A model generated the notes under the pieces. The model was given only the letters and a program-made list of their open reading frames with translations. It ran no database searches and was not told the DNA's origin. From Streptomyces sp. XD-27 (GTDB lineage: Bacteria; Actinomycetota; Actinomycetes; Streptomycetales; Streptomycetaceae), in the NCBI RefSeq assembly GCF_030553055.1, contig NZ_CP130713.1:1178001-1242000 (forward strand): DNA of 64,000 nt, in the 5' to 3' direction. A program made the translations under genes and the position numbers. How positions within the stretch are numbered: the first letter of the stretch is position 1; each line of letters opens with the position of its first letter. Shown here one piece after another: positions 1 to 64,000 of this stretch.

Positions 1-1
1 A

Positions 2-574
2 GTGGCGATGATGGCGCTCGGCCCCTTCCTGCGGGGGCGTGGGACTGTGCTCACCGGTGAAGGGGCGGATACGGCAACCATGGGCGGTCACCCGCCGGCA
101 CGCTCCCAGGAGGAATTCGACAACGGCATCCTCGCGGAAGCGGGCAAATACTGGACCGACCGCCGGCCGGCCGTCAACATCGGCGAAGTCGTGGACTCTG
201 GAGCACCGGCCCGTTGGTGCCGCACCATGCAGCATTCGGGCCTGCTCGCCATCACCCGCCGGATCGACTACCGCGCGATGTGGCGCACGGACAGTGCGGG
301 CCGCACGTGGGACAAAGTGCCCTTGCGGATGGCCGCGGCAGCACTCGGCGTTCCAGAGGATGTGGCATGGCGACCCAAGTCCCCTATCCAGAGGTCCGCC
401 GGAATCCTCGACGCCATGCTCGCCGCCGCCTGCGAGCAGGCGCGTGGACTTCCCGGTACGGAGTGGGGTCCGCGTCCCAGTGCGGGTTGGGCCCCGCGTA
501 CGAGCCAGGAGGCATCGGAAGTAGCTGCCATCCAGTTCTGGCTGGCTGCTCACCTCACGTCCGCTGCCCAGTGA
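2..574 (+). CDS. Asparagine-synthase-like protein, C-terminal part (5' end outside window)
   Basis: Open from the left edge, so the N-terminus is missing. The visible 190 residues start just before an LTGEGAD motif, the ATP-pyrophosphatase signature of asparagine synthase domains (the complete AsnB at 15681-17534 has LTGEGADELFGG). Here the next residues are TATMGG instead of ELFGG, so this is a divergent family member. Further on, a DKVPLRMAA...RPKSPIQR stretch resembles the end of the synthase domain. Such enzymes form amides using ATP, often in secondary metabolism. It converges with the nicotianamine-synthase-like gene, overlapping it by 20 bases. The substrate cannot be inferred. Confidence 0.6.
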   Translation: MAMMALGPFLRGRGTVLTGEGADTATMGGHPPARSQEEFDNGILAEAGKYWTDRRPAVNIGEVVDSGAPARWCRTMQHSGLLAITRRIDYRAMWRTDSAGRTWDKVPLRMAAAALGVPEDVAWRPKSPIQRSAGILDAMLAAACEQARGLPGTEWGPRPSAGWAPRTSQEASEVAAIQFWLAAHLTSAAQ

Positions 575-1466
575 TACGGGAGGGTTGGGCCAGCAGGACG
601 GAGTTGACTCCTCCCGTCTCTGCGCGCATTTCCCGCAGCACCCTGAAGCCCTCAAGGTCGGCCGATTCGACGGGAAGACGCAGAGCTGTCTGCAAACCAC
701 GCGCACCCCGCGCCGAAAGGACTGCGTCCGGACGCAGGACAGGGGCGAGAGCGCGGGCGATGGCGCGCTTTTCTTCCACCTCGACACCGGCCAGTGAAAC
801 GAGGACAACGAGGTCGGTGTCGTTCGTACCGGCCAGGCGGTCAATGGCGACTGCGTCCGCCTGCGTGGTGCTCACCATGGAATCGTGACCGAGTGCTTTG
901 ACGACTTCGGTGCCGAGCGCGCATGCCTCGGCATTCCGGTCCACTTGGAGGACACGCAGACCGTAGCGGGCAAGGAGAATGCCGGTCAGCGGCAAGGGTC
1001 CGGAGCCAAGGACAATGGCGACCTTGGGACGTATGGCACCGACTGTGACGGCTCCGGCCAGCTCAGCTCGGGCGAGCTTGCGGTAGTACGTCAGGTAGGG
1101 GAATCCGCCCAGTTCATCCCAGGGGTCGCGGGCGGCGATGATGCGATGTGCCCAGAGCCGTTCCAGCTCGGCCTCACTTCTCGCGTACAAGGAGCGCATC
1201 CAGCGGAAAAGCCGGTCGGCGTGAGGGCTCTTCAGATCTGCCGCGGAAATCTTGCCCTCCATTGAGCTGCAGTATCGGACTAACGCGCCAAATGCCGACT
1301 CCATATCAGGCGAGGGCCGCATCCCGGTGGCAGCAAGGCGCTCGCCCACAGCCCGGAGTGCGACGAAAACGCCGGCTGCATCACTCGTTCGCCGGACCGG
1401 CTCGTGACCGTCAGGGGAGATACCCACACCAGCATGGTCACCCGACAGGAGCGCGGCGGCAAGCAC
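555..1466 (-). CDS. Nicotianamine synthase-like enzyme
   Basis: About 303 residues. A Rossmann-like core carries GSGPLPLT (about residue 153), the SAM-binding signature of nicotianamine synthases, preceded by DPWDEL..FPYLTYYRKL, also typical of that family. These enzymes transfer 3-amino-3-carboxypropyl groups from SAM to make nicotianamine or bacterial opine-metallophore precursors. The first 30 or so residues are poorly conserved, so the true start may be internal; the region matching the family begins near residue 50. No opine dehydrogenase or metal-chelate transporter is seen nearby. Family assignment is good, product unknown. Confidence 0.75.
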   Translation of the reverse strand: MLAAALLSGDHAGVGISPDGHEPVRRTSDAAGVFVALRAVGERLAATGMRPSPDMESAFGALVRYCSSMEGKISAADLKSPHADRLFRWMRSLYARSEAELERLWAHRIIAARDPWDELGGFPYLTYYRKLARAELAGAVTVGAIRPKVAIVLGSGPLPLTGILLARYGLRVLQVDRNAEACALGTEVVKALGHDSMVSTTQADAVAIDRLAGTNDTDLVVLVSLAGVEVEEKRAIARALAPVLRPDAVLSARGARGLQTALRLPVESADLEGFRVLREMRAETGGVNSVLLAQPSRITGQRT

Positions 1467-1559
1467 GCACCGCCTTCCACTCCCGCGGAACGATGCGAGC
1501 GCTGTCCGCGGCCACGCGACCCATCGGGCACTCCCTGATGTCCTGAGTCCTTGATCCGT

Positions 1560-1830
1560 CGTCGGTTGGGCATGGGGCGTCCGGGGCCGAAGCTGGCCGA
1601 GTTGGTGTGCGGGGCCGCGAGCTGGGGATCACAACGGAGACGGCCTCGAAGTGGCGGGCCCGGTTCGTCTGTCGTGCTGCACCGCTGCCGGGACTCACCC
1701 CCGCACCGCAACGGCAAGGTGGAGCGGCCGAACCTGGCTATCGAGCAGATGCTCCTCTCCCAGTTCCCCGGCTTCACCGGCCGGCGCACGCGATGCCGGC
1801 GACAGGCCGTACAGGCCGGTGCAGGACCAC
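1560..1830 (+). pseudogene. Transposase remnants (two short fragments)
   Basis: Around 1607-1670 one frame encodes GRELGITTETASKWRARFV, resembling the helix-turn-helix start of IS630/IS481-type transposases. Around 1700-1785 another frame encodes RNGKVERPNLAIEQMLLSQF, resembling the region after the catalytic core of DDE integrases (normally NGKVER). Frames do not join and neither fragment has an intact catalytic triad, so this is decayed mobile DNA. From here to 2305 I see no other gene. Confidence 0.4.
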
Positions 1831-2305
1831 GCCCTCGCTGTGCCGGCTCGCCGGCGATGGTTCCCGGCTATGCACCCGCGGGTGCACGTCGGCCACTTCC
1901 GCGTAGACGCCGAGTTCTGTGGCGAGCTGGTCGGTCTCCGGGCGGCCTCACCCTGGCCGGGCGCGCGCGGACAGATGAGAGGAAGCCCTTGGCCGGATTC
2001 CCCCCGGGCCCTCTTGCCTGGCCCGCGGCCCGCGGTCAGGATCAGCCCGCCACGCCGAGCAGTCGACCAAGAGGAGCTCGGCCCGTACACCGATCAGTTC
2101 TGGCGTACTCGGGTGCCTCGTTCCAGCTAAGGCTTCGCGTAGGCGCAGGACGTGCACCAGCCGGGCGCCGGGGCCGCGCGTATCGGCGCTGCTCCGGCCC
2201 CACCTGCCCCGGCCTGAGCAAGCCCAACCTCCTCGAACCGCTTGAGGGTACGAGTACAGACGGCTACACGGGCCTCCCCGACCTGACCAGACATGTAACA
2301 AGGCC

Positions 2306-3151
2306 CTACCAGGCGCGGCGGCAGTGGAAGACGCCCCAGCGCAGCTGCTCGCGGTGGGCCGCGGCCGCCCAGAGGGGCAGGTTACCGAGCAGGCGGTCGA
2401 GGTAGGCGGGGCTGATGATGTCGCGCAGTTCCTTCTCGCGCTGGTGGGTCTCCTCGGTGAGGCGCACATAGTGGTGGACCAGTTGGCTGCTTTGGTCGTC
2501 GAAGTCGATGCGGGACAGGCCGAGTCCGGTGAGGGTGCGGCGGTAGAAGTCCGGCGTGGCCAGCGCGTCCACGCCCAGGCGGGACACGGCGGGGCGCAGT
2601 ACCTCGGCAGGGGTGTCCTCGGCGGCCATCAAGTCGGTGAAAACCAAGGCGCCTTCCGGCTTGAGGACGCGTACGGCTTCGCTGAGGACGCGTGCCCGGT
2701 CGCCACTGTGGCAGAAGGCTTCCTGGGACCAGACGACGTCGAAGCGGCGGTCCTTGTAAGGGATGTCCTGGAAGGATCCGGTAACGACCTCGATGAGACC
2801 GTCCAGTCCGCGCTTGGCATTGGTAGCACGGTGGCGTTGGTTCTGGGCTTCGCTGAGGTTGAGGGCGATGACGCGGCAGCCGAAGCGCTCGGCCAGGTAG
2901 CGGGTGGGGCCGCCGTATCCGGACCCGAGGTCCAGCACGGTGCTCTCCGTTGTGAGCACGTCGGTCACCTTGTCCGCCACCTGCTCGACGGTGCGGCGGG
3001 AGGCGTCTGCTATCGCCTCGTGTTCATGGGCGTAGATCCCGGTGTGGATGTCCTCGCCGCCCCACACGGCGTCGTAGAACGCGTCGACGTCGTCGTTGTC
3101 GTAGTAGCTGCGCGTCGCGTCCTCAGAGGCCGGTGTGCTGTCGTGCGGCAT
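2306..3151 (-). CDS. SAM-dependent methyltransferase, sarcosine/dimethylglycine N-methyltransferase type
   Basis: 281 residues. The start ATG at 3151 follows a GAGGGAG ribosome-binding site; a longer upstream reading is possible but has no such site. Motif I is VLDLGSGYGGPTRYL (about residues 68-82). The WGGEDIHTGIY stretch near residue 30 is a hallmark of sarcosine/dimethylglycine N-methyltransferases, which finish glycine betaine synthesis from glycine. The post-core YDKRFDVVWSQEAFCHSGD-like segment also fits. No glycine N-methyltransferase partner is present, so the substrate may instead be a sugar or metabolite amine. Complete, single gene. Confidence 0.8.
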   Translation of the reverse strand: MPHDSTPASEDATRSYYDNDDVDAFYDAVWGGEDIHTGIYAHEHEAIADASRRTVEQVADKVTDVLTTESTVLDLGSGYGGPTRYLAERFGCRVIALNLSEAQNQRHRATNAKRGLDGLIEVVTGSFQDIPYKDRRFDVVWSQEAFCHSGDRARVLSEAVRVLKPEGALVFTDLMAAEDTPAEVLRPAVSRLGVDALATPDFYRRTLTGLGLSRIDFDDQSSQLVHHYVRLTEETHQREKELRDIISPAYLDRLLGNLPLWAAAAHREQLRWGVFHCRRAW

Positions 3152-4182
3152 GGGTGTCTCCCTCACTCGGTGATGCTCGTCCGGTTCAGCGATCAGCCTC
3201 ACCCCACTCGGCGCCCCCACCACAGAGCGCAAACAAGTCACCCGTCGCCTTCACTGCGCATCAGGCACAGACGTCGCGCGACGACCTGACGGTCGCCACG
3301 CGGTGGCCTCGTCCCTCTGACTCACGAGGCCACACTGAGGCGCTGGGGGCTGCGGGGGCCCCTTCCCCATGGCGGCCAGGGCGCGGCCCACACGCGCTGA
3401 TACCCATCGACACGCGGCTGCCGCAGGACAGGGAACGGGAGAACGAGCTCGGCAACAGGATCGGACTGATGCGTGTCCCCCCTTGCGCGCTCCCGAGTCC
3501 GTCTCAGCGTTTGGAAGCCGCAATGACGTCCAGCAGTCGGCATCGCGTCACCAGGCACAGACGTGCACTGCGCACACTCACTCACAACACCCCGAATGGG
3601 TGGCGAAATGGGCCATGCAACGCATCACCGATCCCCGCAAGTCGTCCCTGACCGCTTCCAATTTCCGAGTGAGAGACTCCCTATCCGCCTTTGGAATGCC
3701 GATCAGGGATATCGTGGCCATCCCGTGGCTTCCCCCCGGTCACGCTTGCTTCACCCTCCTCGTCCAGTTACAGGGACACGGCCCGGCTCTCCGTCCTCAC
3801 ACCCGCCGAGCGGCCCTGACCCGCAAAGGCTCGCCAGCCTCTGGGGAGAGGACGTAAATGAGGGCCTCCTCGTACGCGCCTTACCGGAGACGGCTGGATA
3901 ACACGCCGCCGAGCCCGCCCGCCCTTCCGCCGCCGACGGTGTCGCGGTAGACAACCAGGCGAACGCCGGATCGGCATGCGTTTGACGACCGAGGGGGTGG
4001 GAGACGGTGGCATCCCGGATGGACCCTTACCAGGAGGTCATGTACCCGGGCTACCCCACCGGCCTGACGCCGCACGGACAACTCGGCGTAGCTTCCCGCC
4101 GGTTTGCCGCTACTGCCTGCCGTCACGGTGAGGGCCGGGTCTGTCCACCGTCGCAATCAAACCGACGACATCGAGGAGATTC
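3152..4182. other. 1-kb stretch without recognisable gene
   Basis: Reading frames here are short, start poorly and match no family I know. The stretch separates the methyltransferase from the galactopyranose mutase operon and presumably holds divergent promoters, but I cannot point to convincing -35/-10 elements. Confidence 0.4.
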
Positions 4183-5370
4183 ATGTCCGCATCCGGGACG
4201 GCAAGTCCACAGGTGGCAGTCGTCGGGGCGGGGTGGTCGGGAGCGACGGCAGCTCGCCTGCTCCACGACGCGGGTCTGCGGGTCCATATCTTCGAACGCA
4301 CGATGGCGGTGGGAGGGCACTCGCGTAGCGCCACGGTCAACGGAGTCCTGTTCGAGCCCGAGGGACCGCACATCTTCCACACGTCGAAACCCGCGGTGAA
4401 GGACTTCGCGGTGCGCCATGGCATGCGTCACAGCTACGAGCACAAGGGGCTGACCCAGATCTTTCTGGACGATGCCGACGAGCACCCGTACACACTCTCC
4501 TGGCCACCACAAGTGGCAGAGCTTCACGTACTCCCTGTATGGCCGGCCATCGAGAAGGAACTGTCCGGTCTTCCGCCGACGCCGTGCACTCGTGACTTCG
4601 AGTCCCATTGCGTCAGCATCATGGGGCGGACGTTGTACCGGCTGTTCATCGAGGGATACACCATCAAGCAGTGGGGATGCCATCCATCCGATCTGTCGAG
4701 CACGTTCGCCCCCAGCCGTCTCGGACTGCGTACGGACGGGAATCGACGCTTGTTCCGGGACACCTGGGAGTTCTTCCCACTGCCCAATGCGCAGGAGGTG
4801 ATGGAGAGCATGACCAGACCGATACCTGCCACTTTCGGCCAGGAGATCGCCGCCGCCGATCTTCCGGAACTGGAACGGGCGTATGACGCCGTCGTGCTGA
4901 CCGTGCCCTTGGACACGTTCGCCGGGCGGCCGGGGCGACTCGAATGGCGCGGTATCAGAACGGTCAGCAGATACATCCCTCTCGAGGATCCTGACGCTAC
5001 CGTGACCCCGGGCTACATCGTGAACCACCCGTCGCTGCGTGTTCCCTATACGCGGACTGTGGAGTCGAAGCACGCCTCCGGTCAGTCGATTCCGGCCACC
5101 GTGGTCACGGAGGAGTATCCAGGTGCGCCGGCCCGTCACTATCCGGTCCTGACCACCGACTCACGGAACGAGCGCGAGAACGTACGACTCCAGGAAGAGA
5201 TCAGGAAAATGACCCGGATGAGCGTCTTCTTCTGCGGTCGGCTCGCGAACTACGAGTACATCAACCAGGATGTGGCGCTCGACCAGGGCATGTCCTGTGC
5301 GAACGACGTCATCCGGGAGCTGCGTGCGAAGGGACGGAACACCCGGGAAGGAAGAGCATATGAACGGTGA
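4183..5370 (+). CDS. glf: UDP-galactopyranose mutase
   Basis: 395 residues, the usual length. The N-terminal FAD-binding Rossmann motif is VAVVGAGWSGATAA (residues 11-24), followed by FEPEGPHIFHT, YTIKQWG (about residue 164) and VPYTRTVESKHA, all characteristic of UDP-galactopyranose mutases, which interconvert UDP-Galp and UDP-Galf. The C-terminal FCGRLANYEYINQD is the second flavin-binding segment. The usual RYF.D.Y.G.P segment is altered (RRLFRDTWEFFPLP), so the substrate could be another NDP-hexose. The stop overlaps the next start (ATG at 5360), implying translational coupling. Confidence 0.88.
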   Translation: MSASGTASPQVAVVGAGWSGATAARLLHDAGLRVHIFERTMAVGGHSRSATVNGVLFEPEGPHIFHTSKPAVKDFAVRHGMRHSYEHKGLTQIFLDDADEHPYTLSWPPQVAELHVLPVWPAIEKELSGLPPTPCTRDFESHCVSIMGRTLYRLFIEGYTIKQWGCHPSDLSSTFAPSRLGLRTDGNRRLFRDTWEFFPLPNAQEVMESMTRPIPATFGQEIAAADLPELERAYDAVVLTVPLDTFAGRPGRLEWRGIRTVSRYIPLEDPDATVTPGYIVNHPSLRVPYTRTVESKHASGQSIPATVVTEEYPGAPARHYPVLTTDSRNERENVRLQEEIRKMTRMSVFFCGRLANYEYINQDVALDQGMSCANDVIRELRAKGRNTREGRAYER

Positions 5371-6850
5371 TACGACAGGCGCCATACGGGCCATGGATGG
5401 CGACTTCTCGCCACGCGGCGGGCGCTGCGTCGATCTCGTGCTGCGCACCGTGGGAGAACGCACCACCGACGTGGCGCTGGAACTGGCCATCAAGCATCTG
5501 CGTCCGAACCGGGTGTACATCGTCGACAACGTGAGACCGTTCTGGTTCGCCGTCGACGAGATGCTGAGGATCGGGCACGAGAGGGCCTCGCACGTCGTAT
5601 ACCTCGACGCCGACTGCCTCATCCTGGAAGACCTGCGCCCGTTCCTCGACGCCAATGAACTCGCCTTTGTCGACTGCCTTGTCCAGGACCCTTTTCGGGG
5701 CCGCGTCGCGTGTGGGGTGCACATCACGCGGACGGATGTGGTCGAGCGCATGCGGCGGATGGAACCGCCAAGAGATCACATCCCATGGATGCTGCGTCCC
5801 GAGAGCACCCGCCGATCCCTCGCACTCCGCGGCATTCAGGACAGCGTGCAGTACAGGGGCGCCCACATCCTGCACGATCATTTCCAGCACTACGACCACA
5901 TCTTCGCCAAGATCGCCCTCAGGGAACTGCGGAGCCGCACCGAGGCTACGCGTCCGGCATTCGAGGCCGCCATGGCGCGGTGGGGCGAGGGCGCGGACTA
6001 CGACATCGCCCGCACCGCCGTCGCCCACGCGCGGGCGCACGTCCCCCATGGCGCCCCGCCTCCCGCGGTCCAGCAGTACATCGAGAGTCTTCCGGACCTG
6101 GCATACCGCGAGGTCCGGGCAATGAACCTGCCGAAACGCCCCGCACTGACCATGCGGGAGGTCCGGCGAGCCGGTGAACGTATCCGCGGTGTGCGAGGTG
6201 AGGGGGTGGGCAAGCGCAAGGTGTTCGGCCTGGGGCTGCCCCGCACCGGTACCCGCAGTCTGCGGATGGCGTTGCACCTGATCGGCTACGACGTCGCGCA
6301 CTATCCCATCGACCAGTCCTCATGGGACACGTTGGCCAGAGGAGACGGGCGCTTCCCGCTGCTGGACCATTACGACGGCCTTGCCGACGTGATCACCGTC
6401 CCCTGTTTTCGTGAACTGGACGCTCTCCACGCCGGCGCAAAGTTCGTCCTGACCGTTCGGGACAAGAAGAGCTGGCTCACATCCATCGAGAAGCACTGGC
6501 GGGACCACTCCGCGTCGGTATCGCCCGGTCGTGAGCGAGACGGTCGCGGGGCCGCCCTCATGGAGATCCAGCGCTATGTGCAAGCCGCCGTCTACGGCTG
6601 CCACGAATTCGACGCCGAGCGCCTGTCACGCGTCTACGACGAACATCTCGCCGCCGTCCGCGATCACTTTCACGGCCGCCCCGGCGACCTCCTTGAACTC
6701 GACATTGCCGGCGGAGAAGGGTGGGACGAACTCGCCCCCTTCCTCGACAGCGGGGCGCCAGCCGACTCTTTCCCCCGTGTCGGCCTGCAGCCGCAGACAG
6801 CCGATGAGAAGCACGAACTCGCGCCCGGCCATCCGGGTCAGCGGCTGTGA
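5360..6850 (+). CDS. Glycosyltransferase-sulfotransferase fusion protein
   Basis: 496 residues from the ATG at 5360, inside the end of glf. Residues about 10-270 look like a GT-A nucleotide-diphospho-sugar transferase, with VVYLDADCLIL as the DxD metal/UDP-sugar motif. Residues about 280-490 are a sulfotransferase: FGLGLPRTGTRSL is the 5'-phosphosulfate loop and FVLTVRDKKSWLTS the 3'-phosphate loop of PAPS enzymes. A single chain could thus add and sulfate a sugar. The stop overlaps the next frame (GTGA at 6847). The domain pair is inferred from motifs; acceptor unknown. Confidence 0.75.
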   Translation: MNGDTTGAIRAMDGDFSPRGGRCVDLVLRTVGERTTDVALELAIKHLRPNRVYIVDNVRPFWFAVDEMLRIGHERASHVVYLDADCLILEDLRPFLDANELAFVDCLVQDPFRGRVACGVHITRTDVVERMRRMEPPRDHIPWMLRPESTRRSLALRGIQDSVQYRGAHILHDHFQHYDHIFAKIALRELRSRTEATRPAFEAAMARWGEGADYDIARTAVAHARAHVPHGAPPPAVQQYIESLPDLAYREVRAMNLPKRPALTMREVRRAGERIRGVRGEGVGKRKVFGLGLPRTGTRSLRMALHLIGYDVAHYPIDQSSWDTLARGDGRFPLLDHYDGLADVITVPCFRELDALHAGAKFVLTVRDKKSWLTSIEKHWRDHSASVSPGRERDGRGAALMEIQRYVQAAVYGCHEFDAERLSRVYDEHLAAVRDHFHGRPGDLLELDIAGGEGWDELAPFLDSGAPADSFPRVGLQPQTADEKHELAPGHPGQRL

Positions 6851-6882
6851 GCGAACCCTCGTACACCACCACCGGAGGACAG

Positions 6883-7878
6883 ATGGACTCTCCCCGACCA
6901 CTTGAGGCGCCCCGCCGTGCCCTGGTCACGGGCGTCGCCGGCTTCATCGCTTCTCATGTGTCCGACGCCCTGCTCCGCCAGGGCACGCAGGTCATCGGAC
7001 TCGACCGGTATCCCCCTGACCTTGGCGCCGCCGCCGTCAATCTCCGGACGAGTCTGCGGCACCCTGGGTTCAGCTACCTTCACGCGGACCTGTTGTGCCA
7101 CGATCTGGCCCCCGCCGTCGAAGGGGCCGATGTCGTCTTTCATCTGGCCGGGTTGCCCGGCGTCCGGCCGTCCTGGGGGGTGGCCTTTCCGGACTACCTC
7201 GCCTGCAACGTGCTAGCTACCCAGCGGCTGATGGCGGAATGCGACAGACAGCACGTTCCCCGCCTGGTCCTCGCCTCGTCCTCCAGCGTGTACGGCGAGG
7301 TCGGCGACGGCCTATGTCGCGAAGACGCACCGGCCCAACCCGTGTCGCCCTACGGAATCACCAAACTCGCCGCCGAACAACTGTGTCTGGCCTATGCACA
7401 GCGCCCCAACGCCTCGACCAGCGTGACGGCCCTGCGCTACTTCACCGTCTACGGACCGCGCCAGCGCACCGACATGCTGATCAGCAGAGCGCTACGGGCA
7501 GCGCTGAACGGAGCCCCGATACACATATTCGGTGACGGAACGAACCGCCGTGACTTCACCTACATCGACGACGTGGTCTCAGCGACGCTGGCCGCTGCCA
7601 CAGCCCCCGCCCGGGCCGAGGTCATCAACGTCGGGGGCGGCTCCAGCACATCCATCACCAGGCTCCTGGCGACCGTCGAACGGGTTGCCGCAGCGAGGGT
7701 ACCGACCATTGCGGCGCCCCCGCAGCCCGGAGACATGAGCACGACCCTGGCCGACCCGCACAAGGCGCGACGCCTCCTGGCCTGGCGCCCCCGCGTGGAC
7801 CTGACCACCGGAGTGACCCGCCACCTGGAGTGGATGGAACAGCACACGCTCACCACCCTGGCCGAGCCTCCACGCTGA
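6883..7878 (+). CDS. NAD-dependent nucleotide-sugar epimerase/dehydratase
   Basis: 331 residues if the ATG at 6883 (GGAGG four bases upstream) is used; a GTG at 6847 overlapping the previous stop would add 12. Extended SDR fold: VTGVAGFIASHVSDALL is the NAD loop, SSSSVYGE and YGITK hold the catalytic Ser/Tyr/Lys. FGDGTNRRDFTYIDD is the typical C-terminal NDP-sugar segment. Closest by eye to UDP-glucose/UDP-glucuronate 4-epimerases. Third gene of the glf operon; it probably makes the sugar donor for the upstream transferase. Confidence 0.82.
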   Translation: MDSPRPLEAPRRALVTGVAGFIASHVSDALLRQGTQVIGLDRYPPDLGAAAVNLRTSLRHPGFSYLHADLLCHDLAPAVEGADVVFHLAGLPGVRPSWGVAFPDYLACNVLATQRLMAECDRQHVPRLVLASSSSVYGEVGDGLCREDAPAQPVSPYGITKLAAEQLCLAYAQRPNASTSVTALRYFTVYGPRQRTDMLISRALRAALNGAPIHIFGDGTNRRDFTYIDDVVSATLAAATAPARAEVINVGGGSSTSITRLLATVERVAAARVPTIAAPPQPGDMSTTLADPHKARRLLAWRPRVDLTTGVTRHLEWMEQHTLTTLAEPPR

Positions 7879-7914
7879 GCCCCTCTGGTGGCCGGACCGG
7901 CACAGCCCATGTCC

Positions 7915-8889
7915 TTACAACATGGTGGTCCGCACGACGGCATCTCTCGTGCCGGCATGAGTCCGGAACCAGGCGATCGTGCGGTCCAGTCCTTCACTGA
8001 GGCCGATCTTCGGAGCCCAGGCGAGTTCCCTGCGGGCGCGGGTGATGTCGGGGCAGCGGATGTCAGGGTCGTCCTCGGGCCGTTCGGAGAAGGTGATGGA
8101 GGAGGCCGAGCCGGTCGCGTGCAGGATCATGCGGGCCAGGCCGAGCATGGTGATCTCGTGGGGATTGCCGAGGTTGACCGGACCGGCGACCGAGGACGCG
8201 CGCAGCGCCAGCAGCCCTTCGATCAAGTCATCGATGTAACACAGCGAACGGGTCTGCGCTCCGGTGCCTGTGACCGTGAGGGGCCGACCGCTGAGGGCCT
8301 GCGCGATGAAGGTGGGCACGGCGCGGCCATCGGTGTTCCGCATCCGCGGGCCGTAGGTGTTGAAGATGCGGGCTATGGCCGTGTCGATGCCACAGCTCTC
8401 GCGGTGAGCGGTGACCAGCGCCTCTGAGAAGCGTTTCGCCTCGTCGTAGACGCTGCGGGGGCCAACGGGATTGACATGGCCCCAGTAGGTCTCGGGCTGG
8501 GGGTGGACCTGGGGAGTTCCATAGACTTCCGAGGTGGATGCCAGGATGTATCGGGCGCCTTTCTCCCGCGCAAGCTCCAGGGTGTTCTGTGTGCCCGCCG
8601 ATCCAGCGGCGAGTGTCTCCAGGGGATAGCGCAGATAGTCGGCAGGGGAAGCGGGAGAGGCGAGGTGAAACACCACCTCCGCTTCGCCGGGAAGCCGTAT
8701 CCGCCGAGTCACGTCCCAGTGAACGAACCGGAACGGGCCCAGAGACTCGAGTGCGGCGATGTTCCGGTGTCTTCCGGTCAGGAGATTGTCCATGCACACA
8801 ACTGCGTAGCCCTCGCGCAGGAGCCGACGGCACAGATGAGACCCCACGAATCCCGCCCCACCCGCCACGATCGCGCACGGCTGCGACAT
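7915..8889 (-). CDS. UDP-glucuronate decarboxylase (UDP-xylose synthase) family
   Basis: 324 residues. NAD loop VAGGAGFVGSHLCRRLL at the N-terminus. The block LASPASPADYLRYPLET, then STSEVYG and SVYDEAKR (Tyr-x-x-x-Lys) is the signature that separates UDP-glucuronate decarboxylases from 4-epimerases. The product would be UDP-xylose (or the 4-keto-pentose). Convergent with the epimerase, 36 bp apart, so these two are separate transcription units in one sugar locus. A complete gene with all catalytic residues visible. Confidence 0.85.
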   Translation of the reverse strand: MSQPCAIVAGGAGFVGSHLCRRLLREGYAVVCMDNLLTGRHRNIAALESLGPFRFVHWDVTRRIRLPGEAEVVFHLASPASPADYLRYPLETLAAGSAGTQNTLELAREKGARYILASTSEVYGTPQVHPQPETYWGHVNPVGPRSVYDEAKRFSEALVTAHRESCGIDTAIARIFNTYGPRMRNTDGRAVPTFIAQALSGRPLTVTGTGAQTRSLCYIDDLIEGLLALRASSVAGPVNLGNPHEITMLGLARMILHATGSASSITFSERPEDDPDIRCPDITRARRELAWAPKIGLSEGLDRTIAWFRTHAGTRDAVVRTTML

Positions 8890-9041
8890 GCTCTCCCCCC
8901 TCGCTCATGCCCGCACTTCCGATGTCGAAGATGAAGGAGATGCCTTCGGCCCTCAGGATGACCGCCATATCCTCGCCAAGCCAGAGGGCAGAATCGGCCC
9001 TTGGCTCGGAAACGGCCGTGCGGTACGGGAGAGTGACCGCC

Positions 9042-9839
9042 ATGGGCGTGAGACTTGGGACTGTGGCAGTCACGGGCGCTGCCGGGAGGATCGGTTCGGC
9101 TGTGCGGGCCGGTCTGCGCGACGAGGTGTCGCGCTTGGTACTCATCGACCGCGCGGAACTCACCGCGCAGTCACCGAGGGAGGAAATCCACCAACTTGAT
9201 CTACGTGACGGCGAAGCGGTGACAGCTGCCCTGGCCGGCGCGGATGCGGTAGTGCATCTCGGTGGGATCCCCGACGAGGCTCCGCTGCCGGATTTGCTGG
9301 ACGAGAATGTCCGAGGAACGCACAACGTGCTGGAGGGTGCCCGCCGACAAGGACTACGGCGGGTGGTTCTCGCCAGCAGCAATCATGTGACCGGCTTCTA
9401 TCCCGTCGGGGAGACCGTGACACCGGAAATGCCCGTGCGCCCGGACGGGCTCTACGGAGTGAGCAAGGTTGCGGTGGAGGCACTGGGGAGCCTGTATGCG
9501 GACAAGTTCGGCCTGTCCGTGGTGTGTCTGCGCATCGGAAGTTTCACGGACAAACCGAGTGAGCCACGGCACCTCTCCACGTGGCTGAGTCCACGCGACG
9601 GTCTCGGCTTCATCCGGGCGGCTCTCACCGCCGGTGATGCGCGCTTCGTGATCGCGTATGCCGTCTCTGCCAACACCCACCGTTTCTGGGATATCGCCGC
9701 CGGTGCGGACCTGGGATATGTGCCCCTGGACAACGCCGAGTCCTGTGTGTCGGGCAGCGCGGTGAACGGAGCCTCGGCCGGGAGCACGCTTCAGGGAGGC
9801 GACCGTGCCACTACGGAGCAGACCCTTCGGCACACGTGA
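9042..9839 (+). CDS. Uronate dehydrogenase-like SDR
   Basis: 265 residues from the ATG at 9042 (GGGAGAG seven bases upstream). VAVTGAAGRIGSAVRAGL is the NAD loop; VVLASSNHVTGFYP and YGVSKVAVEAL give Ser and Tyr/Lys; RIGSF..KP and LSTWLSPRD are typical of NAD-dependent uronate dehydrogenases, which oxidise galacturonate or glucuronate to aldarolactone. Divergent from the decarboxylase gene with about 150 bp between them. Its 3' end overlaps the next gene's GTG start by 35 bases. Could act on uronic acids of the local glycan; that is inference. Confidence 0.8.
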   Translation: MGVRLGTVAVTGAAGRIGSAVRAGLRDEVSRLVLIDRAELTAQSPREEIHQLDLRDGEAVTAALAGADAVVHLGGIPDEAPLPDLLDENVRGTHNVLEGARRQGLRRVVLASSNHVTGFYPVGETVTPEMPVRPDGLYGVSKVAVEALGSLYADKFGLSVVCLRIGSFTDKPSEPRHLSTWLSPRDGLGFIRAALTAGDARFVIAYAVSANTHRFWDIAAGADLGYVPLDNAESCVSGSAVNGASAGSTLQGGDRATTEQTLRHT

Positions 9840-10758
9840 AGCGTGGCCCGTCGACCCCGGCGACGAATGGCGCAAACACCACTCAAACTCGATCAACCCT
9901 GCTCTATATGGTGGCTTCATGGGCCGGGAAGAGTTTCCACGAGTCTGCGTTGTCACGCCAACCAAGAACCGTCCGGACCGCTTATTGCGAGCCATGACGT
10001 CGGTCGAGGCCCAAGTCGGAGTCACCGTCCATCATATTGTGCTGGGCGATGACTGTCCCTTCCTGGCCGATGCCGGAAACCTCGAAGAGCTGTCCAACAG
10101 GTTCCCTGGAGCCACCATACGCAATGTGCGCCGATCTCATTTCGGCGGCGTATCCCAGGAGGAGCTGGAGTACATCCCTGGGCGCTTGGCACACCTACGC
10201 AACCTGGGCATCAAGATGGCCGATGCGGAGTATGTGGCCCACCTCGACGACGACAACGTCTTCCACCCCACTCACCTCAGATCCCTCGTCGACCTGCTCC
10301 GGGCGAACCCGGCCGCGCAAGTTGCACACAGTTGGCGTCGCCTGCTCACCCAGGAAGGCGTGGAGCTTGTTCCGGATGGCGAAGACCCGTGGTACGGCGA
10401 GCCGGCCAAGCGCGCACATTCCTACGAGCGCTTGCGAGCCCTAGGGATATTCGAGCCAGGATCCTGTGTCATGCGTGACACGCTCCGGGTCGGTGACCAA
10501 ATCCGCGGGGTCGATACGAGCGAGTGCCTCGTGCGAGCCAGCCTTCATGAACAGATTCCGTTCCCCACGCGCTTCTCGCAGCAGCAGAAGCAATTGGGCT
10601 ACACAGAGGATCTGGCCTTCAGCCAGGAACTGGTTCGACAGGACGTGCCGGTACTGTGCAGTCAGCAAGCCACCGTTGACTACTTCATGGGTGGTCATTC
10701 CAACAGCAAGCCGTTCGTTGAGCTGCGGGACGCCCGGTTGCACATTCCACCGAGCTGA
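9805..10758 (+). CDS. Family 2 glycosyltransferase, with a TTA codon
   Basis: 317 residues. Start GTG at 9805, preceded by AGGGAGG at ideal spacing, inside the uronate dehydrogenase 3' end. VCVVTPTKNRPDRLLRAM begins a GT-A fold; HLDDDNVFHP is the metal-binding acidic motif; no membrane segment, so a cytosolic transferase. Codon 60 (9982-9984) is TTA; in Streptomyces this codon depends on the bldA tRNA, so translation may be tied to development. Acceptor and donor sugars are unknown. Confidence 0.78.
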   Translation: MPLRSRPFGTREAWPVDPGDEWRKHHSNSINPALYGGFMGREEFPRVCVVTPTKNRPDRLLRAMTSVEAQVGVTVHHIVLGDDCPFLADAGNLEELSNRFPGATIRNVRRSHFGGVSQEELEYIPGRLAHLRNLGIKMADAEYVAHLDDDNVFHPTHLRSLVDLLRANPAAQVAHSWRRLLTQEGVELVPDGEDPWYGEPAKRAHSYERLRALGIFEPGSCVMRDTLRVGDQIRGVDTSECLVRASLHEQIPFPTRFSQQQKQLGYTEDLAFSQELVRQDVPVLCSQQATVDYFMGGHSNSKPFVELRDARLHIPPS

Positions 10759-10984
10759 TCCCGCTATCAGGAAGCGCACGTACGAGGAGTCGCACCTCCG
10801 ACTGGAAGCCAAGCTCGGAGCTGGGGGGGGTATCCGCCATGCGCGCATCGTGCCGTCCGCTCGTGCTGAGGCCGGACGCTGAGGTTCCCGGCCGAAAATG
10901 CGGTCGGGAGCCCGAGGGTGGTGCGTGGCCGCAGCGAGCATGTCGCCGTCGACGGCCGTCGCGGCCCCTCCCTATGATCCGCGC

Positions 10985-12007
10985 ATGGCAGATAGCGAGC
11001 CCGGGCCCGCCAGGCCGGTGGGCCACACGCAAGGGGCCGGGCCCCGCCTCCTCCGGTCACAGTCGCTCATGTCTCGCGGATCCGCCCTGGCCGTTGCGGC
11101 CATGGCTGTGGTCTGTGCCGTTCCCACACTCACGGGGAGCGTTCGGGCTTCGGCACCTGCTGACGACGCCGATGCCGTGCGGGCGCAGAAGAAGCCGTGG
11201 ATCATCGCGCACCGTGCGGGCACCAGCGACTATCCCGAGAACACCCTGCTGGCCATCGAGGAATCCTTGAAGGCCGGAGTGGACGGCGAGTGGCTGAGTG
11301 TGCAGGCGACCAAGGACGGTGTTCCCGTCCTGTACCGGCCCGCTGACCTCTCCGCCCTGACCGACGGATCCGGTGCCGTCTCCAGTAAGACCCTTGCGGA
11401 ACTGGCCGACCTCAATGCCGGCTACGCGTTCAAAAGCCCCGACGGCACCTATCCCTACCGCTCCCGCCCGGTCCGCATTCCCACACTAGAGGCCGCTCTG
11501 GAGGCCGTCCCTGCGGGCAAGCAGGTCTACCTGGACCTCAAGCAGGCACCCGCCTGGCATGTCGTCGACGCCGTGACACGCGTGCTCGACGCGACGAAGG
11601 CGTGGGACCGCGTCAGGCTGTACTCCACCGATGCCCAGGTCACCTCGCTGCTTGAGCGGATCCCCGGGGCGCAGGTGGCGGAGTCTCGCGACGCCACACG
11701 GCAGCGGCTGGCCGAAGTCGCCCTGGAACACACCTGCAGGAGCGCACCCGCGGCCGGCGCCTGGGCAGGATTCGAACTCAAACGCCAGATGAGCCTTCAG
11801 GAGAAGTTCACCCTCGGCACCGGCGACGCAACCGTCACCGCGCAGCTGTGGACACCCGAATCCGTGCGCTGCTTCCGCTCCCACGGCCGCACACCGATCG
11901 TCATGCTCGGCGTCAACACCCCCACCGACCTGCGCAACGGCACTCGTCTCGGCGCCACCGCCGTCGTCGTCGACTCTCCCCGTACCATGCTCCGGCCCAG
12001 CCAGTAG
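10985..12007 (+). CDS. Secreted glycerophosphodiester phosphodiesterase-like protein, altered active site
   Basis: About 340 residues from the ATG at 10985; an internal ATG at 11069 would put the hydrophobic signal peptide (ALAVAAMAVVCAVPTLTG) nearer the N-terminus and is equally plausible. The IIAHRAGTSDYPENTLLAIE segment is the start of the GDPD barrel. The next canonical ligands (I-E-x-D-V and H-D) are replaced by GEWLSVQ and YRPADL, so metal binding and catalysis may be lost or changed. YLDLK later matches the family. Probably an exported protein of GDPD fold; enzyme activity is doubtful. Confidence 0.75.
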   Translation: MADSEPGPARPVGHTQGAGPRLLRSQSLMSRGSALAVAAMAVVCAVPTLTGSVRASAPADDADAVRAQKKPWIIAHRAGTSDYPENTLLAIEESLKAGVDGEWLSVQATKDGVPVLYRPADLSALTDGSGAVSSKTLAELADLNAGYAFKSPDGTYPYRSRPVRIPTLEAALEAVPAGKQVYLDLKQAPAWHVVDAVTRVLDATKAWDRVRLYSTDAQVTSLLERIPGAQVAESRDATRQRLAEVALEHTCRSAPAAGAWAGFELKRQMSLQEKFTLGTGDATVTAQLWTPESVRCFRSHGRTPIVMLGVNTPTDLRNGTRLGATAVVVDSPRTMLRPSQ

Positions 12008-12458
12008 CCGTACAGTCTCTCTGGCTGGCGGGCCATCTGGAACACCGTGAACGATGAGGCGTGCGGGCGCTGGCGCAGCGGTCAGGTGTCGGGGACGAGG
12101 TGGCTGCACAGGTCGTTGACCGTGCCGTCTGCATCGTGCACGAAAGACCCGTCGCAGCCTCCTGATCAGTTGGAGAAGACGTAGTGCTGTTCCCGCCCCA
12201 AGGTCCAACGGCACTACGTCGCGTCTGCCGGTGCGGGGCCGTTCCTTCCGCGGCAGGCGGTAGGAACGACCCCGCAAGACCCAGGAAGATGTGAGCTGCG
12301 CCACACCTCAAGGGACTCAGTGGCGCCTAAGGCGCGTCCTACTGGCCCTACTTGGCACGTCTCCGTGGAATGGATCTCTACGATTCGACGACCATTCAAT
12401 TACTCATGGGTAAGGAAGGTGCCAGAGACCTGACAACTCGGGCATAGCACGGTATCCG
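12008..12458. other. Intergenic region without complete gene
   Basis: Contains a perfect inverted repeat (listed separately) and, on the minus strand near 12092-12150, a short frame ending VNDLCSHLVPDT that may be the tail of a lost gene. No promoter or terminator I can defend. Confidence 0.3.
12178..12220. repeat. 10-bp perfect inverted repeat with 23-base spacer
   Basis: GACGTAGTGC (12178-12187) and GCACTACGTC (12211-12220) are exact reverse complements. Could be a hairpin, an operator or a vestige of a mobile element end; it lies between the GDPD-like gene and a broken regulator gene. Confidence 0.5.
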
Positions 12459-13282
12459 TTGAAGGTGGCACGGGAGTCGCTCGGCCTCTCCCAGCTCGGC
12501 TACGCGAGGCTGATCGCCAGGGCCCACGACGAACTCGGCTTCGGCTCACGGATGGTCAAGACCCGCCATACGGTCTCGCATTGGGAGGCCGGGCGGAACG
12601 AACCCGAACTCACCGCACAGCTCGCCATCGCCCGCATCCACCACGTCCCCGAGGAGGAGGTGTGCGACTCGGCTGGCCGCACTGGCTGCACCTGGCCACC
12701 GACGACGCCGCGTTGCTGAGGCCGCTGTGGACACCCCAGGGCGCCATCGATGCCCTGCACAGCACGGCCCGGCTCGCCGAGGCGCGACCCCGGGCCTACC
12801 TCACCGTCACCGGCCCCGTCCTCGACTCCCAGATCAGGAAGTCACTCGCCGTCCTGGCCGACCCCCAGCCGCCACCCACCCGCGACGGACGCCCCGTCAC
12901 CCCCGACACCCTGGCCGGGATCGAAGCCCGTATCGAAACACTCGAACTCCAGGAGATAGCGACATCGGCCACCCCCGATGACCCTGTACTTCGCCGCCCG
13001 CGCAGAACACCAGCTGGTCGCCAGACTCCTGACCACCCACGGCTACGACCAGCAGACCGGGACCTGGCTGCTCCTCCTTGCCGCACGCACCCGCCGCGCT
13101 GTGCGAATGGCTGGATCGGGCCACCAGCACACTGGCCGCCCAGTGCCGTCGCGCCGTCGCTCTCGTCGGCAGCCTGCCTCCCGGCCTCGCCCATCAGTTC
13201 CGGCAACGATTCGCCCCCACTCCACCGAACCCGCCGTGCGAGACCTCATCGACACCCTGACCGAACACCCCGCACACACTGA
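12459..13282 (+). pseudogene. Frameshifted XRE-type helix-turn-helix regulator
   Basis: The first frame (12459 on) encodes a helix-turn-helix: ARESLGLSQLGYARLI and TVSHWEAGRNEPELTA. At about 12663 the reading must shift one base to continue with VRLGWPHWLHLATDDAA and then ALHSTARLAEARPRAY, a C-terminal pattern typical of Streptomyces XRE regulators. A further shift near 12975 leads to FAARAEHQLVARLLTTHGYD. At least two single-base shifts, so no full-length protein. Whether these are real mutations or sequence errors cannot be told here. Confidence 0.65.
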
Positions 13283-13390
13283 TCCCGGCATGGGGAGCCC
13301 CGCTCCCCGGCCGGCCCGCCCCATCCGGCGACACCACCGGCAACCCGAAGGCGCGGGAGGTGTTGATCAAGGTCGTGGAACGATCTCGGG

Positions 13391-13470
13391 ATGGACCGTG
13401 GCGATCTGACGGACGCGCAGTGGGAGCGGCCTGAGGCGCTGTTGCCACCGCTACCTGGGCCGCAAAGTGC
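13391..13470 (+). pseudogene. N-terminal fragment of IS5-family transposase
   Basis: Encodes MDRGDLTDAQWERPEALLPP, the start of IS5-group transposases (GDLTDEQW..LEPLLP), then diverges at once. Only about 25 residues survive. It abuts the 3' end of kdsA and marks a past insertion or recombination point. Confidence 0.6.
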
Positions 13471-13549
13471 TGCGGCCCTCTGGCACCCGACATATCGGGC
13501 TGACGCCCGCGCGCTGTACCCGGGGCGAGCGCCCCGTGGGCACCACGGT

Positions 13550-14428
13550 CTACCGGTACTTCTGGGAGTTGTTGGATCTTGATATATCCATTGCCTTGGT
13601 CAGGTCGTCCAGCTGCTTGATCTGACGGAGAAGTCCGGGGACATCGGCGAGGGCCGTTGCCGAGGGGCCGTCGCACGGGGCGCGGGTCGGGTCGGGGTGG
13701 GCCTCGATGAACACGCCGGCCAGGCCGACGGCGACGCCGGCGCGGGCCAACTCCGCGGCGTATCCGCCGCGCCCGCCCGCCGCATCGCCCAGGGCGCCCG
13801 GTAGCTGGAGTGCGTGGGTGACGTCGAGGGTGACCGGTGGGCCGATCTCCCGCATGCGGGCGAGTCCGACGATGTCCACGATCAGGTGGTGGTAGCCGAA
13901 GGCTGTGCCGCGCTCGCACAGTACGACGCCCGCTGCCCCGACTCGGGCGCACTTTTCGGCGGCCGTCCGCATGTCCTCGGGCGCCATCATCTGCATCTTC
14001 TTCAGGTGCAGTGGACGGCCGGTGGCCGCTGCGGCGTGGATCAAGTCGGTCTGCCGCACCAGGAAGGCGGGAATCTGGAGGAGGTCGGCGACTTCGGCGG
14101 CCGGGGCGCACTGTTCGGCGGCGTGCACGTCGGTGACCACCGGCACGTCCAGCTCCCGCTTGATCCGAGCGAGCATCGCCAGGCCCTCATCGAGCCCGGG
14201 CCCCCGGAAGCTGTGCGCCGAGGACCGGTTGGCCTTGTCGAAGGACGCCTTGAAAACGTACGGGAGGCCGAGCTCGTCGGTGGCGGTGCGGAACACCTCG
14301 CCCACCCGCAGACTGGTCTCCAGGTCCTCCAGGACATTGACCCCGCCCAGGATCACCGCCGACCGGTCATTCCCGAACTCGATCCCCGCCACCATGCACC
14401 GGCGCAGCGCGGCCAGCTCCGTCAACAC
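13550..14428 (-). CDS. kdsA: 3-deoxy-8-phosphooctulonate synthase (Kdo-8-phosphate synthase)
   Basis: 292 residues, start GTG at 14428 after GGAGGAGG. Condenses phosphoenolpyruvate and arabinose 5-phosphate. Near-identical family blocks: GGVNVLEDLE, PYVFKASFDKANRSSAHS (about residues 56-73), RGPGLDEGL, VVTDVHAAEQ, FLVRQTDL, VTLDVTHALQLPG and GVFIEAHPDP. The Asn in GGVN corresponds to Asn26 of the E. coli enzyme, the metal-independent class; metal-dependent forms have Cys there. Overlaps the end of kdsB by 7 bases. The C-terminus (SRSNNSQKYR) is atypical and lies beside an IS fragment, so the tail may be altered. Confidence 0.9.
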   Translation of the reverse strand: MLTELAALRRCMVAGIEFGNDRSAVILGGVNVLEDLETSLRVGEVFRTATDELGLPYVFKASFDKANRSSAHSFRGPGLDEGLAMLARIKRELDVPVVTDVHAAEQCAPAAEVADLLQIPAFLVRQTDLIHAAAATGRPLHLKKMQMMAPEDMRTAAEKCARVGAAGVVLCERGTAFGYHHLIVDIVGLARMREIGPPVTLDVTHALQLPGALGDAAGGRGGYAAELARAGVAVGLAGVFIEAHPDPTRAPCDGPSATALADVPGLLRQIKQLDDLTKAMDISRSNNSQKYR

Positions 14429-15168
14429 GACCTCCTCCGAACGACTTCGGTCTCCTCGGCAGCGGCCAGGTCAGCTGGCACGTTGATACTGACCGGGGTC
14501 CGCGGGGCACGCACCACCTTGATGGGCAGACCCAGTTCGAGGAACCGCAGCTGCTCCAGTCCCTCACTGCGTTCGAGAATGCCGGGTGGTGTGGCAGCGA
14601 TGTGGGCCAGCGCCGCTGGAGTGAAGCCGTAGATACCCAGGTGGGCGCCGACCCGGCCAGTGCCGCGTAGCTCTTCGAATTCGACACCGGATTGCCGGTA
14701 CGGGATGTCGGCGCGGGAGAAGTACAGGGCGCGGTGGCTCTGGTCGGTGAGGACAGTGACCTGGTTCGGGTCCCTCCCGCACGCCTCGTCCAGGGGGCCC
14801 GCCGCCGTGGCCACCGGATGACCGGCCCGTACCGCCTCGACGACCCGGTCGATGACATCCGGGTCCATGAAGGGTTCGTCCCCCTGCAGGTTGACCACGC
14901 AGTCGGTGTCCCACCGCGCCACCACGGCCGCGATCCGGTCCGTACCGGTGGTATACGCCCCCTGGGAGACCACCACCTCGGCGCCGAACGACCGGCACAC
15001 CTCGGCAATACGGTCGCAGTCCGTCGCGACCACGACCCGCCTGGCGCTGTGTGCTCGTGTGGCGGCCTCGTAGGTCCACTGCACGATCGGTCGGCCACCG
15101 AGCGGCGCTGTGGCCTTACCGGGAAAGCGGGTCGAGCCAGCCCGGGCCGGGATGACGATCACGGTCAT
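14422..15168 (-). CDS. kdsB: 3-deoxy-manno-octulosonate cytidylyltransferase (CMP-Kdo synthetase)
   Basis: 248 residues from the ATG at 15168 with GGAGG upstream. Activates Kdo with CTP. VIVIPARAGSTRFPGKATAP is the nucleotide-binding N-terminus, then VVATDCDRIAEVCRSFGAEV, TGTDRIAAV and NLQGDEPFMDPDVID (about residue 100), all diagnostic. LGIYGFTPAALA also fits. First gene of a two-gene operon with kdsA. kdsC and kdsD partners are not in the window. A related ulosonic acid such as Kdn could be the true substrate. Confidence 0.88.
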   Translation of the reverse strand: MTVIVIPARAGSTRFPGKATAPLGGRPIVQWTYEAATRAHSARRVVVATDCDRIAEVCRSFGAEVVVSQGAYTTGTDRIAAVVARWDTDCVVNLQGDEPFMDPDVIDRVVEAVRAGHPVATAAGPLDEACGRDPNQVTVLTDQSHRALYFSRADIPYRQSGVEFEELRGTGRVGAHLGIYGFTPAALAHIAATPPGILERSEGLEQLRFLELGLPIKVVRAPRTPVSINVPADLAAAEETEVVRRRSC

Positions 15169-15680
15169 GCCGCCTCCCCGGTAGCGCGTTGCAGCCCTGC
15201 GGCCCGCCACACCGCCCTTGGCCGCCCAGAGGCCGGCCTCGCTGCCCAAACCCGGGTCGGGGGAGCATCCGACGCAACCACATGGCGGCCACACTCCTGC
15301 ACGATCGTTCCCACCCTTCCCTGCCACCCAGCCGCGACGCCGCCCCCTGGCGCGGATGTCGCCACCCTCATTGGCGGAGATCCACGCCGGGTCGGCCCGT
15401 GCACCATCCCTCCCCACGCGACGGGTCATCATGCCGAGGGCCTCCGGTCGGGCTTCAGCCTGTCGCCGGTGCCCAGCCGGGTTTCAGACGAGTGATTTCC
15501 GGGAGGCAGCGACTGACAGTACGTCAGCGAGGCCGAGCAGGCCGACACCCACCGACCCCGCGCCATGTCCGTCAACGCGGTCCGCGACGCCCGCATGCAA
15601 GGTGGTGGTACGGCTGGCGAGCCTGCTCATCGATCTGACCGCCGCGATTGCTCCGGAGCCCCTTTGCTCTCGCCCACGCC
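15169..15680. other. 512-bp gap between asnB and kdsB
   Basis: No family match in any frame. As both flanking genes are on the minus strand it should hold the kdsBA promoter, but no clear consensus is visible. Confidence 0.3.
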
Positions 15681-17534
15681 TCAGGCGGTTTTGATGAGCG
15701 GCTGGACGGTGGTGAGCCAGGTGGCGGTGTCCAGGAACCGTTCCAGTGCGGTGTGAGGGTGGGGGCCCGGTCGCCACGCGGCGACCCGGCCTACGGCTGC
15801 ATGGTCGAAGAGCGTGAACACCTCGTGGTCCGGGTCAGCGAGCAGCGTACGCGCCTGGGCCTGCAGGGCGGTGGTGTAGGCGGCGGACTGGGTGGAGGGG
15901 AAGTGGCTCTTGGCCCGCTGGACCACGGCCGCGGGCAGGAGATCGGTGACGGCGTCCCGCAACAGGACCTTGTCCCGGCCCGCGGTTGCCTTCATGCGCC
16001 AGGGGACGTTGTAGACGTACTCGACAAGGCGGTGGTCGCACAGCGGGACCCGGGCCTCGACGCCCACGGCCATGCTGATGCGGTCCTTGCGCTCCAGCAT
16101 CATCGGCAGGAACCGGGTCAGGTGCAGGTAGGTGACGGTGCGCATACGGTGCTCGGCGCGCTCGGCGTCGGTGCACGTGCCCGGCCCGCCGCCGGGGCGG
16201 GGGACTTCGGCGCAGGCCGTGGCATGGCTGTCGGCCAGGTAGGCGTCTCCTTGGAGCAGACGGCGTACATCCGGTGTGTACAGCGGGGCGGTGTGGGCCC
16301 AGCGGCCGCGGTTGCCGGCGGCCCAGGGGAAGGTGGGGGTGTCGGCGATCGCGGGCTGGTGAAACCAGCGGTAGCCGCCGAAGAGTTCATCGGCTCCCTC
16401 GCCGGTGAGCACGACGGTCGCCTGCGGGCGCAGCCACTGGAGCAGCAGGAGCAGTCCGCCGTCGATGTCTCCCATTCCGCGCGGCAGATCCTGGGCATGG
16501 ACCAGCCGCTCGCGCAGGTGGGGGTCGGCCAGCATGGCGGGCGGGTGCAGGATCTCGTGGTGGCGGGTGCCCAGGTGGGCGGAGACCAGGCGGGCGTAGG
16601 GGGCGTCTGTGCTGTGCCGGGTCGCAGTGGGGCGGAAGGCGTCCTGCTCCTGGTAGCCGGTGGCGAAACTGAACAGTCCCGCGTCGCCAGGTGGCTGCTG
16701 GCGCGTAGCAAGAGCGGTGACGGCACTGGAGTCGAGTCCTCCCGACAGCAGCGTGCCCAGCGGTACGTCGGCGTCCAGCTGCTCGCCGACGGCCTGGGCC
16801 AGCAGGCGGCGGACCGTGGCGGTTGTGGCGGAGGCGTCGTCGGCGTGCTCGTATGCCGGGAGACTCCAATACGTCCGCTCCCGGAGCCCTGAGCGGTCCA
16901 CCCAGAGCGACGTGCCGGGCCGCAGCTCTTCGACGCCCTGGTAGACGGCATGCCCCGGGGTCCGGGAGAACGTCAGCAACTCCCGCAGCCCGTCCGCGTC
17001 CACGACCGCTTCGACCTGCGGATGCGCCAGCAGCGCCTTGGTCTCTGAGGCGAACAGCAGCCCGCCGTCCAGGCAGTGGTAGTACAGCGGCTTGATCCCA
17101 AGGCGATCGCGGACCAGCAGCAGCCGCTCGACGCGGCCGTCCCAGATGGCGAACGCGTACATCCCCACCAGGCGGTCGACCAACCGCTCGCCCCACTCCA
17201 GATAGGCGCGCAGCACCACCTCCGTATCCCCACGGGTGGTGAAGCTATGACCAAGAACAGTCAACTCTTCCCGTAAGGCACGGTAGTTATAGACCTCGCC
17301 GCTGTACGTCAGCGCGACCTCGCCGCCTTCCACGGCCACGGCCATCGGCTGCGCACTCGCCTCCACATCGACCACCGCGAGCCGCCGATGCCCCAGCGCA
17401 ACATGGGCCCGGCACCACATCCCCACCGCATCCGGACCGCGGGGTACCAACGTCGCCGTCATCGACACCACTTCAGGCCACGACGGACCGGCATGCCTCC
17501 GAGAGAAGTCCACCCAGCCCGCCACACCGCACAT
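15681..17534 (-). CDS. asnB: Asparagine synthase (glutamine-hydrolysing)
   Basis: 617 residues. MCGVAGW gives Cys2, the glutaminase nucleophile after Met removal; HRRLAVVD and YSGEVYNYRALREEL complete the N-terminal amidotransferase domain (to about residue 200). The synthase domain has LLSGGLDSSAV (PP-loop), VVLTGEGADELFGGY and RKDRISMAVGVEARVPLCDH. Converts aspartate or a metabolite carboxylate to an amide with ATP. AsnB homologues are frequent in antibiotic and sugar clusters, so a tailoring role is possible. Intact. Confidence 0.9.
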   Translation of the reverse strand: MCGVAGWVDFSRRHAGPSWPEVVSMTATLVPRGPDAVGMWCRAHVALGHRRLAVVDVEASAQPMAVAVEGGEVALTYSGEVYNYRALREELTVLGHSFTTRGDTEVVLRAYLEWGERLVDRLVGMYAFAIWDGRVERLLLVRDRLGIKPLYYHCLDGGLLFASETKALLAHPQVEAVVDADGLRELLTFSRTPGHAVYQGVEELRPGTSLWVDRSGLRERTYWSLPAYEHADDASATTATVRRLLAQAVGEQLDADVPLGTLLSGGLDSSAVTALATRQQPPGDAGLFSFATGYQEQDAFRPTATRHSTDAPYARLVSAHLGTRHHEILHPPAMLADPHLRERLVHAQDLPRGMGDIDGGLLLLLQWLRPQATVVLTGEGADELFGGYRWFHQPAIADTPTFPWAAGNRGRWAHTAPLYTPDVRRLLQGDAYLADSHATACAEVPRPGGGPGTCTDAERAEHRMRTVTYLHLTRFLPMMLERKDRISMAVGVEARVPLCDHRLVEYVYNVPWRMKATAGRDKVLLRDAVTDLLPAAVVQRAKSHFPSTQSAAYTTALQAQARTLLADPDHEVFTLFDHAAVGRVAAWRPGPHPHTALERFLDTATWLTTVQPLIKTA

Positions 17535-17637
17535 CGTCGCCTCCCCGCACCGGCCCTGGGCGGGACACTAGATCACCCTCCACGCCCCGGCCACCGGCTT
17601 CGCCCCAGACGCAGTCGGTCTGCCGAAACTTGAGCCC

Positions 17638-18323
17638 CTATCTATGCAGCGATGCCCGGCGTACGTTGCTGAGGCTATGGACGGCTCTTGTGGCTGCTGC
17701 GTCATGTGTCGGCGCTCGTGGCCCCGTTTCGGTCTCCTGATCTTCGCGATACGTCGCGACCAGCGCCTGCAGGACGATGCTGTGTCCCCCTGAGGGCCGA
17801 TGCGCAGGCCGGGCGTCTGCGCCGCGGCCGGTCCCGTCCACGGCGTGATGGATCTTGGTTGTCAGGCCCCCGCGGGATCGGCCTACTCCGTGCCCCACTG
17901 GCTCATGCTCGATCACAGCAGCTTCGCTCTCGCCGCGGCAGGTAGCGGCGCCAGCGTCCGTCTCCGGCCGGGTCGTGTTCGTCGCGTGCTGGTGAGCCCG
18001 GTCGATCGTCGAGTCCACCGAGACCGTTCAGTCGATCCCGCCGATCGAGTCCGCCTGGGCGGTCAGCTGCGCCAGAGCCGTGTCCCAGGTGCCGTCAGCA
18101 GCCCACCTGCGATGGCGTTTCCACACCGTCTGCCACGGGCCGAACGCCTCACGGGCAGATCTCGCCAGGGGATGCCGGTGCGGTACCGGTAGATGATCCC
18201 CTCGATGATGCAGCGGTGGTCGGCGAAGGGACGCCCTACCTTCCCCGTGTCGTGGGGAAGATAGGGCGCCAGGCGTGTCCACTGCTCGTCGGTCAGCAGG
18301 CGCGTGCGCCCGCTCGTGGTCAC
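17638..18323 (-). pseudogene. IS5-family transposase, frameshifted and with a nonsense codon
   Basis: Reads from 18323: LLTDEQWTRLAPYLP, ADHRCIIEGIIYRYRTGIPW, then a shift near 18150 to FGPWQTVWKRHRRWAADGTW. At about 18030 a TGA stands where Trp is expected (GGID-stop-TVSVDSTI), after which the DSTI...THQH region and SRGGLTTKIHHAVDG continue to 17638. The catalytic DDE set is split by these lesions. The element starts exactly at the end of the methyltransferase pseudogene. Confidence 0.75.
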
Positions 18324-18975
18324 CGAGGCCGGTAGACGGTGGCCAGCACGGAGACGGTGACCTGGTCGGGCAGGAGGCCGTCATCGTCCAGGTCTGCAGG
18401 GCTCAGGTGGCGTGCGCTCGGCGTCACCAGCCGGACGGGCGCAACACCCGCTGAAACTCGGAGGGGTTGCGCGGGGCGAACACGTCCAGCACGACGTCGG
18501 CCATCCCATCGGCCAGCGGGAAGGGACGGAAGACGTCCCAGGTCGCCGCGGCGGCTCGCTCATGGGCTCGGGCCGCCGAGCGCAGCGCGCGCACCGAGGT
18601 GTCCAGGCCCAGACCACGGGCGCCAGACAGCTGGTCGAGTACGCCGGCCAAGTAGTAGCCCGTGCCGCACCCGACGTCCACGACTGTGCCCTGCTCGGGC
18701 ACGGCGTCGGCCGCCAGACGGGCCACGACCTGGCAGACGGGCCCGTACTTGCCAGTGGCCAGGAATCGATCCCGGGCCCGGGCCATGGCAGCATCGTCGC
18801 CGCTGGTGGCGCGGGTGCCCGTCAGGAGGCTGGCATAGCCGTGGCGGGCGATATTGAAGGTGTGGCCCGCCGGGCAGCGCAGTGCGCCGCGGTCGGGATG
18901 AAGACGGGCGCGGCACCTCGGGCAGCGCAGCAGGTCGAGGAGTAGTTCGAGGGCAGGGCAAAGCGACACGGGCAC
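18320..18975 (-). pseudogene. RlmA/TlrB-like 23S rRNA guanine methyltransferase with internal deletion
   Basis: The N-terminal zinc finger (LRCPRCRARLHPDRGAL..CPAGH) and ARHGYASLLTG identify the RlmA family, whose members methylate G745/G748 of 23S rRNA and can give macrolide resistance. Motif I VVDVGCGTGYYLAGVL and FQRVLRPSG are present, then the frame stops at 18424. One frame over, VTPSARHLSPADLDDDG and TVSVLATVYRP, the expected C-terminus, continues to a stop at 18320. About 60-70 residues between the two parts are missing plus a shift, so it is non-functional. Confidence 0.7.
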
Positions 18976-19271
18976 AAGGCACTCCTAGCAACGGTGAAGG
19001 GAAGGGACCGTGCCTGCACGCGTGCTTCGAAAGTCGCCGCCCCCGGAAGGAACGGGCTCAGCGTCCGGCCACCTCGGTACGGGCAGCGCCGGGAACGTGG
19101 TTCACGCAGCAGGCACACCAAGGAGGGCGACGCCGCCCGGCATCGCCCTCAAAGCCTCCCAATCACAGGAAGCAGCAGTGCGGGGTGCTCATGAATGCCA
19201 CGCCACGATTCTAGAGATTCCGCGAAAGCCCCTCGCGCCGCCGCCAAGTTAGGAGACACGCCAATGACGCG

Positions 19272-19883
19272 GTGGTGCAGGAGGAACTGGGCGAAGGACA
19301 GGAGCGGCACCACCAGCTGTGGCATGCGCGGCCGCACACCGCCCGCCCGGACGCCCGGGTACTGCGGAATCTGCGCAGCGGTCTGCGGATGGACATCATG
19401 GTCAACCGGCGGCGCAGTGGTTCTCCGGTGCCGCAGTGCCAGGCCGAGTCCCGGGACGATCTGCTGGTGACGCAGTTGTGGCAGCTGACCGAGACCGGCA
19501 AGGGCCAGTTCCAGGTGGCCAAGGTCAACAGTGACCTGCTGCCAAGCGTGCGCGAGGACAGCACGGCCCCGGGCACCGCCCTGGAGCAGGCCAGTTCGCG
19601 CACCGACCAGCAGGGGCGCAGTGCTTGGATCGCTGACGGGGCGTTCTCAGACGCGTTCAAGGGCGCTTTGGATGGGGGTGGTGTGTTCGAGGCCGCGGCC
19701 AAGGGCATCGCTGATCCGAGGCAGCCGTACGTGCGGTTCGAGGGGTACCGCGGAGGCGAGTTCATCCAGTGCGTGCTGCCTTCATCCGATGGTGGCGCTA
19801 CCGAAGCGGTCCTCGCTCGTCGACGTACACAGTGGGCTCCGACAAGAACACGTTGGCGTCCACCGGGCCGTAGGCGATGTTGA
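19272..19883 (+). CDS. Unidentified protein or fragment
   Basis: About 200 residues in a frame with consistently G/C third positions up to about 19790, for example QLWQLTETGKGQFQVAKVNS and AFSDAFKGALDGGGVFEAAA. I do not recognise a family, signal peptide or membrane segment. There is no good ribosome-binding site at the GTG used. The last 30 residues overlap the opposite gene and look non-coding, so the gene may be truncated at its 3' end. Low confidence. Confidence 0.3.
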   Translation: MVQEELGEGQERHHQLWHARPHTARPDARVLRNLRSGLRMDIMVNRRRSGSPVPQCQAESRDDLLVTQLWQLTETGKGQFQVAKVNSDLLPSVREDSTAPGTALEQASSRTDQQGRSAWIADGAFSDAFKGALDGGGVFEAAAKGIADPRQPYVRFEGYRGGEFIQCVLPSSDGGATEAVLARRRTQWAPTRTRWRPPGRRRC

Positions 19884-20289
19884 AGGTGTCCATCCAGTAC
19901 GACCAGTCCTGCATCCCCGAAGTACTGCTGAAGCGGTAGTTGAGCTGCCAGCGGACCCACTGGCCGGGGACGAGGTGAACAGCTGGGGGCCTGCGCGGCC
20001 GAGGCGGAATGGCAAGCAGGGGCTCCACCCGGGGCTGGACTCGTAGCCGGCCCTCGGCTTCCCGGATCTGGACGTTGACCCTGCGCACATCTTCCTGGCC
20101 GTCATACGGCTCAAAACCGTCCCGCTCATGCATGCGAACCACGTGTGCGAAAGAAGGCATCGCGCAGGGGAGAGCGAAGCCGACCGGAGCCGCGTTCCTA
20201 CGTGCGGCAGCCTCTCCTCCCCGGGACTGCTTCGTCCAGGACGTCCGTATCCACTGGACGGTGATTTCCACGGTCGCTACCCCTGCCAT
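19798..20289 (-). CDS. Conserved-looking hypothetical protein
   Basis: 163 residues starting ATG at 20289. The C-terminal part (VRWQLNYRFSSTSGMQDWSY, then NVFLSEPTVYVDERGPLR) has a convincing protein-like composition rich in aromatic residues and good codon use; the N-terminus carries a short beta-like VATVEITVQWIRTSW. No signal peptide or known motif. Overlaps the unknown plus-strand gene tail-to-tail. Function unknown. Confidence 0.45.
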   Translation of the reverse strand: MAGVATVEITVQWIRTSWTKQSRGGEAAARRNAAPVGFALPCAMPSFAHVVRMHERDGFEPYDGQEDVRRVNVQIREAEGRLRVQPRVEPLLAIPPRPRRPPAVHLVPGQWVRWQLNYRFSSTSGMQDWSYWMDTFNIAYGPVDANVFLSEPTVYVDERGPLR

Positions 20290-20846
20290 TCCATCGAAGA
20301 TCTCACTCTATGCGGGCGGTTTCTCTGGTCGACACCGCACCGCCAGCGATCCGAGCGACACACCGAAGGAAGATCAACTTGAACTGTCCACATAAACAGC
20401 GACATCGTGTTCGGCCTGGTCACGCTCAGATCCAGCCCGACCTGATCATCCCCATCGGCAAGCACAAGGGACAGAACCCGAGCCTGTCCAGCCTCTACCG
20501 GCCTCTCGCCCAGCACGAGAAGCCGGTGGCGTACCCGCGAGGCCGTCACAGCGGCGCACACCGGCTTCGCGCGCCCTCCGGACTACTGGACGCATCCCGG
20601 GCCAGAAGCGTCAAGGAACCCCAGCCCACGATCATGATCAATCTCAGCGCTACTTCCCGTACCGCAACTGCTCACACCCAGGAGGTGGACCACGACGGCG
20701 TTCGGGAACGCCGCGGTGAGGCGGTCAGCGGCCTTCTGCCCGCGGTGGGAGGAGCCGACGCTGCTGGCCGGGCGAGGGGCAGCGGCTCTGACGCCGGCGG
20801 CGGCCAGCGTGAGGTCGGCCCACTTCCCGCTCCCGGTGTGCCGTGG
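20290..20846. other. 557-bp stretch without identified gene
   Basis: One plus-strand frame runs through but has poor codon bias and no recognisable domain. Lies between the hypothetical gene and the 3' end of the terpene synthase gene. Confidence 0.3.
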
Positions 20847-21920
20847 TCATCCCCGCAGTACCCACCACTCTTCCACGCCCGCGACCGGCGTCCGATCCGT
20901 GCACGTCGGCGCGGTCCCCACCACCGCCGAGGACCCCGAATACCGGGCGGAGCCGATGCCCCAGTCCAGGTTTCCCCGAATCCACCCGTCCAGGTCCCGT
21001 ACCCACGACGCCACCGTCGGCGACGCCCCGGCCAGGGTCTCTTCCCGCAGGTCCATGTAGCGCACCATCACCCGGTCCCGCAGCGCGACGGTCTCCGCCA
21101 AGCCCCCGCCCTCTCTGGCCACCGCGTCCACCAAGTTCAATCCGTCACCACAGCGCTGCGATTCCTTCGCATGCGAGATCAGATCGTTGTCATAGCCCAC
21201 CAAGGCCGCGCACATCTCCGACAGCGCCCGAACCGCCGGTACTTCCAGCTCCGGTAATGGGGCCTCGTAGCCGTTGGTCACGTCCAGCATGTTCACGCAC
21301 ACCGGCATCGACCCGTTGGAGATACGAGCCACCAGATACGCGCCCAAGGAGGGAAACGTCCCCCGCACGCGATGCCCTGCCTCCCACACCTGATAGGCCA
21401 GGTAATCCCGCAGCGTCGTAATCCAGCGCCCCACCTGCACTCCTGAGCCCAGACCGGCCAACCGCTCCCGCAAGTCGGCCAAAGCGTTCATGAACGGCTC
21501 GTCGGCTCGCGCCACTCCCGTCTGTGCCGTCCGCATCAGGTCGGCGATCAGTACCCCCAATCCCGCCGGGTCATGGCTCAGTTGCCCCTCGTCGCAGAAC
21601 ACGTCGTCGAACGCGAACAGCCACATCAGCATGTCCGCCCCGAGCTGAGCCTGCACGGCTGTCCCCCACGGCGCGATGCGGGCTGCCAACTCGCCGGCGC
21701 CAATGGCGGAGAACCGGGCCGCTTCCTCCTCATCGCGGGCCAGCCCCCACTTCGCGGCCCACCGGTCCGACTCGGCCTGGAGCACTTCGACCGCCGGATG
21801 CATCCGCGACGGCAACGGACACCACAAGGCCACCACCGGCCGCTCCCGCGGACGCAGCGAGGCCGCCAGATCCATGGCGCTGCCCCCGATCACGCCCCCG
21901 GAGAACCGACGTCCAGACAT
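20847..21920 (-). CDS. Class I terpene synthase (cyclase)
   Basis: 357 residues from the ATG at 21920 (GAGAGGGG upstream). FAFDDVFCDE holds the Asp-rich Mg motif D105-D106-x3-D110; YDNDLISHAKE gives the NSE triad N245, S249, E253; GSARYS near the C-terminus is the conserved RY pair. Size and motifs fit bacterial sesquiterpene or monoterpene cyclases working on prenyl diphosphates. No partner P450 or prenyl synthase nearby, so it may act alone to make a volatile. Product not predictable by eye. Confidence 0.88.
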   Translation of the reverse strand: MSGRRFSGGVIGGSAMDLAASLRPRERPVVALWCPLPSRMHPAVEVLQAESDRWAAKWGLARDEEEAARFSAIGAGELAARIAPWGTAVQAQLGADMLMWLFAFDDVFCDEGQLSHDPAGLGVLIADLMRTAQTGVARADEPFMNALADLRERLAGLGSGVQVGRWITTLRDYLAYQVWEAGHRVRGTFPSLGAYLVARISNGSMPVCVNMLDVTNGYEAPLPELEVPAVRALSEMCAALVGYDNDLISHAKESQRCGDGLNLVDAVAREGGGLAETVALRDRVMVRYMDLREETLAGASPTVASWVRDLDGWIRGNLDWGIGSARYSGSSAVVGTAPTCTDRTPVAGVEEWWVLRG

Positions 21921-22049
21921 CGCGCCCCTCTCTTCGCGCACCTTGGAGTACGCGACCTGCCCGGGGCACCTGCCGGTGTCCGAGAAGGAGATCCAAACCA
22001 CCAGGACCAGTGACGAAGGCACGGACGCGCCCGCCCAACCCACCCCGTC

Positions 22050-22899
22050 CATGGGGCTGGTCTGCCCGTCTGCCGCTGCACGCGCTGAAGCCGTCCTTGA
22101 GCTGCTGCAAGTCCGGTTGCGCCGGCACACCTCGGCGGCCCCCACCGTAACCCTCCACGACAAGGTCTACGGGCTAGGCCGGGAACGGCACGCCGAGCGG
22201 CGGCGGATACTCGTCGCCGCGGTTGAGCACTTCCCCCCTCCCCTCCCCGGCCGGTACGTGGCGGACCGGCAGAGGGTGCTACACGAGCTCGGGCAGTACA
22301 CCCGGAGGCCCGGGACCCGGCGGCCCCGAGGCATCCGGCGCCTGGCGTTTTCAGCCAGCCGCGGCAGCGTGGCAGCAGTTCGGGGTCCTGGATCAGCTGG
22401 TGGTCCGCCGCTATCTATCCGGTCACACGGGGAGCACTGCCCTGCTCGATGTGCCCTACTGGAAGCCGATCACATCGAGGCCGAACGTCATGTAATCCTG
22501 GCCGAGTCGGCCATCGGCGATGCGTGGTCGCTGGTGCAGCCGCCGACCGGCGGGGAGACCGCGAGCGCCTCGCTGCGGCTGATGTGTCACCTCCGGGCCG
22601 CACGCTACCGGCCCTTCGTCCGCTTCGGCGACGACGTGGCCGCCCGTGATCTGCGGGCCGGGCCCGAGGAAGCTCCGAATGGCTCCGACCGCCCGCAGCA
22701 GTGACGCCCACCGGGCGCCTGGACATCATCTCCGGCGTCGGGTGTCTTCGCACCCTCGTAGTCTGCGCCGCTGTACTTGCAGGCGGGCGCGCTGACCGTG
22801 GAAGCGGTCGCCCTGGAGGCCGGCAAGACAGCCGTGGCCAATGAGTTGGTCATCGTGCCCGCAGCAGTGGGCCCAGAGCGGGCGATGGTGGCTTCTTGA
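22050..22899 (+). other. Decayed coding DNA of unknown origin
   Basis: Short protein-like pieces occur in changing frames: VYGLGRERHAERRRILVAA (about 22165), WQQFGVLDQLVVRRYLSGH (about 22370), IGDAWSLVQPPTGGETASA (about 22515), and QAGALTVEAVALEAGKTAVA ending at a stop at 22899. None is a complete gene and I cannot name the families. Probably one or more frameshifted genes upstream of the terpene synthase. Confidence 0.3.
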
Positions 22900-22934
22900 G
22901 ACGCCGCCGGCCAGCGAGGACGAATCCTTGCCTT

Positions 22935-24104
22935 TTACCGTTCCGGCAGACCTCGCGGCCGCGGGCACTCTCCGAGCAGCCAGCCGCAGGCCGCCGCGCA
23001 GCGAGCCGCCGCCCGCCCGTCGCCGTAGGGGGTGCCGCGCACCACCGCCCGCAGGCGGACACCGAGCGGAAGGGGCCTCGCGCGGGCGAGCTCTCTGTCC
23101 GCCGCTGCCACGATGTCTGGTCCGTGCGTGCCGACCAGGCGGGCGAGGCCGGAGCTGATGCCTTCCACGCGCTCGGTGGTGTCCCGGGTGACCAGCACTG
23201 GTACTCCGAGGGCGATGGCCTCTTCCTGGATTCCCCCCGAGTCGGTGATCGCGAGAGCGGAGCGGGCCAGGATCCGCGCGAAGGTCCCGTACGGCACGGG
23301 GCCCGGCAGCCGCATGTTGGGCAGTCCGTGCAGCGAGTCCTCGATCTCCGCCCGCACCGCCGGATTCATGTGAGCGGCCACGACAAAGGTCGTCCGCGGG
23401 TGCCGGCGGCTGATCTCGGCGACGGCTTCGCCGATGCGGCGGATCGGCTTACCCCAGTTCTCCCTGCGGTGCGCCGTCACGAGCACGAGCGGCGACGTGG
23501 TGTCGCCGGGCAGGATGTCGCGGCTGTCCGCGGTGCGCTGGCTCGCGGTGACGACCGCGTCGACGACGGTGTTGCCGGTGACCAGGATGCGCTCGGCGCT
23601 GATGCCCTCCGCCAGCAGGTTCTTCAGGGCCGTGTGCGTCGGTGCCAGGTGCAGGTCGCAGACCTCGGAGATCATCCGGCGATGTGCCTCTTCCGGGAAC
23701 GGGGTGCGCAGGTCGCCGGAGCGCAGCCCGGCCTCAACGTGCACCACGGGGACGGAGGAGAAGAACCCTGCCATCGCCCCGGCGAGGGCGGAGGAAGTAT
23801 CGCCCTGGACAACGACCGCGTGGGTGCCCGGTCTGCGTAGCTGCGGGCCGAGCGTGCTCAGCAGGCCGGCGGTCAGTTCCGTGACGCTGTCCGCGCCGCG
23901 CGGCGCGGACAGCGTCACATCCGGGCCGATGCCGAAGCAGGACAGCGTCTCGCGCACCACCGGGCCGTGCTGGCCGGTGGTGATGACCATCGGCCGGGAC
24001 CAGGCACACCGGCGCAACTCCAGGATGAGCGGGGCGAGTTTCACTGCCTCGGGCCGGGTGCCGACGACCAGGGCGATGCGCCTCGCGCTGCCAGTACCGT
24101 TCAC
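22935..24104 (-). CDS. wecB: UDP-N-acetylglucosamine 2-epimerase (non-hydrolysing)
   Basis: 389 residues. Interconverts UDP-GlcNAc and UDP-ManNAc for surface polymers. Family blocks in order: VGTRPEAVKLAPLI (about residue 14), VQGDTSSALAGAMAG, VHVEAGLRSGDLRTPFPEEA, VTGNTVVDAV, LVTAHRRENWGKP, ITDSGGIQEEAIALGVPVLV and TPYGDGRAA. The C-terminal tail of about 25 residues after the last block is longer than usual. Divergent from the membrane glycosyltransferase with about 320 bp between. Confidence 0.88.
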   Translation of the reverse strand: MNGTGSARRIALVVGTRPEAVKLAPLILELRRCAWSRPMVITTGQHGPVVRETLSCFGIGPDVTLSAPRGADSVTELTAGLLSTLGPQLRRPGTHAVVVQGDTSSALAGAMAGFFSSVPVVHVEAGLRSGDLRTPFPEEAHRRMISEVCDLHLAPTHTALKNLLAEGISAERILVTGNTVVDAVVTASQRTADSRDILPGDTTSPLVLVTAHRRENWGKPIRRIGEAVAEISRRHPRTTFVVAAHMNPAVRAEIEDSLHGLPNMRLPGPVPYGTFARILARSALAITDSGGIQEEAIALGVPVLVTRDTTERVEGISSGLARLVGTHGPDIVAAADRELARARPLPLGVRLRAVVRGTPYGDGRAAARCAAACGWLLGECPRPRGLPER

Positions 24105-24421
24105 GCCGCACGCTCCCCCCGCCCACTTCGGGCAGTGCCGTCAGCTTGCCCCGGTCCCACGCCAGGCACAGCGGGGACCGGGCACGTTCACTCGTACGTG
24201 GTGTCACCGCGTACGACAGGGCTGCCGCGCCCGGGGCGCACACCGTGCGCCGGGGCACGCACACGCGCGTCGGTGGTGTCCGTGTCGGGCGCCGAACTAG
24301 GCTGCACCGGAGTGGATCCAGCACCTGTCCTGGGTAGCCGGACAGCCTGGCAAGAGCGACGAAGGCGGTGCCGAGTGCGAGATCTTCTCCAGGCCGGGCG
24401 GCGCCTGCAGGGAGGCTCCCG

Positions 24422-25756
24422 GTGGCCGCAGTGGACACGATCATCCAGCATGTTGCTGTCGTCGTCACCGTGTTCGCGGGCGTCTACAACATCTCGCTCC
24501 TCATCCTGGGCATCGTCTTCGCCCGCTGCGCCGAGGGCTCGCTGCGCGCGCAGCTGAGGTCGGCGCACGGGCGGCCCGTCGAGCTGCCCGCCGACTGGAG
24601 CGTCTTCGTCCTGGTCCCCTGCCTGAACGAGGAGCGCGTCATCGGCAACACGCTGCACTGCCTGCTCGACGGGCAGCCCGGGGTGCGCATCATCGTCGTC
24701 GACGACGGCAGCGACGACGCCACCGCTCGCATCGTGCGCGCCGAATACGGCGACCGCGTCACCTTGGTCCGCAGGACACCGCCCGCCGCCCGACAGGGCA
24801 AGGGCGCCGCCCTCAACGCCGGGCTGGGCGCCGTCCGCGAGCGCGCCAAGGAAGAGGGCTTGGATCCCGGACAGGTGCTGGTGTGCGTGCTGGACGCAGA
24901 CGGCCGGATGACGCCGGGCGCCGTGAGCCGGGTGACGCTGCTCTTCGAGGAGCCGACGGTAGGCGGTGCACAGCTGGCGGTGCGCATCCGCGGCCGACAC
25001 CGCTGGGCGCTGCGGTTGCAGGACTTCGAATTCTGGGCGCTGAGCGCGCTGACCCAGTTCGGCCGAATCGCCACCGGCACGGTGAGCATGGGTGGCAACG
25101 GCCAGTTCAGCCGGCTCTCCGCCCTCGACAGCGTCGGGACGTACCCCTGGTCGGACTCCCTGACCGAAGACCTCGACCTGGGCATCAGCCTGGCAGCCCG
25201 CGGTTGGACGGTCACCTCCACTACCGGAGCCTTCGTCTCCCAGCAGGGACTGACCAACCCCCGTCGCCTGCTGCGCCAGCGCACCCGATGGCACCACGGA
25301 CACATGAGCGCCATCACACGCCTGCCGGAACTCTGGGCCCGCCCGTCCGTCGGCGTCCTAGGCCGCATGGAACTCACCGGCTACCTGCTCGTCCCGTACC
25401 TCATCACCCTGCCCAGCTCAGTCCTCCAGCAGTACCTGATCCTGAACGCCCTGTCAGGGGACGGCACCGGGATGCTCCACCTCGTCCCCGGCCCCTCGTG
25501 GCTGAACGTCGTGGTCTGGCAGTTCCTGGCCTTCACCGGCTGCCTGGTTTCAGCGTTGCTCTACTGGCGCCGCACCGACGACCTGCCGGCCTGGAAGGCG
25601 GTCTGCTGCTTTCCCGCCGTCATGGTGAGCGTCTACCTCAGCTTCGCAGCCAGCTGGTGCGCCCTGTGGCAGATCGTCACCCGGCGCACGCACTGGACCA
25701 AAACCGAACGCGCCGTGGAGACGCCCGTCACGAATGGGGCGCCCGCGGCCCCGTAA
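24422..25756 (+). CDS. Membrane-bound processive family 2 glycosyltransferase
   Basis: 444 residues from the GTG at 24422 (GGAGG six bases upstream); a GTG at 24368 would add 18. N-terminal membrane segment VVVTVFAGVYNISLLILGIV, then the GT-A domain: IVVDDGSDDATA, CVLDADGRM (DxD), TEDLDLG and RQRTRWHHG, the QxxRW of processive enzymes. Several C-terminal membrane helices follow (from about residue 330). Architecture fits hyaluronan, poly-GlcNAc or similar synthases that polymerise and extrude. Works near WecB, so HexNAc polymers are plausible. Confidence 0.85.
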   Translation: MAAVDTIIQHVAVVVTVFAGVYNISLLILGIVFARCAEGSLRAQLRSAHGRPVELPADWSVFVLVPCLNEERVIGNTLHCLLDGQPGVRIIVVDDGSDDATARIVRAEYGDRVTLVRRTPPAARQGKGAALNAGLGAVRERAKEEGLDPGQVLVCVLDADGRMTPGAVSRVTLLFEEPTVGGAQLAVRIRGRHRWALRLQDFEFWALSALTQFGRIATGTVSMGGNGQFSRLSALDSVGTYPWSDSLTEDLDLGISLAARGWTVTSTTGAFVSQQGLTNPRRLLRQRTRWHHGHMSAITRLPELWARPSVGVLGRMELTGYLLVPYLITLPSSVLQQYLILNALSGDGTGMLHLVPGPSWLNVVVWQFLAFTGCLVSALLYWRRTDDLPAWKAVCCFPAVMVSVYLSFAASWCALWQIVTRRTHWTKTERAVETPVTNGAPAAP

Positions 25757-25917
25757 CCGGCCAGCGGCGCCCCCGCACCACCGCCGAGTGCCGTCTTCCT
25801 TCCCGGCATCGTGCCGACGAAGCGATCGGACGTTCACGGCGGGGGCACGACGACAGTTCATCCGCCCAGTGACGGCGGCGGCCGCCCGCTGGCCATCCTG
25901 ATCATCACACCCGGACA

Positions 25918-26115
25918 GTGAGGTGATGCCCGCATCTGATCCCGGCCCTGGACCGCATCCGCGTCCCGCGCCTGGCTGGAGGTCACCCGCGGATGCGCCC
26001 GGACCGTCTCTGCGGCGACGAGGCGTACAGCTCCCGCCGAAATCGTCACTACTTGCGGCGACGACACATCCAACACACGATGCCCGGGCACCGGGATCAG
26101 CCGCGCAGACCGCCG
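25918..26115 (+). pseudogene. C-terminal fragment of IS5-family transposase
   Basis: Encodes LIPALDRIRVPRLAGGHPR-like sequence followed by RPDRLCGDEAYSSRRNRHYL and RRRHIQHTMPGHRDQ, matching the GDKAYSS..NR.YLRRRGI region of IS5-type enzymes. No other part of the element is seen; frame breaks are present. Confidence 0.55.
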
Positions 26116-26203
26116 AGGCGGCAAAGCACCCTCGTCCGTCTCCGCCCGCCAGCCCACACACCAGCCACACCAGCCGCACCAGCGGTAGACGCGCGCCCGA
26201 GCG

Positions 26204-26625
26204 ATGGCGAAGTGGTTGCCGCTGAAGCGGTTCGGGCTGGACGGCACGTCGCCCACTGCCGTCCCGACAGTTGAGGAGATACGCGCGGGCAACAGGATGC
26301 TGTCGCTGCCGTCGCGCCGCAGCCGCCCGTCGCAGTCAGTTCGGTGGACGACAGCACCCTGGCCGGGTGCCGGTGCGGGTCTACCGGCCCCAGGGCACGA
26401 GGACGGCGCCAGCGATCGTGTTCATCCACGGGGGCGGCTTCATCGTCGGCGATCTCGACACCCACAACGGGGTCTGCCGCCGCCTGTGCCGGGACCTGGA
26501 CGCGGTGGTGGTCAGCCCCGGCTACCGGCTCGCCCCCGAGCACCCGTTCCCCGCCGCGTACGACGACTGCCTGGCCGTGGCTCGCCACGTCAGCGACCGC
26601 ATCGCCGACTCGACGAGTTCGAGGA
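26204..26625 (+). pseudogene. 5' part of alpha/beta hydrolase (hormone-sensitive-lipase type), broken
   Basis: VEEIRAGNRML starts the gene in one frame; VPVRVYRPQGTRTAPAIVF then IHGGGFIVGDLDTHNG (oxyanion-hole HGGG) and SPGYRLAPEHPFPAAYDDCL follow in another. These are typical of the acetyl-esterase/HSL family. The nucleophile GDSAGG region and everything after is missing: sequence jumps at about 26612 into a D-amino-acid-oxidase gene. At least two frameshifts plus truncation. Confidence 0.7.
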
Positions 26626-27116
26626 CGCGGCCGCCGTCGTGAACTGCACCGGCATGGGCGCGGCCGCGCTGGCCGAGGACACCATGCTGCGTCCGATCCG
26701 CGGCCAGCACGTGGTCGTGGAGAACCCCGGCATCAGGCAGTTCTTCTCCGAGGACACGGGGCTGTCGCCCCCTCGTCTGCTTCTACCCGCACGGCGACAC
26801 GGTCGTCCTGGGCGGCACCGCGATCGACGGCGAAGGAGACTTGTCGGATGACGAGGAGGCGGCGAAGGGAATCATCGAACGCTGCGCCGCGATCGATCCC
26901 CGGCTGGCGGAGGCGAGGGGCATCGAGCATCGGGTAGGAGCCCGGCCCACGCGCTCCCAGGTACAGGTCGAATCGGACCGCCGCGGAGACGGCATCCCGC
27001 TGATCCACAACTACGGACACGGCGGCGCCGGGGTGACCCTGTCGTGGGGTTGCGCGCGTGAGGTAGCTCAGCTGGTGGCCGAGACCACCTCGGCGACCTC
27101 GTCCGAGCGTCAGTGA
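26612..27116 (+). pseudogene. 3' part of FAD-dependent D-amino-acid oxidase, frameshifted
   Basis: AAAVVNCTGMGAAALAED, PIRGQHVVVENPG and FFSEDTG are typical of D-amino-acid oxidases; after a one-base shift near 26765 the frame continues VCFYPHGDTVVLGGTAIDGE and ends LIHNYGHGGAGVTLSWGCA, the conserved FAD-binding C-terminus. The N-terminal Rossmann half is absent, replaced by a hydrolase fragment. Non-functional chimera. Confidence 0.72.
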
Positions 27117-27117
27117 C

Positions 27118-27666
27118 TGACGAGCAGTAGCACTGGTACAGCCACGGCGCAGGAGACACAGCTCTGCTGCGCCTCCGCCGTCCGCTACTCCCGGCAGCCT
27201 GGCGGGCGTCGATCCTCGCCCTGCAAACGGGTGAACCAGCGTGCCGTCGGGCAGGGCGTCGGGTTGGGCCTGGTGGTCATCTGTCACCGGCCCAGGAGAA
27301 CGCGTATCTGCTACCCGCTCCCTGACCGCCGTCGCACTCGCGTGCACGAGCTGTTCGGCTTCTCCCTGCTGCCCCCGCCTCCACCGCGGCCGCCACTACG
27401 CAGCGCTGCGTCACCGTGGAGATCACCGGCCGCACGGTGGCCGTCCGGTACGACCCTGGCCCCGGCTCCCGGGTGGTGCGCCGGGTCCACCGTGGCCAGC
27501 GCGAGGAGACCTGCATGACCGCCATCGGTCAGGCCCGGGGCGACTCCGATTACTACAACAAGTGCGGACGGCGCGGTCTGGATCGGCACGTGGTCCGCGG
27601 CGGGTTCATCCCTACGCCCCACTTCCGGCAAGCCTGCCCGCCGACCCTCCTTGGAGCGAAGGCCCT
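27118..27666. other. 549-bp stretch without identified gene
   Basis: A short frame near 27515 (MTAIGQARGDSDYYNKCGRR) looks protein-like but I cannot place it. Otherwise nothing recognisable before the ATG at 27667. Confidence 0.25.
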
Positions 27667-28490
27667 ATGCCCTTCGCGTACGGTGCCAGGACCACGACCA
27701 CCGACACGCGCCGCACCTACTTCACCCCCACAGCCGCACGGGTCCTCTATGGAGCCCCGGAACACGCCACTCGCTGGCACCGGAACACCGGCCACACACA
27801 CGGCCCCATCACCGTCGACGGAGTGGAGATCCTGCGCGCCCCCACCGACGACGCCCCGAACGCGCCCTGGCCGTCCTCCACCTGTCCATCGCCGGCCCCG
27901 CGCTCCTCGACACCCTCCGCTCCCTTGCCCACCGCCCCGGCACCAGCGCCTCCCCACTGGCCACCGGACTCCCGCTCGACACCCTCCTCGACGCGCTCCT
28001 GTTCGGGATGATCCAGCGCACCCATATCGACCGCCTGACCGAAGACCTCGCCCACGTCTTCACCGGCCCCGGCGAAGCCCACCGCCTGTCCACCCTGGAA
28101 CGCCGCATCGCCCACTTCCGCAGCACCTACTGGCGCCAGCACCTCACCACCCACGGCACCGCCAACGACCTCCTCATCGCCTACCAGCACCAATACCGCC
28201 TTCCCGACCGCTTCACCGAAATCCTCGCCGAAGCCGCCGACCACAACCGATTCATCCAAACCCAGGAAAACCAGCAGATCAGCGGCGCCCTCGGCATCCT
28301 GACCATCCTCGGTCTCCCCCTGGGCACCGCCCTGGGCATTCTCCAAGTCCTCGGCGACGAGAACCCCTGGCACCTCATCGCCGCCACCACCGCAGCCCTC
28401 GCCGCCACCGCCGCGCTCCTGACCACGCGCTACGGCTGCCTCGTCCTCTCCTCCCTCCGCGGCCGCCCCCAGAACGATCGCGACGGCTAA
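27667..28490 (+). pseudogene. Hypothetical protein with C-terminal membrane helices, one frameshift
   Basis: Begins at ATG 27667 (MPFAYGARTTTTDTRRTYFT) and runs to RAPTDDAPN; at about 27865 one base must be skipped to continue as ERALAVLHLSIAGPALLDTL through to 28490. The joined protein is about 275 residues. Two hydrophobic segments (ALGILTILGLPLGTALGILQ and TAALAATAALLTT) near the C-terminus suggest a tail anchor. Middle is alpha-helical with many Arg/His. Family not recognised. Could be intact in the organism if the shift is a sequence error. Confidence 0.55.
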
Positions 28491-28543
28491 GGCTCGTCTG
28501 ATAGATGAGTGGGGTGTGACACGCGCGACAGGGGGACACCGCG

Positions 28544-28984
28544 ATGAGTCAGTACTTCGACATGGGCGAGGAGACGCTGTGGAACCCGTCCAACGGGGCG
28601 TCCAGGCTGTTCCTGCGGCAGGTGGCGGTGTTCGAGGCGGAACTGGGCCTCGCTTCCGGCATCGGGCCCATGGAGGCGGATGAGTGTCAGATCGACCCGG
28701 CCGCCCTCGGCGTCTTCGTCCATGCCCTGCTGACTCAGTACAGACGAACGCACCACTCCATCGTGCCGGCTCTCTCCGAGGGATTCGTTGCCACCATGCT
28801 GGTCCTGGCGGATCGGGCCGGCGTTGGCGTGTGCTGGACGCCAACCGTCATCGGCCCGGACGGCGGGCTCGCGGACGTACAGGCCCCAGCGGAACCAGCG
28901 GTATCTGGATACGCCGACGAGGACGCATGGGCGCACCGGTTGCGCGAGAAGGCGCGGGAGCTGGACCGCATGATGGCGCGCTGA
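28544..28984 (+). CDS. DUF6086-like protein
   Basis: 146 residues. MSQYFDMGEETLWNPSNGAS and RLFLRQVAVFEAELGL resemble, from memory, the Streptomyces family DUF6086; DECQIDPAALGVFVHALLTQ and VPALSEGFVATMLVLADRAG follow. No signal or membrane segment. Starts 53 bp after the preceding gene, likely cotranscribed. Function unknown; such small proteins often sit in toxin-immunity or defence neighbourhoods, which I cannot show here. Confidence 0.6.
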   Translation: MSQYFDMGEETLWNPSNGASRLFLRQVAVFEAELGLASGIGPMEADECQIDPAALGVFVHALLTQYRRTHHSIVPALSEGFVATMLVLADRAGVGVCWTPTVIGPDGGLADVQAPAEPAVSGYADEDAWAHRLREKARELDRMMAR

Positions 28985-29074
28985 CAGCCGCCTCGCGACG
29001 CAGAAGGAAGCCGCAGGAAATCAGGACTCTCGGCCCGACTCGGCTGGCTTCTCGTCTCCGCATTCGTCCTTCCC

Positions 29075-29290
29075 CGCAGGGCGCTGATGAGGTCGGGCAG
29101 GCGCAGGACACATTGTCCTGCGCCCGGTAGGGGTATGTGCAGTGGCTCCGTCCAGCGCGTGGGAATGGCGTCGTATCCGTGGACAACTCCGGCGAGGCCA
29201 TCGATGACGGCGGCGACCGTGTCGGTGCCCCTCTGTTCCTGCGGGAAGGGCGTGCCTGCCCGTAGCGGAGTAGCCGTGTAAGCGGCAACC
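29075..29290 (-). pseudogene. C-terminal fragment of ADP-ribosylglycohydrolase
   Basis: Minus-strand frame encodes AYTATPLRAGTPFPQE, then RGTDTVAAVIDGLAGVVHGY, AIPTRWTEPLHIPLPG and VLRLPDLI, matching the end of ADP-ribosylglycohydrolases. The usual GDTDTVAA metal site is RGTDTVAA here. Only about 70 residues remain, without N-terminal metal ligands. Confidence 0.6.
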
Positions 29291-29355
29291 TGGTCGGCCC
29301 CGGAGCGGTCGGCCCGGCTCTTTGCGTGAGCTGTGACGCCTCTGTTGCCGGAATT

Positions 29356-29879
29356 ATGGGCTCCCTCACAGCCATCGTGATCCCGTCCTGGTGGACTCGG
29401 CGGATGGTGTTCCTGCTCCTGCTGTTCATCCCGGCCGGGCTGGTCGCTTCTTTCGCCTTCGTCGGCTACGGCTTCGGCACCCTTGGCAGGGTCGGCATCC
29501 GGCGTGCCGACCGAGAGGTGCGGCTCCGGAGCCTCGCCGCCCTCCTGGGTGCCGCCGCGGCCGCCCTGTACACCTGGGGCCTGCTCCATGTCGCCGGTGC
29601 GGTCCTGGAGGCGGAGGACGGCGGCACCGGCTCCTCACCGCTTCGGCCCTGCCGGACACCGGGCGGGGAAGAGCGAACGTTGAGCGTCGTCGACTACACC
29701 GTGGACTACATGCCCTCCGGTTCGTCTGCGAGACCAATGGCGGCGGAAGCTACGCCGCCGAATCCGTTCCCGGCTACGTCAACCCAGCCGTGCTGGGCCT
29801 CGCGCTGACCGCCGCCGTAAGCGCTGGCGCAGCCGCCCTCGGATCGGAGCGCCGCGCCGGGAAGGACCCGGCCATGTGA
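29356..29879 (+). pseudogene. Small membrane protein with one frameshift
   Basis: ATG at 29356 starts a protein with two membrane helices (MVFLLLLFIPAGLVASFAFV and AALLGAAAAALYTWGLLHVA). At about 29715 the frame must shift one base: ...VVDYTVDYMP continues as LRFVCETNGGGSYAAESVPG and a third helix (AVLGLALTAAVSAGAAAL), ending 29879. Total about 170 residues. Family unknown. Another case where a single-base error or mutation splits a plausible gene. Confidence 0.5.
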
Positions 29880-29979
29880 TGCGCAAAGGCGCAGCGCCGA
29901 CTCCCAGGTCAACGACCGCTTCTCCGCCAACGCGCCACCTAGGGCTTCGGTGACTTGCCGCGGGAGGAGTGCCCTCCCG

Positions 29980-30690
29980 TCACTGCGTCCGGAGGTGCCG
30001 TACGAGTTGTTCGAACGCGGCCCAGGCCGCGCCTGACGTGCCGTCGCCGAGCGGGTAGTAGAGGCCGGGGCGGGCCGCGGGTCCCAGTTCGGTCGGCTGG
30101 GTGGACTGTGGTGGGCGGCGGGCGTGGGTGGGGCCGATCTCGTGGACGTCCTCGGGGCCCAGGGCGAAGCCCACGGGCACCGGTGGTGGTTCGAAGTGCG
30201 CGGGCGCGGTCAGGTCCCGGCGGCCGGAGCGTACTTGGGCGAGCATCGAGACCAGGCGGTGTTCGCGTACGAGACGGTCGGCGAGGGCGGGGAGGTCCTC
30301 CAGGGGCAGATCCTCGTCCGGGGCGTAGCCGACGGCCAGGGTCAGGGTCTCCTCCACGCCGCCCGTGGTGCGCGAGACGGTCAGGGTGGCGATGGCGGGC
30401 CGGGACCGGGGGTCGCCGACGACGACCGTCCAGGTGGGGTCGGGCGCGCGGTCGCGGGCGACGTCGGTGAGCTGGCGGCGGGACCACGGGAGGGACGCGG
30501 GTTCGGCCGTGCCCCAGCCGGCGGGTGGCGCGCCGGTCAGCGTCCGGTACGCCTCCTCCAGCGCACCGGCGAGCACGAGCTGGTCGTCGGCCGGATGGCG
30601 GGTGTGGAGGGAGAGCAGGAGCTGGCGCTCGCCGGTGGTCGCGAACTCCTTGAAGCGCTCCGCCACCGGGTTGTCCGCCGAGGCGTTCCC
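29980..30690 (-). pseudogene. C-terminal fragment of DUF6177-family protein
   Basis: About 235 residues: NPVAERFKEFATTGERQLLL, SLHTRHPADDQLVLAGALEE, LTGAPPAGWGTAEPASLPWS and YYPLGDGTSGAAWAAFEQL. These match, from memory, the Streptomyces family DUF6177. The N-terminal half is missing; at about 30690 it joins the middle of a P-type ATPase gene in another frame. Chimera produced by deletion. Confidence 0.6.
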
Positions 30691-31959
30691 GGGCGGCGCT
30701 CGCGACGGCGTTGGCGATGGGGTGCTCGCTGGCGTCCTCCAGACCCCCGGCCAGCCGCAGCACCTCCTCCGCGTCCTCACCTTCGGCCGGTACGACGTCG
30801 ATCAGGCGCATCTTCCCCTCGGTGATGGTGCCGGTCTTGTCCAGTACGACGGTGTCGATCCGCCGTGTCGACTCCAGCGCCTCCGGGCCACGGTCAGCAG
30901 CCCGAGCTGCGCCCCGCGCCCGGTGCCGACCATCAGCGCGGTGGGCGTGGCGAGCCCGAGCGCGCATGGGCATGCGATGATCACCACGGCGATGGCCACA
31001 GCGAGTGCGGTCGCCGCCGCAGCTCCGGTCAGCATCCACACGCCGAACGTGCCCATCGCCAGGGCGATGACGACCGGGACGAACACCGCCGAGACCCGGT
31101 CCGCCAGCCGCTGCACCGCGGCCTTGCCGGTCTGTGCCCGCTCCACCAGCGCGGCGATCTGCGCCAGCTTGGTGTCCGCCCCGACCCGCGTCGCGCGTAC
31201 GACCAGCCGTCCGTGGCTGTTGACGGTGGCGCCGGTGACCGGCGATCCCGGCTCGGCCTCAACCGGCACGCTCTCCCCGGTCAGCAGCGACTCGTCGACC
31301 GCCGAAGCGCCCTCGACGACCTGTCCGTCCGTGGCGATCTTCTCCCCGGGCCGCACCACGAACAGATCCCCGACCGTCAACTCCTCGACCGGAATACGCA
31401 CCTCGACTCCGCCGCGCAGCACACCGACGTCCTTGGCGCCCAGGTCCATCAGCGCCCGGATCGCCTCCCCGGCCCGCCGCTTGGCCCGGTCCTCGAAGAA
31501 CCGCCCGGCCAGCAGGAACGCCGTCAGGACGACCGCGATCTCCAGATACAGGTGCTCCCCGCCCACGGCGAGGGTGCCCACGCTCCACAGATACGCGGCC
31601 GCGACGCCCAACGACACCAGGGTGTCCATCGTCGCCGAGCCGTGCCGCAGATTCAGCGCCGCAGCCCGGTGGAACGGCCACGCGTCGACGACCTCGGCTT
31701 CCTCCGCCTCCCCTGGGCCGCTCCCGACCACCTCGGCGCCGTAACCGATGGCCTCGACAGCGGCGACCAACTCCGCCACGTCGACCGCCGGGTCCTCGCG
31801 GGTCACATGCGCTGTCGCCGTCGCCAGGTTCACCGTGGCGCTCACCCCAGGCAGCTTGCCCAGCTTCCGCTCGACCCGCGCCACGCAGGAGGCACAGGTC
31901 ATCCCGGTGATCGCCAGCTCGATGGTGTGCCCGACGCCGGCTTGCGCGGTGGTGGCCAT
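30691..31959 (-). pseudogene. Copper-type P1B ATPase, internally deleted, frameshifted and truncated
   Basis: ATG at 31959 after GAGAGGAG. The metal-binding GMTCASC domain is intact, but the region holding the first two membrane helices is absent: [20 protein letters not shown] skips about 55 residues relative to the copA copy at 34911. The actuator LLTGESVP and the [10 protein letters not shown] channel motif follow. After GRGAQLGLL one base is missing; in the next frame [19 protein letters not shown] and ASEHPIANAV continue, then the gene ends by fusion to a DUF6177 fragment near 30690. ATP-binding and last helices are lost. Lies 20 bp behind the cyclodipeptide synthase gene. Confidence 0.8.
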
Positions 31960-31979
31960 GGCGATGACTCCTCTCACTG

Positions 31980-32711
31980 TCAGTTTCGTACGGGAACGGG
32001 AGCCGGTGATGGTCCGGCCGGAGCCACCACGGCGAAGCCCTGCCCAGCGGCGGGCCGCCATCCGAACTCACCGGCATACAGGCGACGCAGCACATCGGGC
32101 GGCTGGTGATAGCAGAAGACCGACGCCTCGGCGCCGACGATGGACGAGGAGTCGAGGAACATCGGGAGCTCGGCGAGGAAGTAGCGCACAGCATGCTCGA
32201 CCTGCTCCTCGTCCGACTGCTGACCGTCGGGCAGCTTCCCGGCCAGCACCCAGCCGGTGGCCTTGTGGCACGCATCCCGGAAGCCCAGGTCCTGGGCGTA
32301 CCGCTTCAGCCCGTGCTCATGGAGTCGGCCGAAGGCCGCGTTGCCCTCGAGTTCGGGCCAGCCCAGCACGCGCGCCCCGGGATCGGTCACCCCGAGCGAA
32401 CCCAGCGCCGTGGCGATCTTGTTGCGGGTGTACTGGCCCTGCCTGCGCGCCTTCCACGCGGCCTTCTCCGGCGAACAGTCCAAAGCCTCGAAGGTGAAGG
32501 CACTCGGCGCGTCCGGCACGAAGAAATCCACGCGCTCGAAGCGCCCCAGCCCCCACGCCGCAAGCTCGCGGATCCGGGCCGTGGAGAAGTAGCTGTTGAA
32601 CGGACTTATCCCGAAGCAGGCATGCTCGCCCCGCTCCACCGCCGCCGCGCACGCGTCGCTCAACAGCTCCACCGTCATCGCAGGACAGCCGTCCCCTTGA
32701 TCGGTACTCAT
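31980..32711 (-). CDS. tRNA-dependent cyclodipeptide synthase
   Basis: 243 residues. Uses two aminoacyl-tRNAs to make a diketopiperazine. [14 protein letters not shown] contains Ser36, the acyl-enzyme nucleophile (AlbC Ser37), and Asn39; [10 protein letters not shown] gives Tyr177 and Glu181; FCYHQPP gives Tyr201-His202. These match AlbC Tyr178/Glu182/Tyr202 with a constant offset of one, and the N..Y-H set places it in the NYH subfamily. [18 protein letters not shown] is the basic helix that contacts tRNA. GFGW-like end [15 protein letters not shown] mirrors AlbC. No tailoring oxidase or P450 nearby. The start ATG sits at the predicted transcription start, so the mRNA may be leaderless; P-type ATPase pseudogene follows in the same direction. 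Confidence 0.9.
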
Positions 32712-32717
32712 GCCCGC

Positions 32718-32750
32718 ACGCTAAAACCTTGTCCTTAGGGCAATGTCAAG
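32718..32750 (-). promoter_or_regulatory. MerR-type promoter and operator upstream of the cyclodipeptide synthase
   Basis: On the minus strand TTGACA (32749-32744) and TAGCGT (32723-32718) are separated by 20 bases, longer than the normal 17 and typical of promoters that MerR proteins activate by DNA distortion. A dyad CTTGnCnTT-n5-AAnGnCAAG covers 32728-32750 within the spacer. The -10 ends 6-7 bases before the ATG at 32711. Spacing and dyad are seen; binding is inferred. Confidence 0.65.
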
Positions 32751-32788
32751 CCGACACCGGAGACGCACCCCGCGAGCGGAGACCCGCA

Positions 32789-33196
32789 ATGCTCACCGTC
32801 GGCCGCATCGCCGCCCAGACCGGACTCAGCCCCAAGGCCGTCCGCCTCTACGAGGCCAACGGCCTCATCGACCCGCCCGAACGCACCGCCCCCGGCTACC
32901 GCACCTACACCGCTCAGGCCGTCCTCGTCCTCGGTTTCATCCGCCAGGCCCAGGCCCTCGGCCTCAGCCTCAAAGAGATCAAGGAAATCCTCGACCTCCA
33001 GCGCCGCGGCGAGCAGCCCTGCGGATTCGTCACCGATCTCCTCGACCAGCACCTCGCCGACATCGACCGGCGCATCGCTGACCTCCAAGCCCTGCGCGTC
33101 ACCCTTCAGCGGACCCGCGCCCAGGCCGGCCGAGCCGCCGACCGCGGGGACGATGCCGTGGTGTGCCGGATCATCGAAAGCGCCGCTTCAGAATGA
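32789..33196 (+). CDS. MerR-family transcriptional regulator, metal type
   Basis: 135 residues from the ATG at 32789. LTVGRIAAQTGLSPKAVRLY is the winged-helix DNA-binding start; LGLSLKEIKEILDLQRRGE leads into the dimer helix. Cys78 in EQPCGFV aligns with MerR Cys82/ZntR Cys79, present in sensors of divalent ions and absent in CueR; Cys126 near the C-terminus may be a second ligand, but the usual middle Cys pair is missing. Divergent from the cyclodipeptide synthase and likely its regulator as well as its own. Confidence 0.8.
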   Translation: MLTVGRIAAQTGLSPKAVRLYEANGLIDPPERTAPGYRTYTAQAVLVLGFIRQAQALGLSLKEIKEILDLQRRGEQPCGFVTDLLDQHLADIDRRIADLQALRVTLQRTRAQAGRAADRGDDAVVCRIIESAASE

Positions 33197-33287
33197 ACTG
33201 CAAGGATTTCATGGGCACGCCGGTCACGAGCCAGCCTGGATCCCCCGCCGCGGCGTGGGCACCGACCGCGCCCGGCCTCGCCCTCGG

Positions 33288-34289
33288 TCAGTGCTGGTGG
33301 CCACCCTCCGCGGTCTCGGCTGAGGTCGCTTCCCTCTTCTCCTCGCCGTGCGGGGCGAGGGCCGCCTTCTCCTCGCCGTCTGGGGCGGTAGCCGGGAGGG
33401 TGAAGGCCGCAGTGCGGACCGTCCCGTTGTGCTTGAAGTCCAGGAAGAGGCGGTACGTACCGGAGCTGGACGCGGTGGCCGTGAAGGAGATCGCCGGGCC
33501 TGGCTTCGTGACGCCGTCGCCCGGGTGGCCGCCCGGGTGGACGTGGAGGTAAGCCAGGTCGCCCGAGCGCAGGGCCACCAGGTGGCCGTACGCCTCCAAG
33601 TAAGGCTGGAGGTCGGTGACCTCGCGGCCGTCCTTGGCGACCTTGAGGGTCAGCTCGCGGGCCTTTCCGGGGGTCAGGTCACCTTCGAGGTTGACGGTGT
33701 AGCCGTCCACTGTGGTGGTGCGGGTGGCTTTGGGCAGCGCTGCCGGTTGGTACGTACCCGACACGGCCAGGTCCGCGCCCAGGGTGAGGTTCCCGGCGCC
33801 CTTGGCGGCGGGGGTGAAGTCGGTGAACAGCCGGTAGTCGCCCGCCTTGGGCAGCTTGACGTCGGTGCGCCAGGTGCCGTCGGCCGCGCGGGCCGGGTGT
33901 AGGTGCTGGTAGGTGGTCAGATCGCGGCCGGCGAGGATGAGATGCAGCTCCTTGCCGTGGGCCTTCCGGTACGCGGTGACCTTGCGCCCGGCGGCGTCGC
34001 GGACCGAGAAGCGGACTTCGGTGCTGCGGTCTGACGCGATGCGCGGGGTGTCCAGGTCCAGGGTGTATCCGCTCTCGGAGATCTGCAGGCCGCCCGCCGC
34101 GTGCCCGGCGTCCGCCGCCGTCTCCCCCTTCTTCCCCGTCCTCTCCTCCTTGTCGTGTGCGCCGTGGTGGGCGTGGGCGGCGGGCTCAGGGTCCGCGACC
34201 GGATCCATCGCCGCCCCCGCTCCGTAGGCGACACCGAACGCCGCGGCGAGTGCGGCGACGAACGCTCCGGTCTTCACAGCTGTGTTCAT
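33288..34289 (-). CDS. Secreted His-rich protein of the copper locus
   Basis: 333 residues from the ATG at 34289 (AAGGGA upstream). Signal peptide AFVAALAAAFGVAYGAGAA, then a His-rich stretch (AAHAHHGAHDKEE), two beta-sandwich-like repeats with YQHLHPARAADGTW (about residue 155) and YLHVHPGGHPGDG (about residue 285), and a His-containing end EGGHQH. The paired HLHP/HVHP motifs suggest metal binding outside the membrane. Transcribed divergently from copZ with a CsoR-like box over its promoter. Often adjacent to copZ-copA in Streptomyces (from memory); exact role unknown. Confidence 0.75.
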   Translation of the reverse strand: MNTAVKTGAFVAALAAAFGVAYGAGAAMDPVADPEPAAHAHHGAHDKEERTGKKGETAADAGHAAGGLQISESGYTLDLDTPRIASDRSTEVRFSVRDAAGRKVTAYRKAHGKELHLILAGRDLTTYQHLHPARAADGTWRTDVKLPKAGDYRLFTDFTPAAKGAGNLTLGADLAVSGTYQPAALPKATRTTTVDGYTVNLEGDLTPGKARELTLKVAKDGREVTDLQPYLEAYGHLVALRSGDLAYLHVHPGGHPGDGVTKPGPAISFTATASSSGTYRLFLDFKHNGTVRTAAFTLPATAPDGEEKAALAPHGEEKREATSAETAEGGHQH

Positions 34290-34341
34290 GAGGCGGTCCC
34301 TTCGCAATGGCCGCTTTCGATCGGCGGCTCCACGAACCTCG

Positions 34342-34369
34342 AAGATACCCCCCAGGGGTATGAAGTCAA
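34342..34369 (-). promoter_or_regulatory. Promoter with CsoR-like operator (secreted protein gene)
   Basis: Minus-strand TTGACT (34369-34364), 16-base spacer, TATCTT (34347-34342). The palindrome ATACCCCCCAGGGGTAT (34345-34361) fills the spacer and matches the known CsoR box shape of TACCCCnnnGGGGTA. Copper would relieve repression. Confidence 0.7.
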
Positions 34370-34382
34370 GCCCGGGAAAGTG

Positions 34383-34447
34383 TTGCACCGAGATACGGGG
34401 CGGGGGTATACATGACCACATCGCCGAGCGATACCCCCACGGGGTAT
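34383..34447 (+). promoter_or_regulatory. copZ promoter with two CsoR-like boxes
   Basis: TTGCAC (34383-34388), 18-base spacer, TATACA (34407-34412). An imperfect box ATACGGGGCGGGGGTAT (34393-34409) overlaps the spacer and -10, and a better one, ATACCCCCACGGGGTAT (34431-34447), lies in the 5' leader before the GGAGG of copZ. Confidence 0.7.
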
Positions 34448-34470
34448 CAGCGCCAACTCAGGAGGAAGCC

Positions 34471-34806
34471 ATGTCCACCACCGCAACCGTCACCGCCGCC
34501 ACCGAAGAGACCGCTACGCCCGCGTCGTCCTGCTGTACCCCCGACCACAGCTGTTCCAGCAGCGGCGGCGGCGCGAAGGCGGCGGCCGAAGGCGCCCGCA
34601 CCGTCTACGACGTCGCTGGAATGACCTGCGGGCACTGCAAGGCCACGCTCACCAAGGAGATCGGGGCGTTGGAGGGCGTGCTGGCCGTCGAGGTGGACCT
34701 CGCCGCCGGGCAGGTCACCGTGACCACCTCCGGTCAGCCGGACGACGCCCTGATCGCCGCCACCGTCGACGAGGCCGGATACGAAGTCACCGGCCGCGCC
34801 GCCTGA
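34471..34806 (+). CDS. copZ: Copper chaperone with Cys/His-rich N-terminal extension
   Basis: 111 residues, ATG at 34471, GGAGG five bases before. The C-terminal 65 residues are a heavy-metal-associated domain with GMTCGHC (Cys53, Cys56), carrying Cu(I) to CopA. The N-terminus adds about 45 residues with CCTPDHSC (Cys21, Cys22, His26, Cys28), possibly a second metal site not found in minimal CopZ. First gene of copZ-copA; a strong hairpin separates them. Confidence 0.85.
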
Positions 34807-34841
34807 TCCGGCGCTCCACTCCCGTACCACCTCCACCCATC

Positions 34842-34874
34842 GCCGGAGCCCGGCCGCCCCCACCGGGCTCCGGC
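34842..34874 (+). terminator. Hairpin between copZ and copA
   Basis: GCCGGAGCCCGG (34842-34853) and CCGGGCTCCGGC (34863-34874) pair perfectly over 12 bp with a 9-base loop. No U tract follows, so a partial terminator or RNA-stability element that could keep copZ expression above copA. Confidence 0.55.
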
Positions 34875-34910
34875 ACCCACCCACCCTCCCCTCAAGCCCG
34901 AGGAGCAGTG

Positions 34911-37178
34911 ATGACCACCACGGTTACCGAGACGGCCGAGGTCGAACTCGCCATCGGCGGGATGACCTGCGCCTCGTGCGCCGCCCGGATCGAGAGGAAG
35001 CTCAACCGCATGGACGGGGTCGAGGCCACCGTCAACTACGCCACCGAGAAGGCCAAGGTCCACTACGCCGGTGACATCAGCGTCGAGGACCTGATCGCCA
35101 CCGTGGAGGCCACTGGCTATACCGCCGCCCCGCCTGCCCCCGCCCGTACGCGGACCCCCGACGCAGGCGGCACGCAGGCCCCGGCGGCCGAGGAGGCCGA
35201 CGAGCTGCGGCCGCTGCGGCAGCGGCTGATCACCGCCGTGATGCTCGCTGTCCCGGTGATCGTTCTGGCCATGGTCCCGGCCTGGCAGTTCGAGTACTGG
35301 CAGTGGCTGTCCCTCACCCTCACCGCGCCGGTGGTGACGTACGCAGCCTGGCCGTTCCACCGCGCCGCCCTCACCAACGCCCGGCACGGCGCGGCCACCA
35401 TGGACACCCTCATCTCGGTGGGCACCAGCGCCGCGTTCCTGTGGTCCCTGTGGGCCCTCTTCCTCGGCACCGCCGGAACCCCCGGCATGACCCACGGCTT
35501 CGAGCTGACCATCAACCGCACCGACGGCGCCGGAAACATCTACCTGGAGGCCGCCGCCGGAGTCACCGCCTTCATCCTCGCCGGCCGCTACTTCGAAGCC
35601 CGCTCCAAGCGCAAAGCGGGCGCCGCCCTCAAGGCCCTGCTGGAGCTGGGCGCCAAGGAGGTCACCGTCCTGCGGGAGGGGCGCGAGGAGCTGATCCGCA
35701 CCGAGCAGCTGGTGGTCGGCGACCGGTTCGTGGTCCGGCCCGGCGAGAAGATCGCCACCGACGGCGTCATCGTCGAGGGTGCCTCCGCCGTGGACGCCTC
35801 CATGCTCACCGGTGAGTCCGTGCCGGTGGAGGTCGCGGTCGGCGACAGCGTCACCGGTGCCACGCTCAACGCCGGCGGCCGCCTGGTCGTCGAGGCCACC
35901 CGGGTCGGCGCCGACACCCAGCTGGCGCGGATGGCCAAGCTGGTGGAGGACGCGCAGAACGGCAAGGCCGCCGCCCAGAGGCTCGCCGACCGGATCTCCG
36001 CCGTCTTCGTCCCCGTCGTCATCACCCTGGCGCTGGCCACCCTGGGCTTCTGGCTCGGCAACGGCGCCGGTCTCACCGCTGCGTTCACCGCGGCCGTGGC
36101 CGTACTGATCATCGCCTGCCCTTGCGCCCTGGGCCTGGCCACCCCTACCGCCCTCATGGTCGGCACCGGGCGCGGCGCCCAGCTCGGCATCCTCATCAAG
36201 GGCCCCGAGGTCCTGGAGACCACCCGCACCATCGACACGATCGTCCTGGACAAGACCGGCACCGTCACCACCGGCCAGATGACCCTGCTCGCCATCCACA
36301 CCACCGACGACGTCACCGAGGCGGAGGTGCTGCGACTGGCCGGCGCGCTGGAGCACGCCTCCGAGCACCCCATCGCCCAGGCCGTCGCCACCGGCGCCGC
36401 CCAGCGGATCGGCGCACTCCCCACCCCGGAGGACTTCGCGAACATCCCCGGCCTCGGCGTCCAGGGCGTCGTCGACGGACACGCGGTGCTCGTGGGACGC
36501 GAGAAGCTGTTGAGCGAGTGGGCGATGACGTTGCCCGCCGCGCTGGCTGGGGCCAAAGCGGAGGCCGAGGCGGCCGGACGCACCGCCATCGCGGTCGCCT
36601 GGGACGGCCAGGCCCGCGCCGTCCTGGAGGTCGCCGACGCGGTCAAGGACACCAGCCCCGAGGCCATCCGGCGGCTCCGCGCCCTGGGCCTGACCCCGAT
36701 CCTGCTCACTGGCGACAACCAGGCCGTGGCCGAGTCCGTCGCCCGCGAGGTCGGCATCGACGAGGTCCTCGCCGAGGTCATGCCGCAGGACAAGGTCGAC
36801 GTCGTCAAGAAGCTCCAGGCCGAGGGGCGTTCGGTGGCCATGGTCGGCGACGGCGTCAACGACGCCGCCGCGCTCGCCCAGGCCGACCTGGGACTCGCCA
36901 TGGGCACCGGCACCGACGCCGCCATCGAAGCCGGCGACCTCACCCTGGTCCGGGGCGACCTGCGCGCAGCCGCCGACGCCATACGCCTGGCCCGCCGCAC
37001 CCTGGCCACCATCAAGTCCAACCTCTTCTGGGCCTTCGCCTACAACATCGCCGCCCTCCCCTTGGCCGCGTCCGGCCTCCTCAACCCGATGATCGCCGGA
37101 GCCGCCATGGCCTTCTCCTCCGTCTTCGTCGTCGGCAACAGCCTCCGCCTCCGCCGCTTCCAGCCCACCACCGGCTGA
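34911..37178 (+). CDS. copA: Copper-translocating P1B-type ATPase
   Basis: 755 residues from the ATG at 34911 (GAGGAG upstream). Exports Cu(I). N-terminal metal domain GMTCASC (Cys20, Cys23), eight membrane helices, actuator motif MLTGESVP, channel motif [10 protein letters not shown] (about residue 403), phosphorylation site DKTGT (about 447), SEHP and [10 protein letters not shown] (about 646). The intact counterpart of the damaged ATPase at 30691-31959. A long open frame on the opposite strand is a codon-bias shadow. Confidence 0.92.
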
Positions 37179-37190
37179 CCCGGAGACCAC

Positions 37191-37231
37191 CGCGGAAGGG
37201 CGGACCGGGCGACCCGGTCCGCCCTTCCGCG
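37191..37231 (+). terminator. Strong hairpin after copA
   Basis: 19-bp perfect stem (37191-37209 with 37213-37231), loop CGA, placed 13 bp after the copA stop. No clear T run, as usual for Streptomyces. It separates copZA from csoR transcription at least in part. Confidence 0.75.
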
Positions 37232-37286
37232 TTCACTGGCACACCGCGCTCATTGGCATCCCTGCACCCACGAGATGAGGACTCCC

Positions 37287-37568
37287 ATGGCCGGTTACGA
37301 GGACCACAAGGACAAGATCCGTCGGCGCCTGCGCCGAATCGAAGGGCAGGTACGCGGACTTCAGCGCATGGTCGAGGAGGACACGTACTGCATCGACGTC
37401 CTCACCCAGATATCAGCCACCACCGCCGCTCTGCAGTCCTGCTCCCTCACCCTCCTTGAAGAACACCTCAACTGCTGCGTCTCCGAGGCCCTCACCCAGG
37501 GCGGCGACGAGGCACGGTCGAAGGTGAGTGAGGCGACCCAGGCCATCGCACGCCTGGTCCGCGCCTGA
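37287..37568 (+). CDS. csoR: Copper-sensing repressor CsoR
   Basis: 93 residues from the ATG at 37287 (GAGG seven bases upstream; an in-frame ATG at 37275 adds four residues). All-helical DUF156 protein: RRLRRIEGQVRGLQRMVEED then Cys35 in TYCID, His60 and Cys64 in EEHLNCC. These correspond to Cys36-His61-Cys65 of the Mycobacterium tuberculosis protein, the Cu(I) ligands. Represses the ATACCCC..GGGGTAT promoters upstream until copper binds. Confidence 0.9.
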   Translation: MAGYEDHKDKIRRRLRRIEGQVRGLQRMVEEDTYCIDVLTQISATTAALQSCSLTLLEEHLNCCVSEALTQGGDEARSKVSEATQAIARLVRA

Positions 37569-37626
37569 GGGGTGGCAGGCCCCTGGACCGGGGGCCAGTC
37601 AGCGGAGGCTGACCCCGATGCGGCGT

Positions 37627-38565
37627 TCACGCTCCCCTCAGGGGAGGGTGGGCGGGCGAATACTCCGGGGCGGACCAGCGCAGTGGGCTGGCGGCCGGGG
37701 TCCAGGCCACCTCGTCGAGAGCGAAGTGAACGGTGCGCCCGGACTCGCTGAACTCGGTGCGGGCGGTGCCGGTGAGCTGCAGGGTGTCTCCGGACACCCA
37801 GTCGACGAACAGCAGCCCGGCACGCGGATCGGCCTCCAGGTTGCCCAGGGTCAGGAACATCGCATTGCCCGGATAATCCGGCCAGCTCAGCCGGGTGGGC
37901 GAGACCACGGTAACGAAGCCGGGCAGGCCGCCGCGGTGGCTGGCGTCGGCGGGGCCGGACGTGGCCGCAGCACCGTCCCCGGCGCTCACGGTGGCGATGA
38001 AGAAGGTGTCGGCAGTGCGGATGGCGTCCGTCTGCGCCTCGCTGAGCACGGCGGCTCGGCGCACAGCGCCGGGGGCCCGGCCCGGTACGGCCTCCTCCAG
38101 CAACCGCTTCTGCAGGTACTTGGGACAGTTGGAGAAGACCTGCCTCGCCTCCACGGCCAGCCCGCGCGCGGACGGTCGGGCTGTGCCGTTGAGGCGCATC
38201 CGGCGCCGGGTACGTGGGTCCAGGGCGATGGTGCCGATGCTCGTGGGGCCCTTCGCCAGGGTGGAGGCCAGCGGATCGCCTGGGTGCACCCGGCCGGTGA
38301 TGCCGATGGAGTGCGGGCCGGTGGCGGTGACGAACCCGGGCGGACCGGTGAGCAGCGAACTCCACACCTGTCCGCCCTGATCCGCCGCACCGATCACCAG
38401 CATCGGCTGAAGCCCGAGGAAGGCCGCGGCCACATCCCGGATGCCGTTGCCGATGGCGAGCCCGGAGTGATCGGCCTGGGCGATCACTCCGGCCCGGCGC
38501 TGCACGGCACGCTCCCCAGGCCCGTACGGACTCGGACTCGGACTCGGACTCGGGCTGCCGGTCAT
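37627..38565 (-). CDS. Pyridoxamine 5'-phosphate oxidase-family (split-barrel flavin) protein
   Basis: 312 residues. N-terminus is a Ser-Pro repeat (SPSPSPSPSPY) from a GGACTC tandem array at 38528-38551. The body has ADTFFIATVSAGDG, GFVTVVSPTRLSWPDYPGNA and MFLTLGNLEADPRAGLLFVD, typical of PPOX-fold flavin enzymes related to pyridoxamine oxidase and F420-type reductases. A first half domain (LVIGAADQGGQVWSSLLTG) resembles a second barrel. Substrate unknown. Downstream of, and convergent with, csoR. Confidence 0.75.
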   Translation of the reverse strand: MTGSPSPSPSPSPYGPGERAVQRRAGVIAQADHSGLAIGNGIRDVAAAFLGLQPMLVIGAADQGGQVWSSLLTGPPGFVTATGPHSIGITGRVHPGDPLASTLAKGPTSIGTIALDPRTRRRMRLNGTARPSARGLAVEARQVFSNCPKYLQKRLLEEAVPGRAPGAVRRAAVLSEAQTDAIRTADTFFIATVSAGDGAAATSGPADASHRGGLPGFVTVVSPTRLSWPDYPGNAMFLTLGNLEADPRAGLLFVDWVSGDTLQLTGTARTEFSESGRTVHFALDEVAWTPAASPLRWSAPEYSPAHPPLRGA

Positions 38566-38598
38566 GGCTGCTCCCCTTCCTCTCAGTGCCAGTTCTGA

Positions 38599-38925
38599 CT
38601 AGAAGAAACCGCAGGTGGGAGCCGCCGCTGAGGGCACGGGGGCGTCCTCGGCCCCGGTGGTTGCGTAGATCTCCAGGCGGGTGCCGTCCGGGTCGGTGAA
38701 GAAGATCCCTCCGGAGGAGGCACCCTCGCCGTGGGCGACCACGCCGTGATGGGCGAAGTCCGCGCCGAGTTCGCGCAGGAGCTCCTCGGCGGCGCGGGCC
38801 TCCGCAATGGCGTCCACCTCGAAGGAGAGGTGGTGCTGCCCGGCCCGGCTGCCGTCGAAGGGGTCGTCCCCGCACCCGCGGGGCAATTCCGAAGGCGTGG
38901 TCTTCGCTCTACGGCGCCGGGCCAT
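38599..38925 (-). CDS. VOC-family (glyoxalase-fold) protein, probably truncated
   Basis: 108 residues. AGQHHLSFEVDAIAEARAAE, HGEGASSGGIFFTDPDGTRL and EIYATTG match the second beta-alpha-beta-beta-beta unit of glyoxalase/bleomycin-resistance proteins, including the metal-ligand Glu at the end. The first unit is absent: the N-terminal 25 residues (ARRRRAKTTPSELPRG) are unrelated, and another frame upstream offers MSMGNWVWPGAVE. Likely a fragment. Confidence 0.55.
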   Translation of the reverse strand: MARRRRAKTTPSELPRGCGDDPFDGSRAGQHHLSFEVDAIAEARAAEELLRELGADFAHHGVVAHGEGASSGGIFFTDPDGTRLEIYATTGAEDAPVPSAAAPTCGFF

Positions 38926-39229
38926 ACCCAGTTGCCCATGCTCATGGAGGGCTCTCCTAAGTAGACGTGCGAGGCACGAGCCTCACGGTCTCTTACGTCC
39001 GATCGCAGAATTTATTACGACGGCCACGTCATCGCAGTCAGACGGCTCTACCTTCTGATCGGGTTGATCGAGCCATTCGTAGGGTTGGGTCACCCAGGGG
39101 TGCCGGGTGTTGCTATCAGGCGGCTGCTGACTTGTGACTCTGCAGGCTTCGCCGCCCGACACCCCACGACGACTCGGCCGCCGATTAGGAAGTGCGAACA
39201 AGTCGCTGCATCAAGTCGCTGCGTAGAGC
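38926..39229. other. Intergenic stretch before the IS110 remnant
   Basis: About 300 bp with no recognisable gene; AT-richer than the surroundings around 39005-39070. Confidence 0.25.
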
Positions 39230-40467
39230 AATGCCGGCGAAGTCGTCCGTGGTACGAGCCGAACGAACAAGCACGTCAGGAATATGGGCGGGGATCGACA
39301 GCGGCACGGGCCATCACCACGGCCTCGCGCTGGACGCCGCGGCAAGACCCTGCTGTCGCGGCGGGTCGCCAATGACGAGACCGAGCTGCTGAAGCTGATC
39401 GGCGACGTCCTCGACCTGGCCGACGGGCGGCAGGTCACCTGGGCCATCGACATGACCGGCGGCGAGCCCGCGCTGCTGCTGGCCCTGCTGGTCAACCACG
39501 GCCAGGAAGTCCTCTACATCCCCGGGCGCCTGGTGAACCGGGCATCCGACGGCTACCGCGGCGAGGGCAAGACCGACGCCCGCGACGCCTACGTGATCGC
39601 CGACCAGGCCAGGATGCGCCGCGATCTGCGCCCCATCCGCCCCGGCGACGAAGCCGCGATCGAACTCAAGCTGCTGACCGGACGCCGGGCCGACCTGGTA
39701 GAGGACCGCACCCGCGTGGTGAACCGCCTGCGCGGCACCCTGCTGAGCATGTTCCCGGCCCTGGAGCGAGCCCTGGATGTGACCAACACCGGCCCGCTCA
39801 AGCTGCTGAACGGCCACCAGACCCCGGCCGCGATCCGCCGGGCCGGCATCACGCGGCTGACCAAGTGGCTGGCCAACCGCAAGGTTAGAAACGCAAGTAC
39901 CTTGCAGAAACGGCAGTTGAGGCCGCTGAGCGGCAGCACACCTCCGTCCCCGGGGAGAAGACCTTCGCGAAGCTGGTCCACACCCTGGCCGAGGAGGTGA
40001 TGGCCCTCAACGAGCAGACCTCCGAGATCGACAAGCTCATCGAGGGCCGGTTTCGCGAACACGAGCTCGCCGACATCGTCCTGAGCGTCCCCGGAATCGG
40101 CACTGTGCTCGGCGCAGAGTTCCTGGCCGCCGTCGGCGGGGGCCTGGACGGCTTCGACTCCCCTGACGCACTGGCGGCCTTCGCCGGCGTCGCCCCGCAC
40201 CCCGCGACTCGGGCAGGGTCAGCGGGAACCTCCACCGGCCGGTCACCTACCACCGGCGGCTCCAGCGGGTCTTCTACACCTCCGCGCTGGTCAGTGTCCG
40301 CTGCGACCCGAACTCGCGGAAGTTCTACGACCGCAAACGCGCCGAGGGGAAGAAACAACGTCCAGACCGTGCTCGCCCTGGCCCGCCGGCGTGTCAACGT
40401 CCTGTGGGCCCTGATTCGTGACCGACGGCAGTACCAGGTCACACCGCCGGCTGCTGCAACCGCTTGA
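39230..40467 (+). pseudogene. IS110-family transposase, several frameshifts
   Basis: Pieces in order: WAGIDSGTGHHHGLALDA (N-terminal DEDD domain), then RRVANDETELLKLIGDVLDL, GEGKTDARDAYVIADQARMR and WLANRKVRNAS in a second frame, AETAVEAAERQHTSVPG one frame over (about 39905), ELADIVLSVPGIGTVLGAEF (transposase_20 domain) and finally VQTVLALARRRVNVLWAL. At least four shifts, so inactive. No clear ends or target duplication seen. Confidence 0.8.
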
Positions 40468-40566
40468 CTGCGACCAGCGACTTCGCCCGAAAGTGATCAA
40501 GGGGTTGCTCTCTGTCGTGCAAGATGGCAGCGGCCGTGTGGCCATCGCCTTGATTGGAGAACGCCC

Positions 40567-40950
40567 GTGTCCAACATCCCTGTCGAACTGCGCTACGCAG
40601 AGAGCCACGAATGGGTACGCCTTGAGAGCGACGGCACTGTGAGCGTCGGCCTCAGCGACCACGCGCAGGAAGCGCTTGGCGACGTCGTCTTTGTTGAGCT
40701 GACCGAAGTCGGGAAGGTCTTCGCGGCTGGCGACGCAGCTGGGGTCGTGGAGTCCGTCAAGGCCGCCAGCGACATCTACGCCCCCGTCGGGGGAGAGGTT
40801 CTCGCCGTGAACGAGGACCTTGCCGGCAGCCCCGAAGAGGTGAACAACGATCCGTACGGCTCGTGGATCTTCAAGCTGAGGCCGTCCAACGTGGCAGAGC
40901 TCGACAACCTTCTCGATGCCGCGGGCTATCGGGCAGCCATCGGCGAGTAA
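40567..40950 (+). CDS. gcvH: Glycine cleavage system H protein
   Basis: 127 residues, start GTG at 40567. Carries the lipoyl-lysine Lys65 in [13 protein letters not shown], with [19 protein letters not shown] at the start and [10 protein letters not shown] near the end; complete. The H protein shuttles the methylamine group between P, T and L proteins, but gcvP and gcvT are not here, so it is an orphan, possibly a second copy moved with the neighbouring IS110 element. Also possible: a lipoyl carrier for another pathway. Confidence 0.9.
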
Positions 40951-40955
40951 GGGCT

Positions 40956-40983
40956 GGAGCGGCGGCTGCCGGGCCGCCGCTCC
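40956..40983 (+). terminator. Terminator hairpin after gcvH
   Basis: GGAGCGGCGGC (40956-40966) pairs perfectly with GCCGCCGCTCC (40973-40983), loop of six, six bases after the gcvH stop. Confidence 0.7.
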
Positions 40984-41009
40984 AACAGGAGATCCAGGCC
41001 AGGCCCCGG

Positions 41010-41434
41010 AACGGGCCACGATCACTCGAAGCCGCATTGACAACAGCATGAGGAAGCCTTCATCGAGGCGTTCTCCTCCTGGCACATCATCGAGACCCCG
41101 CGCCGCATGGCTGCGCACCGTGGCGATCCGCCTGTATCTGCGGCAGTCCCCGCGGCTGGAGGAGGAACTGACCGACGAGGGGCCGGATCGGGCGGTGTTC
41201 TCCTGCCCGCTGGACGCGGTGGTGCTGCGCGAGGAGGAGGCCCGCGTCTACGCGGCGCTGAGCCGGTTGCCGATGAAGCAGCGTCAGGTGATGGCGTGGC
41301 ATCTGGACGGCTTCACCACCGCTGAGATCGGTGGGGCACTGGGCATGCAGCCCGCGGCGGTTCGTCAGAACCTCGCACGTGCTCGTGCTCATCCCAAGGA
41401 AGCGCTGGGCCTGACATCCGGAGGTGCACGATGA
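41010..41434 (+). pseudogene. RNA polymerase sigma-70 (ECF type) factor, N-terminus lost and frameshifted
   Basis: FIEAFSSWHIIET (end of region 2) is followed after a one-base shift near 41097 by AAWLRTVAIRLYLRQSPR and then region 4: LSRLPMKQRQVMAWHLDGFT and IGGALGMQPAAVRQNLARAR. The first 60 or so residues of region 2 are missing. The stop overlaps the next ATG (ATGA at 41431), indicating former coupling. Confidence 0.7.
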
Positions 41435-42057
41435 ACCACGACGCCGACGCAGCGCTCGACGCTCTGCTGGCCGCGGCGGAGGCCGGTGTGCTGCGGGCGA
41501 TCGAGGAGAGCCTGGACGCAGAGTGTGGCTGGGGCTTGGTGTACTGGCACGCGGCACCCAGCCGGGAAGTTCCGCTTCCCCGGCAGCCGGATCCCTATGC
41601 CGCGTACCAGGAGGTGGAAGTCCCCGGCACCCTGCCGGTGCCGCCGTCCGAAGCCGCCGGTGCCGGCGGTGCCGGCGGTGCCAGGACGCAGACGCTGGTG
41701 GACGTGGTCGCCGACGCGCACCGCGCCACGGACCTCCTGGACGACTTCATGGCCACCGCGTCGGGCGAAACCTACCTACTGCACGGCCAGCTCGACGCCC
41801 GGATCGCCTGCCTCCACCACCGCCTCAGCGAGAACAACCTCAACGGCAGCTTGGCCACCACGCTCACCCTCGCCGTCCGCGCGAGCGCCCGCCGCATCCG
41901 CAATCGGCTCGTTCACGGACTGGACAGCTCCCTGTCGCCGGCGGACACCACCCGCGCGCTGGGCTTGTGCGTCTCCATCGTCACCGCGATGGACAGCACC
42001 CGAGAGGTACTCCAAGAACTGTTCGCCGACCACGACGCCGTCGCCGTGGCCACGTGA
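41431..42057 (+). CDS. Hypothetical protein coupled to the sigma-factor gene
   Basis: 208 residues. Mostly helical; an Ala/Gly run (AGAGGAGGA, from a GCCGGCGGT repeat near 41664-41690) splits an N-terminal acidic part from a C-terminal RASARRIRNRLVHGLDSSLS segment. No motif I recognise. Overlap with the sigma-factor stop suggests a partner, perhaps an accessory or anti-sigma-like protein, but there is no zinc or membrane motif to support that. Confidence 0.6.
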   Translation: MNHDADAALDALLAAAEAGVLRAIEESLDAECGWGLVYWHAAPSREVPLPRQPDPYAAYQEVEVPGTLPVPPSEAAGAGGAGGARTQTLVDVVADAHRATDLLDDFMATASGETYLLHGQLDARIACLHHRLSENNLNGSLATTLTLAVRASARRIRNRLVHGLDSSLSPADTTRALGLCVSIVTAMDSTREVLQELFADHDAVAVAT

Positions 42058-42065
42058 CAGACGGT

Positions 42066-42193
42066 TCAGCGGGCGATGGGCTCGATGTGGCGCGGGAGTC
42101 GGCTCGCCCGCAGCTCCTGCAGGTCGGGGATGTGGTTGTAGAGAGTGCCGACGGAGACCCCGAGGAGTTTGGCGATTGATGCGACGCTGTTCG
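42066..42193 (-). pseudogene. C-terminal fragment of a serine recombinase/resolvase
   Basis: NSVASIAKLLGVSVGTLYNH then IPDLQELRASRLPRHIEPI and stop: the helix-turn-helix end of Tn3-type resolvases. Catalytic domain absent. Sits directly beside Tn3 transposase remnants. Confidence 0.6.
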
Positions 42194-42905
42194 CCAGAGC
42201 GCTCCGCCCTCGCCAGCAACGACGCTGCTGGCACGGTTCCGGCGATCTTCCTCAACTTCGGCACCCCTGTCGACAGCCACGTCACCATCGCTCCGGACCG
42301 CGCCCTCATGCGTGCCTGACCCGATGGCGGGGGTCGGTGCCCCGCACGTAGCGCGGGGCATCGACGGCTGCCCATCAGCACGTCGAGCAGGTCCAGGGCG
42401 TCGTCCACAGAGGCGGTCTCCAGGTGCCTCACCGTGGCCAGCATCGTCGCGGTCTTCCGCGTCTCCTCCAGGTCCCGCAGGCTCGGCCCCTTCGAGCCCA
42501 TCCCGTACCATCGCCTGCCGCAGCTCACCGGGCACCGCCGAGTCCAGTCCGGTACCGCTCGGCCATCTCCTGGGCCCGGGTCTCGGCCACCCAGCCGGGT
42601 CAGCGTCGTGATCCCCGGCAGCAGCACCCGGTTCTCCACCAGCCACACCACCGCCCGGTCGAACAGCGCCCGCGGCCCCTCCACCGACGCCACACCCGCG
42701 CCGCCAGGAACGCTCGTGACCTCCGACTCGGCCTCGCCGAACTCGCGGTAGCCGAAGGCGTCCCGGATCTCCCAGGCATGCTCGTAGCGGCTCTGCTTCC
42801 GCACCCCGTACGCGGACCACTCGACCGGATCGACGCCGAGTTGCTCGACCGCGAACCGCAGCCCAAGCGGCCCGCTGGACGATCCGACGGCCGTCCTTCG
42901 CTGAG
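42194..42905 (-). pseudogene. Tn3-family transposase N-terminal remnants
   Basis: From 42905: VEQLGVDPVEWSAYGVRKQ, then YEHAWEIRDAFGYREFGEAE, ALFDRAVVWLVENRVLLPGI and, across frame changes, YRTGLDSAVPGELRQAM and ASVDDALDLLDVLM. This order matches the N-terminal DUF4158 region of Tn3 transposases. The DDE catalytic part is missing. Confidence 0.65.
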
Positions 42906-42906
42906 T

Positions 42907-43953
42907 GTCAGGCCAGCAGCCGTGCGAGCTCGGCCATTTCGGTCTCCGGGTCCACAACGGGCTGGATCACCAGCTCGTCGACCCCCGACTTCTCCAGCAC
43001 GTTGATCCGCTCGGTGACCTCGCCCCTGGTACCGACCAGGCCGAATTTGTCCACCAGGGAGGGCACGATGAGCTCGCGGTCCTCGGGGACAGCCGACCCA
43101 GGTAGTTGCGGTAGAGCGCCTGGTGAAGCTTGGGATCGGTGGGGGCGGTGCCGCGCGACTGGAGCAGACGGTCGACAGCTGCGGCCTCTTCTACAGGGAG
43201 GGCCGCGCGGAAGGCGGGGTTCTCCGCGCCAAGGATCAGTGCGCTCAGTGCGATGTGCCCCATCGAGTCCTTGACCGGATCGCCGTAGCGGTCCTCGCCG
43301 TCGGCGAGGACATGCAGGGAGGACATGAGATACGAACGGGTCTTCTCGGCGCTGCCCGCGTCCCGCGCCGCCGCCCGCCGGGCCTGGCCGAGGGCGGACC
43401 AGGCCGCGGGGTCGTGCATCCCGAAGGAGATCACTCCCGCACCGAGCCGGCCGGCGACCGCGGCAGCCTTCAGGCCGAACGCGGCCACGACGAACTCCAC
43501 GGGAGCCTCGGTGTTGACGTACGGCCCGACGTGCAGGAATCGCACCCTGCTGGACCGGGTCCCCTCGCGGTAGTCCGACTCGCGGCCCGCGGTGAGATCC
43601 TGTAGGGCGGCCGTGAACGACTCCAGCTCCGCCATCTTCGTAGGCCGCATGCCGAGCGTACGGCGCGCCGTGTTGCCGGTGCCGACCCCGCAGACGATGC
43701 GGCCGGGGGCGAGGGCGTTGAGGCTGCTGACGGCCGCCGCCGCGGCGGGCGCGGAACGCAGTGCCGGTGAGGTGACACCGATGCCGAGCCTGATCCGGTG
43801 GGTGGACTTGGCGCAGAGTGCGAGACTCACGAACGGATCGCCGTGGATCATCGGCGTGTCGTACACCCAGAAACTGTCGAAGCCGAGTTCCTCCGCCCGG
43901 GCGGCCAGGTGTTCCACACCCGGCCCTGCTGTCATGACGATTCCGGTCCGCAT
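42907..43953 (-). CDS. LLM-class F420-dependent oxidoreductase, frameshift near C-terminus
   Basis: ATG at 43953 (GAGGGGAG upstream). Luciferase-like TIM barrel: MRTGIVMTAGPGVEHLAARA, ELGFDSFWVYDTP, RIRLGIGVTSPALRSAP, LNALAPGRIVCGVGTGN. At about 43095 one base is missing in a C/G run: in the other frame EDRELIVPSLVDKFGLVGTR, RGEVTERINVLEKSGVDEL and MAELARLLA end at 42907, the normal C-terminus. So a 348-residue enzyme interrupted by one indel; error or mutation undecided. Confidence 0.75.
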
Positions 43954-44545
43954 GGCGGCTCCCCTCGCCGTCGAGTGAGGTGGCTGAACCACTCCAGTTG
44001 CAGTTCGCTGTCGTCCATGGTCAAGATCATGCTCCCCAGTGCGCGGGCGGGCCGAGGTGGCGGGGCGTCGAAGAGGAGGTCACAGGCGGGCCAGGGCTTC
44101 CGGATCCGTATCCGAAGCTGACGATGCGGAGTTGAAGCATAGGTCCATTGACGACCATCCGAGCCGTTGAGGTGTGCGCTGGCGGCTTCGACGAACGCCT
44201 TTGCCCTGTCCTTGAAGGTGTTGTGCCGCTCGTTGAACTTCGCGTTCGCGGGAGACGTGACGGGGTCCTCGGCATCCTGGAGTTCCAGCACGGCGCCGTA
44301 GACGTGATTCGAGCGCGTTCGATCCCGTGGGCCAGATCAGCGAGATGCGCCGGTCCTTCGAGGCGGACGGCTGCGGCGGCGAAAACAAGGGCTTCGTTGT
44401 CCTGGGTGGTGAGAGTGTCGTTCCAGCGGCGTTGCATCCCGGGGTCGATGGTGCTGAGGTACACCCGGAGCATGTGGCTCTCGTACTTGGCGGCCTCGGC
44501 GACGAGGGCGGCGTATGCCTCGTGCTGGTGAGGTATGGCGGTCTT
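43932..44545 (-). pseudogene. Hypothetical protein remnant, frameshifted and fused to IS5 fragment
   Basis: AAKYESHMLRVYLSTIDPGM, NEALVFAAAAVRLEGPAHLA and GIERARITS form a coherent protein; near 44300 a shift leads to LELQDAEDPVTSPANAKF, then FKDRAKAFVEAASAHLNG and GSMILTMDDSELQLEWFSHL to the stop at 43932. Resembles an uncharacterised Streptomyces protein. Its 5' end is replaced by IS5 sequence. Confidence 0.5.
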
Positions 44546-44803
44546 GTCATAGCGAGTGGCCAGGCCGCGCCACTGCTTGAACTTATTGATGCAGCGTTCG
44601 ACGGTGTTTCGCTGTTTGTATGCCTCACGGTCGAAGGCCGGCGGGCGGCCGCCACGGCTGCCCTGCCGCGTTCGGTTGGCGGCCTGGTCGGCGGGCTGCG
44701 GGATCACCGCCCGGATTCCGCGCCGCCGCAGGTGGCAGCGGATCACCCGGGACGAGTAGGCCTTGTCGGCCAGCCGCGCGCCAGTTCTCCTCTTCTGCGC
44801 CAC
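44546..44803 (-). pseudogene. C-terminal fragment of IS5-family transposase
   Basis: RLADKAYSSRVIRCHLRRRG, GGRPPAFDREAYKQRNTVER and FKQWRGLATRYDKTA, the last third of an IS5-type enzyme with the catalytic Glu of NTVER. Runs in frame into the neighbouring hypothetical remnant. Confidence 0.7.
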
Positions 44804-44978
44804 TTTAAGAGTCTCGCCGACCTAAGGCTTGTCCGGTGGATCATCGCGGACTCGCGAAGGCCCGCATGTCACGGCGACTGCCGATTCGTAGCCGAACTAC
44901 GCGCTATGTCCCAGTTATGGAGATCATCGACCTGCAGTTCGGTGGGCGGAGATGACGCCGCCTGGCTAGGCTCGGCCC

Positions 44979-45692
44979 ATGCGTGCCCCCACTCCGATCG
45001 AGCAACGGCTACTCAAGACCCAACAGGAGTTGCAGGACTGCCCGCACCTGGCGGTGGACCGGTCGTTGACCGGCGAGCTGGGCCAGATCTTCGAGAGGAC
45101 GCCGGTGCTGTTCAGCTACCTACCTGAGTGGGACGGCGTGGTGTTCAGCTCCGAACTGTGCGTGAACAGCCCACGCATCACCGAGCTCGCCAACCTCTGG
45201 CGGAGCGCACCCGGGGTGGGTCTGCCGGAGCTGGGTGGCGAGTTCCGCATCACCGATCTATTCACCGCGGTGAGGAAGTATCCGCCCGATCTGATCCCCT
45301 CCGGCTGGCCGGGGGCCGAGCTCTGCCCCGAGTTGCGTGTCATCGACGACACCCCGCTCACGGCGGCAGGACAGCTCGCGGCGATCCGGATCCAGCGGCA
45401 GACCGACCCGTTGGAGATCTGGTACTACGACATGGACATGAACGAGGTCCAGGGGTGGAGCCAGCAGTTGGTACGGCTGGATCTCACCTACAGCGGATAC
45501 CTGGAACAGTTGGTTCTGACCAAGGGCACGTACGGGTGGCAGTACCTGTTTACCGACGAGGTCCCGTTCACCGATCCGTACTTCAAGAACATCCGCACCG
45601 GCCTTGCAGCGATGCTGGACCACTTTCCCGGGCTCTTCCCCGCCTGGGACTACAGCGACCTGCGGCGGCGCTTCGCGGCCCGATTCGACTGA
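44979..45692 (+). CDS. Hypothetical protein
   Basis: 237 residues. Rich in aromatic and acidic residues: YLPEWDGVVFSSELCVNSP, ELGGEFRITDLFTAVRK, IWYYDMDMNEVQGWSQQLV and LVLTKGTYGWQYLFTDEV. The alternating pattern recalls SUKH/SMI1-like immunity folds, but I cannot confirm it. No signal peptide. Complete gene with good codon bias, flanked by mobile remnants. Confidence 0.6.
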   Translation: MRAPTPIEQRLLKTQQELQDCPHLAVDRSLTGELGQIFERTPVLFSYLPEWDGVVFSSELCVNSPRITELANLWRSAPGVGLPELGGEFRITDLFTAVRKYPPDLIPSGWPGAELCPELRVIDDTPLTAAGQLAAIRIQRQTDPLEIWYYDMDMNEVQGWSQQLVRLDLTYSGYLEQLVLTKGTYGWQYLFTDEVPFTDPYFKNIRTGLAAMLDHFPGLFPAWDYSDLRRRFAARFD

Positions 45693-46160
45693 TGTCGTGC
45701 CACGCGGCTCGGCGCATGCGTGCGCTCCTCGGTGCCAGGCCCGGTGCGCGCGTGAATGGATCACGGGGCTGCCGTAGTTGTCGGCCCAGCGGGCGGCCCG
45801 GCATGCCGCAGGAGGTGGGCGCTCTTACGGGGGGCAAGGCGAGGCGGAAGGCCCACAGGACTCGGTGGTCTTAGGCGGTGTCCGACGGGACGGCACCGTC
45901 ACTGTTGCCGCCCTCCGGCTCTGGCTCCGCCCGTGATCCGCCGGGTAGCCCTCAGGGACTGGCTTTGTCGGCGAGTCGTCCTCACCTACGCAGCCAAGGA
46001 GCAGTCCGCGCCGGCTGCTACAGCTCCGGATACCGGGACGTCGACCATCGCGTACCGGCGATCGACCAGACCATGAGTCTCCTGGAGTAGCGGCTGGTCA
46101 TCGGGGTCGAGGAGCTCCTGGCTGAGTCTCAGCATCGGGCGGTATCACCCGAATCAATGG
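45693..46160. other. 468-bp stretch without identified gene
   Basis: Frames are short and low in coding bias; no repeats or RNA seen. Confidence 0.25.
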
Positions 46161-46505
46161 TCAGCTCGATGATGGCGCCGGGGTAACCGTGTCGTCGGCC
46201 TTGGCCGTGATGTTGACCTCGGAGCCATCGACCGACTTCACGGTGACCGTCACGCCCAAGGTGCTGCCGTCGTCCGCTGTGAGCGTGCACCGGGTGGTGG
46301 TGCCGACCTTGCCGACGAGGTCCTCGGGGCATGTGACCTGCGGCTTTGACAGGCCCTTTTCCGCAGCCAGCATCTCGGCGACCTTGGTGGCAAGCTTGTC
46401 CGCAGACAGTTGCGGTGTGCTCGATGAGGAACAGCCCACGAGCAGCGCGCCGACAGCGACGGTTGAGAGTATCGAAGCTGCTGCGGACACCCGGGATATG
46501 GCCAT
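46161..46505 (-). CDS. DUF4333-domain lipoprotein
   Basis: 114 residues from the ATG at 46505. Signal peptide with lipobox VGALLVGC (Cys anchored to the membrane), then LSADKLATKVAEMLAAEKGL and QVTCPEDLVGKVGTTTRCTL, and VTVTVKSVDGSEVNITA: the DUF4333 fold with its Cys pair. Actinobacterial cell-surface protein of unknown role. Confidence 0.82.
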   Translation of the reverse strand: MAISRVSAAASILSTVAVGALLVGCSSSSTPQLSADKLATKVAEMLAAEKGLSKPQVTCPEDLVGKVGTTTRCTLTADDGSTLGVTVTVKSVDGSEVNITAKADDTVTPAPSSS

Positions 46506-46989
46506 GGTTGGACTCCGGTCCAGGTGATCAAGGCAGGAAGGACCCGGGCAGCACACCGACAGAGCTGACGCGGACATGACCGGCCTTCGATCTTGGCATC
46601 CCCGGGCCGGCCTGGACGAAGGGCTCCGACGACGGGCTCGCCGGGCATTGATGAATCTCCCACCCTCACCTGTGCTTCTTGGCTGCTTGCGAGGCCACCG
46701 AGCGGCTGCCGCGATCCCGTGGGCGAGGAGAGAGCCCCAGACCCTCCTTGGCCATCAACGGGCCCGCGTCTTCGGCAGACGCGCCGACATCGTCATAATC
46801 AGGGCGTCTCCGTAGGTAGCAGGGGGTCCGGTACGACCAGCCCTCGGTTGTGACTCCTACCCAGGACTCGAACCTGCGGCCAACGGACCAGTGCTTCACA
46901 GGCTCAGTGTGGGCTCCGCGGGGATCCGCGGCCCCGGTCACCGCCGCCCGTGACCGTAGCCGGCCAGGCGACGCGGGGATGGCCAGGCG
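46506..46989. other. 484-bp stretch without identified gene
   Basis: Contains, at 46856-46885, an antisense T-arm-like sequence (GGACTCGAACCTGCGG) that is not part of a foldable tRNA. Nothing else is recognisable. Confidence 0.25.
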
Positions 46990-47338
46990 GCGATTGAGGC
47001 CAAGGTCGACGCGTGGACCCGTTCCAGCAGCATCGCGAAACACTCGTCGTCGCGCTCGTACAGCAGGACAGCACCGCGCCCGCCCCACGCCGCGAACGCG
47101 TCCGGCTCACGAACATTACCGGGATGCGGAAACGACACCTTCAACACAGCCGTCCCTTCGGCCCGCCATCGCACCGGCACGACGAGCCCGACCACCCATG
47201 CATGACCCCGCCATCCGCACGCCCCGGCAGCGCCCCAACAACTCCTCCACGATCCGAGGAAGTTCGGCCAGCCCCGCCACTCCGGGCTCTCTCACGCTCG
47301 ATGGTGCTCCGCGCGAATGCCTCTGGTACCCCGACCAT
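46990..47338 (-). pseudogene. Aminoglycoside (streptomycin) phosphotransferase fragment, frameshifted
   Basis: In order from 47338: VPEAFARSTIERE, LAELPRIVEELLGRC, ADGGVMHGW, VGLVVPVRWRAEGTAVLKVS, FPHPGNVREPDAFAAWGGRG and LYERDDECFAMLLERVH. These match the N-terminal third of APH(6)-type kinases, with the ATP-binding Lys in AVLKVS. Three frame switches and loss of the catalytic C-terminal part make it inactive. Confidence 0.7.
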
Positions 47339-48021
47339 CCGGGCACTTTACGTGCCGCCCCCACACCCCCACCAAGCCGACCACTACCGCCACCAGAGAG
47401 ACCTCCGACGCTGAAGATCACGATCTACGACTGGAGTCCTGGTTGCCGACCAAGTCCTTCGAGACAGCACGGAGGCAGCGAGCCGCGAAGCACCCGCTCA
47501 TCGGTCGCCCCCGGGGTGCCGTATCCCCCGTCGCATGAGGCGAACAACGGCGATCGCCAGGCCCACAGCAGTCACCAACGCCGCTCCCGCCTCCGGGAGT
47601 CAACAGAAGACGGCAACCGACAAGGGGCATCGCCTCACCGTGAACCGAACCGACGACCGAGGCTAACGCCCTCAACCGCCGTGAGCTGCTCAGATATCTC
47701 GCCGACGCCATCCCGCCACACTCTCCAACCCGTGGGCCAGGGAGTCGCTTGGGAGCAAAGCCGATCTTGGACCGGTCAAGACGCACGGCCGGGCGACAAG
47801 GGGCAATTGACTCCCGGCAGTCACGCCGCACCCATATCCGCCCATCACGAACGGACGACAGCGACAGCGTACGGTTGACGACCGCGCCCTACCGCCGCGA
47901 TCCGCCGGGCACATCGACCGGATCGAGCGACGGACAAAATGGGCACGATTGACGTCTTGGGAGCATGGGAGCACGAGCGCTCCCAGAGGGCTCCCACGTG
48001 GGAGCAAACACGTGCACGCCA
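47339..48021. other. Non-coding stretch with repeated GGGAGC motifs
   Basis: No gene identified. Between 47959 and 48006 GGGAGC occurs four to five times in both orientations, including the perfect 16-bp palindrome GCTCCCACGTGGGAGC (47990-48005) and the stem TGGGAGC/GCTCCCA (47966-47985). Adjacent to the tRNA fragment. Confidence 0.4.
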
Positions 48022-48051
48022 AAGGCCGCTCCCGATGATCGGAAACGGCCT
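48022..48051 (-). terminator. Terminator downstream of the tRNA-Pro fragment
   Basis: Read on the minus strand GGCCGTTTCCGAT-CA-TCGGGAGCGGCC pairs fully if G-U wobbles are allowed and is followed by TTT. It lies about 20 bases after the tRNA 3' end. Confidence 0.55.
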
Positions 48052-48070
48052 CTGACCTGCGACTACACCG

Positions 48071-48113
48071 TCGGGACGACAGGATTTGAACCTGCGACCC
48101 CTTGACCCCCAGT
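48071..48113 (-). tRNA. 3' fragment of tRNA-Pro (attachment-site remnant)
   Basis: On the minus strand the last 43 bases of a proline tRNA: anticodon GGG in ACTGGGGGTC, T-arm GCAGG-TTCAAAT-CCTGT, acceptor 3' strand CGTCCCG and discriminator A. The 5' half is missing. Such 3' fragments are left by integrative elements that use a tRNA as attB. It lies outside the 3' end of the DISARM operon; the recombinase is at the other side. Confidence 0.65.
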
Positions 48114-48543
48114 GTTCGAACAAGGGTGATGGGCAGTCCGCAATGTCCATAGTCCATGGGCCAGGGCCTGTTTCATCCACCGGCCGAGCTGCGCACTGCT
48201 GCCTCGTGACACGCAATCCGTGAGAGGCATGTGAGAGGCCCGATACGGGCTGCCGCCTCATGATGCCCGATGCGGTAGGCGAGTCCGAATCGCCGACCGT
48301 CGCATCACCCAGGTTTCCACGCACGCCCGGTGATGCACCGTCCAAAAGCGTCCGCGCTCCCCTTGTGCTCCCCCTGTCGTCTTCCGTGATGCCTCAGCTC
48401 CAGGCCGCGACATCAGCCCCTCACCCGGGCCCTGGTTGTCGGTTTCGAACAAGGCCACAACATGCGGTGCCCCGCGCCGCTCCCTCCCTGGCCTCTTCCG
48501 GCAGGCCCGACCCCCGGCTGGCGGGCGCCCAGGACCGGGCGCG
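48114..48543. other. 430-bp stretch between tRNA fragment and drmC
   Basis: No gene recognised in any frame. Confidence 0.25.
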
Positions 48544-49278
48544 TCAGGAGATCTGTTCGTATAGGGCCCCCTCTGCCTCCCGCAGCTCGCGCTCGACGGC
48601 TTCGGTGAGGTTCGGGTTGTCGATGAGGACGCCGAACTCGACGTTGTTGTGCTCTGCGCTCCGGGAGAAGTTCGCGCTGGTGACCAGAAGGAGGTGATGG
48701 TCGATGGCGAGGAACTTGGCGTGATTGCGGACGTACTCGCCGTCGAATTCCTTGGTCCGCCATACCTCGGCCGGAGCCAGGTGCGCGGCTACCTCTGTGG
48801 TCGACGGGGACCAGTGTTGTCCGCTGCCGTCGGCGGCCCGGGTGTCCATGTAGACGCGGACGGCAACGCCGTCGCGCTGTGCGGCCGTCCGCAGTGACGC
48901 CCAGAGCGCCGAGCTGCGCTGGAAGTTGAAGGTCGAGCAGGTGATCGCGTGGCGGGCGCTGTCCACGAGGCGGGTGACTGAAGTGGTGAGCGGCCCGCTC
49001 TGGGCCAGGTGTCCGGGCATGGTCCACAGCGGTGACAGGGTGGTCGGCAGTGCCCGTGCCCCCTCGATCGCCCGCAGGACGAGAACCTGCTGGCATGTCG
49101 CTCCGGCGTCTCGGGCCACCGCCTCCAGTAGCCGCCGGACCTCTGCTCGCTGGCCGACCGCGACGACCTTGAGCGCGGTGGTCAAGGTGTCGCCGTCGGC
49201 AAGGCGGTCCGCTATGTCCTTGGCCTCGGTTCCGGTCAGGAGCCGACCGAGCTGCCGTGGCGCGTCCGTGTCAGTCAT
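48544..49278 (-). CDS. drmC: DISARM protein DrmC (phospholipase D-like)
   Basis: 244 residues from the ATG at 49278, overlapping the drmB end by 8 bases. C-terminal PLD signature HAKFLAID (His186, Lys188, Asp193), then TSANFSRSAEHNNVEFG (Ser201, Asn203, Glu214). Only one HKD set is seen, so activity would need a dimer. DrmC is the accessory nuclease-like member of DISARM; from published work it is dispensable for some phages. Last gene of the operon. Confidence 0.87.
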   Translation of the reverse strand: MTDTDAPRQLGRLLTGTEAKDIADRLADGDTLTTALKVVAVGQRAEVRRLLEAVARDAGATCQQVLVLRAIEGARALPTTLSPLWTMPGHLAQSGPLTTSVTRLVDSARHAITCSTFNFQRSSALWASLRTAAQRDGVAVRVYMDTRAADGSGQHWSPSTTEVAAHLAPAEVWRTKEFDGEYVRNHAKFLAIDHHLLLVTSANFSRSAEHNNVEFGVLIDNPNLTEAVERELREAEGALYEQIS

Positions 49279-51304
49279 GGGCCTGGAAGAAGCCGAGGTC
49301 GCTGCCGGGCAGGTCAAGGAGGAAGCGACGGTCGAGGAAGCGGTTGGCGCGCTCGCAGGAGGTCTCCGAGGCCATGACGCAGCAATGGCAGGCGGCGCCG
49401 TGGAGGAAGTCCTCGGGATCCTGTGGGGTGCGCTTGGAGCAGATGGGGTCGGAGGAGCAGCGTGCGGCCTTGCGCAGCGCACTGCCGACGACCCGCTGGA
49501 GGCGTGTTGGCTCGCTGAGCTGTACGAGGCCGCCGAGGGTGCCGTCGCTGTCTGAGGCGGTGGTGCAGATGAGAAGGCCGGCCGCGGGGTCGCGGCCTTC
49601 GGCGGCGGGCCATGCGTAGAGGCGTTCGCTGAGGCTGGCGGCCGAGTAGCCGCAGGTCAGGGCGAGTTCGCGGATGAGGATGTGGGCGAGGGTGTGGACG
49701 AGCCAGTAGCGCGGGGGCTTCAGTCGGCTGTCGGGGTCGATCTGGCCCGCTGTGTCGGAGAAGCGCCGCTCGAAGTTCCTGCGGTGCGCCTCGCGGTGGA
49801 GTTTCCACAGGTCGGTGTCCAGGACGCGCTTCTCCCATGCGGCGACGGCGTTCTCGTCGAGCTGGAGGAAGATGCCTTCGCCCCGGTCCTCGGTGGCCAC
49901 GGTCCAACTCGGCCGGGACGTACGCGTGAGTGGGGCCAGGCGGCGCGGGAGGTCGCCGACGCGGTCCATGTCGTCGATACGGGTGAAGCCGACCAAGGCA
50001 TTCACCTTGCGGAGGCGTTCGACCGCGAGCACACGGGTGATCTCAGACTGCAAGGCGTCACCCCGATTACGAGTGGCGAGGGTGAGCCCGCTCTTGGGGT
50101 CCTCGACGCGCGTGCCGACGATGTCCCGCAGCAGGTAACGCCATTCGGGGACGAGGAGGTCGACCGGGTCCCAGTCGCGGAGCTTCTCCTCCTGTTCCTC
50201 CGGGGTGTCGATGGGGGCGGAGGCGGCCTGCAGGACCTGCTCCAGGTCGTGGTCGGACAGGCCGGTGACGTCGACGCCGCCGTCCATGCCGAGAAGGTCC
50301 CGGATCAGGTCCAGGTTGTCGCGGTACTTGGCGAGCTTGTCGCCCAGCGCGGTGCGGACCCGGTCGGCCAGGTCGCTGGCCTCCTCCTCCTGGGACTCCG
50401 GCATCACGATGATCGACTGTGTGGCCGGGAACCACAGGTTGGATGCTCCGACGAGCATCAGCCGGGTCTCGTTGCGGCAGCCCTTGGGCTCGAAGGCGTC
50501 CAGGTGGGGGTGGCGTCCGCGGCACTGCGGGAGTTTCGCCCTGCCGGCCTCGCCCTGGGCCTCGTTCATGGGCCGCCGCATGTCGCAGGACGCGCAGTGG
50601 ATCACTGCCGAGGCGCCCTTGCCGGCGGTCCGGTCGACCATCTTCAGAGCGGGCAGCTGCGCCTGGTTGCACGGCTGTCCGCGGTGCACCCACAGGTCGT
50701 ACGGAAACTCGTCCAGGTGTCCGTCGACGCAGGCCAGTAGATACCGGGCCGGGATGGCGGTGCGGCGCATCGGCTTACGAGTGCCGGCGCCCGCGCGGCC
50801 CGTGCACTTGGCGTGCTCGAAGACGGCCAGGTCGGTGCGGAAGGGGTGCGTGTTGCGATAGTCGAACTGGGCAAGCAGTCCGAGCATGTCGCAGCCCGTG
50901 CACCGCAGCCATTGTGGGAAGACCCGGGAGGGCACTCCGAGGTCGTTGCCTTCGGCGGACCGGCTGTGCTTCTTCGGCTGCCAGGGATACGGCCGCAGCT
51001 GCACGTCGGGCGAACGCAGCATCATCCGGACCACATCACGCAGGCGCGGGGCGTGGATCTGCGGGGGCGCGGAGTCGCGGCGCCGCCAGATGCGGTCCCA
51101 GTCGTCCAGGCCGGTGGGCATGATCGTGAACTGCGGCAAGTCCATGATCGCGCCGGGGCCGTAGGTGTACAGCAGGGAGGAGGGGCGGGCAGAGCCGACC
51201 TTGGCACGGTTGTGCTTGGTCGCCTTCTCCGCCTCCTGCTCCAGGTCGCCCAGCGGGTCGACGGCGCGGGCGACGTCGTAGACGAAGCGCGTCTCGTCAC
51301 TCAC
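49271..51304 (-). CDS. drmB: DISARM protein DrmB (DUF1998)
   Basis: 677 residues. Start GTG at 51304, overlapping the drmA stop (GTGA), with GGAGG seven bases before. RPSSLLYTYGPGAIMDLPQF at the N-terminus; Cys pairs CTGCDMLG, ASCDMRRP; C-terminal DUF1998: LVHTLAHILIRELALTCGYS and the Cys cluster CSSDPICSK, HGAACHCCVMASETSCERAN, likely a Zn or Fe-S site. DrmB forms a complex with the helicase DrmA that senses phage DNA. Confidence 0.88.
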   Translation of the reverse strand: MSDETRFVYDVARAVDPLGDLEQEAEKATKHNRAKVGSARPSSLLYTYGPGAIMDLPQFTIMPTGLDDWDRIWRRRDSAPPQIHAPRLRDVVRMMLRSPDVQLRPYPWQPKKHSRSAEGNDLGVPSRVFPQWLRCTGCDMLGLLAQFDYRNTHPFRTDLAVFEHAKCTGRAGAGTRKPMRRTAIPARYLLACVDGHLDEFPYDLWVHRGQPCNQAQLPALKMVDRTAGKGASAVIHCASCDMRRPMNEAQGEAGRAKLPQCRGRHPHLDAFEPKGCRNETRLMLVGASNLWFPATQSIIVMPESQEEEASDLADRVRTALGDKLAKYRDNLDLIRDLLGMDGGVDVTGLSDHDLEQVLQAASAPIDTPEEQEEKLRDWDPVDLLVPEWRYLLRDIVGTRVEDPKSGLTLATRNRGDALQSEITRVLAVERLRKVNALVGFTRIDDMDRVGDLPRRLAPLTRTSRPSWTVATEDRGEGIFLQLDENAVAAWEKRVLDTDLWKLHREAHRRNFERRFSDTAGQIDPDSRLKPPRYWLVHTLAHILIRELALTCGYSAASLSERLYAWPAAEGRDPAAGLLICTTASDSDGTLGGLVQLSEPTRLQRVVGSALRKAARCSSDPICSKRTPQDPEDFLHGAACHCCVMASETSCERANRFLDRRFLLDLPGSDLGFFQAHD

Positions 51305-54300
51305 GAGTTGTCCTCCGGCATCTTCCACTGAGGGGCATGGCCGGGTGCGCGGTACACCAGTCGCTCCTTGATCGGGCTCACCAGGAGGTTGATCTCCGGC
51401 TGCACCTCGCGCATCGAGTTCGCCACGATGAACGGCGCGGCATCACGGGTATCGATGCCCGCCTTGGCGTTCTCCGCGCTCATCATCAGCGCGTCGTGCC
51501 GACCGTCGTCCAGAACCCTCTCGTACACCAGCGACTTACGATCCTCCATGAGGCTCTTGCGTCGTTTGCCCCATTGGTCGAGCCGGTTCTCAAGGCGCAG
51601 GCGGGCGCGGGTGGCGGCATCCTCGTCGCCTGCTCGCGCGACGCGACGCACGAGGGCGTCGACGAGTTCGCCCGCGAAGTGCTGCTCGGCCTCGATACGG
51701 GCCGCCCCGCCCTCCGGGGACAGCCCTTGGCTGGCCTTGGCCGCCTGCAGGACACGGGCGACGCTGACCAGCACGCCGTCCAGGCCGCGCTCCAGCGAGG
51801 TCACCGAGAACGGGGTCACCGACAGCGCCTCCACCTGGGCGTAGAACGTCTCGTGGTAGTGGCGGAACTGCTCGAAATGGGCGAGGTCCCTCGGCCGCGC
51901 CCAGTTCCCGAGCGCGACTACCAGACCCGGCCGGTCCGCCGTACGGCCGACACGGGAGGACGCCTGGATGTACTCCGCGGTGTTCTTCGGCTGCCCGACC
52001 ACGAGCATCAGCCCGAGGCGGGTCACGTCCACGCCCACCTGGAGCATGGAGGTGGCCAGGACCACGTCGTACGGATTGACCTCACGCGTGGGCTCCGGCT
52101 TCTTCGCCTCCCGCAGCGCGCGCCGGTTCCGCTTGCCAGCGGTGGAGTCGAAGCCCGGGTCGAACGCCGTCGCCATCTGGTCCAGGGTCGCGGTGATGTC
52201 CGCGCTGGCCACGCGCGAGGTCAGCTCGGCGACGTGCAGCGAACCGTAGTCGGTGCCGGTGCGGCGGGGGAGCTTCGACCAGGGGCGGCCCTTGGCGAGC
52301 GCGGTCTGGATGTCGTCGCTCATGTACCGGGCCATGCCGGCGAGTTCACGGGTGGCGCTGAAGTAGCCGACCAGGCTCATGTACGGATCGGCCACGCTGC
52401 CGGAGCGGTCGAGGAGCAGCTGCCCGCCGGCCAGGAGCACCTCGGCGACCCGGATCTCCGCCGTGGTCAAGCGCACCCCGGTCGTGCTGATCCCGACGTA
52501 CCGGCGCCCCGGGTGCTTCTCAGAGACCGGGATCTCCTTGGAGAAGTACGTGTTCCCGGCGTCCAGGACCTGCGGCGGGAAGATGGTGACGTCGCGCCCG
52601 TACAGCGCACGCACCTGCTCCGACGCGTTACGGGCGGTGGCCGTGGAGGCGACGAGCAGCGGACGCACCGGGCGCCCGTCCTTCGTCCGACAGTCGGTCA
52701 TCACGTCGATGGCCACCTCGAACAGGCCCACCGTCGTGCCGAGTGCCCCGGTGATCAGGTGCAACTCGTCCTGAATGACCAGATCCGGGGGCCGCAGCCG
52801 CGTGGCCGGGTGAACGGGGGCCGCCAGCCAGCCGTCCTTCTTGGGATGCTTGCTGCCGTCCTTGATGTCGCACTGCTGATAGTCGGGATGTACGTATCCG
52901 TGCCGTTCACAGCGCCGCGAGACGTGCCCGAACAGCGAGGCGGCCTCGCCTTCCCGCGCCAGGCGGGCGAACTTGTCCACGGTGGCGATGACGAACGCCG
53001 GCGCGAGCCGGTAGATCTCCTCGTCCACTGTGAGCACCGGCAGCCCGTCCGGGACCTCACCGCCGTCGGCGAACGGACAGTCGGCCAGCTCGTCCCCGCA
53101 GTACACGTACACCCGGCGCAGCGCGGGCTCCGTGCGCACATCGCGCGCCTCGACCCGCGTCCCGCACCACGGGCAGCGCTGGATCTGCAGCACCGTCAGC
53201 CGATAGCCACGGCCCCCATGGGCTTTCTGCAACTGCTCGGCGGCCTCGTCGTACCGCTTCGGGCTCACATCGGTACCGACCCACAGCCCGATCCAGAACG
53301 GCTCGTCCCCCCACGTCGCCACATCATCGCGCCGCGCCAGCTCCGCGGCGCACACCAGGGCGGTGGCGCGCTGGAACTGCTGGGCGGTGAGCAGGCGCAG
53401 CGTGTACCGCATGAGGACGGCGACCCCGGACCGCCCGTCCAGCGGACCGTCGAAGGCGTCTACGACGCCCTGGCGTCGACGGATCGCGAACGTGTACGCG
53501 GCCAGACCCAGATACGCCTCCGTCTTGCCACCACCAGTCGGGAAGAACAGCAGCTGCGCCTTGGCCAGATCTCCCGACCGCTTCTCGGCCGCCGGATCGG
53601 ACAGCAACGGCAACTGCATGAGTACAAAGGCGAGCTGGAAGGTACGCCACGAATGGGCCAAGGCCCCCTTCTCCGCGAGGATCGCCTTGCGGGCCTCATC
53701 GATGCTCTCCTCGGGCTTGCTCGCCCGCCGCTCTGCGACCTGCGACTGCACGCGCTGATCGGCCATCACTCGGTTCATGAACCGGAAGCAGCGCAATGCC
53801 TCCTCGTCCCCGAGGAGATGCTTCAGACCGTCCTCAAGCTGGCGTTGCACCCGGCGTGCCTCGGTGACTGCGTCCAGTCCCTCGGATCGCAGATGCTCCG
53901 GGAGAGCCTTGGCCCGCTGCTCCTCGCCGTCCAGCCAGGCCGTGTAACCCGCGACGATCGGCTCAAGACCCGTACGCAGCTCGTCGGTCGACGCCTCCTG
54001 GAGCTTCCGCATGTCCAGCAGGGCCGCGCCGATCTCCTCGGCGGCCGTCTGCGGCGTCTCGCTCACCGGCAGCCACGTCGTCCACACCTCACTGGCCCTG
54101 CGCGCTCCCTCGGCTACCTCCCAGTCCACCGAGCAGGTCCGGCCATGGGCGAACTCCAGACGGTTGCGGTACTGAAGCCGCAGCCGCCGCAGCTCGTCGT
54201 CCGGCTCCTCGCGCGTGTCCAGGAGTACGTCATTGACCGGCAGGAACACCTCAGCGCCACCGGCCGACACCGACAGCTTGGTCTGGTACAGCCACGCCTC

Positions 54301-55058
54301 GACCGGGATCTTGCGAGGCGTCTCCCGGTCATTGCACAACGCCACCTCGATCAGCCGGCAGCCACGCTCGGAGTCGTCGTAACGATCCACCCGAAGCAGG
54401 ACCTTGTCCTTGAGTACGATCTCGGTCGTACGGGACGACCTCAGGTCGGCAACCTTGATCGCCTTCGCTATGGCGTGCGGGGTGCGCTGGAAACGACGGA
54501 GAGCCGGAGCGGGTGCCGCGCCCTCACCCCCGCCGTCTTCGGTGCCCTCCCCGCGCTTCTCCTTCACCGGCTCGTACGTGCCCCACGAGGCGGTCACGGT
54601 GAACTCGTCCAGATCGTCAGGGATCTGGAAGCGCAACCCCATCGACGCCGGAATCATCAGCCCACGCTTCTGCGGCTGGTCCTCGACCTCGTCCTCGTCC
54701 GAACTCGCGCTGCTGTCGTCGACGGCGGTAAGCGGCACCCCCGGCTCTCGGCAGCATCCACAGCGTCGCCCACGTCGGTCGCGGCGTCGTCCGACCCCGC
54801 CTCGCCGGGGTCGTCCTGGCCAGCGGTGAGCCGTACGGGCGCTATCCGGCCGATCAGATACGCCGAGTCGGGGACACCGTCGAGGATCTCGTCCGGGCCA
54901 TTGGCCGGGCCGAGGAGCTCACGCTCCAGGATGTCGACAAGGTTCTCGCGGACGGTCCAGGAACGGTCGTCGGGTTCGAGTGCGAGTTTGAAGGGTGTGG
55001 TCTGGGCGGCGCTGGGTTTCGCTGCGGGCTGGGCGCTGCCGCGCTGGAATGTGGTCAC
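51301..55058 (-). CDS. drmA: DISARM helicase DrmA, with frameshift near N-terminus
   Basis: The main frame (54738 to 51301, 1145 residues) has Walker A FFPTGGGKTEAYLGLAAYTF, DELHLITG as the Walker B box, VASTATARN (motif III) and ASSRVGRTADRPG (motif VI), plus Cys pairs CPWCG and CEDRHGY-like in the insert. Upstream, in another frame from a GTG at 55058 that overlaps the drmMI stop, are TPFKLALEPDDRSWTVRENL and DILERELLGPANGPDEILDG, the expected N-terminus. The frames meet at about 54740 in a run of five G where six would restore reading. Either sequence error or inactivation; coordinates cover both parts. Confidence 0.85.
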
Positions 55059-58000
55059 TCGGCGTCCCCCTCCTCGTTGGCTTCATGCGTTCCGGTGGGC
55101 CCGACAGCGCGTTTCGCGGCACGGCGATGGTTTTCTTCAAGGAGTCGGTCCAGGATCATCTCCCTGGCTGCCGGGCTGACGGTCCAACGCGGCATTTGTC
55201 GATAAGAGTGGAAGCCGTGATCCAGGGCGAGGTCGCCCCACCCGTAGGCGTCTAGCACTGTCTGGTCCAACTCAATATGGAGCTGCCGCATCCGAGCCAC
55301 ATCGGTGTCGCCGTCATCGACTTGACCCTTATTGTTGACGAGGCGGTACAGAGACGTGAGCCCAACGTTCCGGCGCGTCATGATCTCGCGCCGTACCTCT
55401 TCCAGGATGCGTCCCAGCTTCTCCAAAGCAACGGTCGGCAGTGGCCGTGGGAAGGTCTCGTAGGCCACGCTGGGGGAATAGCTGGGGTCCACCCGATTGG
55501 TTTTGCTGTACCGGGCCACCCACAGCCAGTGGACCGACGACGACAACACAGCCTGCTCAGCGTAGGAATCGGTAGCAATGATCACAACTTTATGATTAAA
55601 GAGTGGCCCTAGCTGAATGCGCCTTGGGATAATGGTCGACGACACCTCGGCAAAGGCCAATGCTTCGCGGTACTTCTTTGTCGCAGATCGCATGCTATCC
55701 GCAGGTCGATCCAATTTCCACCAATTATCCCATGATCCCGCCGATCCTGCGGACTGCCGCTGCACGCGCACTGCGTTTCGCAGGTATTCGAAGGGTTCCG
55801 TGAAACTAGCCGCTTCTGCCTGCGAAAGACCGGTAAAATCAATTGCCATCCGTTCGCTGTCGAGTTCGACCATTTTGTTGATGTCATCGCCAGTGAAATA
55901 GGGCCGCACGACCCGTTCGGCATTCGGGTCTCGCTGGATCCACTGAAGTCCGGTGTCGCGGTCCACCACGAACTCGGCCCGGAGCTTGCATCCGAGGAAT
56001 GCTTGATCTTTGTTCTCGTCGAGCCGGTGGGGATCTCCCAAGCTACTACTAGTCGCCTCCAGGAGGCTAGAAATGGCGCTGACGTCCTTCTCGTCCAAAA
56101 CCCTTTGAGCCGCAGGAGAAAGCGTGTGGCGCGTCGCCCAGACTACGGCGTATTCGAGGGAGACATCACCGCTGGGCCAGGGTCGACTCCGCACCGCGCG
56201 GTAAATCTCCATCCCGCTCTCCAGTAGGGTGGCCAGCCCAACTTTCCGGGTATCGACCTGGGCGATGCTGTTAGTTCCAATCAACCCGATAACGCCTTTT
56301 CGAGACAATAGCTGGAGCGCTCGCGTGAAGAAGTAGGCGACAAGATCGGCTTTCCCGCTCTTACCGCGCGCGATCTGCCAGATTGCCCATTCCCGCACCT
56401 GCGAACTAACGGCTGGAGAGATCTTCGTGGCTGTCAGGAAGGGAGGGTTACCGATGATGGCATGGAACCCGCCCCCCTCCATCACATCCGGCACAGCCAG
56501 GATCCAGTGCAACGGCTTCCATCGCTTGTAATCCGTCCTCACCGTCGGCGTGAGCCCAGCCTCCTGGATACCTTCGAGCATGGTCCGGTCCGCATCCTCA
56601 CCCCCGGCGGGATAGGCGCGTTCGACCGCGATGCATAGATTCTCGTACGCCGCCGTCAACTGCTTACCGGGTTTTCCGCCCAGGCGGAGCCCAGCCGCGA
56701 TCACCCCATCGGCGACGTCGGCGAGCTGAGCCGTCAGCTCCTGGTACCGGCGGAACTGCCGCCGCTTCGTAGCAGCCGAGCGCTGCGGGTCGCTGTCGTC
56801 GACCTCGGTGGCGAGCTGGCGGCGCAGACGGCTGGCCTGGTCCAGGATGTCGTCCACGTCCAGGGCGAAGATGCTGAACTGGTTGCCGGCCGCGGCGGGG
56901 TCGATGTGAAGGCGGCGCAGCTGGTCGGCGTCGGTCAGACCGAGCAACGCGTTGCCATGCAGCACCTTGTCATCAACAAACGAGAACGGAAGCTTCGGGT
57001 CCAGCGACACCAGCCACAGCGACAGCTTGCACATCTCCACGGCCATGCCATTGATGTCGGCTCCGTACAGGCAGGTCGCGACGACGGTCCTTATCGCGTG
57101 GACGTGCAGGTCGTGCGGTGTCCTTCCGTACGCCACGCCCTCGCGCTGCCACGCCTCGACGAGCCGGGCAGCGAGGTACCGTGCCGCGGCCACGAGGAAG
57201 GCGCCCGAGCCGCAGGCGATGTCGGCGATGCGCAGGTCGAGGATCTGGTCGGAGTCGATCGGCCGCCACGCGTCCTGGTCCGCGGTCTGGTGTGGTCCGG
57301 GCGAGTAGACGAGAGGTTCCAGCGCGTACCGGACGACCTCCTCGGCCAGCGAGCGGGGCGTGTAGTGCGCGCCCGCCGAGGCGCGCGAGGGGGTCTCCAC
57401 CAGCAAAACGCCACCGGGCTCGACCACCAGAGGTCGATTGCGCAGGTCGCGGCGGATGATCCCGATGAACGGGCGCAACCGGTCGCGCAGTTCGGGGTCG
57501 TCGGTGACGTCGCGCAGGGCGATCTCGGTGTCGTCGAGGGTGTCGCCCGCCTTCAGCGCCTTGGTGAGGGCGGCCTTGCTGGACGGTTTCGCGGCCGGCT
57601 GGTGCTGCTTGATCCAGGCGAGGATCGCGTCGGCCAGCGCGGTCTCGGTGCGCTTGGCGTGGCTGAGTTCTTCGAGGGTGGCGAGGGGGATCTCGGGTTC
57701 GGATCCCGCGCTGCCGGTCAGGCCAACGATGATCTCTTCGGCGGGTTCGCAGGAGTAGCCGAGCAGACCCTCGTAGATGTAGCCAATCTGTTCGACGTCG
57801 ATGTCGCGGAAGGAGATCCGTCGTGCTCCGCCGGGCAGCTGGGCGATCTGGACGGCGCGTAGGACTTCGAGCATCACGCGGTCGCTGACCATGATGGCCA
57901 GGGTGTCCTGGGAGTCGCAGGCGGTGAGGAAGGGGAAGCGGGCTGAGTCGAAGAGGGAGCCGCCGTACTCGGGCAGGCGCAGGTCCTCGAAGCTCGCGCC

Positions 58001-59074
58001 CCGGTACAGGGCCTGGGAGGTGGCCAGGAGCCGGTGCCAGGTCAGGAACGTGGCGTCGAGGGCCTGTTCGCCCTCCTCCTTCTCGCGGGCGTCGAGGAGG
58101 TCGAGTTCGTCGCTGATGCCGTATCCCATCGCGAAGAGGCGGCTCTGGGGCAGCAGCCCGCGCTCTTCGGCGAAGAGGAGGAAGACGACGCGCATCATGA
58201 CGGTGACGGCGGCCTCGTAGACCTCGCCCCTTGCCGCCGGCAGCGGGTCGGGCTCGCCGCGTCGCTGTGCGTCCAGGGCACCTTCGGACAGGGCCTGGAC
58301 GATGAGTTCGACTGCGCGGCGGACCTGTGTGCCGAGCGCTTCGGTGATCTTCTCGGCGGCGGTGACGGACTCGCCGAAGAGTTCCGTCAGCCGGTCCTGC
58401 TGCTTGCCGCCGACCAGGCGGCGGCGCTGGAGGAGTTCGATGAAGGCGTTGCGGGTCTGGGGCTCTTCGATCCAGGTCTGGGCGTCGACGATGCCGGAGG
58501 CAACCATGGTTTGCGGCCGGGCACTGACGATCGCCCACCAGCGGCCGTCGGTGACGACGCCGATGGGCACACCTGAGGCGCGTAGTAGCTCTTCCATGCG
58601 GTCGATGGGGCTGGCCGACCAGCCGTCGGTGAGCGGATCGCGCGGGGAGTCCGTGGGGTCGGTGACCAGGACGAGGGCCCCGGTGGTGTCTCCTTGGACG
58701 AGGGCGCCGTCGGCGCGGACGGTGACGGCGTAGTCGGGCGAGCGGACCTCGGCGGCGGCTGGGGCGGGCACTGTGTAGGAAGCGCCCCAGCGCAGCCCCT
58801 GGCGCAGGACGAGGTCGACCCAGGTGTCGCGGGCCTCGCGGTACAGGGCGAGAGCGGCTTCCTCCCCCGGGTGCTCGTCCCAGTTCTCCCATGCCTTCTC
58901 GAAGGCCGGCTTGGCGTCCTTGATGGCGTTGAGCGCCCGGGCGTCGGGCTGGGGAATGCCCTGGGGGTAGACGCGCTCCAAGGCGGGGACGGCGAGGAAC
59001 GGGCCGTCCGCGTCGACGAGTTCGAGCCAGGCGCGGTGCAGGTCGGCGGCGGTCTGGGGGTAGCGGCGGCTCAT
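55055..59074 (-). CDS. drmMI: DISARM adenine DNA methyltransferase DrmMI
   Basis: 1339 residues, a combined methyltransferase/recognition protein. SAM motif I IADIACGSGAFLVAA (about residue 610), catalytic IIGNPPFL (about 872, the NPPF of N6-adenine enzymes), ASAGAHYTPRSLAEEVVRYA before the core as in type IIG-like enzymes. Host DNA methylation marks self. Start overlaps the drmD stop (ATGA), and the stop overlaps drmA. Residues about 880-1170 (55560-56430) are clearly lower in GC than the rest, suggesting an exchanged target-recognition region. Confidence 0.88.
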   Translation of the reverse strand: MSRRYPQTAADLHRAWLELVDADGPFLAVPALERVYPQGIPQPDARALNAIKDAKPAFEKAWENWDEHPGEEAALALYREARDTWVDLVLRQGLRWGASYTVPAPAAAEVRSPDYAVTVRADGALVQGDTTGALVLVTDPTDSPRDPLTDGWSASPIDRMEELLRASGVPIGVVTDGRWWAIVSARPQTMVASGIVDAQTWIEEPQTRNAFIELLQRRRLVGGKQQDRLTELFGESVTAAEKITEALGTQVRRAVELIVQALSEGALDAQRRGEPDPLPAARGEVYEAAVTVMMRVVFLLFAEERGLLPQSRLFAMGYGISDELDLLDAREKEEGEQALDATFLTWHRLLATSQALYRGASFEDLRLPEYGGSLFDSARFPFLTACDSQDTLAIMVSDRVMLEVLRAVQIAQLPGGARRISFRDIDVEQIGYIYEGLLGYSCEPAEEIIVGLTGSAGSEPEIPLATLEELSHAKRTETALADAILAWIKQHQPAAKPSSKAALTKALKAGDTLDDTEIALRDVTDDPELRDRLRPFIGIIRRDLRNRPLVVEPGGVLLVETPSRASAGAHYTPRSLAEEVVRYALEPLVYSPGPHQTADQDAWRPIDSDQILDLRIADIACGSGAFLVAAARYLAARLVEAWQREGVAYGRTPHDLHVHAIRTVVATCLYGADINGMAVEMCKLSLWLVSLDPKLPFSFVDDKVLHGNALLGLTDADQLRRLHIDPAAAGNQFSIFALDVDDILDQASRLRRQLATEVDDSDPQRSAATKRRQFRRYQELTAQLADVADGVIAAGLRLGGKPGKQLTAAYENLCIAVERAYPAGGEDADRTMLEGIQEAGLTPTVRTDYKRWKPLHWILAVPDVMEGGGFHAIIGNPPFLTATKISPAVSSQVREWAIWQIARGKSGKADLVAYFFTRALQLLSRKGVIGLIGTNSIAQVDTRKVGLATLLESGMEIYRAVRSRPWPSGDVSLEYAVVWATRHTLSPAAQRVLDEKDVSAISSLLEATSSSLGDPHRLDENKDQAFLGCKLRAEFVVDRDTGLQWIQRDPNAERVVRPYFTGDDINKMVELDSERMAIDFTGLSQAEAASFTEPFEYLRNAVRVQRQSAGSAGSWDNWWKLDRPADSMRSATKKYREALAFAEVSSTIIPRRIQLGPLFNHKVVIIATDSYAEQAVLSSSVHWLWVARYSKTNRVDPSYSPSVAYETFPRPLPTVALEKLGRILEEVRREIMTRRNVGLTSLYRLVNNKGQVDDGDTDVARMRQLHIELDQTVLDAYGWGDLALDHGFHSYRQMPRWTVSPAAREMILDRLLEENHRRAAKRAVGPTGTHEANEEGDAE

Positions 59075-62000
59075 GCCTTGACCATTCCGTTCTTCGCGTC
59101 TTCGGGGGTGAGGGCGAACACGACCGCGGCGGCAGACACATAGGGCCTGATGTCGCTGTAGCGCTCCTGGATCGAGGCGATCTCACGCGCTTCCTCGTCG
59201 TCCAGGCTGTCGAGGCGCTCGTTCATGTGGTGCAGGTCCCGGCGTCGCTGCTTCTGCTGGTCGTCAGTGAACAACAGCTCTTCCTCGGCGCGGATGGCCT
59301 GCTCCAGGCGGTCGCGGGACCCGCGCAGGTTGAGCCGGAAGGCGTCGAAGATCTCATGGGCACGCTTGATGTCGGAGTCCCGGCGCTGTGTGAGCGCTTC
59401 GGTGACCTTCTCCTGGCGGCTGGCGCTCTTGCGTTCCATTGCGGTCAGCAGGCGTGTGCGCAGCCGGGAACCGTCGTCGTTCCACTGCTCGGCGAGGTGA
59501 GCACGCACCTTCTCATCGGCCAGGAGCAGATCCTCGGAGTCGAGGGTTTCGTCGAGGACCTGCTCGACCTTGGACTCGGCGAGTGCCTGACCGCGTAGCC
59601 GGACGCCGGTGAGGAATACCTCCTCGTGGAGTCGCAGCCCGCCGCGTCCGACCAAGACAAGCCGGGAGACGGCGGCCACACAGGACTCGGGAAGGCCGGG
59701 GGCGATGACGGCGGTGACCCGGTGTACCGGGGAGTCCGTGCTGAACAGCGCGGAGCGCAGGGTGCGGGTGGCGCGCTGCATGAGGGCATGCCCGAGGTGG
59801 ATGTGGACCAGGTCGGTGCGCTGCTGAGCAGCCTGGTCGTCGAAGGTGATGGGGCGCGGGACGCCCGGCTCCAGGCGGGTGTCCAGGCCGCGCAGGGCCG
59901 GCTGCCAGGAGCGGCCGAGGTTCGGGATCTCGAAGACCTGCGCCTCGGTGCGGTCGTCGCCGATCTCGACGAGCGGGGGCTGAGAGGTCAGGGTGAGCGC
60001 GGTGTCCACCACCCGGCGGGCGTTCGCGGGCGTGAGGTGCATGGCGGCCTTGTGCTCGTCGTACGTTTCCGAAAGCTGGGTGAGCTGGCGGTTCAGCTCC
60101 ATCCCGCCGGCCAGCACGCGGGTGATCACCTCGTTGCCGTCGTCCGGTGCGGTCAGCCGGGCTTTACGCGTCGTTCGGGTGGGGGCGAAGTGCTCCTGCA
60201 CCTCGGCGTCGATGACCTGGTTGACCTTGCCGAGGTCCTCGGTAGCCTGGCCGACCTTGGTCGCGATGATCCCCATGAACTTCATGTCGGCGTCGTATGT
60301 CGTGGAGCCGGAGACCGGTACGAAGTGGACGATTTCCGGGTTCTTGATCTGCCCGTACCGGTCGATCCGGCCGATGCGCTGCTCCAGGCGGGACGGGTTG
60401 AAGGGGATGTCGAAGTTGACCAGTCGGTGGCAGTGGGTCTGCAGGTCGATGCCCTCGCCGGCGGAGTCGGTAGCGAGCAGGACGCGGACCGGGTGCTTGT
60501 CCGGGCTCTCGGTAAACCGGGCGCGGATCTTCTCTCGCTCCTCGGTCGGGGTCGAGCCCTGGATGACCTCCAGTACGTCGTTGTAGCCGCGCTGCCGCAG
60601 GACGCGCTCGATCCATTCGAGGGTGGCCGCGTACTCCGTGAACACCACGACGCGTTCCTTGGTCCAGTGGGTGCCGTCCGGACGGCAGACCGCGGCGAGG
60701 AAGGTCAGCAGTTCTTCCAGCCGGGAGTCCGGCTTGTGCTCATACCGGCGCCCCCACTCGATGAGCGAGGCGATCTCGCTGCTGGTGGCCGCGACCAGAG
60801 GGTCTGAGCCCTTGGAGTGGCGCAGCGCGGTGAACTCGGGGTGCTCCGCCGCACCCTCCTCCTCGTCCGACTGACCGCTACCCAGCACCTCCGTGTAGTA
60901 CTGGTCTTCGTCGTCCATCCGAAGCTGCCGGTCACCCCCGTCCGAGCCCTCGTACAGCTCAAGAGTGCGGGCGAAGGACCACGGGCTGGACAGGAAACGC
61001 TTCTTCAACAGCATCGCGACGATGTCGCCGCCCGAGCCCTTGCTGTTCGCCCGGGCGCTATCCGCCAGCAGCCGCTCCAGCCGCGCGAACTGCTGCTGCT
61101 CCTCCTCCGACGGCGTGAACGGGAGGGTCCCCAGCTTCCGGGTCTTGAACCCCTTGTCCGGAAGATCGGTCTTCAGCCACCGCACCATCACCTCCTTCAG
61201 CGCGCGCTCATCGATGCTCGCGCCGCGAGTGAACCGGCGACCGTCGATCATCTCCAACAAGGCGGTGAACGACTCCGAATAGCCGTTGTGCGGCGTCGCG
61301 CTCAGGAACAGCCGGTGCTCGCACGCTTCCGCGAGTCTCATCGTCGCCGTCGTCCGCTTGCTGTCCACCGCGTAGCCACGCTGCCCCGGCGCCGTCGTCG
61401 GGCTGGCTGGCGCCACGTGGTGCGCCTCGTCGACCACCAGCACATCAAACGCGTATCGCCTGGCCGTCCCCGAGCTGCGCACATCCGCCAGCACGTCACG
61501 CAGCAAACGCTGCGCCCGCAGCGACGGCAGCCACGCCATGCTCACGATCACGCGAGGGAAGAGCCGGAACGGGTTGGCGTTGAGCCCGTGGCTCCGCCGC
61601 ACCTTCGCCATCAGCTCACTGTTGACGATGACGAAGTCGAGGCCGAACTTCTCCCGCATCTCATCCTGCCACTTCAGCGACAGGCTCGGCGGGCACACGA
61701 TCACCACGGATCGCGCACGGTGCCTCAGCAACAGCTCCTGCACGACGAGGCCAGCCTCGATGGTCTTGCCCAGACCGACATCGTCCGCGAGTAGTAGGTT
61801 CGTACGCGACGACTGCAGCGCACGGCTGAGCGGCACGAGCTGGTACGCCTCCACATTGGCGCCGCTCCGGAAAGGGGCCTGATAAGAGTTCGCGTCCGCC
61901 GAAGTGACCGCGCCCCAGCGGACCGCATCCACGAACGCGGCGAGAGTATTCGGGTCGTCGAACGCCTCCGCCCGCACGGTCTCCGGAAGGCCCTGGTTCG

Positions 62001-62273
62001 GGGCGACGGTGTGCCCGACCTCCAGCTCCCAGACCACCGTCAGTTCCTGCCCGAGCCGGTCCTCGTCCAGCGACTGCAGGCCGACCACATGCGTCAGGCC
62101 CGGCGCCCCTCGTCAGCAGGGCTACGGGGAAGGCCCTGCTTCTGGATGTCGGACACTGCCCAGGTCGAGCCCCGGACCTTTACGACCTGACCCGGCTCTG
62201 GGACCGGCGGAATGGCCGCCGTATTCGGGGTGCTGCTCGCCGATCCCTGCGGATACTCCGTCGCGGTCGCCAC
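59071..62273 (-). CDS. drmD: DISARM SNF2-like helicase DrmD, with frameshift near N-terminus
   Basis: The main frame has LLLADDVGLGKTIEAGLVVQ (Walker A), LVVDEAHHVAP, FLSATPHNGYSE, LLATDSAGEGIDLQTHCHRL and EQRIGRIDRYGQIK, a complete SF2/SNF2 motor, then a long coiled C-terminal part. Upstream PEPGQVVKVRGSTWAVSDIQ and KQGLPRSPADEG, the normal N-terminus, lies one frame off; joining needs one extra G in the G run at about 62105. The likely start is GTG 62273 with AAGGAG eight bases before. First gene of the operon; class 1 DISARM is defined by DrmD with DrmMI. Confidence 0.85.
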
Positions 62274-62596
62274 CTGGGCAGACTCCTTAACCAATACCGT
62301 CACTGCCGGAGCGTAACCACCCAGGCACATAGGGATAGCGTCAGGCCGCAGGGGTCACACAAGTACCAGTATCTCCGACCTGGCTACGGCCCGCTGCAAG
62401 TCCTCAGGACTCACGGACACCGTGGTCAGCGGATTACGGAAGGGACATCTTGGCAGGGGCCAGTCGGTGCGGGCTTCCGCCCGCACCCTCGCGCGATCTC
62501 GACCAGGACGCGCTTGGTCAAGGTCCCCTAGTGGAATAAATGCCTCCCTGACCTCGATTGTTACTTCCAGCGATCAAGGTGGGGTGGGGAGGGCTC
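62274..62596. other. Divergent intergenic region (DISARM operon / nuclease-like gene)
   Basis: 323 bp, should contain the promoter of the DISARM operon. I see no confident -35/-10 pair and no regulator gene or operator. Confidence 0.3.
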
Positions 62597-62860
62597 ATGA
62601 GCAACCTGAAGGTCTTCAGGGTGAGAGGCGGGCAGGCGACGGAGGTGCCGGGGGCGTCCGTGAGGGTGGAGGTCGAGCTGCAGCGGCTGATCGAAGCCAA
62701 CATGGAGGCGATGCTCGGCATCCGCTTCCTGGCGACTGAGTACGGCACCGGCCATCACGGAGACCGGATCGACTCCCTCGGGCTAGACGAGAACGGCACG
62801 CCGGTCATCGTCGAATACAAGCGCAACCGCGACCAGGACCTGTTGACTGAACTAGTAGCG
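62597..62860 (+). pseudogene. Truncated DUF91/NucS-like nuclease gene
   Basis: ATG at 62597 with GGGAGGG just upstream. RVEVELQRLIEANMEAMLGI, FLATEYGTGHHGDRIDSLGL and GTPVIVEYKRNRD match the N-terminal part of a predicted endonuclease family with the D..(x)..E-x-K catalytic motif (D in RIDSLG, EYK). After EYKRNRD the family similarity ends and sequence belonging to the recombinase gene's leader begins, so about half is lost. Confidence 0.6.
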
Positions 62861-62910
62861 GAGTTTCCGCAGGTCAGTGACCTGTTGGCGGAAGCGTCGT
62901 TGAGTCGGCC

Positions 62911-64000
62911 ATGGAGGCATCGCGAGACCTGGCGGCCCTGTCCGTCCCTCTGGTCGGGGAACTGGTGGCCATGGATGATCCGTGGGAGCCCTACCGGCTC
63001 ATCGACCCCGCCGGGGAGCCGGTTGAAGGAGCGCGCGCATTCCTGCGGGACCTGCAAGGAGCCGGTCGCTCGGCGGCGACGGCCCGTTCCTACGGGATGG
63101 ACCTGCTGCGCTGGTTCCGTTTCCTCTGGGCTGTCAAGGTGCCGTGGGACCGAGCGAGCCGACTCGAGGCGAGGGACTTCTCGCGCTGGCTTCAAGTCGC
63201 CGGCCAGCCGAGGCGCCCGCACTGGCGACGCCCGAGCGAGGCGGGCCGGTGGGCCGCAGGTGGCAAGCCGTACGCACCATCGGTGCGAGCGCACAGTGAG
63301 ACAGTGCTGCGGAGTTTCTACGACTTCCACCGCGACATCGGCACCGGACCGGTCCTCAACCCGTTCCCGCTGGACCGAGCACGTCGCGGTCGGCGGGCCC
63401 ACGCCCACCACAACCCGATGGACCCGTCCCGCAACGAACGCACCGGGCTCTACCGGCCGAGAGTGCCCAAGCGGGTGCCCCGCAGCGTCCCCGACGAGGA
63501 GTTTAACGAGATCTTCGCCCGGCTCCCGTCGCACCGCGACCGGGCCCTGGTCGCCTTCTACATCTCCACCGGCGCGCGTGCCAGCGAACTGCTCAGCGCC
63601 TGGCAGGCCGGTACCGATCCGGGGCGTCAGCTGATCTCGGTGGTCCGCAAGGGCACCGGCGAGGTCCAAGAACTCCCCGCCTCGACCGATGCGTTCGTCT
63701 GGCTGCGGCTCTACCAGCTGGAGATGGACAACGCGATCCCGCGCGGGCGACGCCTGCCGCTGTGGTGGACCCTGCGTTCCCCATCGAGGCCGCTGACCTA
63801 CCACGCGGTTCATCGCATGTTCGAGCGGGCGAACGCCCAAGCGGGGACGTCCGCGACGCTGCACGCGCTGCGTCACACCGCCGCGTACCGGATGGCCGAG
63901 GACCCGAGCCTCCCCCTCACCGACGTCCAATTCGTCCTCGAACACGCTCAGTTGACCACGACACAGCTTTACCTCACGCCTCGCAAGGAAGTGGTGATCC
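62911..64000 (+). CDS. Tyrosine recombinase (integrase), 3' end outside window
   Basis: At least 363 residues from the ATG at 62911; an in-frame stop at 62878 bounds it. N-terminal core-binding domain with ARAFLRDLQGAGRSAATARS, then the catalytic domain: STGARASELLS (Arg I), VVRKGTGEVQELPAS (beta Lys), LHALRHTAAYRMA (His-x-x-Arg), VLEHAQLTTTQLYLT (His and Tyr nucleophile). All key residues are present, so the enzyme looks active. Candidate integrase of the DISARM-bearing element, though it could belong to a neighbouring one. Confidence 0.85.
   Translation, partial: MEASRDLAALSVPLVGELVAMDDPWEPYRLIDPAGEPVEGARAFLRDLQGAGRSAATARSYGMDLLRWFRFLWAVKVPWDRASRLEARDFSRWLQVAGQPRRPHWRRPSEAGRWAAGGKPYAPSVRAHSETVLRSFYDFHRDIGTGPVLNPFPLDRARRGRRAHAHHNPMDPSRNERTGLYRPRVPKRVPRSVPDEEFNEIFARLPSHRDRALVAFYISTGARASELLSAWQAGTDPGRQLISVVRKGTGEVQELPASTDAFVWLRLYQLEMDNAIPRGRRLPLWWTLRSPSRPLTYHAVHRMFERANAQAGTSATLHALRHTAAYRMAEDPSLPLTDVQFVLEHAQLTTTQLYLTPRKEVVI

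Follow-up and report, generated by a model that had tools for sequence, protein, structure and literature searches.

A cyclodipeptide synthase gene behind a MerR-type promoter in copper-type gene neighborhoods of Streptomyces

Pumps, chaperones, and oxidases are the familiar components of copper-resistance operons, and operons of the CueR/CopA type combine a MerR-family sensor, a dyad in a long-spacer promoter, and a P1B-1 ATPase as the target. MerR-type promoters, with spacers of 19 to 20 nt, are activated by the metal-bound regulator. CueR also controls the fluopsin C operon of Pseudomonas aeruginosa, which relies on other enzymes (FlcB and partners) and contains no cyclodipeptide synthase (CDPS). 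A CDPS product engaged in Fe3+ chemistry is known from the pulcherriminic acid locus of Bacillus, which comprises the CDPS YvmC, CypX, and the MarR-type regulator YvmB, according to PMC11610984 and PMC7731078. In the part of the open-licence literature covered by our search, no copper or MerR-controlled operon with a CDPS was described; the words "copper," "metal," and "MerR" do not occur in the review PMC11610984, nor do "cyclodipeptide" and "MerR" in the main text of PMC9195940, the paper on plasmid pI.

The locus described here resembles CueR/CopA efflux operons in its MerR-family sensor, its long-spacer dyad, and the P1B-1 ATPase as a target, but a CDPS gene lies between the promoter and the ATPase gene, and the sensor has no equivalent of Cys112. 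The CDPS is similar to the NYH-type enzymes AlbC and Rv2275 in family, predicted fold, and catalytic residues, yet it differs from them in its pocket motifs, its metal-sensor promoter, and the absence of an adjoining tailoring gene. In contrast to the Bacillus pulcherriminic acid locus, which involves iron, needs CypX, and has a MarR-type regulator, the present locus is associated with copper-type genes and a MerR regulator and has no adjoining oxidase gene. The parts are of known kinds; the combination is new. As this combination is also found in other Streptomyces and on plasmids for metal resistance, it suggests a small molecule triggered by copper. A conserved biosynthetic enzyme within copper-resistance operons that draws on aminoacyl-tRNA would extend metal tolerance by a chemical branch, offer a first hint as to what a group of untailored cyclodipeptides is for, and indicate a metal-triggered route to activate an otherwise silent product.

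The synthase gene, its regulator, and their shared promoter

The window, i.e., the whole stretch of 64,000 nucleotides that was analyzed, spans bases 1,178,001 to 1,242,000 of a 7.55-Mb genome in one contig, which has four CDPS genes. An intact CDPS gene of the NYH subfamily at positions 31980 to 32711 (minus strand) is the first gene behind a MerR-type promoter. It encodes a protein of 243 residues that matched PF16715 with 223.6 bits (cut-off, 27) over 218 of the 220 profile positions and TIGR04539 with 261 bits (cut-off for CDPS, 45). Ser37, Asn40, Tyr178, Glu182, Tyr202, and His203 (AlbC numbering), the catalytic residues of CDPSs, are all present as SNYEYH. Among five AlphaFold2 models built on 11 sequences, the best reached a pLDDT of 74.4 and a pTM of 0.73, the other four scoring 51.8 to 59.5. 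When this best model was compared with the PDB, ranks 1 to 48 were all CDPSs, with TM-scores by query length of up to 0.79. Judged from its sequence, the enzyme would make an untailored cyclodipeptide from aminoacyl-tRNA.

Divergent from the CDPS gene, at positions 32789 to 33196 (plus strand), lies a gene for a MerR-family regulator of 135 residues (PF09278 and PF13411) with two invariant cysteines, Cys78 and a C-terminal cysteine, each conserved in 24 of 24 aligned rows. A preliminary description had reported a complete NYH-type CDPS divergent from a MerR regulator, and the profile matches, the catalytic residues, and the MerR domains bear this out. The best solved match of the regulator was CueR. 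Its score with the CueR equivalog model TIGR02044 was 96.7 bits, below the cut-off of 147.4, and the CueR, CadR/PbrR, ZntR, and MerR models all gave similar scores (97 to 84 bits) below their cut-offs. Compared to CueR, with its characteristic residues Cys112, Cys120, and Ser77, the window regulator has an equivalent of Cys120, none of Cys112, and a cysteine near the place of Ser77. Cys78 stands where MerR sensors of divalent metals carry a cysteine.

The promoter shared by the two genes had been read as TTGACA and TAGCGT separated by 20 nt, with a dyad, and this reading was confirmed. It occupies positions 32718 to 32749 (minus strand), with the −35 box TTGACA at 32749 to 32744, the −10 box TAGCGT at 32723 to 32718, and the CDPS ATG 6 nt downstream, at 32711. 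Since only six bases separate the −10 box and the start codon, the mRNA would start at or next to the ATG, and the CDPS transcript is probably leaderless. A generic sigma-70 scan of positions 32400 to 33400 found nothing, which a 20-nt spacer would lead one to expect. An imperfect dyad at positions 32727 to 32745, the likely operator, is symmetric at 14 of 19 positions in the window copy and differs at 2 of 19 from the clade consensus ACCTTGCCCTAAGGGCAAGGT, a 21-bp palindrome centered on its middle base and symmetric at 20 of 21 positions. Across the whole 7.55-Mb genome, the window dyad is the sole site with three or fewer mismatches, and no larger regulon of the CDPS-adjacent MerR was found.

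The adjoining ATPase gene and nearby copper genes

A P-type ATPase gene had also been placed next to the synthase gene. Its ATG, at 31959, does lie exactly 20 nt past the CDPS stop codon, but the gene is broken in this strain, which the preliminary description had not noticed. An N-terminal piece of a copper-type P1B ATPase with HMA and E1-E2 matches (30802 to 31959, minus strand) lacks 52 residues present in intact relatives, which would correspond to the first membrane helices, and loses its frame near 30890. A second piece in another frame (30668 to 30886, minus strand) corresponds to residues 408 to 480 of a 730-residue homologue. Similarity to the intact homologue ends at about residue 480 of 730, and directly behind the truncated gene follows a DUF6177 fragment (29980 to 30780, minus strand; PF19674, 293 bits, profile positions 95 to 329 of 330), the boundary between the two being the junction of a rearrangement. 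Given the 52-residue gap, the frameshift, and the truncation, a working ATPase beside the CDPS in the window strain was rejected. In a related locus, L079, the ATPase is intact (730 residues) and has an HMA domain and the P1B-1 motifs CPC, N6YN4P (TM7), and MxxSSxxV (TM8), which define P1B-1 (Cu+) ATPases.

Orthologues of the window CDPS are 73 to 84% identical. The dN/dS values of the gene ranged from 0.16 to 0.52 in all 10 pairs by NG86, the top values belonging to one very close pair, and from 0.04 to 0.24 by YN00 in 8 of the 10 pairs, and they stay low in pairs that do not involve the window strain. The broken ATPase piece has equally low values (NG86, 0.20 to 0.24; YN00, 0.06 to 0.07). 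The decay of the ATPase gene in the window strain is therefore recent, and for the same reason, pairs involving the window are no proof of present-day selection on the CDPS there.

Roughly 1.7 kb past the MerR gene lies another, separate set of copper genes. It consists of an intact gene for a copper P1B-1 ATPase, CopA (34908 to 37178, plus strand; TIGR01525, 591 bits; TIGR01511, 523 bits), which carries the CPC, N6YN4P, and MxxSSxxV motifs, and a gene for a CsoR/RicR-like copper repressor (37275 to 37568, plus strand; PF02583, 99.8 bits; NF052430, 137 bits, below the cut-off of 175). Before it lies a gene for a predicted exported protein (33288 to 34421, minus strand) with a weak YtkA-like match below the gathering score. 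A protein search found 13 CopA matches in the window genome, in part fragments of a single gene, and with just 13 matches, chance adjacency of the CDPS to a CopA-type gene is unlikely.

Recurrence, loss, and relatives of the synthase gene

The lack of a conserved neighborhood in other genomes had been named beforehand as one half of what would refute the proposal, and the proposal withstood this half of the test, as the order MerR, CDPS, ATPase was found in 13 further loci. This type (a) order is thus present in 14 loci, i.e., the window, 8 of 13 named genome loci, 3 plasmid records, and genomes G285 and G269; the ATPase gene is broken in two of them, the window and G269, and in the latter the CDPS frame is open. 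Genomes G085 and G289, which are apparently those of L038 and L039 (identical match figures), were left out of the 14. The 13 named loci, which hold the closest CDPSs, are all from Streptomyces, and the other five of them have a type (b) order, CDPS, MerRb, CopA, in which MerRb is only 39 to 40% identical. The recurrent type (a) order exceeds chance, yet the loci share descent and are not independent. Five of 392 genomes of the genus have a CDPS with at least 76% identity, and all five adjoin a type (a) MerR gene.

All 14 type (a) promoters retain the 20-nt spacer and the dyad; their consensus is TTGACCTTGCCCTAAGGGCAAGGTTTTAGCGT, with 0 to 4 mismatches in 32 positions per locus. Variation is absent or very low at most dyad positions and greater in the bases further upstream. 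The distance from the −10 box to the CDPS ATG is 6 nt in 13 of the loci and 7 nt in L037. In type (b) loci, which include a GMTCGHC-type HMA gene, the dyad before the CDPS gene is degenerate. The CDPS promoters of L041, L042, L043, and L045, all of type (b) and with a degenerate dyad, still have TAGCGT at a short distance from the ATG. In Streptomyces sp. TRM68367, CDPS loci of both types are present (L045 and L047).

Of 23 plasmid records with any match, three hold type (a) loci with CDPSs 82 to 84% identical: S. mirabilis P16B-1 pI, S. liliifuscus, and Streptomyces sp. F12 pFRL6. All three loci sit in metal islands of linear plasmids, each with ArsR, HMA, TauE/SafE, CcdA, BlaI/CopY-M56, and CopC genes nearby; the islands also hold mercury, arsenic, or cation-diffusion genes, and L079 additionally has a DsbD-cupredoxin protein. 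As had been described, no tailoring enzyme is encoded beside the window CDPS, and no exporter or tailoring gene is common to all type (a) loci looked at, in which neighbors were grouped by a crude gene caller. A class I methyltransferase occurs in some islands. A search of the window genome for the plasmid-type enzyme, run without a positive control, returned nothing similar, and an obligate tailoring role of this methyltransferase is thus unsupported for the window strain.

The CDPS-adjacent MerR gene was found in 10 copies in 9 of the 392 genomes, with an intact CDPS gene beside five of them. The other five copies comprise one with a CDPS remnant (L084), one with a probable deletion scar (L083), and three without a trace (L085 to L087). 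In L083 and L085 to L087, in which the MerR and ATPase genes occur without an intact CDPS gene, the ATPase gene is preceded by the same promoter type. As such copies exist, MerR and the ATPase form a self-standing unit. The scar in L083 matches the end of the window CDPS gene and the following spacer at 27 of 32 bases (score, 17, versus at most 15 in 1,000 shuffles); when other CDPS ends were aligned with it, 8 of 9 comparisons were not above their own shuffles. The CDPS can be lost with the ATPase retained, and vice versa.

Among the 392 genus genomes, 19 CDPS matches had at least 46% identity: 5 of type (a), 3 of a BlaI-M56 type, and 11 in a LysR-CDPS-permease operon. With 11 of 19 matches in the latter, the idea that every related CDPS is found near copper genes was rejected. 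In L051, L053, L056, and L082, the gene for a CDPS 47 to 51% identical to the window protein precedes a BlaI/CopY-type regulator gene and an M56 peptidase gene. Copper genes lie near two of them (CopC in L082 and CcdA in L056); around L051 and L053, no CopC, CcdA, or ATPase gene was found, and the copper link there is the BlaI-M56 pair alone. Genome G605, from another family, has one CDPS gene beside CcdA and another convergent with BlaI-M56. In G468, also from another family, a CDPS 51% identical to the L079 protein has neither copper markers nor LysR nearby.

In the LysR-type loci (L054, at G000:C1:7223000-7238000; L050, L052, L055, and L057 to L063), a LysR gene lies on one side of the CDPS gene and a purine/cytosine-type permease gene on the other in 11 of 11 cases, and none of the copper markers used was found in the 11. 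Those annotated with Pfam add a rhodanese, a thioredoxin, a subtilase, and a pyridine-nucleotide disulphide oxidoreductase (thioredoxin-reductase-like flavoprotein), and in view of these sulphur and redox genes, the product might be a thiol. Loci of distant CDPSs, L021 to L034 (flanks of about 1.5 kb) and L064 to L067 (about 7 kb), contained, apart from the CDPS, none of the 18 marker genes used, L064 and L065 being the same places as L021 and L022. Another distant CDPS (L091, in G210; 39% identity) lies 1.2 kb from a weak MerR-like match. In the CDPS tree, groups a and b together (support, 99/98), c (100/99), d (100/99), and the LysR group (100/99) were each recovered. Some long branches are joined, and as the tree leaves the branching order among groups unresolved, the number of separate recruitments is uncertain.

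Substrate pocket and candidate roles of the product

The pocket motifs of the window CDPS are CGFGWMFF (P1) and AWVGQPD (P2). Those of groups a and b, CGFGW(L/M)FF and AWVG(Q/E/R)P(D/A/E), are strongly conserved within the groups. Since P1 of the LysR group is nearly identical (CGFGMLFF in 9 of 11), this motif is not specific to copper loci. In Table 2 of PMC5816076, no row equals the motif of groups a and b or that of the window; groups a and b share 5 of 8 residues with one prolyl and one leucyl row, and the window shares 4 of 8. With the lone cysteinyl row there, VGYPSIFF, the window shares 3 of 8 residues and two G605 loci share 5 of 8, which is their best row; this cCC/cCX comparison was made on that single row. 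Pocket positions were mapped via alignments with AlbC and Rv2275, which place the fourth P1 residue at 118, compared to 119 in PMC5816076. The cysteinyl row fits the G605 loci but agrees less well with the window than the prolyl and leucyl rows do (3 of 8 versus 4 of 8). The product of the G605 branch may contain cysteine.

On balance, we consider it probable that the CDPS gene belongs to a MerR-controlled copper-efflux operon as an accessory and dispensable member and makes an untailored, copper-induced cyclodipeptide that supports copper tolerance. The MerR-family sensor would sit on the dyad inside the 20-nt spacer and become an activator upon metal binding, most likely of Cu(I). A single leaderless transcript would then carry the CDPS followed by the copper ATPase. 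From two tRNA-bound aminoacyl groups, the CDPS would form one unmodified cyclodipeptide, such that copper stress would give rise to a small cyclic dipeptide. Its purpose would most likely be to support copper tolerance, e.g., by binding or redox-buffering copper, a role favored because the CDPS gene accompanies copper-resistance genes in several arrangements. In the window strain, the ATPase has been lost, with the CDPS remaining under the MerR promoter. The metal-switched diketopiperazine suggested in the preliminary description is supported in part, in that the conserved MerR, promoter, and gene order point to metal-sensor control of the CDPS. Copper is most likely the metal sensed, given the P1B-1 motifs of the L079 ATPase and the CopC and CcdA genes in the three plasmid islands. 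What speaks against a copper operon that includes the CDPS is that MerR and the ATPase do without it in 5 of 10 MerR copies. That the dipeptide is a copper ligand is a guess, and we hold as rather doubtful the far-reaching proposal that the untailored, copper-induced cyclodipeptide is a copper ligand or redox buffer and a tRNA-dependent synthase a copper-resistance gene itself, taken up into several layouts of actinomycete metal islands, with a G605 product that may contain cysteine.

The repeated linkage is best explained by a copper ligand or redox buffer, with a signal or antibiotic in second place. In the latter case, the metal-induced cyclodipeptide would act on neighbors or development and not on copper. 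Cyclodipeptides built from plain aliphatic or aromatic residues bind metals weakly, and the rows most similar to the pocket of groups a and b are a prolyl and a leucyl one (5 of 8). No exporter or tailoring gene is shared across the type (a) loci looked at, a methyltransferase being present in some islands. Linkage with copper genes in several layouts fits a copper-tied role better, leaving a signal or antibiotic possible but unlikely. The CDPS might also be a passenger of mobile metal islands, expressed without a metal-related use, as could be expected from its patchy occurrence (5 of 392 genomes at 76% identity or more), its location on linear plasmids, its loss in L084 and probably in L083, and the degenerate type (b) dyad. 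This explanation is made improbable by the fixed place at the promoter, with the start codon 6 to 7 nt past the −10 box, by low dN/dS also among strains other than that of the window, and by other CDPS lineages that likewise lie beside metal-island genes. Since CDPSs consume aminoacyl-tRNA, the enzyme could instead slow translation under metal shock by draining one or two aminoacyl-tRNAs, with the dipeptide as a by-product; the metal-sensor promoter and the lack of a tailoring gene beside the window CDPS would suit such a brake. We know of no CDPS that acts in this way, and the strongly conserved pocket in groups a and b argues for a selected product, making this last possibility highly improbable.

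Compatible with any of these explanations, the metal sensed could be Zn, Cd, Hg, Pb, or Ag and not copper. The regulator scored below the cut-off of every listed metal model and is without one C-terminal cysteine of CueR, which argues against a firm copper call. The CueR, CadR/PbrR, ZntR, and MerR models lie close together (97 to 84 bits, all below cut-off), Cys78 is present in 24 of 24 rows at the place where divalent-metal sensors carry a cysteine, and the plasmid islands include mercury, arsenic, or cation-diffusion genes. Another metal is nonetheless unlikely in view of the Cu+ motifs in the partner ATPase, the CopC and CcdA neighbors, the GMTCGHC-type HMA gene in type (b) loci, and CueR as the best solved match.

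Two other genes of the window encode a terpene synthase (20847 to 22163, minus strand), nearest to selina-4(15),7(11)-diene synthase with 223 bits (below the cut-off of 450), and a nicotianamine synthase-like protein (555 to 1466, minus strand; PF03059, 116 bits; CntL [staphylopine] model, 22 bits versus a cut-off of 350), possibly another metallophore enzyme.
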